The position numbers and the translations under genes are program-made. From positions 1 through 32,200 of the forward strand of contig JAADHK010000037.1 of the NCBI GenBank assembly GCA_013151835.1: DNA of 32,200 bases. The letters are read 5' to 3'. The notes under the pieces were generated by a model. It ran no database searches. It was not told where the DNA came from and saw only the letters and a program-made list of their open reading frames with translations. Shown piece by piece: positions 1-32,200 of the stretch (its first letter is position 1; the number at the start of each line of letters is the position of its first letter). The stretch comes from Deltaproteobacteria bacterium. GTDB taxonomy: Bacteria; Desulfobacterota; Desulfobacteria; Desulfobacterales; Desulfosalsimonadaceae.

Positions 1-98
1 ATGTATGCCTCCGCTTTCGCGACACCACTACGCCTTGTATATGGAACTTTCTACTTAGCCATCTTTACCGGGTTGTCTGACTTTTTACGAGTGCATCT
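1..98. repeat. Palindromic element, family 1, right part (cut by window edge)
   Basis: This stretch matches, with few differences, the right part of the complete copy at 10733-10895, starting at the equivalent of 10799. It ends with the same terminal sequence, gactttttacgagtgcatc, at 79-97. The left half lies outside the window. No coding frame is supported here. It is a miniature, non-autonomous, inverted-repeat element in the sense that both ends of complete copies are complementary. Mobility is inferred from multiplicity only. Confidence 0.85.
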
Positions 99-103
99 GA
101 CTT

Positions 104-263
104 AGGGCCTGTCCATAAATAACTGATACATTTTGGCGCCGATCCATCCCGCCCGGCTGTGTTGCTCATCGGTTGAATACGTATAGTATTCGTCCTCTTC
201 GCGCCTTGCCGGGCAGGCGCCTCGACTCCAAAATTAGAATCACTTATTTCCGGACAGACCCTT
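104..263. repeat. Palindromic element, family 2, abutting the XRE-cupin stop codon
   Basis: The left end (104-134, agggcctgtccataaataac...) is an imperfect inverted repeat of the right end (232-262, ...cttatttccggacagaccct). The interior holds a second palindrome, gaatac-gtata-gtattc at about 175-191, and a GC-rich ggcgcc/ggcgcc pair. No ORF runs through it. The right end overlaps the TAA stop of the minus-strand regulator gene, so the element sits exactly at that gene's 3' boundary, where its RNA hairpin could also act as a transcript end. The sequence differs from family 1. Confidence 0.7.
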
Positions 264-897
264 AACCTTCGTAGAGAACCGCCAGTATATCCGCTGTTCC
301 CTTTTTTGCGGCAACCATGTGGGGCGTTGTGGAGAGATAATAGACCGAATCGCCGGGTTCGAGCAAGAATTCATCCTTATCGATAATAAGAAGAACTTCC
401 CCTTCCAGCACGTAAATAAACTCCTCGCCGTCGTGTACGGACATCTCCCTGTCCGGATTTTCCTCAAGCCTTACCACAAGGGCTTCCATGTGCCGGCCGT
501 GAACCTCCGGGGCAAGGCTGCGGTAAGAGTAAAGGCTCGCCCCTTTAGTGGAAGTGGAACGATGGGCGGCTTTACGTTCGGTTTTCCGGGTAATGGAATA
601 AACGTGGCTCCCCACGCCTGACAAGACCCGCGAAAAAGCGCTGTGAAGCGCCTTGGAGAGCCTGACGATTGTACCGAGCTGCGGCTTCACCTCGTTTTTC
701 TCTATTTTCTCAAGAAGCTCCACATCAAAGCCGGTCATATTCGACAATTGCTCATAGGAGAGCCCCTCCGACTCCCTTATTCTCCTGATCCTGTCCCCGA
801 TCTCCTCTATGGAAAAATCATCTGCTTGCTTGATCTCGCCCGTAAGCATTGCGAACCGGTCGGGCGCAGGGGAATTTGTTATTGTCTTTGAGGCCAT
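262..897 (-). CDS. XRE-family transcriptional regulator with C-terminal cupin domain
   Basis: This 211-residue protein has two domains. Residues about 30-95 form an XRE-type helix-turn-helix (IGDRIRRIRESEGLSYEQLS, then FDVELLEKIEKNEVKPQLGT). Residues about 130-210 form a small cupin barrel (REMSVHDGEEFIYVLEGEVL, then LLEPGDSVYYLSTTPHM). This is the SutR/PuuR-like architecture, in which the cupin senses a small ligand and the HTH binds operators. The ATG at 897 follows AAGGAG with good spacing. The gene is divergent from the LUD gene, which it could control together with itself; that is inference. The ligand cannot be read from the sequence. Many deltaproteobacterial members lie beside acyl-CoA or AMP-ligase genes, but none is seen here, though the 3' side is only 260 bases from the window edge. 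Confidence 0.9.
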   Translation of the reverse strand: MASKTITNSPAPDRFAMLTGEIKQADDFSIEEIGDRIRRIRESEGLSYEQLSNMTGFDVELLEKIEKNEVKPQLGTIVRLSKALHSAFSRVLSGVGSHVYSITRKTERKAAHRSTSTKGASLYSYRSLAPEVHGRHMEALVVRLEENPDREMSVHDGEEFIYVLEGEVLLIIDKDEFLLEPGDSVYYLSTTPHMVAAKKGTADILAVLYEG

Positions 898-967
898 ATT
901 TTTTACTCCTTATGTGTTCCGGGGGACAATTTGTACCGTAAACCGACGACGTTGCGCATTTATGTCT

Positions 968-996
968 TTATTAGCAAAAACAGCCGGTCAGGTCAA
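968..996 (-). promoter_or_regulatory. Sigma-70-type promoter for the XRE-cupin gene
   Basis: On the minus strand TTGACC (996-991) and TAATAA (973-968) are separated by exactly 17 nt, about 70 nt upstream of the ATG at 897. This is a close match to the -35/-10 consensus. It is a sequence match only. Confidence 0.5.
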
Positions 997-1054
997 CTGC
1001 GGGTACGATCATTCCAAGCTCGCATGCGCCGCCATTGTCCCTGCCGATTCATGC

Positions 1055-1083
1055 TTGCAAAACACACATTTCTTGTGTTAATA
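1055..1083 (+). promoter_or_regulatory. Possible promoter for the LUD gene, with small inverted repeat
   Basis: TTGCAA (1055-1060) and TTAATA (1078-1083) are 17 nt apart, about 48 nt before the ATG at 1131. An inverted repeat AACACA-N7-TGTGTT sits in and beside the spacer and could be an operator, for example for the divergently encoded XRE-cupin protein. Both calls are weak matches. Confidence 0.3.
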
Positions 1084-1130
1084 AATCAAAATGTTAACCG
1101 AACCAGCAGGGGAATCCGGGGCATTAAAAA

Positions 1131-1778
1131 ATGACGAATGATATTAAATACCGCCTGTGGCTTTCAGAACAGCTCGGCCGGACAACGATAAAGAATTTGA
1201 AACACCATGGTTTTAACGCCTGCTTTGCCGTAGATGCGAAAGAGGCCCGTCAACTTGTCCTCAAAGAGGTGAGCAAGGATGAAAGCTTTGGTTTCGGCGG
1301 GTCTTCCACGACCCGGGCACTGGGCCTTCCGGAAATTCTGTCGGGCATGGGAAAAACAGTCTACGACCACTGGAACCCGGGCAAAGAGAATTCCGACCTC
1401 GATTTGCGCCTTGCCCAGGGTCGGTGTGACTGCTTTATCTGCGGCGCAAACGCCATATCCGCCACCGGAGAAATAGTTAACGTGGACGGGGTGGGCAACC
1501 GGGTCTGCGCCATGATCTTCGGATGTCCAAGGGTCGTGATCATCGCGGGCATGAATAAGGTGCGAAAAACTCTCGATTCTGCGCTGGCCAGGATCAGGGA
1601 AATTGCCGGGCCCATGCGGGCAAAAAGCCTGAACATGGATACGCCGTGCGCAAAAACCGGTATCTGTGTGGACTGCGATTCTCCCCAGCGGATCTGCTGC
1701 GTCACTGCTATTTTGCACCGCAAGCCCATGATGACCGATGTTTCCGTAATACTGGTCAATTCGGAGCTGGGATTTTAA
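1131..1778 (+). CDS. LUD-domain (LutC/YkgG-like) protein
   Basis: The 215-residue protein covers a single LUD (DUF162) domain, the fold of LutB/LutC lactate-utilisation proteins. Visible family features are the GFGGSSTTRALGL segment (about residues 54-66) and the core CFICGANAISATGEIVNVDG followed by GNRVCAMIFGCPRVVIIAGM. Near the C-terminus is a cysteine cluster, TPCAKTGICVDCDSPQRICC, present in many stand-alone DUF162 proteins of anaerobes and suggestive of metal or redox binding. No lutA or lutB partner is adjacent, so a role in lactate oxidation is not supported by context. The next plus-strand gene starts 53 nt downstream. The ATG at 1131 has only a weak GGGG-type ribosome site. The family is confident; the biochemical role is unknown. 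Confidence 0.88.
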   Translation: MTNDIKYRLWLSEQLGRTTIKNLKHHGFNACFAVDAKEARQLVLKEVSKDESFGFGGSSTTRALGLPEILSGMGKTVYDHWNPGKENSDLDLRLAQGRCDCFICGANAISATGEIVNVDGVGNRVCAMIFGCPRVVIIAGMNKVRKTLDSALARIREIAGPMRAKSLNMDTPCAKTGICVDCDSPQRICCVTAILHRKPMMTDVSVILVNSELGF

Positions 1779-1831
1779 ATGGAAGGGTTCAGACCTTTTA
1801 TGAATATAACGTGCATTAAACGGAATTTCTG

Positions 1832-3346
1832 ATGGACCATAAGGTCTTAATAGTAGAAGACGAGTCAGCCACAATTGCCTTTCTCGATAAAATCCTGTCC
1901 AGGCATGGCTTTAAGGTGACAAGCGCTTCAAACGGGAAAGAAGCGCTCAAACTCATTGAAGCCGATCTGCCCGATATCATCATATCCGATGTCATGATGC
2001 CCGAAATGGGCGGCTTTGAATTTTATCGCCGTCTTCTCCAGTCAAGCCGCACGGCCGTAATTCCGTTTATCTTTCTTTCCGCCATGGACGACCCGTCCGA
2101 GCAGTTAAAGGGCCTGCGCATGGGGGCCGACGAATACCTCACCAAGCCCCTGGACGCGAAAAACATCATAGAAACCATGGGCCGGGCCCTGGAAAAGGCG
2201 GGTCGACTTAAAAACTCGGAAAGCGAAGTCGATTTCAGCGGCAACCTGGATCAGGTCGGTTTAAATGAAATCGTACAGGTACTTGAGATAAATGAAAAAA
2301 CAGGCGAACTTACCCTGTCCGACAAACCCGGAAAACCCATAGGCATTATTTTCTTCAAAAACGGCAATATGTTTCACGCTTCTTCGGGAACACTTACCGG
2401 AAACGAGGCCTTTTACGAACTCGCGTCCCTTAAGTCCGGAATGTTCAGGTTTATCATCAAAACCCCGGACCTTATAGAGAACCTCTCCGGCCAGAATATG
2501 TCCCTTCTTTTCGAGGCGGCCCGCCTAACCGACGAGGCGGAAACACTTACGGAGTTGATATCCGGTCCTTCGGCCAGATTCAGGATTGTGTCCGCAGATA
2601 TCCCGAATTCTATCCGGAACCGGACGGACAGCAATCATCTGGAACGGATCACGGGCCTGATAAAAAACAGTGCTAAATTACGGGAAATAATCGCTAAAAG
2701 CGGCATCAGCAGACCTCATACGGAGGCCGTGATTGCAGAGCTTATAAAGGCGGAAGTCATTGAGGAAGACGAGCCTGTTATAACCAAAACCGAAGAAAAA
2801 AAAGCCAAATTTCCCATGCTGGTCAAAGGAAATCTGGTGAAACAGTTGCAGAAAATCGAACAATCTTCATTCACCGGGAAAATCGATATCCAGGGCCGTT
2901 CAAAACCGGCGGCGATTTTTATCCAAAATGGCCGGGTCGTAAATGCCTGCCATGGAGATACTGTCGGAGAAAAGGCCCTGTTCCGGATATTTTCGGAAAG
3001 GGGCGGGGTGTGCAAGATCATACACTCCCCGGTAGAGGTCGAGGACAAAATTTTCGATCCCCTGGATGCCCTGTTCGAAGGCGCCAGCCGGGAAATCGCA
3101 TGGCGCAGGCAGATGAAAAAAGATTTTTCAAGTGTACGGGTGGTTTTAAATGGAAATCATGAAATAAATAACAACGGACAAACCGCAGACCCGGAGGCTC
3201 AAAAAATCCTGTCTCTCGTGAAATCCCAGGAAAATATGCAAACAATCATCGATCAAAGCCCTTTTACTGATGTAAAAACCGCCACCCTGCTGAACGGATT
3301 AAAGAAAAAAGGAGCGGTGGCTTTCCAGGTATCAAAGGCCCCCTGA
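1832..3346 (+). CDS. Response regulator: receiver domain plus two DUF4388 domains
   Basis: This 504-residue protein starts with a CheY-like receiver (residues 1-124): acidic pair E9/D10, phospho-acceptor D53 in IISDVMMPEMGG, S83, and K105 in the LTKP motif. Two DUF4388 (PatA-N-like) modules follow, at about 134-225 (FSGNLDQVGLNEIVQVLEIN, then GKPIGIIFFKNGNMFHA) and 327-420 (KGNLVKQLQKIEQSSFTGKI, then KPAAIFIQNGRVVNACHG). They are linked by a helical segment around 270-310 and followed by a helical tail. No HTH, GGDEF, HD-GYP or histidine kinase domain is seen, so output is probably by protein contact. DUF4388 proteins occur in gliding, chemosensory and social-motility contexts in deltaproteobacteria. 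No cognate kinase is in the window. The ATG follows CGGAA. Confidence 0.9.
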   Translation: MDHKVLIVEDESATIAFLDKILSRHGFKVTSASNGKEALKLIEADLPDIIISDVMMPEMGGFEFYRRLLQSSRTAVIPFIFLSAMDDPSEQLKGLRMGADEYLTKPLDAKNIIETMGRALEKAGRLKNSESEVDFSGNLDQVGLNEIVQVLEINEKTGELTLSDKPGKPIGIIFFKNGNMFHASSGTLTGNEAFYELASLKSGMFRFIIKTPDLIENLSGQNMSLLFEAARLTDEAETLTELISGPSARFRIVSADIPNSIRNRTDSNHLERITGLIKNSAKLREIIAKSGISRPHTEAVIAELIKAEVIEEDEPVITKTEEKKAKFPMLVKGNLVKQLQKIEQSSFTGKIDIQGRSKPAAIFIQNGRVVNACHGDTVGEKALFRIFSERGGVCKIIHSPVEVEDKIFDPLDALFEGASREIAWRRQMKKDFSSVRVVLNGNHEINNNGQTADPEAQKILSLVKSQENMQTIIDQSPFTDVKTATLLNGLKKKGAVAFQVSKAP

Positions 3347-3434
3347 TGTCCGGCTTTTACGACAGCAGTTGGGGGCTATGCTGCTGTTGCATTTCACGGA
3401 CACCCTTACTATACAAAAGATATGGAGCATTTAC

Positions 3435-4199
3435 ATGATACGCAAATATGACAAAATCCCGATAGCGAAGTTCGCACTTTTTGCGATGTTTTTACTCCTG
3501 CTTGTTTTCAGCGAAAACTGCATGGCGGGTTATCCCGAACATTATAACGACTATGTTGACGACTACGCTGATATCATAGAGGAGCCAGATGCCGCTGCCA
3601 TTACCAGGATGTTTGAAAACCTGGAGTCCCAGACCGGCATAGAGGCTGTGGCGGTAACCATGGAATCATACAGAGACTACGATACCGGCGACGAGACATT
3701 CGAGGAATTTGCCACCGGGCTTTTCAACGACTGGGGGATCGGGCATAAAAAAGAAAACAACGGGGTACTGATCCTCGTATCGGTAAAAGACCGGAAATGC
3801 AGAATCGAACTGGGAGAAGCATACGGCAGCCGGTATGATTCAGTAATGAAAGAAATCATAGATACCAATATGCTCCCATACTTCAAGTCAGATGACTACA
3901 CCAGGGGAATATTCGAGGGATGCCGGGCCGTGGTCGGAAAAATCACCCACAAGGTTTCCTGGTTCAGCCATTATAAGTGGCATATCCTGATTGTCATCCT
4001 GATCATCATCTGTATTACCGCCGGCATATCCTGCATGAAATCCGGTAAAAAAGGATGGGGATGGATGTTTTTCGCCGGCGCCGGAATTCTTTTGCTCTTT
4101 TTGCTGCGCCTGTCGTCTAAAAATAAAAGCAGCAGCGGGGGCGGCGGCGGGTTCGGCGGCGGATCATCGTCGGGCGGGGGAGCAAGCGGAAGCTGGTAA
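3435..4199 (+). CDS. TPM-domain (YgcG-like) membrane-anchored protein
   Basis: The start at 3435 is preferred over an upstream in-frame TTG at 3369. It has TGGAG 7 nt upstream and begins a signal peptide (MIRKYDK, then about 17 hydrophobic residues, cleavage probably after CMAG). The mature part holds a TPM/DUF477 domain (about 28-170), including DYADIIEEPDAAAITRMFENLE, the segment FNDWGIGHKKENNGVLILVS and GSRYDSVMKEII. Two transmembrane helices follow (about 182-200 and 210-228), then a Gly/Ser-rich tail ending SGGGASGSW, typical of YgcG/TPM proteins. The domain faces the periplasm. TPM proteins are linked to membrane or photosystem protein maintenance in some lineages. The function here is unknown. 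Confidence 0.85.
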   Translation: MIRKYDKIPIAKFALFAMFLLLLVFSENCMAGYPEHYNDYVDDYADIIEEPDAAAITRMFENLESQTGIEAVAVTMESYRDYDTGDETFEEFATGLFNDWGIGHKKENNGVLILVSVKDRKCRIELGEAYGSRYDSVMKEIIDTNMLPYFKSDDYTRGIFEGCRAVVGKITHKVSWFSHYKWHILIVILIIICITAGISCMKSGKKGWGWMFFAGAGILLLFLLRLSSKNKSSSGGGGGFGGGSSSGGGASGSW

Positions 4200-4291
4200 G
4201 CTTTAACATAAAAGCCAAACGTAGACTTGACCCTTATCTTAACCATTGGCTTGCCTTCCGATAAAAAATCAAAGAGGATGAAATCATCGAA

Positions 4292-4759
4292 ATGCAGAAA
4301 CGGATCGCCTTAATCGCCCACGACCACATGAAAGACGAAATGCTCGACTGGGCCAAAAAGAACAGGGATGCCCTTTCCCGACATATCCTGTATGCCACAG
4401 GCACAACCGGAATGCTCCTGGCAAGTAAGCTTGGCATAAAGGTACACTCCATGCAGAGCGGCCCCCTTGGCGGGGACCTCCAGATCGGGGCGTTGATCTC
4501 GGAAGGTAAAATCGACCTTCTCGTCTTTTTCTGGGATCCCCTGGAAGCCCAGCCCCACGACCCGGATGTAAAGGCGCTCCTCCGACTGGCCGTGGTATGG
4601 AATATCCCGGTTGCAACCAACCGGGCATCAGCCGACTTTATCTTCTCATCTCCTTTCATGGATGCTGCCTATGAAAGGAAACCGCCCGATTATGAAGCAT
4701 ATAAGAACCGGATTCAAAAGGCAGTTCGATCAGAATGCGGAACAAATGACAAGGCATGA
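4292..4759 (+). CDS. mgsA: Methylglyoxal synthase
   Basis: The 155-residue protein is a full-length MgsA, which converts dihydroxyacetone phosphate to methylglyoxal and phosphate and bypasses lower glycolysis when phosphate is limiting. Active-site residues are intact at a constant offset of nine from the E. coli enzyme: H10, K14, T36/T38 (ATGTTG), S56-G57 (SGPLGGD), D62, D82 (FFWDP), H89 and D92. The ATG at 4292 lies in a stand-alone position, 92 nt after the TPM gene. Its TGA stop is the first codon of a repeat-like end (TGACGGCGTCGTAAAAA, one mismatch from the family 1 end). No phosphate-responsive site is obvious upstream. Confidence 0.96.
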
Positions 4760-4833
4760 CGGCGTCGTAAAAACAGGAAAAACACGTTGATTGCCAAGCG
4801 TTTGGAAAAAATGACATCCTTTTTATCGTCATG
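4757..4833. repeat. Probable short derivative of palindromic element family 1
   Basis: The left end (4757-4773) matches the family 1 end at 10733-10749 in 16 of 17 positions. About 55 nt later comes cctttttatcgtcat (4818-4832), resembling an inverted copy of such an end. The interior of the family 1 element is missing, so this would be a deletion derivative. In RNA the two ends could pair and serve as a 3' hairpin for mgsA. Confidence 0.4.
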
Positions 4834-5108
4834 GTAAATATAGGGGGACGTCCGTGCACAAAACTTGTATCTCCAAGAATCCGCTGATCTCCCTTGGCCC
4901 GATCCATACCTTGCCGACGCATCTTCTTGACTTCCCTCCATCCGCCCAGGCTGCGAAAGTGCAGGAATATCGGGAATATTCCGAGCTTTCGCAACGCAGC
5001 CAGGCGGGATGCATCGGCACTTAAAATGTGAGGTTATTCCTGCGTGGGCCCTAAGCTATCCCCTATGGTTCCATATTTTCAGGATGCCTCTTTACGAAAG
5101 GAAACGGC
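4834..5108. other. Non-coding stretch with one strong inverted repeat
   Basis: No convincing gene is present; the short frames here have no homology I recognise. A palindromic segment at about 4949-5009 pairs ggctgcgaaag with ctttcgcaacgcagcc around an inner GGAATAT-cg-GGAATATTCC hairpin. The tattccgagc...cgcaacgcag part resembles the interior of the family 1 repeats (compare 11988-12021), so this may be another decayed copy. The sequence just before the ATG at 5109 carries AAGGA. Confidence 0.4.
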
Positions 5109-5492
5109 ATGCAATTCTGTACAGTTGTCAATTGCATGGATGGACGGGTCCAATTGCCCGTAATCAGCTTCCTTCAGAAGCGATTCAATGCCGAGTATGT
5201 TGATTCCATTACCGAGCCCGGTCCGAATTTGATTCTATCCGAAAGGAAGAATCCCGCCCTGGTCCAGTCGATTCTTGAAAGACTAAAAATTTCAATTGAG
5301 CATCATAATTCCGGCGGCATTGCCGTTGTCGGTCATTATGATTGTGCTGGAAATCCGGCATCATATAACGAGCAGATTGCACAGACACAAAAGGCAATCA
5401 GTTTTCTTCGTGAAAAATATAAGAATATCCATATAATCGGGCTGTGGGTTGATGAAAACTGGGAAACACATGAAGTTATCGGGGATGAGTAA
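5109..5492 (+). CDS. Small beta-carbonic-anhydrase-like protein
   Basis: The 127-residue protein has the beta-carbonic anhydrase metal-site signature in compressed form. Cys9 lies in NCMDGR, the CxDxR motif with its Asp-Arg dyad, and a later GHYDCAGNP supplies the His and second Cys ligands (HxxC). It is shorter than classical enzymes (about 200 residues) and lacks much of the dimer region. Similar short proteins are found in anaerobes. Whether it hydrates CO2 or has another Zn-dependent role cannot be told from sequence. The ATG at 5109 has AAGGA 6 nt upstream. It is followed 18 nt downstream by a conserved Cys/His-rich protein, very probably in one operon. Confidence 0.75.
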   Translation: MQFCTVVNCMDGRVQLPVISFLQKRFNAEYVDSITEPGPNLILSERKNPALVQSILERLKISIEHHNSGGIAVVGHYDCAGNPASYNEQIAQTQKAISFLREKYKNIHIIGLWVDENWETHEVIGDE

Positions 5493-5510
5493 GCCGGTTC
5501 CGGGGGAAAA

Positions 5511-5891
5511 ATGAAGAAACCAAAAAAGTTAAAAAAAATTTCCAATAAGGGCTTTAGAGGGTATCCTGTTGCAACCATCTCATATTATGGGCCTGATAAT
5601 AAAATTGCCACAAAAGTCGCGGTGGGTATAGTCGCCGGGGAAAATGAGATGCCACGCGATTTAAAACGATGGTTTAAGGATTCGGAGATTCGTAACGACC
5701 TTATGGTACAGGATGCAATTCTCGAATTTATCAGGCAAAATAAAGTAAAATCCGTGGTAATAGCCGACAGGATTATGGGGTGCCCCCATGAAGAAGGCAA
5801 GGATTACCCCGATGGTTCCAAATGTCCAAAATGCCATTACTGGGCGAATCGGGATAGATTTTCCGGGGAGATAAATAAGAGGCATATTTGA
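5511..5891 (+). CDS. Conserved hypothetical protein with C-terminal Cys/His metal-binding motif
   Basis: This 126-residue protein resembles uncharacterised proteins seen in deltaproteobacteria and other bacteria. It has a basic N-terminus (MKKPKKLKKISNKGFRGYP), a mixed alpha/beta middle (VATISYYGPDNKIATKVAVG) and the C-terminal signature MGCPHEEGKDYPDGSKCPKC followed by HYWANRDRF, which looks like a zinc or other metal site (C-x-H plus CxxC-H). No function is known to me. The pairing with the carbonic-anhydrase-like gene (18 nt gap, GGGGG upstream of the ATG) is the only functional clue. It converges with ktrA, with only 9 nt between stop codons. Confidence 0.75.
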   Translation: MKKPKKLKKISNKGFRGYPVATISYYGPDNKIATKVAVGIVAGENEMPRDLKRWFKDSEIRNDLMVQDAILEFIRQNKVKSVVIADRIMGCPHEEGKDYPDGSKCPKCHYWANRDRFSGEINKRHI

Positions 5892-5900
5892 AAAATACTT

Positions 5901-6569
5901 TTATTTAAGTGCCTTAATCTTCTTAATATCCTCCGACTTTCCCAGAATAATCAGCACATCGCTGTCCTTGATCACAAAAGTAGCCGGGGGGACCAGGACG
6001 AAGTTTTCAGGCACCAGTTCCTTGATGGCGATGATATGGACGTTGTACTTTGCCCGCAGGTTCAACTCCTTCAGAGACTTTCCGAGGAACCCGGACGGCG
6101 GGCCCACCTGAAGGAGATCAAAATCTTCGGACAATGGTATGAAATCAAGCACATTGGGCGTTGACAACCCCCGGGCCACACGCCTTGCCATGTCCCGCTC
6201 AGGATGGATGATTTCGGACGCCCCGACCTTCTGGAGGATTTTGCCGTGATCTTCGTCCAGGGCCTTGGCCAGAATGGTCTTCACCCCGATCTCCTTTAAG
6301 TAAAGACAGATCAGAATGCTGGTGGAAATTTTGGTGCCGGTAGATACGATTACACCGTCCATGTTCTCCAGCCCCAGGGTTTTCAAGGAATCCCTGTCCG
6401 TGGCGTCTAAAACAAGGGCTTCGGTGGCAAAGGCGTCGATGGAGTGAACACGCGACCTGTCATTATCTATGGCGATAACCTCGTTCCAGTCTTCGTACAA
6501 CGCCCTTGCCACGTTGAACCCGAAATTACCAAGCCCGATAACCGCAAATTTTTTCATATTCTTATTCAT
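5901..6569 (-). CDS. ktrA: Potassium uptake regulatory protein KtrA (single RCK unit)
   Basis: The 222-residue protein is the cytosolic gating ring subunit of a KtrAB-type K+ transporter. The RCK_N Rossmann domain starts at FAVIGLGNFGFNVARAL with acidic IAIDNDRSRV at the end of the second strand. The RCK_C domain follows (about 140-222, DLLQVGPPSGFLGKSLKELN and DVLIILGKSEDIKKIKAL). A single RCK unit of this length indicates KtrA rather than the double-unit TrkA of enterobacteria. The ATG at 6569 overlaps the ktrB TGA (ATGA), implying translational coupling. An alternative ATG at 6557 would drop four residues. The frame is open further upstream, inside ktrB, but that extension is not protein-like. 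Confidence 0.92.
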   Translation of the reverse strand: MNKNMKKFAVIGLGNFGFNVARALYEDWNEVIAIDNDRSRVHSIDAFATEALVLDATDRDSLKTLGLENMDGVIVSTGTKISTSILICLYLKEIGVKTILAKALDEDHGKILQKVGASEIIHPERDMARRVARGLSTPNVLDFIPLSEDFDLLQVGPPSGFLGKSLKELNLRAKYNVHIIAIKELVPENFVLVPPATFVIKDSDVLIILGKSEDIKKIKALK

Positions 6570-7942
6570 CCTATCATTATGTTTTCTTCGGAATACTCTA
6601 CACCGCGCTCCATGCCGTCTCCGGCTATAATATATGCAAAGGTAAGAACCCCCACCCTGCCCACAATCATCATGGCTATAATCCAGCCTTTTCCCCATGT
6701 GCCGAGTATTTGAGTGAACCCGGTTGAAAGCCCCACCGTGCCGAAGGCGGACACGGTTTCAAAGAGGCAGGAAAAAAAATATCCCCGGCCTCCCCCGGGA
6801 TTCGCCGCGAGCATCATGAAGACGCAAACCCCTATGAGCGCGAGGGATGCGAGAATAAGGGAAGTGCTACGGGTCACCGTCTCGTCGGGGATACTCTTTT
6901 TAAACAGGTTCACCCTTTTTTTACGCGTCATCCGGCTGAAGGTGAACACCGCAATGACGGCGAGTGTCGTGGTCTTGACCCCGCCCCCGCATGACCCGGG
7001 TGACGCCCCGAAAAACATCAGAAAAAGCATGAGTATAAGCGTGGCATCGTTTAACGCGCTGATATCCACAGTGTTAAAGCCTGCAGTACGGCAGGTGATT
7101 GACTGAAAAACAGAGACATAGACATGGTGCAGGGTCGTTCCTTGCCTCATGGCCGCGTTGCGTTCAAGGAATGCAAAGAACACGGCGCCTGCCACAATCA
7201 ATATCCCGGTGGTCATCAAAACCGTCTTGGTCTGAACCGACAGACTGTAACGGCGTTTCCGGCCGGTGCGGATTTTTGCCGCCATGTCATAGAGAACCGG
7301 GAAACCAAGCCCTCCGATAACGATCAGCAGGCAGACAGTCAGGTTTAAAAATCCGCTGTCCCCCCAGGCGGTCAAGCTATCGGAAAACAGGGAAAATCCG
7401 GCATTGCAAAAGGCTGATACTGAATGAAAAACAGATAGGTACACAGCTCGATGCCACGAGTATTGAGGGTACCAGCAGAAAAAAAGGAATACGGCGCCGA
7501 TGAGTTCCGCTGCGAACGTGAACAAAAGTATACTTTTCACCAGACGTAAAATATCCCCCCGGGGAGACGAGGAAAAAACGTCCTGCATGGCCATCCTCTG
7601 CTTGAACGAAATACTCCTGCCGATCAGGTGAAACAGGGCCACCGAAATGGTCATGACGCCGAGCCCGCCGACCTGGATTAACAGCAGGATCACCATCTGG
7701 CCGAAAAAGGTAAAATAAGTTCCTGTGTCCACCACAATTAACCCGGTAACACAGGTGGCGGACGTAGCCGTAAAAAGGGCATCAATAAACGGGATATATC
7801 CCGTTTTGGTTGATATCGGCAGCATAAGCAATAAGGCGCCTACCATGATCGCGATGCAGAAAGTAGCAAAGATCAGGACCCCCGGATGCAGTTTCAGCAC
7901 CTTTTTTACGAAAAAATCTTTCGGATTGAATAGAAATCCCAA
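6566..7942 (-). CDS. ktrB: Potassium transporter membrane subunit KtrB/TrkH family
   Basis: The 458-residue membrane protein has the four M1-P-M2 repeats of the SKT family. The four pore loops are visible as TATSATCVTGL, HSVSAFCNAGFS, QSITCRTAGFNT and ETVSAFGTVGLSTG, each with the selectivity-filter glycine. The length fits KtrB (about 450). With KtrA it forms a K+ (usually Na+-coupled) uptake system for osmotic homeostasis. The start is assigned to TTG at 7942, preceded by an AAAGGCGG-like site. No in-frame ATG precedes the first membrane helix, but a GTG at the VLKLHPG segment is an alternative. It is divergent from the reductase-like gene at 8229. Confidence 0.92.
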   Translation of the reverse strand: MGFLFNPKDFFVKKVLKLHPGVLIFATFCIAIMVGALLLMLPISTKTGYIPFIDALFTATSATCVTGLIVVDTGTYFTFFGQMVILLLIQVGGLGVMTISVALFHLIGRSISFKQRMAMQDVFSSSPRGDILRLVKSILLFTFAAELIGAVFLFFCWYPQYSWHRAVYLSVFHSVSAFCNAGFSLFSDSLTAWGDSGFLNLTVCLLIVIGGLGFPVLYDMAAKIRTGRKRRYSLSVQTKTVLMTTGILIVAGAVFFAFLERNAAMRQGTTLHHVYVSVFQSITCRTAGFNTVDISALNDATLILMLFLMFFGASPGSCGGGVKTTTLAVIAVFTFSRMTRKKRVNLFKKSIPDETVTRSTSLILASLALIGVCVFMMLAANPGGGRGYFFSCLFETVSAFGTVGLSTGFTQILGTWGKGWIIAMMIVGRVGVLTFAYIIAGDGMERGVEYSEENIMIG

Positions 7943-8098
7943 AAAACCGCCTTTCTTCCTTCTGATTATTGTTTGACGTATATCACAAATTCCGGCACGT
8001 AAAAAGTCACGAAAAAAACCATCCCATCATTCAACCGATTCGGCCGGATTTCAAGTCATTTTTCACAAACCAGGTGGAATTCTTCCATTGCAATTTTC

Positions 8099-8114
8099 TT
8101 ATCATATATGATAA
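8099..8114. promoter_or_regulatory. Perfect 16-bp palindrome, possible operator
   Basis: ttatcatatatgataa is fully self-complementary and lies in the 286-nt divergent region between ktrB and the reductase-like gene, 115 nt before the ATG at 8229. Such AT-rich palindromes are typical of dimeric repressor sites. No regulator can be named, and no strong -35/-10 pair was found next to it. Confidence 0.35.
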
Positions 8115-8228
8115 ACTGATTTCTGTTTGTTGCGACCATGGGATACCAATATGCTCGGTTCCGCTTTCCGCCGGCTGCGGCAGGCCCGAAAATTCCAGCT
8201 ATCAATCAAAAAAACGCATGGAGGAGAC

Positions 8229-10649
8229 ATGAAACGAGTCGTATGCATCAGTCTTGGAGCAAGCAAGCACAACTATGAATTTGAAACCGAATTTCTAGGC
8301 AAGGATTTTTCAGTCAAGCGGATAGGAACGGACGGAGACTTTAAAAAGGCCGAAGGACTTCTCAAGTACTGGGACCAGAAAGTCGACGCCATCGGCATCG
8401 GGAGCGTCAAATTCCCCTATACCATCGGACCCAAAAGACTTACGGAAAAACGGACCAAACGGATTGAAAGGCTGGCCGCAAAAATCAAAACCCCTGTTAC
8501 GACCGGCGCAAATCTGCGCAAGGTATCCTTTGAATGGTCCATCCGCTCCCTGCAATTCAGCATGAACAAAATCTTTTCCAATGCCCGGATACTGGTTCTG
8601 TCCGGTATGGTCAACTACAACCTGGCCAGTATCCTTTCCGATTATACCGAAAACCTGACCTTTGCCGACCCGATTCTCGAACACGGAATCCCCAAGTTCC
8701 TGAACTCCATAAAAGAGCTGGAGTTGTACGCCAAGGGCATCCATGAGGTTTTAAATTACGCGCCCGGCAAAAGGATGGCCACGTCAACGGTTCCCATCCA
8801 GATATGGAACCGGTTTATCCTGCGCAAGGCCATGCAGAAAAGCAGCATGATAATGGTCCCGTACCATGATTTTTACAATTACTTTAATGTAGCCGGCCTT
8901 GAGGAACTAGGGCATAAGACGATAATAACATCAACGGTATATGATGATCGCGTAAGATTTCTCAAGAAACGGGGGGTCGACATGATAATAGACAATACCC
9001 CCAAGCTTTTCGAACGCGTGGTGGGGATCAACGTTATCGAGGCGATGATCATCGCCGGCCTGGAAAAAAAGAAAGACAAAATCACAAACGACGAACTGAT
9101 GGATATCATCTGCGATCAATACCCGGAACCGAGAATTATCTATCCCCAGGGGGATAAACGGAGGATAAACCGGTTCGCCTTTGTTATCCATCCCCTGTCC
9201 CAGGACGATTTTAAAAAAGATCCGACCATCGGCATGCTCACCAAGGTGCCCGGAGTCGTGGACGCGGTTGAAAAGGCCATGGCCTACTCTCCTCCGTTTA
9301 TCTATTCCAAGATTTCCGGTGTTAAATCGCCTCTGGGCGTGGAAGCCGAAGGCTGGCTCATTTCCGTTGGCGGCACCCCGAAACAGATGCTGTCCCATTC
9401 GCCCGAATTCACCTACAAACGACTCCTTCAGGCGGCCCGCATGGCCAAGCGTCTCGGGGCTCAGATCATGGGGCTCGGGGCATTTACAAAGGTAGTTGGG
9501 GACGCCGGGGTCACGGTCTCACGCAAGGCCGAGATACCCATTACCACCGGGAACAGCTACAGCGCATCCGGCGCCCTGTGGGCTGCGGCAGACGCAGTTC
9601 GGCGCATGGGCATTCTGAAAATCGAAAAAGGAAAAATCGTCGATGCAAAGGCAATGGTCGTGGGCTCGACGGGTTCCATCGGTGCGGTCTGCTCAAGGCT
9701 TCTGGCCCTGGTAGTAAACGACCTGTACCTGGTCGGCCGAAATCCGGCCAAGCTCATGGCCTTAAGGAAGTCCATTGAGCAGGAGGCGCCCAACTGCAAA
9801 ATCACGCTTTCAACTTATGCGGACCGGTATCTCGGTGATATGGACATGATTGTTACCACCACTTCCGGCGCGGGAAAGAAGATACTGGATATCACGAAAG
9901 TGAAACCCGGCTGTGTTATAACCGACGTGGCCCGGCCCCTGGACCTTTCGGCCGAGGATGTTGCCAAGCGGCCGGACGTTTTAGTCGTTGAGTCCGGAGA
10001 AATCCTGATGCCCGGGGAAGTCAAGATGAAGGATATCGGGCTTCCCAAAAACGTGGCCTACGCCTGCCTTGCCGAAACAATCGTCCTGGCCCTTGAGGGT
10101 AAATTCGAGGTCTTTACCGTCGGGCGGGAAATCGAGTGGGAAAAGGTAAAGGAGATATACAAAATAGGTATCAAGCACGGCATGAAGCTGGCCGCGATTT
10201 CCGGCCAGAAAGGGGTCTACACTGACGAAGATATCCTGAAGGTCAGGGACCTTGCATTAAAGGCGCTGAAAAGTGACAAGTGGCAAAAAACCGGGGATAA
10301 AAAAAGCAAGGCCGGGAAAGCAAAGGCAAAAACGCCTGAACCCCAAAAACCGGCAGCCAAAAAAACAGATGCGCCAAAGGTTCCAAAAAAGAAAGCACCT
10401 GTAAAAAAGACCGTGAAAAAGAGCAAAATAAAAGATACGGACAGCAAAAAGACACTTCCCGAGCCGAAAAAAGAGGCGCCGACACCCGAAAAAAAGGCTA
10501 AACCCAAGACAAACGTAAAAAAGAAGGCCGCCCCCGCAAAGACGCCAAAGACCGGAGGCACAAAAACAAAAACCAAGGCGAAAAAGAAAGCGACCCCAGC
10601 CAGGACCGAGGCAAAGACAAAAGATAAACCCGCGACTACGGGAAAGTGA
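8229..10649 (+). CDS. Acyl-ACP reductase-like dehydrogenase with extra N-terminal domain and basic C-terminal tail
   Basis: The 806-residue protein starts at 8229 behind GGAGGAG; the frame is open upstream to 8127. It has three parts. Residues 1-about 314 (MKRVVCISLGASKHNYEFET, then FSVKRIGTDGDFKKA) form a separate domain reminiscent of stand-alone proteins of anaerobic Firmicutes annotated, doubtfully, as quinate 5-dehydrogenase. Residues about 315-683 align by eye with cyanobacterial long-chain acyl-ACP reductase (AAR): the FAFVIHPLSQDDF start, LGAFTKVVGD, TTGNSYSASGA, the nucleotide motif GSTGSIG (479-485), and AYACLAETIVLALEG. In the last, Cys613 matches the AAR cysteine that carries the acyl thioester. 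Residues about 684-806 are Lys/Ala/Pro/Thr-rich, like histone H1. Reduction of an acyl thioester to an aldehyde is plausible but inferred. No aldehyde decarbonylase or wax synthase is nearby. Confidence 0.75.
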   Translation: MKRVVCISLGASKHNYEFETEFLGKDFSVKRIGTDGDFKKAEGLLKYWDQKVDAIGIGSVKFPYTIGPKRLTEKRTKRIERLAAKIKTPVTTGANLRKVSFEWSIRSLQFSMNKIFSNARILVLSGMVNYNLASILSDYTENLTFADPILEHGIPKFLNSIKELELYAKGIHEVLNYAPGKRMATSTVPIQIWNRFILRKAMQKSSMIMVPYHDFYNYFNVAGLEELGHKTIITSTVYDDRVRFLKKRGVDMIIDNTPKLFERVVGINVIEAMIIAGLEKKKDKITNDELMDIICDQYPEPRIIYPQGDKRRINRFAFVIHPLSQDDFKKDPTIGMLTKVPGVVDAVEKAMAYSPPFIYSKISGVKSPLGVEAEGWLISVGGTPKQMLSHSPEFTYKRLLQAARMAKRLGAQIMGLGAFTKVVGDAGVTVSRKAEIPITTGNSYSASGALWAAADAVRRMGILKIEKGKIVDAKAMVVGSTGSIGAVCSRLLALVVNDLYLVGRNPAKLMALRKSIEQEAPNCKITLSTYADRYLGDMDMIVTTTSGAGKKILDITKVKPGCVITDVARPLDLSAEDVAKRPDVLVVESGEILMPGEVKMKDIGLPKNVAYACLAETIVLALEGKFEVFTVGREIEWEKVKEIYKIGIKHGMKLAAISGQKGVYTDEDILKVRDLALKALKSDKWQKTGDKKSKAGKAKAKTPEPQKPAAKKTDAPKVPKKKAPVKKTVKKSKIKDTDSKKTLPEPKKEAPTPEKKAKPKTNVKKKAAPAKTPKTGGTKTKTKAKKKATPARTEAKTKDKPATTGK

Positions 10650-10732
10650 TTTCGGGGGCCGGTAAAATACGACACAAGCTCCGGCCTTATGTAAATTAAC
10701 GTAAGCACAGGTCAATTAGCGCAATATATGAT

Positions 10733-10895
10733 TGATGGCGTCGTAAAAAGTCCCATCTACTGCGTTGTAGCGGGTCGCGAAATACTCGGAATACTATATG
10801 TATGCCTCCGCTTTCGTGACACCACCACGCCTTGTATATGGAACTTTCTACTTAGCCCTCGTAACCGGGGTGCCTGACTTTTTACGAGTGCATCA
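10733..10895. repeat. Palindromic element, family 1, complete copy
   Basis: This 163-bp element is bounded by complementary ends: tgatggcgtcgtaaaaagtc at 10733-10752 and gactttttacgagtgcatca at 10876-10895. Sixteen of the 19 aligned inner terminal positions match. The arms stay partly complementary inward (tgcgttgtagcgggtcgcgaaa against ctttcgtgacaccaccacgcc), so the whole could fold into one long hairpin. No coding frame is present. It is near-identical to 1-98 (same orientation) and to 11889-12045 (inverted). It has no transposase and is therefore at most a non-autonomous, MITE-like unit. Confidence 0.88.
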
Positions 10896-11018
10896 TGATT
10901 GGGCAGGGATTCAAAATCCTGAACCCCTGCCTGAAATTCTGGCCGCACGGTCTAAATTTTTTTGATGTCAACGGCCTTAGGGCAATATCCGATGTCAAGC
11001 AAGGCGACAACCATGCAG
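10896..11018. other. Spacer with a 12-bp-stem inverted repeat
   Basis: ggcagggattca and tgaacccctgcc (about 10902-10931) pair in 11 of 12 positions around a 6-nt loop. No U-tract follows directly on either strand, so it is not a canonical terminator, although a run of seven T occurs about 25 nt further on the plus strand. No gene is visible. Confidence 0.35.
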
Positions 11019-11708
11019 CTACATCCCTGCAAGTATCTCCTTTTCCCACTCCGCAAGACACTCGTCCACTGAAATTTCCAGAAGTGATACCAGGCTTGAG
11101 CCTGAAACAAGCGCGTTTAAACCCGCGTCGTCCTCCATTTCTCCGGTTATCCGCTTTCTCAACGATTCCACAGTTACCTTTAAACCGGCAAGCCGGTGTC
11201 TGACCTTTTCAATTATTTCCTCTTTTTCCGGAAATTTACCGCCCGCAACGAGTTCCCGGACCAGGGCTATGGCCAATGCCTTGAAAACCCAGAATTTATA
11301 ATCGGATGAATAGGAAAAATACCGGTAGGCCCAACGGTTAAACCGCCAGTGAGGACATCCGCTGAGGATTGTCAGCTGCGGGAGGATAAGAGGTATCGCC
11401 TCCTGGGCCGTAAGCTTTATCTGTGTTGAAAACAGCGCCTCCTTTATGGTTATCCGGGTTTCATCTGTTGATGCCACATCCGAAAGATAGGAAAAAAGAG
11501 GATAAAGGGTCGTGCATAGCGGGCAGTATTTGTAATTGTCAAGCGCAAGCGGGCAATTGGGGCATTGGTGATGCTTAAGTAAAGCCCATCCCGGAATCAC
11601 TTCACCCTGCCCGTCTTCCGTGAATACTTCCGTATTATCATCCGAATAGCATATAAAAGGCGGCCTCCCTTTTAATTGTATTGAAATGTATTCTATCCTG
11701 CTTTCCAT
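11019..11708 (-). CDS. Hypothetical protein with N-terminal CxxC pair
   Basis: I do not recognise this 229-residue protein. Residues about 48-65 contain two CxxC motifs (CPNC and CPLC) 14 residues apart, a likely rubredoxin-like or zinc-ribbon metal site. The rest is mainly helical with a Trp/Tyr-rich segment (WRFNRWAYRYFSYSSDYKFW) and an acidic C-terminus (DECLAEWEKEIL). No signal peptide or membrane helix is seen. The ATG at 11708 has a weak ribosome site. The gene is isolated and lies between two inverted copies of the family 1 palindromic element, with a third palindrome just upstream, so it may have arrived or be maintained as part of that patch. Confidence 0.7.
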   Translation of the reverse strand: MESRIEYISIQLKGRPPFICYSDDNTEVFTEDGQGEVIPGWALLKHHQCPNCPLALDNYKYCPLCTTLYPLFSYLSDVASTDETRITIKEALFSTQIKLTAQEAIPLILPQLTILSGCPHWRFNRWAYRYFSYSSDYKFWVFKALAIALVRELVAGGKFPEKEEIIEKVRHRLAGLKVTVESLRKRITGEMEDDAGLNALVSGSSLVSLLEISVDECLAEWEKEILAGM

Positions 11709-11731
11709 ATCCGTAAACCCATTCCCTGAAT

Positions 11732-11852
11732 CAATGTCATTAACTTAAGGGAAATGTCGAACTGCAAAAGTAAAAAAACTTCGAAATTCGATATTCCCTG
11801 TTCGACATTCTGCAGTTGATTTTTAAAATAATCGCTTAAGTTAATGACATTG
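11732..11852. repeat. Palindromic element, family 3
   Basis: Perfect 18-nt inverted ends, caatgtcattaacttaag at 11732-11749 and its complement at 11835-11852, bound a 121-bp AT-rich unit. Inside are further inverted pairs (atgtcgaac/gttcgacat; aactgcaaaa/ttctgcagtt) and ttcgaaattcgatattccc. Similar tcgaa-rich blocks are familiar from intergenic regions, often near four-helix-bundle IVP-like genes in deltaproteobacteria; that association is from memory and no such gene is here. It lies in the upstream region of the Cys-motif hypothetical gene. Confidence 0.7.
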
Positions 11853-11888
11853 TCCCCTGAATTATTATACACAGCTTCCAATATAGAG

Positions 11889-12045
11889 GATCTCGTAAAA
11901 AGTCAGGCAACCCGGTAAAGATGGCTAAGCAGAAAGTTCCATATACAAGGCGTAGTGGTGTCGCGAAAGCGGAGGTATACATATAGTATTCCGAGCATTT
12001 CGCGACCCGCTACAACGCAGTAGAGGACTTTTTACGAGTCCGTCA
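11889..12045. repeat. Palindromic element, family 1, inverted complete copy
   Basis: This is the reverse complement of the copy at 10733-10895 with scattered substitutions. Terminal sequences are tctcgtaaaaagtc (11891-11904) and gactttttacgagtccgtca (12026-12045). The right end overlaps the thioesterase gene: its last codons and TAA stop are written in the element's terminal sequence. Together with 10733-10895 it forms a 1.3-kb inverted-repeat-bounded segment. Confidence 0.88.
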
Positions 12046-12442
12046 ATCCGGGCAGAGCCTCTTTTTTCCGATACACCGTCCCCTGGAACACGGCGACAAG
12101 GTCGCCGCCGTCTTCGGTCACGTCGATCCGGTAAGTGGCGAGTTTTGAATTTCTGGAGACCTCCCAGGCCCGGGCGGTCAACACCCCCGCTGACACTGCC
12201 TTTAAAAAAGAGATGTCGGCATTAATGGCAAGGGCGACGGTTCCGTGGGAATTTGAGGCTACCGCAAAGGCCAGATCGGCAAGTGAGAATACCGCGCCGC
12301 CATGGACAATGCCCACGCCGTTTAAATGCCTGTCCTTAATTTCAAGTCTTGCCACGGCAGTTCCCAGGCCTGCTTCAAGCAGCTCGATCCCGACGTATTC
12401 GGCAAATTGATCTTTTTTGAAAAACTCTTTTATTTTATCCAT
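12032..12442 (-). CDS. PaaI-like hotdog-fold acyl-CoA thioesterase
   Basis: The 136-residue protein is a single hotdog domain of the PaaI/YdiI class, which hydrolyses acyl- or aryl-CoA thioesters as a tetramer. Characteristic are NGVGIVHGGAVFSLADLAFA (HGG motif before the central helix, with Asp as catalytic acid), LAINADISFLKAVSAGVLTA and the strand TYRIDVTEDGGDLVAVFQGT. The final residues and stop codon (…LTDS-TAA) are encoded by the end of a palindromic repeat, so the original C-terminus may have been altered by its arrival. The ATG at 12442 has only a distant AAAAGG. No catabolic operon surrounds it, so the substrate is unknown. Confidence 0.88.
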   Translation of the reverse strand: MDKIKEFFKKDQFAEYVGIELLEAGLGTAVARLEIKDRHLNGVGIVHGGAVFSLADLAFAVASNSHGTVALAINADISFLKAVSAGVLTARAWEVSRNSKLATYRIDVTEDGGDLVAVFQGTVYRKKEALPGLTDS

Positions 12443-12473
12443 TTTTCATGGTGCCTTTTCTTATAATATCCGG

Positions 12474-12740
12474 TTATGATTCCATTGTTTCTGATGAATC
12501 AGGTTTCATAGTTCCTTGAACATCATCCATTCGGGACCAAATCTTCCGGAACCTTTGGGGCTTCCCGAGTTCTACAGCGTATCTCTTCTTGCATGCCACG
12601 GCCTGAGGACTCCGGCGGACCTCCACATTCTCGCCATTTGTGAATGCTTCTGTTTTGCCTTCGGCGCACGTTAAAACCCTCGGCAGAGACAACCCCTTGG
12701 CCAGGGTCAGCAGCTCTTTCCGGAAGTCGAGGCTGTGCAA
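12474..12740 (-). other. Doubtful open frame or decayed gene remnant
   Basis: An 88-codon frame opens with TTG and would encode a basic peptide (…KELLTLAKGLSLPRVLTCAE…VEVRRSPQAVACKKRYAVEL…). I recognise no domain. There is no clear ribosome site and the upstream end is not protein-like. It fills most of the 313-nt space between the thioesterase and the antitoxin. It could be a fragment of a repeated or decayed gene rather than an active one. No other gene is visible in this space. Confidence 0.25.
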
Positions 12741-12755
12741 CAGACCCGGTTTATC

Positions 12756-12974
12756 CTATCTTTCTCTTCCTTCACGAATTATATCCACAATTTCCTGAGA
12801 TGAAATCTTCGCACTGATTGAGGGTACATCCAAAGGTGAAGATGCTATCTTTTCCGGAATTAATGCAAAAGTTCTCCCGTCTTTTCTTCGGATTAAAACT
12901 TTTCCTGTATTTTCAGCTTGATCCAGAATGACGGCAAGTTTTTGTCGTGCTTCTGAATAAGTATAAACTTGCAT
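12756..12974 (-). CDS. Phd/YefM-type antitoxin
   Basis: The 72-residue protein begins MQVYTYSEARQKLAVILDQA, the typical start of Phd/YefM antitoxins (an N-terminal DNA-binding dimer), followed by KVLIRRKDGRTFALIPEKI and a C-terminal toxin-binding helix (SSQEIVDIIREGRER). The start at 12974 is chosen over an open extension to 12998 because GGAGG lies 6 nt upstream, inside the last codons of the toxin gene. It begins one base after the toxin stop, so it is the second gene of the pair, the reverse of the usual antitoxin-first order. It should neutralise the PIN nuclease and autoregulate. Confidence 0.88.
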   Translation of the reverse strand: MQVYTYSEARQKLAVILDQAENTGKVLIRRKDGRTFALIPEKIASSPLDVPSISAKISSQEIVDIIREGRER

Positions 12975-12975
12975 C

Positions 12976-13368
12976 TTAAACCTCCATGGTCCGTACATTT
13001 AAACTTTGGGCTGCTATTTTAAGTTTACGATCTAAAGTCAATAATGGTGCTTTTTGTCTGATAGAGCAATCTAAGAAGTAAGCATCGTAGGCATACATAT
13101 TAGTTCGTTTTGAAATTGTCACAGCATTAACAAAGTCTATTTTAATATATCGAAGAGGGATATTTTCAAAAATCAACAAACCCTTTCGGGCTTCATCCAG
13201 AGTCAATCTTTGACGCTTAAACATGGCCGAAAAGGCGTTACCAATTTCCCAGGGAATAGAGCCTGGACCGATTAGCGTATTTCCCGTTGTTAATTCAACA
13301 ATTGTATTACGCTCCGGCTCATCAACAATTACCGCTATCAATGCAGATGTATCGATTACAATATCCAT
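12976..13368 (-). CDS. PIN-domain toxin (VapC-like ribonuclease)
   Basis: The 130-residue protein is a PIN nuclease with all four acidic metal-site residues: D6 (DIVIDTSALIAV), E41 (IPWEIGNAF), D95 (YAYDAYFLDC) and D113 (LLTLDRKL). VapC-like toxins cleave tRNA, rRNA or mRNA; the target here is unknown. The ATG at 13368 is preferred to a GTG at 13380 because the alignable domain starts at MDIVIDTS; its ribosome site is weak (TGAGA). The following antitoxin has a much stronger site, which would bias translation toward antitoxin. Confidence 0.9.
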   Translation of the reverse strand: MDIVIDTSALIAVIVDEPERNTIVELTTGNTLIGPGSIPWEIGNAFSAMFKRQRLTLDEARKGLLIFENIPLRYIKIDFVNAVTISKRTNMYAYDAYFLDCSIRQKAPLLTLDRKLKIAAQSLNVRTMEV

Positions 13369-13398
13369 ATTTATTCTCACAATTTAATATTATGGACA

Positions 13399-13427
13399 AT
13401 TGTACAACTATGAAATCTTTTTGTCAA
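13399..13427 (-). promoter_or_regulatory. Consensus promoter of the toxin-antitoxin operon
   Basis: On the minus strand TTGACA (13427-13422, perfect -35) and TACAAT (13404-13399, 5 of 6 for -10) are 17 nt apart. The predicted start lies about 25 nt before the toxin ATG. The palindrome acaattgt (13396-13403) overlaps the -10 and a partial repeat, caattg, lies at the -35, positions suited to autorepression by the antitoxin. Confidence 0.65.
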
Positions 13428-13698
13428 TTGAGAAGGAGATGAAACGCAGTGGATAAAAAGTTGTCGCTAAGATAATCATCAGAATCAACATAGCTAATAA
13501 CTGTTTGAATTGAAAAATTATTAATTAAGACGGACTAGTAAAAAGCTTTTCACAGGATCACCGAAAAAAACTTTATCTTCCGCCCTAACACTGTTATTGA
13601 CTGATGTGTCAATCGTGTAAAAATCAATATTTCCGGAACCAAACACCAAAAGGGTATTTTATCACACTTCCCCATGCCATGTCATGCAAAAGGATGCC
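13428..13698. other. AT-rich intergenic region before the RND gene
   Basis: No gene is visible. At about 13597-13612, ttgac-tgatgt-gtcaa forms a small inverted repeat whose left half could be a -35 for the plus-strand RND gene, though the matching -10 (TAAAAA) is poor. The segment is clearly more AT-rich than its flanks. Confidence 0.35.
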
Positions 13699-16329
13699 AT
13701 GAATTCCTATCTTAAATTTATCACAAAAAGACCTGTTCTCGTGTTAATCGGGCTACTGGCAATTACCGTTGCATTGTCTTATGGAATGCGAAATCTCCAA
13801 TTCAACAGCTCGGTGGAAGCTTTTATGCCGAAAACCGACGCGGATTATATCAAATATGCGAAGAACAGAGAGGTTTTCGGGGATAACGGCCGCTTCATGA
13901 TTATGGCTGTTTCCGCAGATAATCTGTGGAGCGCTCATACTTTTAAAAAATTCAATTATCTTTTGACCGATATGGAGGAATACAAGGATGTTGATACGCA
14001 GAAAGAACAAACGCGACTGAGCGGGTTTAACGAGGTGGCAACCCGGAACAGCGCATGCATGAAGGATTTTTATGACAGGTTTTCAGATGACCCCGTGTTT
14101 GTAAGATTCCTGGAGCGAAAAGCGCCTACAGGCTTTAAATCAACCGACAAACTATCTGAGGGCGCAATCAATAACCTTAAGACATTGGTGCTTGAGGATA
14201 TGAAATTAAAACGGGCCAAGATGATAGATACCATCATCTCCCCTTTTAATGCGGAGGATATAACAGGTAAAAATGATACCCTGAAGGCATATGATCTCGT
14301 TAAAAAGGATGAAAACGGCAACCGGATCATCCCCCACACCTTAGAAGGAATCGAACTATTTAAAAAACGGCTTACAAGCAACCCGGCGTTTAAAAAAGGC
14401 ATTTATGCAACCGACCCTGAAACCGGCAGGATTACCGATTTTGCGATCATCATCAAGTTTGCCGTCTGCCCTGAACGGGCCAAAATGGTGGACGAACTGA
14501 ACGACATCGTCAAATCATATAAGAATTTGACGATTATCGTTTCGGGTGTCCCCTTTCTTGACAAGCGATTTGGCGATTATATCCAGGATGACCTTCGCCG
14601 GAATGTCCCCCTGGTTATTCTGGTGGCGACAATTGTTTTCTTTTTTAATTTCAGATCGATCCGGGGGGTGATTCTCCCACTTACAACCCTGCTTTTGTCG
14701 GAACTCTGGACGTTCGGGCTCATGGGGCATCTGGGTTATAAAATTACGACCGTTGGAGGCACGCTCCCGCCGCTTCTTGTTGCCGTGGGAAGTTCATATG
14801 CCATTCATGTTTTAAATCAGTATTATGCTGATTTTGATCTTATCACAAGAAAGGGGAAACAAAAAGGGATTCCGATCGCCATGTCGCATATTACGACCAC
14901 TATCATGCTGGCCGGCCTGACAACATTTGCCGCTTTTATGACTTTTTTAACGAGCAAGGTTTCGGCCATGCTCGAGTGGGGTGTATTTTCCGCCATAGGT
15001 GTAATATTTGCGGTATTTATTTCCATAACATTTATTCCCGCAAGCCTGGCCCTCCTGCCGCACAGGTATCCATCTCTTTTGATCGGGAAAAGAAACATTT
15101 TAAAAACAAGTGTCGTCGATAAAGCCCTTGCCCTGATCGCAAAAATTGCCGTCAGGCATCATAAAAAGGTCTTTGTAGTGGCTGGCATTGTTTTTTGTAT
15201 TGCAGTGGCGGGTATGCTGAGGCTCAAGGTTGATACGGATATGCTCCATTACTTTAAGGACGATGATTCCGCAAAAATAAATGTCCTTAAAATCGGCCAT
15301 AAATTCGGAGGAGAGTGGGGGTTTAATATTACCATTGATTCAAAAAAGATCGACGGTGTCAAGCAACGTGATTTTCTTAAGACCGTTGAGAGATTAAGAC
15401 GCTGGCTTGTCGCGGACGCAAACAAGGATTTGAGGGTCGGCCGTACCGATGCTTTTTCGGATTTCATAAAACGTATGCACATGGCCATGCACAACGATGA
15501 TCCGAATTATTATAAAATACCTGAAAACAGACTCGATATTCTTGATTACCTGGAAATATATTCGGGCGAGGATTCTGATTCCGACGGGAGGGTGGACGTG
15601 TTTGAGCCCTTTGTGGATCCCGATTTTCAAAAATGCAATATACTTGTCAGGCTGGCAACAAAATCGGCCGGGACTCTCGGGACCACGGAGACAAACAATA
15701 TTATGCGTAAAATCAGGCAACACCTTGCTGTGAGTCTTCCCGCGCCGTACTCATTCGAGGTCACGGGTTTTCCCATAATCAATTCCAGGCTTGCCCACTA
15801 TATTGTAACCGGTCAGATGCAGGGCTTGTTTCTGTCGCTGCTTATCGTTTTGTTAGTAATTATTTTACTTTTCCGAAGAGTCAAGGCCGGCCCCTTGGCA
15901 TTAATAGATATGGGAATGACGATCATCATAAATTTCGGAATTATGGGCTGGTTTTCCATCAGTCTTGACATGGTTACATCAATAATCGCCGCAATTACCA
16001 TCGGCATCGGGGTGGATGATACCATCCATTTTCTTAACAGATACAGGTCCGTTAAAAATGAAAACATCAGTATCCCCGACGCTGTCGAAAAGACAATTTA
16101 TTTGTCGGGCAAGGCGATCCTTTTCACATCCCTTGCCCTGATCTTCGGTTTTCTGGTAATGGTGACATCCCATTTTCTGCCAATGGTATTATTCGGCATC
16201 CTTGTTTCGCTTACAATGGTGAACACCACCATCGGTTCAATCGTTCTGGTGCCTGCGGCAATCCGTCTTACCGAGATTGATCTCTCGCCGCCAAAAGGCG
16301 CTGAAAAGAGAAAATATATCAATTTGTAA
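13699..16329 (+). CDS. RND-superfamily exporter (MMPL/COG1033 type) with EF-hand-like loop
   Basis: The 876-residue protein has the duplicated RND layout: one membrane helix (about 10-30), a periplasmic domain (about 35-295), five helices (about 300-455), another helix (about 490-508), a second periplasmic domain (about 510-695) and five helices (about 700-865). The conserved motif GIGVDDTIHFLNRYR follows the first helices of the second bundle; its counterpart is VGSSYAIHVLNQYYAD. Members are proton-driven exporters of lipids or hydrophobic compounds, distinct from tripartite AcrB pumps. The second periplasmic domain contains DSDSDGRVDVFE (625-636), a 12-residue EF-hand-type Ca2+ loop. The start at 13699 has AAGGA 4 nt upstream; an ATG at 13684 is the alternative. 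Substrate unknown. No outer-membrane lipoprotein partner is adjacent. Confidence 0.9.
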   Translation: MNSYLKFITKRPVLVLIGLLAITVALSYGMRNLQFNSSVEAFMPKTDADYIKYAKNREVFGDNGRFMIMAVSADNLWSAHTFKKFNYLLTDMEEYKDVDTQKEQTRLSGFNEVATRNSACMKDFYDRFSDDPVFVRFLERKAPTGFKSTDKLSEGAINNLKTLVLEDMKLKRAKMIDTIISPFNAEDITGKNDTLKAYDLVKKDENGNRIIPHTLEGIELFKKRLTSNPAFKKGIYATDPETGRITDFAIIIKFAVCPERAKMVDELNDIVKSYKNLTIIVSGVPFLDKRFGDYIQDDLRRNVPLVILVATIVFFFNFRSIRGVILPLTTLLLSELWTFGLMGHLGYKITTVGGTLPPLLVAVGSSYAIHVLNQYYADFDLITRKGKQKGIPIAMSHITTTIMLAGLTTFAAFMTFLTSKVSAMLEWGVFSAIGVIFAVFISITFIPASLALLPHRYPSLLIGKRNILKTSVVDKALALIAKIAVRHHKKVFVVAGIVFCIAVAGMLRLKVDTDMLHYFKDDDSAKINVLKIGHKFGGEWGFNITIDSKKIDGVKQRDFLKTVERLRRWLVADANKDLRVGRTDAFSDFIKRMHMAMHNDDPNYYKIPENRLDILDYLEIYSGEDSDSDGRVDVFEPFVDPDFQKCNILVRLATKSAGTLGTTETNNIMRKIRQHLAVSLPAPYSFEVTGFPIINSRLAHYIVTGQMQGLFLSLLIVLLVIILLFRRVKAGPLALIDMGMTIIINFGIMGWFSISLDMVTSIIAAITIGIGVDDTIHFLNRYRSVKNENISIPDAVEKTIYLSGKAILFTSLALIFGFLVMVTSHFLPMVLFGILVSLTMVNTTIGSIVLVPAAIRLTEIDLSPPKGAEKRKYINL

Positions 16330-16343
16330 AAGGAAGATGCCCC

Positions 16344-18056
16344 GTGAACCGCAAAAAAACAATCCGGGCCGCAACCGGAAAAACCGTTCCCGACCTGGTC
16401 CTTAAAAACGCGACTGTGCTGGACGTGTTTACGGGCCAATGGATTAAAGCCGATATCGCGATTATCGACGGCTGCATTGCCGGTGTGGGCTCCTATGATA
16501 CGGGCCGTAAAACCAGGGATCTTAAAAAGGCATGCGTGATCCCGGGCTTTATTGACGCCCATGTTCACATCGAAAGTTCCATGGTATCGGTTCCCGCCTT
16601 TGTGGGAGCTACAGCCCCACACGGCACCACAACCGTGGTCGCAGACCCCCACGAAATCGCAAACGTGCTTGGGACATCCGGGATCAATTACATGCTTTTG
16701 GAAAGCAAAAAATTATTGGCAAACATCTATTTCATGATCCCTTCCTGCGTGCCCGCAACCAGTATGGAAACATCGGGCGCGACCCTTTCGGTCGAAGATA
16801 TTGAACCATATTTTTCCCATCCAAAGGTATTGGGCCTTGCCGAGGTCATGAACTATCCCGGCGTTATCAATACAGACGGACAAGTGCTTGCAAAAATAAA
16901 TGCTGCGGCAGATGCCGGTAAGATAATAGACGGGCACGCCCCCGGGCTTTGCGGCAAAGACCTTTGCGCGTACGCGGCAGCCGGGATCACAAGCGATCAC
17001 GAATGCGTAACACCCGAAGAAGCCCTTGAAAAGATCCGGGCCGGGATGCGGGTTATGGTCAGGGAAGGAACCGGCGCTAAAAATCTTGCGGACCTTGTTC
17101 CCGCCATTAATCCGCAAACGTCTCAATGGATGATGTGGTGCACCGACGACCGGCATCCCAATGATATCCAAACCGAAGGCCATATCGATTTTATCGTGAA
17201 AAAAGCCGTTTTTCTCGGCGTCAATCCCGTCACCGCAATACAGATGGCCACGATCCGGCCCGCACAATATTTCGGGTTGCATCACCTGGGGGCTGTAGCG
17301 CCCGGAAAACAGGCGGATCTGCTGATAATTTCGGAACCGCCCGGCCTTGATGTTAACGAAGTCTATTGTGCGGGGAAAAAGGTTGCCGAATCCGGTACGC
17401 TTATGCCTGATATCCGCCTCCCGGCCCCCGCGCCCTGCCCGTCCCCCATGAGGGTGGATGTAAACAGGGTCAATTTTAACGTCATTGCCGGACAGGGAAA
17501 AGCGCGTGTCATCCGTCTTGTTCCCGGCCAGATCGTTACAAAATGTTTAATGGCCAGTCTGCCCGAAAAAAACGGCCTTGCAATGCCTGATCCTGGTGCG
17601 GACATCGCAAAGATCGCGGTTGTTGAACGGCACATAGGGACCGGAAATATTGGAGTGGGCTTTGTATCGGGCTTCGGCCTTGCGCACGGGGCGATTGCCC
17701 AAAGCATTGCCCATGATTCCCACAACATCATCGTATGCGGCGCAACGGATGCGGACATGAAGGCCGCCGTGGCCGCTGTTGTGAAAATGGGCGGCGGCAT
17801 TGTTGTAGTCGACAGCGGCCGGACACTTTCATCCCTTCCCCTTCCCATTGCCGGGCTGATGTCGAACCTGCCCATGGGGGAGGTAAGCAGAAAAATGGAC
17901 GGACTGAACAATACCGCAAAAGCGCTTGGTTCAAAACTTTCCGATCCCTTCATGGCCCTGTCGTTTCTGGCCCTTCCGGTAATCCCCAAGCTCAAGATAA
18001 CCGATCTCGGCCTCTTTGACGTGGAAAAATTTTGCCATGTGCCGGTGTATGGATGA
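16344..18056 (+). CDS. ade: Adenine deaminase
   Basis: The 570-residue protein is a full-length Ade of the amidohydrolase superfamily, converting adenine to hypoxanthine and ammonia in purine salvage. Metal and catalytic motifs are intact: IPGFIDAHVHIESSM (H73, H75), TVVADPHEIANVLG, IDGHAPGLCG, TSDHECVTPEEA and the Asp of WCTDDRHPNDI. The C-terminal Ade domain follows (GLAHGAIAQSIAHDSHNIIV). The start is a GTG at 16344 preceded by AGGAAG; the ATG at 16337 is out of frame. It follows the RND gene by 14 nt, so the two are probably co-transcribed although no functional link is apparent. It converges with the ribosomal cluster. Confidence 0.96.
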   Translation: MNRKKTIRAATGKTVPDLVLKNATVLDVFTGQWIKADIAIIDGCIAGVGSYDTGRKTRDLKKACVIPGFIDAHVHIESSMVSVPAFVGATAPHGTTTVVADPHEIANVLGTSGINYMLLESKKLLANIYFMIPSCVPATSMETSGATLSVEDIEPYFSHPKVLGLAEVMNYPGVINTDGQVLAKINAAADAGKIIDGHAPGLCGKDLCAYAAAGITSDHECVTPEEALEKIRAGMRVMVREGTGAKNLADLVPAINPQTSQWMMWCTDDRHPNDIQTEGHIDFIVKKAVFLGVNPVTAIQMATIRPAQYFGLHHLGAVAPGKQADLLIISEPPGLDVNEVYCAGKKVAESGTLMPDIRLPAPAPCPSPMRVDVNRVNFNVIAGQGKARVIRLVPGQIVTKCLMASLPEKNGLAMPDPGADIAKIAVVERHIGTGNIGVGFVSGFGLAHGAIAQSIAHDSHNIIVCGATDADMKAAVAAVVKMGGGIVVVDSGRTLSSLPLPIAGLMSNLPMGEVSRKMDGLNNTAKALGSKLSDPFMALSFLALPVIPKLKITDLGLFDVEKFCHVPVYG

Positions 18057-18067
18057 TTGCTTTCCAA

Positions 18068-18119
18068 CAAAAAAGCCCTGCTCCGGGCGTGTATTTACGC
18101 GAGATCCGGGAACAGGGCT
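18068..18119 (-). terminator. Intrinsic terminator of the ribosomal supercluster
   Basis: On the minus strand cagccctgttcccgg pairs with ccggagcagggct (18119-18074) with one internal mismatch or bulge, and is followed directly by TTTTTTGTT. It lies 31 nt past the rplQ stop. In the plus direction the hairpin could fold but only gcaaaaatc follows, so it is a terminator mainly for the minus strand. It protects ade from the highly transcribed ribosomal genes. Confidence 0.88.
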
Positions 18120-18149
18120 GCAAAAATCATGATAATTATATAAAGGGAA

Positions 18150-18566
18150 CTATTTCTTTTCTTTTTCCTTGTCTTTCCCCTTGTCTTTTTCCTTTGCTGG
18201 TGCAACCGGGGCTTCCCCCACAATCTCTATGATCGAGACCGATGCCGCGTCGCCGGCCCGGTGTCCAAGCTTGATGATCCGCGTATATCCGCCGGAAACA
18301 TCGGCAAACCGTGCAGGGGCTTCCGCAAAAAGCTTGTGTACAACGTCCTTTTCACGGATAACGGCCATTGCCTGCCTGCGGGCATGGAGGTCGCCCCGCT
18401 TTGCAAGGGTTACCATCCGGTCGGCCCACTTACGGAGTTCCTTTGCCTTTACATCGGTCGTCTTTATCCGGTCATGCTTGAAAAGTGACGTCACCATATT
18501 CCTGAACATCGCGTCGCGATGGCTGCTGGTGCGGTTTAATTTCAGACCGCTTTTTCTGTGTCGCAT
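18150..18566 (-). CDS. rplQ: 50S ribosomal protein L17
   Basis: The 138-residue L17 has the standard core ([20 protein letters not shown], then [20 protein letters not shown]) and a longer, charged C-terminal tail ([17 protein letters not shown]) beyond the usual end of about 118. It is the last gene of the cluster. The ATG begins 2 nt after the rpoA TGA (TGATTATG), so translation is coupled, and GGGAGA upstream is inside rpoA. The Lys/Glu tail is low-complexity and probably disordered. Confidence 0.97.
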
Positions 18567-18568
18567 AA

Positions 18569-19597
18569 TCAGTCTTCTCCCTGGTCCGTATCTTCTTCAG
18601 GCGGCACAAAATTTTCCATTTTCATGCCGAGTGAAAGCCCCATCTCGGTTAAAAGTTCCTTAATTTCAGTTAACGATTTTCTGCCGAAATTTTTGGTTTT
18701 CAACATTTCGGGCTCTGTTCTCCGGACTAGCTGGTAAATTTTTTGAATATTTGCATTCCGAAGACAATTGGCGCTCCGGACTGACAATTCGAGTTCATCC
18801 ACGTCCAGATAGAGATTTTCATTAAAACTCTTGGCCGCATCCTCATCCTCGGACGCCTCTGGCGGGCTCGGCTCATTTTCATCATTAAAGTTAATAAAGC
18901 CGGCCATCTGCTCTTTTAATATCTTGGCGGCAAAGGCAATGGAGTCCTCCGGACTGACGGACCCATCCGTCCATACTTCCAGGGTCAGCTTGTCATGATC
19001 GGTGCGCTGGCCGACACGGGCGTTGCCCACAAGATAATTTACACGGCGAATGGGTGAAAAAATGGCGTCAATGGAAAGAGTTCCCACCGGAGCCTCCGGG
19101 TCCTTGTTGTTCTCGGCAAGTGAATATCCCTTTCCGGCATGCACCGTCATCGTCATCTGAAGTCTGGCGCCCTCGGCAAGCGTCGCAACATGCTGATCCG
19201 GATTCAGTACCGTAACGTGGCCGTCCTTGCTGACAATATCTCCGGCCGTGACAACACCTTCTTTATCCGAGTCGATCTCAATTGTCTGCGGCTTGGCGTC
19301 ATCCGCCGAGAGTCGCACCTTTTTCAAGTTTAATATAATTTCCGAAACATCTTCCAGTACACCAGGTACTGTATCAAATTCGTGCATGACGCCTTCGATC
19401 TTGACCGAGACAATGGCAACTCCATAAAGAGACGACAGGATAATCCGCCTGATGGAGTTTCCGATGGTAATACCAAATCCGCGTTCAAGGGGTTCCCATA
19501 CGAACTTGCCGTATGTCGGAGTCTGGCTCGCGACCTGGACCTTGCCCGGTCTTATCATTTCACGCCAGTTCATGTATGTCAGTTCATTCAAAGACAT
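18569..19597 (-). CDS. rpoA: RNA polymerase alpha subunit
   Basis: The 342-residue alpha subunit has an N-terminal assembly and dimerisation domain ([40 protein letters not shown]) and an acidic linker ([18 protein letters not shown]). Its C-terminal helix-hairpin-helix domain ([20 protein letters not shown], then [20 protein letters not shown]) includes the Arg of VRSANCL that contacts UP elements. The ATG at 19597 is followed by a second in-frame start, [12 protein letters not shown], 24 nt further, closer to the usual N-terminus; GGAG lies ahead of the first. It is separated from rpsD by a 67-nt spacer with a tandem repeat. Confidence 0.98.
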
Positions 19598-19620
19598 CTC
19601 TTTATTCTCCAGGTTTTTTT

Positions 19621-19646
19621 ACCCCGAATTCATACCCTGAATTCAT
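19621..19646. repeat. Tandem 13-bp duplication in the rpsD-rpoA spacer
   Basis: accccgaattcat (19621-19633) is followed immediately by accctgaattcat (19634-19646), two copies with one difference, immediately downstream of the rpsD coding end in the direction of transcription. It may affect mRNA structure or be a neutral slippage duplication. Confidence 0.6.
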
Positions 19647-19664
19647 ATAAGGGGCCGTTTATGC

Positions 19665-20294
19665 CTACTTGGAATAAAATTCCACGATCTGGTTTTCAGC
19701 AACAGGCATGGTAACATCATCCCTAACCGGCAGGGTCTTCACAACCCCTTTCATTGCATCTTTATCTAGCTCCAGCCATTGGGGAAGGCTCCTGCGTACA
19801 ACAGCCTCCATGGCGTCTAAAATAACCTGGACCTTTTTACTCTTTTCCTTCAACTCAATAACATCACCGGCGGATACCTGAAAGGAAGGGATATTAACCT
19901 TTTTACCATTAATGGTAAAATGATTATGCTTTACGAGCTGCCTTGCCTGTGAACGTGAATTGGCAAACCCCATGCGGAAAGCCACATTATCAAGCCGGCG
20001 CTCCAGCATAACCAGGAGGTTGGTACCCGTAACCCCCTTTTTCTGCTCCGAGCGTGCGAAAAAGAGTCGAAACTGATCTTCGGACAGGCCATACAGACGT
20101 TTTACCTTCTGTTTTTCACGAAGCTGAAGGCCGTATTCCGAAATTTTTCCGCTCCTGCGCTGGCCGTGCTGGCCCGGGGGATAACTGCGGCGGTCAAAGG
20201 CGCACTTATCTGAAAAACAGCGATCGCCCTTAAGATACAACTTTATATTTTCACGCCGGCATAGCCGGCAAACAGAACCTCGATACCGTGACAA
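19665..20294 (-). CDS. rpsD: 30S ribosomal protein S4 (zinc-binding form), TTG start
   Basis: The 209-residue S4, a primary 16S rRNA binder and assembly initiator, begins MSRYRGSVCRLCRREN. The N-terminal zinc site is intact (C9, C12, C26, C31). The S4 RNA-binding motif follows (RRLDNVAFRMGFANSRSQAR, then QLVKHNHFTINGKKVNIPSF). The initiation codon is TTG at 20294 with AAGGAGG 5 nt upstream and no usable in-frame ATG nearby. S4 often represses its operon by binding mRNA; no pseudoknot was worked out here. Confidence 0.96.
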   Translation of the reverse strand: MSRYRGSVCRLCRRENIKLYLKGDRCFSDKCAFDRRSYPPGQHGQRRSGKISEYGLQLREKQKVKRLYGLSEDQFRLFFARSEQKKGVTGTNLLVMLERRLDNVAFRMGFANSRSQARQLVKHNHFTINGKKVNIPSFQVSAGDVIELKEKSKKVQVILDAMEAVVRRSLPQWLELDKDAMKGVVKTLPVRDDVTMPVAENQIVEFYSK

Positions 20295-20373
20295 TTGGGC
20301 CTCCTTTTACTTTGCCATCACAATTTCTACTTTCAACGAAATTATCAAATATATATCAGGCGCAAAAGAGCAA

Positions 20374-20766
20374 TTAAACTCTGCGGCGCTTGGGCGGCTT
20401 ACATCCATTATGAGGCACCGGAGTTATATCCTTTATCATAACAACGGTCAGGCCTGTGGCCGCAAGAGCCTTGATTGCGGATTCCCGACCCGGCCCCGGA
20501 CCCTTTACATAGACCTCCACATTTTTCAGGCCGTGATCCATCGCACGTTTAGCCGCCGTTTCGGAAGCGAGCTGTGCCGCAAAAGGAGTGCTCTTGCGGG
20601 ACCCCTTAAAACCGTTCATGCCGGCGGAAGACCATGATATAACGTTGCCGGTCGGATCGGTAATCGTAACGATCGTGTTATTGAAGGTTGACTGGATATG
20701 AACAACCCCGTTTAATATATTTTTCCTGACCTTTTTTTTAGATCGTGTTACTTTTCTCTTTGCCAT
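20374..20766 (-). CDS. rpsK: 30S ribosomal protein S11
   Basis: The 130-residue S11 is full length: basic N-terminus, [60 protein letters not shown] and the C-terminal [17 protein letters not shown]. It forms part of the 30S platform near the mRNA exit. The ATG at 20766 has AGAGG upstream. It lies 32 nt after rpsM. Confidence 0.98.
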
Positions 20767-20798
20767 AAAATTAGCCTCTGCTTTGCGGTCAATTGCTT

Positions 20799-21182
20799 CT
20801 ACTTCTTGCTGACACCGCCCTTCTTTTTAACGGCGGTGCGGCGGGGGCCCTTTCGCGTCCTTGCGTTTGTGGAGGTCCGCTGCCCGCGGACCGGAAGCGA
20901 ACGGCGATGGCGAAGCCCACGGTAACACCCGAGATCCATCAATCTCTTAATATTCATTGCGATCAGGGTTCGCAAATCTCCCTCAACCCTGTGCTTGCCG
21001 TCAAGCACCTTACGGATATTATTTACCTCTGAATCCGAAAGTTCATCGGTCTTGAGGTTTTCGTCGATACCAAGTTCCGCGAGTATACTCTTAGACGCGG
21101 AAAGGCCAATCCCGTAAATATACGTGAGACCTATGACAACACGCTTACCTTTCGGTAGATCGACTCCAGCAATTCTAGCCAA
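20799..21182 (-). CDS. rpsM: 30S ribosomal protein S13, TTG start
   Basis: The 127-residue S13 starts [20 protein letters not shown] and contains the helix-hairpin-helix [20 protein letters not shown] and the basic head-contacting tail ([20 protein letters not shown], then [14 protein letters not shown]). It bridges the 30S head to the 50S subunit and P-site tRNA. The start is TTG at 21182 with AAGGAGG 6 nt upstream; codons before it carry no ATG back to the rpmJ stop. Confidence 0.97.
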
Positions 21183-21195
21183 TGCCTGCCTCCTT

Positions 21196-21309
21196 TTATC
21201 CCTGCCGCTGTTTATGCCGCTTGTTTTTGCAGATCACCCGAACCACGCCTTTGCGCTTAACTATCTTGCAATCGCGGCAAATTTTCTTTACCGAAGCTCT
21301 TACCTTCAT
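21196..21309 (-). CDS. rpmJ: 50S ribosomal protein L36 (zinc-binding form)
   Basis: This 37-residue gene reads [20 protein letters not shown] and continues [17 protein letters not shown]. The zinc ligands C11, C14, C27 and H32 are all present. The ATG at 21309 has AAGGGG upstream. It lies between infA (15 nt) and rpsM (13 nt), the usual alpha-operon position. Confidence 0.97.
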
Positions 21310-21324
21310 GATCGTAACCCCTTG

Positions 21325-21543
21325 CTATTTAGTCCTGTAGGTGATGCGTCCCCGTGTAAGATCATAGGGTGAGAGTTCAACGGTTACGGAATCACCCGGC
21401 AGGATTTTTATAAAATGCATCCTCATCTTGCCTGAAAGATGCGCAAGCACCTGATGTTTGTTCTCCAGTTCAACCTTGAACATGGCATTCGGCAATGTTT
21501 CAAGCACCGTGCCTAAAACTTTTATCGCCTCTTCCTTGGCCAT
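21325..21543 (-). CDS. infA: Translation initiation factor IF-1
   Basis: The 72-residue protein starts [20 protein letters not shown] and is a single OB-fold ([20 protein letters not shown], then [20 protein letters not shown]). IF-1 blocks the A site during 30S initiation. The start at 21543 is chosen over an open extension to 21582 because it matches the family N-terminus and has GGGGAAGAG in front. It follows secY by 50 nt with no adk or map between. Confidence 0.97.
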
Positions 21544-21593
21544 CTCTTCCCCCGTATCCTGTTTCAAAAAAAGCATCGCCACGCCGGCAATTA

Positions 21594-22913
21594 TTATCGC
21601 TTGCGCTTACCCGACGCCGCAGTTAAAAAACCTTCATAATTTCTTGTAATCAAATGCGATTCTATCTGCGATACAGTATCTATCGCAACCCCTACCACGA
21701 TTAAAAGGGCCGTTCCCCCGAAATAAAAGGGGACATGAAAGCGGGTCATCATTATCGATGGGAGAACGCACACCGCAGATACATAAACAGCCCCGCCCAG
21801 GGTTATACGGGTCAGAACCTTGTCAATATAATCAGAGGTCCGTTTACCCGGCCTGATACCAGGTATATAGCCGCCGTATTTCTTCATGTTGTCAGCCACA
21901 TCAGCCGGATTAAAAACAATGGCCGTGTAGAAAAAACAGAAAAAGAAAATAAATGCAACATAGAGAAGCTCATAAATTATAGACCCGGGCTTTAAGGCCG
22001 CAGAAACCATCTGCATTGCAGGCACATCCTTTAAAAAACTCGCCAGGGTCGCAGGAAACATAATCAGGGATGATGCGAAAATAGGCGGAATAACGCCGGC
22101 TGTATTAATCTTTAACGGCAGGTGCGTGCTCTGGCCACCGTACATCTTCCTGCCCACGACCCGCTTGGCATATTGAACCGGGATTCTGCGCTGCCCCTGC
22201 TCCATGAAAATAATAAACGCCACCACCCCCACCATGAGAACCAGCAGGATAAGTATCCCGAATATTCCCATCTCCCCGGTTGAAACCATCCGGAACGTAT
22301 TGCCTATGGCCTGGGGCAACCTGGCCACGATACCCGCAAAAATAATTAGCGAGATCCCGTTTCCAATCCCCCGCTCGCTGATCTGCTCGCCGAGCCACAT
22401 GATAAAGGCTGTTCCTGCCGTAAGCGTAATCATGGTCATTAAACGAAAGGACCAGCCGGGATGCAGGACAATGGCAACACTCCCGGGCCCGCTCATGTTC
22501 TCGAGCCCAATACTTATGCCGAATCCCTGGATAAGACTTAATACCACCGTGCCGTAACGTGTATATTGTGTGATCTTGTTCCGTCCCTGTTCCCCCTCCT
22601 TTGAAAGACGTTCAAGATGGGGAATAACCACGGTCAGGAGCTGTAAAATAATTGACGCGCTGATGTAGGGCATGATGCCCAGGGCAAAAACCGAAAGCCG
22701 CAGCAACGCACCGCCGGAAAACATATCGAAAATGCCGAAAATAGTATTCTGGTGACGGGCGAAAAAAGCGGCAAGCGCATCGCCGTTCACCCCGGGCGTG
22801 GGTATATGAGCACCCACCCGATAAATGGCCAGCAACATAAACGTAAAAATAAGTCTTCGCTTAAGTTCTGGAATCTTTAGTATATTGGAAACACCGGCAC
22901 CTGTTACCGCCAT
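21594..22913 (-). CDS. secY: Preprotein translocase subunit SecY
   Basis: The 439-residue protein is the ten-helix channel of the Sec translocon. Visible are the N-terminal [20 protein letters not shown], the plug region [20 protein letters not shown], the C4/C5 region with cytosolic basic loops ([20 protein letters not shown]) and [20 protein letters not shown]. The ATG is 2 nt after the rplO TGA (TGATTATG), so translation is coupled. It works with SecE, SecG and SecA, which are encoded elsewhere. Confidence 0.98.
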
Positions 22914-22915
22914 AA

Positions 22916-23356
22916 TCAGATAACCTCCACCTTTCCGCCGGCTGCGATTATCTTTTCCTTCGCGCCCGTGCTTACGGCCGCAAGCCTGACTTCGACTTCT
23001 ATACCGACTTCACCCTGTCCCAGCAGCTTGACCGGTCCTGCTCCGTGCTTGACCAACCCTTTATCCGCCAGGGCGGCAGCGTCCACAACCGCGCCGTTTT
23101 CAAAGCGGTTAAGGTCACGGACATTAACGATTTCATAGATCTTCTTAAAAATATTGGTAAACCCGCGCTTGGGCAGGCGCCTGTGAATAGGCATCTGCCC
23201 GCCTTCGAACCCGGGCCTCACACCACCGCCGGAACGGCTGCCGTGCCCTTTTGAGCCCCGGCCGGCGGTCTTCCCCGTGCCGGACGCAACTCCTCTTCCC
23301 AGGCGCTTTCTTGCTTTTTTAGATCCCTCGGCGGGTGAAAGCTCATGCAGTCTCAT
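22916..23356 (-). CDS. rplO: 50S ribosomal protein L15
   Basis: The 146-residue L15 starts [20 protein letters not shown]. The Gly/Arg-rich N-terminal extension ([20 protein letters not shown], then [20 protein letters not shown]) penetrates the 50S core. The start at 23356 is chosen over an upstream open extension because of GGAGG and the family N-terminus. The rpmD end overlaps this start by 14 nt. Confidence 0.97.
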
Positions 23357-23537
23357 TTTTTTCCTCCACGCGCACAAGATGACAAACCTTGGCGGCCATT
23401 CCGCGAATGGACTGGGTATCCTCCAGCTCAACGGTTCTATTCATTTTAGTAAGCCCCATGCCGCGAAGTACGCGTCTGTGTTTCTCGGGACGGCCATTCA
23501 TGCTTTTTACCAGTGTAATTTTTAATACGCCAGCCAT
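23343..23537 (-). CDS. rpmD: 50S ribosomal protein L30
   Basis: The 64-residue L30 reads MAGVLKITLVKSMNGRPEKH and continues RRVLRGMGLTKMNRTVELED. It is an alpha/beta protein binding 23S rRNA near 5S rRNA. The ATG at 23537 follows the rpsE stop by 14 nt. Its 3' end overlaps rplO by 14 nt. Confidence 0.96.
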   Translation of the reverse strand: MAGVLKITLVKSMNGRPEKHRRVLRGMGLTKMNRTVELEDTQSIRGMAAKVCHLVRVEEKNETA

Positions 23538-23551
23538 GTCACCCGGATTCC

Positions 23552-24049
23552 TTATGAAATTTGTTCGACCGAAAGGCCCCGCTTGGCCGCGACCATCTCG
23601 CGGCTCTGTAGCTGGGCAAGGCCGTCAAGGGTTGCCTTAACAACATTATGAGGATTGTGTGTCCCTATGCACTTTGTCAAAATATTCTCGATTCCGACCG
23701 CTTCAAGCACGGCTCTTACCGCTCCGCCGGCGATAACACCGGTACCCTTTCCGGCCGGCTTTAAAAATACGCGGCCGGCGCCATACTTTCCGATCACCTG
23801 GTAGGGAATGGAACCATCTAAAAGAGGGACATCGATCATGCTTTTCTTGGCTTTCTCAACTCCCTTGCGTATGGCCTCCGGAACCTCGTGGGCCTTGCCC
23901 AGGCCGTAACCGACCCGACCCTCGCCATCTCCGACAACGACAATGGCGGAAAAACTGAACCTGCGGCCACCCTTTACAACCTTGGCAACTCTGTTTATGT
24001 GAACAACCTTGTCGATGAATAGATTGTCATCTGTTTCCTTCGCAAACAA
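23552..24049 (-). CDS. rpsE: 30S ribosomal protein S5, TTG start
   Basis: The 165-residue S5 has the N-terminal dsRBD-like domain ([20 protein letters not shown], then [20 protein letters not shown]) and the C-terminal fold ([36 protein letters not shown]). It acts in translational accuracy and mRNA unwinding at the entry channel. The start is TTG at 24049 with AAGGAGG 7 nt upstream; the first in-frame ATG lies well inside the conserved domain, so the TTG is well supported. Confidence 0.97.
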
Positions 24050-24072
24050 AGGATAGCCTCCTTAAATAATGT

Positions 24073-24441
24073 TTAAAAATCGAGTCCCGTTTTCCGTGCA
24101 CCATCCGACAACGCCTTGACACGGCCATGATAGAGAAATCCATTTCTGTCAAATACAACAGATTTTATCCCTTTTTCCATGGCGCGCTCTCCAACGAGCT
24201 TCCCCACAAAGGCGGCGGCCGCTTTCTTGTCGTCAAACGCTCCATGCGTCCGTGCATCTTTTTCCAGAGTACAGGCTGAAGCCATCGTCTGACCGGTGGC
24301 ATCATCGATCACCTGGGCGTATATATGCCTTGCGCTCCTGAAAACCGACAGCCTCGGTCGGGCGCCGGAGCCCATGACTTTTTTGCGGATACGTTTTTTC
24401 CGCTTAAACCGCATCTCTTTTCTTATATTGGTTGAGCCCAT
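24073..24441 (-). CDS. rplR: 50S ribosomal protein L18
   Basis: The 122-residue L18, which binds 5S rRNA, has an N-terminal basic segment ([20 protein letters not shown]) and the core [20 protein letters not shown], ending [15 protein letters not shown]. The start at 24441 is preferred over an ATG six codons upstream because GAGG is 8 nt before it. Confidence 0.96.
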
Positions 24442-24473
24442 ATTCTTTTCCTCAAACATTTTAAAAACAATTA

Positions 24474-25007
24474 CTATTTGGCGGTCTTTCCGGCCTTGCG
24501 GGCAACATATTCCTCGGCGTACTTGATCCCCTTACCCTTATAGGGTTCCGGAGGCCTGAATGCGCGGATAGTGGATGCGGCAAAACCGAGCTTCTCCTTG
24601 TCTATACCCAATAATTTGACCCCGGGTTTTTCAATCACCGCAGAAACCCCTTCGGGGAGCTTAAAATTTATGGAATGTGAATACCCTAGATTAAATTCTA
24701 TTGAATCACCTTTAAGTTCTGCCTTATACCCTATGCCGTTTATTTCGAGTACGCGTTCAAAGCCGGCGCTCACGCCCTGGATCATATTGGCGATATGCGC
24801 ACGCGTAGTTCCCCACAACGCATTGGTCTTTTTATCCTTTTTGGCGATACTGACGATTACCTGTCCGTCATCTATAGCAATGTTTACATCCGGATGAAAC
24901 GTTCGGCAAAGAACGCCCTTCGCCCCTTTGATCGTTATATTACGACCGTCAAGCTTTACCTCGACCTTTTCCGGAATAGGCACCGGTTTTTTCCCAATGC
25001 GAGACAT
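24474..25007 (-). CDS. rplF: 50S ribosomal protein L6
   Basis: The 177-residue L6 starts [20 protein letters not shown] and has the two homologous alpha/beta domains of the family; the conserved C-terminal [20 protein letters not shown] is intact. It sits near the factor-binding centre of the 50S subunit. The ATG follows GGAG with good spacing. Confidence 0.98.
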
Positions 25008-25022
25008 ATATAAAACTCCTTA

Positions 25023-25421
25023 TTACCAGATATTGCAGAGGATTTCTCCGCCTGCATTCTCTTTTCCGGCCTGTTTATCAGTCATGAGACCCTTGGAAGT
25101 AGACAGAATAGCGATGCCCAGCCCGTTTAAAACCGGCTTGATGTCCCTGCCTTTAACGTACACACGGCGACTGGGCTTGCTGACCCGCTCAATTCCGTAA
25201 ATTACGTGCCGCCCCTCACCGTCGTATTTGAGATAAACGCGTAATATGCCCTGTTTTGCGTCCTGCATAAACTTGCTGCCGTTTATATAGCCTTCACGTT
25301 TCATAACGTCGGCAACAGCAGCCTTCAACCTTGAGCCGGGGATATCCACGCTCTTGTGTTTTGCCTTTCCGGCATTGCGGATACGCGTCAGCATATCTGC
25401 GAGTGGATCACTCATCGACAT
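25023..25421 (-). CDS. rpsH: 30S ribosomal protein S8
   Basis: The 132-residue S8 starts MSMSDPLADMLTRIRNAGKA and ends with the conserved STSKGLMTDKQAGKENAGGE. S8 binds helix 21 of 16S rRNA and in E. coli represses the spc operon at rplE. The ATG at 25421 has GGAG 6 nt upstream. An unusually long gap of 227 nt separates it from rpsN and contains a palindromic element. Confidence 0.97.
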   Translation of the reverse strand: MSMSDPLADMLTRIRNAGKAKHKSVDIPGSRLKAAVADVMKREGYINGSKFMQDAKQGILRVYLKYDGEGRHVIYGIERVSKPSRRVYVKGRDIKPVLNGLGIAILSTSKGLMTDKQAGKENAGGEILCNIW

Positions 25422-25524
25422 GGTTTACTCCATTGTACAAATAATTAGTATCGGGTTAAGTAAAATTCACAAAAAAAATCTTAATATTTTAACTAACAGC
25501 TCATTACCCACTCAAAAGCCGGCG

Positions 25525-25651
25525 GATGGCTTTGTAAAAAGCTCCGTATGCAAGGCGTGCGAGTCGGGAAAGGACGAAGGCGTACTTTTTGTACGTTGAG
25601 TTCTTTCACGGCGAGCGCAACGCCGCAGACGGACTTTTTATGGAGTCATCA
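25525..25651. repeat. Palindromic element, family 4, inside the spc operon
   Basis: This 127-bp inverted-repeat element lies between rpsN and rpsH. Its ends gatggctttgtaaaaagctc (25525 on) and gactttttatggagtcatca (to 25651) are complementary in most positions, resembling family 1 ends. The arms pair almost throughout (caaggcgtgcgag with cgagcgcaacgcc; gaaaggac with gttctttc; cgtac-ttttt-gtacg as the tip). Its right end overlaps the TGA stop of rpsN. In the operon mRNA it should form a long hairpin, a potential processing or attenuation site. Confidence 0.85.
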
Positions 25652-25834
25652 CCAGCTTGACTTTGTAACTCCCGGAAGAAGCCCCTCCGAGGCCATGGAA
25701 CGGAAGCATATCCGGCAAACGCCAAACTTGCGCATATAAGCGCGGGGTCTCCCGCATATCGGGCAGCGGTTATAACTCCTGACCGCAAATTTCGGCTTTT
25801 CTTTCGCCTTTATACGAAGCGCTTTTTTTGCCAA
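25649..25834 (-). CDS. rpsN: 30S ribosomal protein S14, type Z (zinc-binding), TTG start
   Basis: The 61-residue S14 is the short zinc form, with ligands C24, C27, C40 and C43 ([20 protein letters not shown]) and the conserved [13 protein letters not shown] end. It assembles into the 30S head. The start is TTG at 25834 with TAGGAGG 5 nt upstream; the SD overlaps the rplE stop. Its TGA stop is shared with the end of a palindromic element. Confidence 0.96.
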
Positions 25835-25843
25835 CTCAACCTC

Positions 25844-26380
25844 CTAGTTGCGAAACGGCATACCCATCAATTTCAGCAATTCCTTGCCTTCATTATTGTT
25901 CTTTGCCGAGGTTACAATAGTAATGTTTAATCCCTTGATAGATTCGACTTTGTCGTAGTCAATCTCGGGGAAAATTATATGTTCCTTGATTCCAAGAGTG
26001 TAATTCCCGTAACCATCAAAGGCCTTGCCGGATATTCCGCGAAAATCTCGAACGCGGGGCAGGGCGATATTAACAAGCCTTCCAAAAAAATCGTACATCC
26101 TCTTCCGTCGCAGGGTCACCATACACCCAATGGGCATGCCCTCCCTGAGTTTAAAGGCCGCCACCGATTTCTTCGCACGGGTGATGACCGGAGCCTGGCC
26201 GGCGATCAGCATCATTTCAGCTTTTGCGGAATCAAGGATCTTGATATTGTTAATCGCCTCACCGAGCCCCATGTTTAAGACAATCTTTTCAAGACGGGGG
26301 ACTTGGTGAAAATTCGTATAATTAAACGTCCCCTTGAGCTTGGCGACGACTTCCTGTTCGTATAACGTTTTCATCGACAT
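25844..26380 (-). CDS. rplE: 50S ribosomal protein L5
   Basis: The 178-residue L5 starts [20 protein letters not shown] and has [40 protein letters not shown] and [21 protein letters not shown]5 binds 5S rRNA and contacts the 30S head via bridge B1b. The ATG at 26380 has GGAGG 7 nt upstream; an ATG two codons later is possible. Confidence 0.98.
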
Positions 26381-26410
26381 TGATTTTCCTCCGGTATGCA
26401 GCCTTTATAA

Positions 26411-26740
26411 CTACGCATCCATGTTTTCATTGCACTTAGGGCACACCCGTACTTTCTTGCCATCTTCTATGGAAAGCATACGTACCCGCACCGGGGCGAC
26501 GCATTTATTGCAGACCACCATCACGTTCGACCAGTGAATCATGGCCTCGCCCTCGACGATGCCGCCCTGGCGATTATTCGTACTCGGACGCTGGTGGCGC
26601 TTGACCATATTGACGTGCTCCACCATGACCCGCTGCTTTTTGTGATCCACCCGGATCACCTTGCCGATCTTGCCATTGTCCTTGCCTGCAAGGACCTTTA
26701 CCTTATCATCTTTTTTTATTCGACATTTATACTTATTCAT
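26411..26740 (-). CDS. rplX: 50S ribosomal protein L24
   Basis: The 109-residue L24 has the KOW motif (DKVKVLAGKDNGKIGKVIRV) and a C-terminal CxxC pair (VVCNKC and RVCPKC), a zinc site found in many non-enteric L24 proteins. It initiates 50S assembly. The ATG at 26740 is chosen over the one at 26746, which leaves only 2 nt after AAAGG. Confidence 0.96.
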   Translation of the reverse strand: MNKYKCRIKKDDKVKVLAGKDNGKIGKVIRVDHKKQRVMVEHVNMVKRHQRPSTNNRQGGIVEGEAMIHWSNVMVVCNKCVAPVRVRMLSIEDGKKVRVCPKCNENMDA

Positions 26741-26756
26741 GATCATGACCTTTAAG

Positions 26757-27125
26757 TTATAATACCTCGGGCGCCAGGGAAATAATCTTCATGAACCGCC
26801 GGGCACGAAGTTCCCGGGCAACGGGTCCAAAAATACGTGTGCCGATGGGCTCGCTGTTCGGGTTTATCAATACGGCAGAATTGTCATCAAAACGGATATA
26901 CGTGCCATCGGGCCGCCGGATCTCTTTTTTGGTCCTGACCACGACCGCCTTGAGGATATCCCCTTTTTTAACCTTTGAATTCGGTATCGCCTCTTTGACG
27001 GATACGACGATGATATCGCCTACTCCGGCATAACGCCTCCGGGTACCACCGAGAACCTTGATACAGTATACAATCTTTGCGCCCGAATTATCCGCAACGG
27101 ACAATCGTGTTTCCGACTGAATCAT
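26757..27125 (-). CDS. rplN: 50S ribosomal protein L14
   Basis: The 122-residue L14 is canonical: [40 protein letters not shown] and the C-terminal [20 protein letters not shown]. It forms intersubunit bridges and contacts the silencing factor RsfS. It lies 24 nt after rpsQ. Confidence 0.98.
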
Positions 27126-27149
27126 TTTCCTGCGTCCTTATATATTAAA

Positions 27150-27407
27150 TCAAACCGCTTTTTCGATTATTGAACTCACGCGCCACCGTTTTCTGCGACT
27201 CAGCGGACGGGACTCGGCGATGACAACACGATCCCCGATGCCGCACTCGTTTTGCGCATCATGGGCGGCAAATTTAGTCCTTCGGCTCACATATTTCTTG
27301 TAAACCGGATGGCGTACAAGCCGCTTTACCAGCACAGTAACGGTTTTATCCATTTTATTGCTTAAAACCGTCCCCACCAATTGTCTTTTCATCCCACGTT
27401 TTTTCAT
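27150..27407 (-). CDS. rpsQ: 30S ribosomal protein S17
   Basis: The 85-residue OB-fold protein S17 includes KRQLVGTVLSNKMDKTVTVL and ECGIGDRVVIAESRPLSRRK. It binds the 5' domain of 16S rRNA early in assembly. The ATG at 27407 has GCGGGA upstream; an internal ATG five codons on (MKRQLVG) is a possible alternative. Confidence 0.96.
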   Translation of the reverse strand: MKKRGMKRQLVGTVLSNKMDKTVTVLVKRLVRHPVYKKYVSRRTKFAAHDAQNECGIGDRVVIAESRPLSRRKRWRVSSIIEKAV

Positions 27408-27422
27408 GATATCCCGCTAAAT

Positions 27423-27620
27423 CTAAATGATATTCTGTTGGTTCTGACGACGGATAGTCTTCACCCGGGCAATGTCCCGTCGGACCTGCTTCAACCGGCT
27501 GGAATTCTCAAGCTGCCCGGTCTTATGCTGAAACCTCAGATTAAAATAGGTTTCCACCAGATCCACAACCTTTGAGTCCATCTCTTCTTTGGTTAATGCA
27601 CGAATCTCTTTTGCCTCCAT
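27423..27620 (-). CDS. rpmC: 50S ribosomal protein L29
   Basis: The 65-residue, two-helix L29 includes LTKEEMDSKVVDLVETYFNL and RLKQVRRDIARVKTIRRQ. It lies at the peptide exit, where SRP and trigger factor dock. Its ATG overlaps the rplP TAA by one base (TAATG), with GGAGG upstream. Confidence 0.97.
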   Translation of the reverse strand: MEAKEIRALTKEEMDSKVVDLVETYFNLRFQHKTGQLENSSRLKQVRRDIARVKTIRRQNQQNII

Positions 27621-28033
27621 TATCCCAGCCTCCTTTCAACAAACTTCGTTTTAACCGGAAGCTTGTGGGCCGCAAGACGGAAAGCCTCACGGGCGAGGTC
27701 ACGATCGACACCCTCCATTTCGTAGAGAATACGGCCCGGTTTGATTACCGCCACCCAGGCTTCTGGAGTCCCCTTGCCTTTTCCCATTCTCACCTCCGCC
27801 GGCTTCTTGGAAATCGGTTTGTCGGGAAATATTCTGATCCACAGTTTTCCGCCCCTCTTGACCTTGCGGGTCATGGCCACACGGGCAGCTTCAATCTGCC
27901 TCGAGCTGATCCACCCGCACTCCACAGCCTGCAGGCCGAAATCACCGAAGTTCAAGGTCGAGCCGCGATAAGCCTTCCCTCTCATCTTCCCTTTTTGCTT
28001 TTTTCTATATTTAACTTTTTTGGGACTCAGCAT
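27620..28033 (-). CDS. rplP: 50S ribosomal protein L16
   Basis: The 137-residue L16 includes [40 protein letters not shown] and [20 protein letters not shown]. It organises the A-site region of the 50S subunit. The ATG follows GGAG with 6 nt spacing, 16 nt after rpsC. Confidence 0.98.
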
Positions 28034-28049
28034 AGTTTACTCCTGTAAA

Positions 28050-28703
28050 TCACTTCCGGTCAGACGAGAGTGGGTCATTACTTAATATCTCACCTTTAAA
28101 TACATATACCTTTACTCCGATAGCCCCGTAGGTTGTTCGGGCCACGGTATAGCCATAATCGATTTCTGCCCGGAGGGTATGCAGAGGGATCCGCCCTTCC
28201 TTATACCATTCGGTTCGGGCCATCTCGGCTCCGCCCAGTCGACCGGAGCAGATAATCTTGATCCCCTCGGCTCCGAATCTCATGGCCGTGGACACGCACC
28301 TTTTCATGGCGCGGCGAAAAGCGATCCTGCGGATGAGCTGGTTGGCGACATTCTCGGCCACAAGCTGGGCATCCAGTTCAGGCCTGCGCACTTCCTGAAT
28401 ATCCACCATGACTTCTCTGGATAAAAGCTTTCCAAGATCTTTTTTAAGCAACTCTATCTCGGAGCCCTTCTTGCCGATGATAATGCCCGGCCGGGCCGTG
28501 TATATCCTGATCTTTATCCGCGAGGAAGAGCGTTCAATCTCTATGCGCGAAACACCGGCGTGGTTGAGCTTCTTTTTCAGAAAGATCCTGATTTTATGAT
28601 CTTCATATACGTAATTAGGATAATCTTTCCCGGCAAACCATCTGGAACTCCATGTACGGTTGATACCAAGCCGCATCCCTATCGGATTAACTTTCTGACC
28701 CAA
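28050..28703 (-). CDS. rpsC: 30S ribosomal protein S3, TTG start
   Basis: The 217-residue S3 starts [20 protein letters not shown], with the KH domain ([20 protein letters not shown]) and C-terminal domain ([20 protein letters not shown]). S3 lines the mRNA entry channel. The start is TTG at 28703 with AAGGAGG 8 nt upstream; the family N-terminus aligns exactly to this codon. Confidence 0.97.
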
Positions 28704-28724
28704 ACCCGTAACCTCCTTAAAAGT

Positions 28725-29063
28725 TTATATCCCTGCTTCGCCTACAACAACAGTAATATGGCTGGTCCGCTTAAGTATTCTTGATGACCGGCCTCTGGCC
28801 CTGGCCCTGAATCGCTTGAGCATGGGGCCCTCGTTCACGACTATATTTCGGATAACAAGTGAATCTACATCCACATCAGGGTGTTGATCCGCATTTGCTA
28901 TCGCGGAATTAAGTATCTTGGCAACCATCGCCGCCGCTTTCTGGGGCATGAACTTCAGACGGTTCATTCCCATCTCCACGGGTTGCCCCTTGACCGCACC
29001 AACGATCTTCCGGACTTTCTGAGGCGATATGCGCATGTATTTAGCAGTCGCATTGACTTCCAT
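28725..29063 (-). CDS. rplV: 50S ribosomal protein L22
   Basis: The 112-residue L22 includes [20 protein letters not shown], the [20 protein letters not shown] segment and the basic hairpin ([20 protein letters not shown]) that lines the exit tunnel and influences macrolide response. The ATG follows AAGGAAG. Confidence 0.98.
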
Positions 29064-29161
29064 ATCCGCTTCCTTAGGCTGTTACTTTATTATCAACTTA
29101 AATAGCATATTGACTGAGTTCGTAATAAATGCGCCGTGCACAGACTTCTTCTCTGGCGCCA

Positions 29162-29440
29162 TTACTTCATTTTCGACCTTTTATCTCCGGCATGCCCGTA
29201 AAATGTACGTGTGGGTGAAAACTCACCCAACTTGTGGCCGACCATATTCTCGCTCACAAACACCGGGATAAACTTTCTTCCGTTATGTACACCCAATGTA
29301 AGGCCGACCATTTCCGGAATAATTGTCGAACGCCTGGACCATGTCTTTATGACTTTGTTGCTCCTTGCCGACTGGGCTGCATTGACCTTTTCAAAGAGTT
29401 TGTCGTCTATGAAAGGTCCTTTTTTTAACGATCGCGGCAT
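29162..29440 (-). CDS. rpsS: 30S ribosomal protein S19
   Basis: The 92-residue S19 includes [40 protein letters not shown] and [20 protein letters not shown]. It forms the 30S head with S13. The ATG follows GGAG. A 98-nt spacer without a visible gene separates it from rplV. Confidence 0.98.
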
Positions 29441-29486
29441 ACTTCGCTCCTGATATTAAATAGCTGTTTACTTATAGCCTTATGTT

Positions 29487-30320
29487 CTACTTCCTTTTTG
29501 TCCGCCTTTTTACAATCAGGCGGTCGCTTGCCTTCTTTTTCTTGCGTGTCCTAAATCCCTTGGCGGGCATACCCCAGGGTGAGCAGGGATGACGGCCGCC
29601 CGATGATCTTCCTTCGCCGCCGCCCATGGGGTGGTCGACCGGGTTCATAACAACACCACGTACATGGGGTCGCCTGCCGAGATACCTTTTCCTGCCGGCC
29701 TTTCCAAGGGAAATATTGCCGTGATCCGTATTCCCCACCTGGCCTATGGTTGCCCGGCAGTTGATAAGAACCATTCGCATCTCTGAAGATGGCAACTTGA
29801 TCGTTGCATAAGTCCCCTCTTTTGCCATGAGCTGCGCAAAACCTCCGGCGCTTTTTACCATCTGCCCCCCGCGTCCCTCCCGCAATTCAATATTATGAAT
29901 ATGCGTGCCCAGAGGGATATTAATAAGCGGCAGACAGTTTCCCGGCCGGATTTCAGCCTCGGGTCCTGACATAACGGAATCACCGACCGCAAGCTTTGCA
30001 GGACAGAGGATATAGCGTTTCTCGCCGTCTGCATAATTAAGCAAAGCGATGCGCGCCGAGCGGTTGGGATCGTATTCGATGGCGGCAACTATTGCAGGAA
30101 CCCCGTCCTTGTTCCGCTTAAAATCGATTATGCGTAAAAACCGCTTATTGCCCCCACCTCTATGGCGGCATGTTATCCGGCCATTTGCATTTCTGCCCCC
30201 GGACTTTTTAATTATTTTCACGAGGCTTTTTTCCGGCTCTTTTTTTGTGACTTCTTCATAGGTCGAATAAGTCTGAGCGCGGCGCCCGTGTGATGTTGGT
30301 TTTACTTTTTTTATCGCCAT
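29487..30320 (-). CDS. rplB: 50S ribosomal protein L2
   Basis: The 277-residue L2 is complete, with [40 protein letters not shown] (the conserved His near the peptidyl-transferase centre) and the C-terminal [20 protein letters not shown]. It is required for subunit association and peptide bond formation. The ATG follows GGAG. Confidence 0.98.
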
Positions 30321-30335
30321 TGATTTGCTCCGCTG

Positions 30336-30623
30336 CTATACGCCTTCAAAAAATTTAATCCGCTGACCCGGCATGAGTGTCACAACCGCCTTTTTCCAAT
30401 CGCGGCGATGCCCCAGTATCCGCCCGCGCCGTTTGACCTTTCCCTTTACCTGCATGGTCCGAACCGCCTTGACCTTAACGGAAAATATCGATTCAACGGC
30501 CTTTTTAATTTCAACCCTGTTGGCCCTTCTGTCGACTTCCAGGCTGACCTGGTTGTTTTCTTCCTTCTGGATATTGGTCTTTTCGGTGTCGACCGGACCT
30601 TTGATGATATTATGATAACTCAT
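30336..30623 (-). CDS. rplW: 50S ribosomal protein L23
   Basis: The 95-residue L23 includes [40 protein letters not shown] and [20 protein letters not shown]. It forms the trigger-factor and SRP docking site at the exit tunnel. The ATG overlaps the rplD TGA (ATGA), indicating coupling. Confidence 0.97.
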
Positions 30624-31243
30624 GCGGCCAGCCTCCCTTCTATCCCTTCTATAGCTCCTTCGAGCAAAACAAGGTTATGATGATCGAGTATGTCATAAAC
30701 GTTAAGGCCCGCAACGTAAAGAATCTTTACGCCGGGGATGTTTCTGGCCGAAAGTTCGAGCTTTTTATCTTTGGCCGGTATGATGATCAAGGGTTTTTTC
30801 ATGTCAAGGCCGTTAAGTATATTCACCATCGTCCGGGTCTTGATTTCATCGAGATCGATCTTGTCGAGAACGATAAGTTCGTTATCCATGAGCTTTGAGG
30901 AAAGGGCCATTTTAAGGGCCAGGCGCCGTTTCTTCTTGGGAATATTAAAAGCATACGAACGCGGCTCGGGCCCGAAGGTCACGCCTCCACCCCTGCGCAG
31001 CGGACTCTTGATATCCCCGGCCCTTGCCCGGCCAGTACCTTTCTGACGAAAAAGTTTGGCGGTGCTCCCTGCAACATCCGAACGTCTTCTTACCGACGCC
31101 GTTCCACTCCTGCGTGAAGCGCGCTGCATGCGTACGACCTCGTGAAGAACACTTTTTTTCACCGGCACATTAAAGATTTCGTCAACCAGCTCACGTTCCG
31201 AAACCCTGTCTCCTGCTATATTTTTGACTTCAACGACAGCCAT
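30620..31243 (-). CDS. rplD: 50S ribosomal protein L4
   Basis: The 207-residue L4 includes [20 protein letters not shown] and [20 protein letters not shown] (the tunnel loop), plus [20 protein letters not shown]. In E. coli L4 represses the S10 operon. Of two adjacent ATGs (31246, 31243) the second has better spacing (6 nt) from AGAGG. Both overlap the rplC TGA. Confidence 0.97.
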
Positions 31244-31869
31244 CATATTCCTCTTATTTTTATTTCCAAGCGACCATTTACAGGTCCGGGCACGGCCCCT
31301 TTGACAAGAATCACATTTTGTTCAGGCCGGATATCCACAACCTGAAGATTTCTAATGGTGTTTTTCGTGTTTCCATAGCGTCCGGGGAGTTTTCTTCCTT
31401 TAAAGACCTTGCCAGGCCAGGCACACTGCCCGATGGAACCGGGTTCCCTGTACGAATGGCTGCCATGAGTCTTATTGCCGAGTTTAAACCCGTGCCGTTT
31501 GGTTACGCCGGAAAACCCGCGACCCTTGCTGTTGCCGCTCACATCGATCCGATCTCCAACGGAAAAGATATCAAGGGTAACGGCCTGCCCGGCTGTAAAT
31601 TCCTCCGGATTGTTCACCTTAAATTCCTTAAGATGGGCAAAGCATGCTTCCCCGGCCTTTTCAAAATGACCGGCCAACGGCTTATTCACCCGATGCTTTT
31701 TCTTTTCGGAAAAGCCAAGCTGCAAAGCGTTGTACCCGTCATTTGCAAGCGTCTTTATCTGGGTCACGATGCACGGCCCCGCTTCTATGACGGTAACCGG
31801 AATATAGCTGCCGTCGTTTGCAAACAGGCTTGTCATGCCCAGTTTTTTACCTAAAATACCTTTACACAT
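31243..31869 (-). CDS. rplC: 50S ribosomal protein L3
   Basis: The 208-residue L3 starts MCKGILGKKLGMTSLFANDG and includes the central loop region (GNSKGRGFSGVTKRHGFKLG, GSHSYREPGSIGQCAWPGKV) reaching the peptidyl-transferase centre. The ATG at 31869 matches the family N-terminus and has GGTGA 5 nt upstream. A GTG at 31878 in the same frame is an alternative that adds three residues. Confidence 0.96.
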   Translation of the reverse strand: MCKGILGKKLGMTSLFANDGSYIPVTVIEAGPCIVTQIKTLANDGYNALQLGFSEKKKHRVNKPLAGHFEKAGEACFAHLKEFKVNNPEEFTAGQAVTLDIFSVGDRIDVSGNSKGRGFSGVTKRHGFKLGNKTHGSHSYREPGSIGQCAWPGKVFKGRKLPGRYGNTKNTIRNLQVVDIRPEQNVILVKGAVPGPVNGRLEIKIRGI

Positions 31870-31886
31870 ATTAGTCACCGACTTTT

Positions 31887-32198
31887 CTACAATTTAATAT
31901 CAACGTCAACGCCGGGCGAAAGATCGAGTTTCATAAGGGCATCCACGGTCTGCTGGGTCGGGTCTTGAATATCCAGCAGGCGTTTGTGAGTGCGCACTTC
32001 AAACTGCTCCCTCGATTTCTTGTTCACATGCGGCGATCTTAACACCGTATACTTGTTTATTCGGGTTGGCAGGGGAATGGGGCCAACTATTCTGGCGCCT
32101 GTTTTCCTGGCCGTATCGACAATGTCCTTGACCGACTGGTCCAACAGCTTGTGATCATAAGCCCTGAGCCTAATTCGGATTTTTGTATTTGATATCAT
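31887..32198 (-). CDS. rpsJ: 30S ribosomal protein S10
   Basis: The 103-residue S10/NusE includes [40 protein letters not shown] and [20 protein letters not shown]. It is part of the 30S head and, as NusE, of antitermination complexes. The ATG at 32198 is two bases from the window end, so the ribosome site and operon promoter or leader are outside. Confidence 0.98.
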
Positions 32199-32200
32199 AT

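Follow-up and report, generated by a model that had tools for sequence, protein, structure and literature searches.

A two-domain acyl-ACP reductase-like protein as a probable source of wax ester alcohol in Desulfobacterales

A gene of a Desulfobacterales bacterium, an organism of the sulfate-reducing type, encodes an 806-aa protein in which a separate N-terminal domain precedes an acyl-ACP reductase (AAR) domain carrying the catalytic cysteine. As judged from sequence and gene linkage, this two-domain protein probably reduces fatty acyl-CoA or acyl-ACP to the aldehyde that gives rise to the alcohol of wax esters. Its linkage to wax ester genes across relatives suggests an undescribed way in which bacteria form the fatty alcohol moiety of storage wax; the routes given by a wax ester study of 2025 (PMC11948995) do not include an AAR-type one. 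The gene lies in a 32,200-nt stretch of DNA (hereafter the window) from a 3.3 Mb genome that is 97.6% complete. Full-length orthologues in other genomes share 70-77% identity with the protein, its nearest relatives in the collection searched being Desulfobacterales MAGs. The following features were assigned:

8229..10649, + strand: two-domain acyl reductase gene, 806 aa (ORF with ATG and GGAGG ribosome site; full-length orthologues)
8229..9164, + strand: N-terminal domain, residues 1-312, degenerate AAR-like (predicted model, structural matches)
8601..8621, + strand: SGMVNYN (125-131), site of the lost GxxGxxG in the N-terminal domain (hhalign register against AAR GSTGSIG)
9030..9032, + strand: Asn268, putative counterpart of the catalytic Cys in the N-terminal domain (alignment by eye via a shared helix with a conserved Glu)
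9165..10277, + strand: AAR domain, residues 313-683 (NCBIfam, PDB sequence matches, Foldseek)
9663..9683, + strand: GSTGSIG (479-485), predicted NAD(P)H-binding motif (equals GXXGXXG of AAR)
10065..10067, + strand: Cys613 (AYACLAE), predicted acyl-thioester cysteine (aligned with Cys294 of S. elongatus AAR, 6jzq)
10278..10646, + strand: Lys/Ala/Pro-rich tail, residues 684-806 (translation)

Residues 313-683 form an AAR-like domain of the acyl-ACP reductase superfamily, in which fold, cysteine and GxxGxxG motif are all present. The best NCBIfam match of residues 315-683 is the PigE model (E 4.3e-52), aligned over the first 364 of its 837 positions only, while TIGR04058 (acyl-ACP reductase) matches residues 352-653 (E 2.3e-18) with 66.6 bits against a curated cut-off of 449.7, which is short of the equivalog level. 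By sequence, the domain matches PDB chains 4ppm (1.2e-25) and 6jzq (1e-13). In Foldseek, the full-length predicted model retrieves AAR 6jzy (E 6.6e-20), the structural match of the C-terminal domain to cyanobacterial AAR having 23-24% identity. The GxTGxxG pattern is invariant across the family alignment, and the serine of the C294S mutant chain 6jzz falls in the exact column of Cys613. The initial annotation had aligned residues 315-683 by eye with cyanobacterial AAR and placed Cys613 at the acyl-thioester position; the agreement of the NCBIfam, PDB and Foldseek matches, together with an alignment that puts Cys613 on the active-site Cys column, bears out both points, and the AAR motifs it quoted are found in the ORF translation. 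Glutamyl-tRNA reductase was rejected as an identity (21.8 versus 429 bits).

In AAR, the acyl group is transferred to the cysteine and then reduced to the aldehyde by NADPH, which binds at GXXGXXG (PMC9743570). By homology, Cys613 would be acylated by acyl-CoA or acyl-ACP, and NAD(P)H at GSTGSIG would reduce the thioester with release of a fatty aldehyde. The aldehyde- or alcohol-forming role proposed earlier fits in this Desulfobacterales bacterium. The domain is also that of the cyanobacterial alkane pathway, where the AAR aldehyde is handed to a decarbonylase, and alkane or olefin synthesis would start from the same chemistry. We regard this as very improbable: aldehyde decarbonylase (ADO, PF11266), already noted as lacking nearby, was detected neither near the gene nor anywhere in its own genome and 59 relatives (0 of 60; the control Synechococcus elongatus was positive), and the enzyme requires oxygen. 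The cyanobacterial alkane pathway was rejected on the lack of ADO in these 60 genomes.

The separate domain described earlier in front of the AAR part is real, comprises about 312 residues and is conserved among full-length relatives. No Pfam family matches it in the window's copy, stray weak hits alone were seen across 65 members, and a PDB sequence search with its profile gave no credible match. A model built with the 65 sequences is confident (pLDDT 88.7). Its top structural match is AAR 6jzq (Z 13.7 over 255 of 312 residues, rmsd 4.3), followed by the carmabin TAD 9e50 (Z 13.4; TAD range 12.8-13.4) and then by malic enzymes (Z 10.2). Profile alignment with hhalign pairs PVTTG and SGMVNYN of the N-terminal domain with PITTG and GSTGSIG, respectively, of the AAR domain, so that all three motif glycines are lost; in these columns S125 is found in 64 and G126 in all 65 sequences. 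Because the P value is weak (0.004, or 0.024 with other profiles, as the best of about 20 comparisons) and a reversed control reached 0.12, the alignment counts as support, not proof, for homology. At the presumed position of the catalytic cysteine, the Asn268 column holds Asn in 33 and Ser in 22 of the 65 sequences. As the glycines are lost and the fold is nearest to AAR, the N-terminal domain is, on the predicted model, most likely a second AAR domain that has degenerated, losing both the nucleotide motif and the Cys. An internal duplication whose first copy is without catalysis is the simplest reading of the two-domain chain, and this copy would probably act as a non-catalytic partner shaping the path of the aldehyde or carrier.

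Alternatively, the N-terminal domain might be an ordinary amino-acid-dehydrogenase-like fold with a ligand of its own, for instance a second nucleotide, an idea compatible with the wax ester role that we consider rather doubtful. Malic enzyme and glutamate dehydrogenase do share its layout (Z 8.6-10.2), and the invariant Asp147 occupies a position suitable for a ribose-binding acid. However, AAR and the carmabin TAD score distinctly higher (Z 12.8-13.7) over the entire domain, the register found by hhalign is consistent with the AAR structural match, and the nucleotide-motif glycines are gone. The last point, together with the fold nearest to AAR, also speaks against a second canonical nucleotide site, which the initial annotation had contemplated. 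Likewise, its comparison of this domain with quinate 5-dehydrogenase could not be upheld, and a quinate/shikimate dehydrogenase identity was rejected: the N-terminal domain matched no Pfam family, and the similarity to PF01488 (shikimate/quinate dehydrogenase; 23.2 bits against a gathering cut-off of 24.3) was located at residues 468-575, within the Rossmann region of the AAR part.

A few relatives encode homologues of the N-terminal domain as stand-alone proteins (31-34% identity; L040:9503-10459, L041:2125-3126 and L028:1504-2454), and one of these belongs to a genome that lacks the fused reductase. As seen by eye, they adjoin a kinase-like gene and, in two cases, a cysteinyl-tRNA synthetase gene as well.

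Behind the AAR domain, the basic tail, which was absent from the initial annotation, is modelled with very low confidence; the three closest orthologues and homologues from betaproteobacteria have similar basic tails.

With respect to gene context, the window's copy is an orphan. No lipid gene adjoins it, and its neighbours in the window (a response regulator, TPM, TrkA/TrkH, MMPL, adenine deaminase and ribosomal genes) offer no functional link; nor do those of its three closest orthologues. Since its clade consists of four sequences without conserved neighbours, the role of the window's copy itself is read from its paralogues. A part in anti-phage defence was rejected, PADLOC giving no match. 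Within the window, a small hotdog-thioesterase-like ORF was recognized by eye near the reductase gene (12032-12442, - strand), and an ordinary operon of ribosomal proteins, secY and rpoA occupies 18569-32198 (- strand).

A contig scan confirmed 523 stretches encoding a relative, and the best 80 of these 523 come from Desulfobacterales and Beta- and Gammaproteobacteria. The two-domain architecture is treated as an unnamed family of these groups. Its distribution is patchy, as a search with the N-terminal domain across the phylum found one further carrier only among 247 genomes. The window's genome has three full-length members, a number also found in many positive relatives.

All-against-all BLAST served to cluster the neighbouring genes, and Pfam to name the clusters. 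Among 79 loci, an iron alcohol dehydrogenase (Fe-ADH) was a neighbour in 25, WS/DGAT (PF03007, PF06974) in 22, PhaR in 18 and phasin in 15; Fe-ADH fused to an SCP2 lipid-carrier domain and patatin, alpha/beta hydrolase, ferredoxin and acyl-CoA ligase families were also represented. The neighbouring WS/DGAT mostly lies less than 600 bp from the reductase gene. Fe-ADH adjoins the reductase gene in beta- and gammaproteobacteria as well, and an acyl-CoA-ligase-like gene is situated immediately upstream of it in three gammaproteobacterial loci. In one relative (G008), about 17 kb of contiguous sequence carry acyl-CoA ligase (ACS), two WS/DGAT, phasin, PhaR, Fe-ADH-SCP2, ferredoxin, AAR and a further ACS gene. 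The window's genome (G000) has WS/DGAT, phasin and two PhaR-like genes together on contig C96, this WS/DGAT scoring 374 bits against TIGR02946 (cut-off 310).

The pairing with WS/DGAT extends to whole genomes. Among 60 Desulfobacterales relatives, 24 have both reductase and WS/DGAT, one the reductase only, one WS/DGAT only and 34 neither (Fisher P 1.7e-14, an indicative value that ignores relatedness, shared ancestry explaining some of the association). The reductase-only genome (G005) is 77% complete and has Fe-ADH beside the reductase; the WS/DGAT-only genome (G002) is 60% complete. Within a single genus (g9), both genes are present in G008, G013 and G021 and neither in G017, G024 and G027. 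Additionally, in 78 gammaproteobacterial relatives WS/DGAT was detected in 28 of 28 reductase carriers versus 32 of 50 non-carriers (P 1.3e-4, kinship ignored), and carriers chosen by locus, a few of which recur among these 78, had it in 22 of 22 cases. WS/DGAT was undetected in one reductase-positive genome (G132, 8% contaminated), and nine genomes of the phylum have WS/DGAT without the reductase N-terminal domain. Some relatives may possess another fatty-alcohol enzyme besides the reductase: eight of those with WS/DGAT also encode an HMG-CoA-reductase-like protein, possibly FcrA, which is not found in the window's genome, and the latter has a distant Male-sterility-family SDR.

From this linkage, the fatty aldehyde would probably be turned into fatty alcohol by the linked Fe-ADH(-SCP2) protein, WS/DGAT would join the alcohol with a second acyl-CoA to form a wax ester, and the product would be kept in granules associated with phasin and PhaR, to which the basic tail of the window's copy might conceivably aid association. 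WS/DGAT is also able to make triacylglycerol, and alkyl ether lipids occur in Desulfobacterales. Instead of wax ester, the aldehyde or alcohol might supply ether lipids, either plasmalogens or alkyl glycerol ethers, with WS/DGAT making triacylglycerol in the same granules. This is unlikely in our estimation: the first chemistry would be identical and a glycerol kinase gene lies by the reductase gene in several relatives, but the tight reductase-WS/DGAT pairing in distant lineages and their direct adjacency favour wax esters, and no ether-lipid gene was noticed in the survey of neighbours. The reaction could also run in reverse, with the breakdown of alkanes, alcohols or wax supplying a fatty aldehyde that is oxidised to acyl-CoA. 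Hydrolases and patatins within the same loci would suit such a function, and several relatives are hydrocarbon degraders; however, the presence of WS/DGAT, phasin and PhaR in these clusters speaks for synthesis and storage, and known AARs are reductases, making the oxidative direction still less likely than the ether-lipid route.

The protein was compared with its closest known systems. Cyanobacterial AAR (TIGR04058; 6jzq/6jzy) shares the fold of the C-terminal domain, the GxxGxxG motif and the catalytic Cys, whereas the 806-aa protein has an extra N-terminal AAR-like domain and a tail, and the family is linked with WS/DGAT and Fe-ADH instead of ADO. PigE and TamH, of prodigiosin and tambjamine synthesis, similarly fuse an AAR-type thioester reductase domain to another domain (PMC8341465, PMC9594044); there, the partner is a class III PLP aminotransferase, while here it is AAR-like and Pfam detects no aminotransferase in the chain. 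The carmabin TAD, second-best structural match of the N-terminal domain, is a peptide synthetase domain solved with NAD(H), and its identity to the N-terminal domain is 10-11%; no paper on it was found in the open-access literature. The 2025 wax ester study describes FarA, AcrB, Acr1 together with an unknown aldehyde reductase, and a new enzyme, FcrA, which accounts for about 25% of the predicted producers of wax esters; FcrA is of the HMG-CoA-reductase type, Acr1 of the SDR type, and FarA and AcrB were searched with Male-sterility/SDR profiles (PMC11948995). These enzymes resemble the present family in the proposed step from acyl-CoA to fatty alcohol and in their pairing with WS/DGAT, but none is described as AAR-type (PMC11948995). 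With WS/DGAT and Fe-ADH as its neighbours, a reductase of the AAR type would add a route to wax ester alcohol in Desulfobacterales and Beta- and Gammaproteobacteria, and the same linkage would name Fe-ADH-SCP2 as a candidate for the fatty aldehyde reductase missing in wax ester makers. In the open-access literature, to which our search was confined, no earlier report of wax esters with AAR or in sulfate reducers was found, which does not by itself prove novelty.

The catalytic cysteine is not universal in the family. Residue 613 is Cys in 77, Gly in 18 and Ser in 13 of 108 aligned sequences, and under midpoint rooting the Gly sequences and the Ser sequences form one clade each, the two clades being sisters (support 1.0, 1.0 and 0.996). 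Wherever a tandem pair is completely covered, the Gly copy comes second, after a Cys copy; Ser copies are separate. Both groups retain the nucleotide motif and are altered at about 12 further sites where the Cys forms hardly vary. Such Cys-less paralogues were found in Desulfobacterales, and the gammaproteobacterial copies looked at all have Cys. Neither they, nor the three paralogues per genome, nor the WS/DGAT link figured in the initial annotation. The Cys-less sister chains may be aldehyde reductases or non-catalytic partners. Tentatively, doubled AAR chains might constitute an AAR-type route to wax ester alcohol in which, in Desulfobacterales, the Cys chain works with a dedicated Gly or Ser sister that carries out a thiol-free conversion of aldehyde to alcohol or controls or channels the first step. 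The Ser paralogues are a natural counterpart of the engineered C294S variant (6jzz) and would provide a direct test of the AAR fold without its thiol.

Several further genes were observed around the reductase and its associates. The Fe-ADH with a C-terminal SCP2 lipid-carrier domain that adjoins the reductase in Desulfobacterales is exemplified by L063:5606-7438 (+ strand), and the window's genome has a homologue of this type (G000:C77:50924-52528). A small 4Fe-4S ferredoxin gene lies about 170 bp or less from the reductase in nine loci (for instance L075:9561-9839), and in about 12 loci the reductase gene is followed by genes for a ParA-like ATPase (L032:11027-11761) and a protein of about 129 aa without an assigned family (L032:10615-11112). 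On contig C96 of the window's genome, two Get3/ArsA-like ATPases are encoded between PhaR and WS/DGAT (L144:6791-8929); they are nearest to the BagA and BagB models, under the cut-offs, and a similar pair occupies the same place in G012. The latter genome also encodes a stand-alone AAR-like protein of 386 aa with GCWSE at the active site (G012:C6:392619-393635, L035), whose gene adjoins, by eye, AMP-ligase-like and ACP-like genes and represents a different AAR-type cluster.
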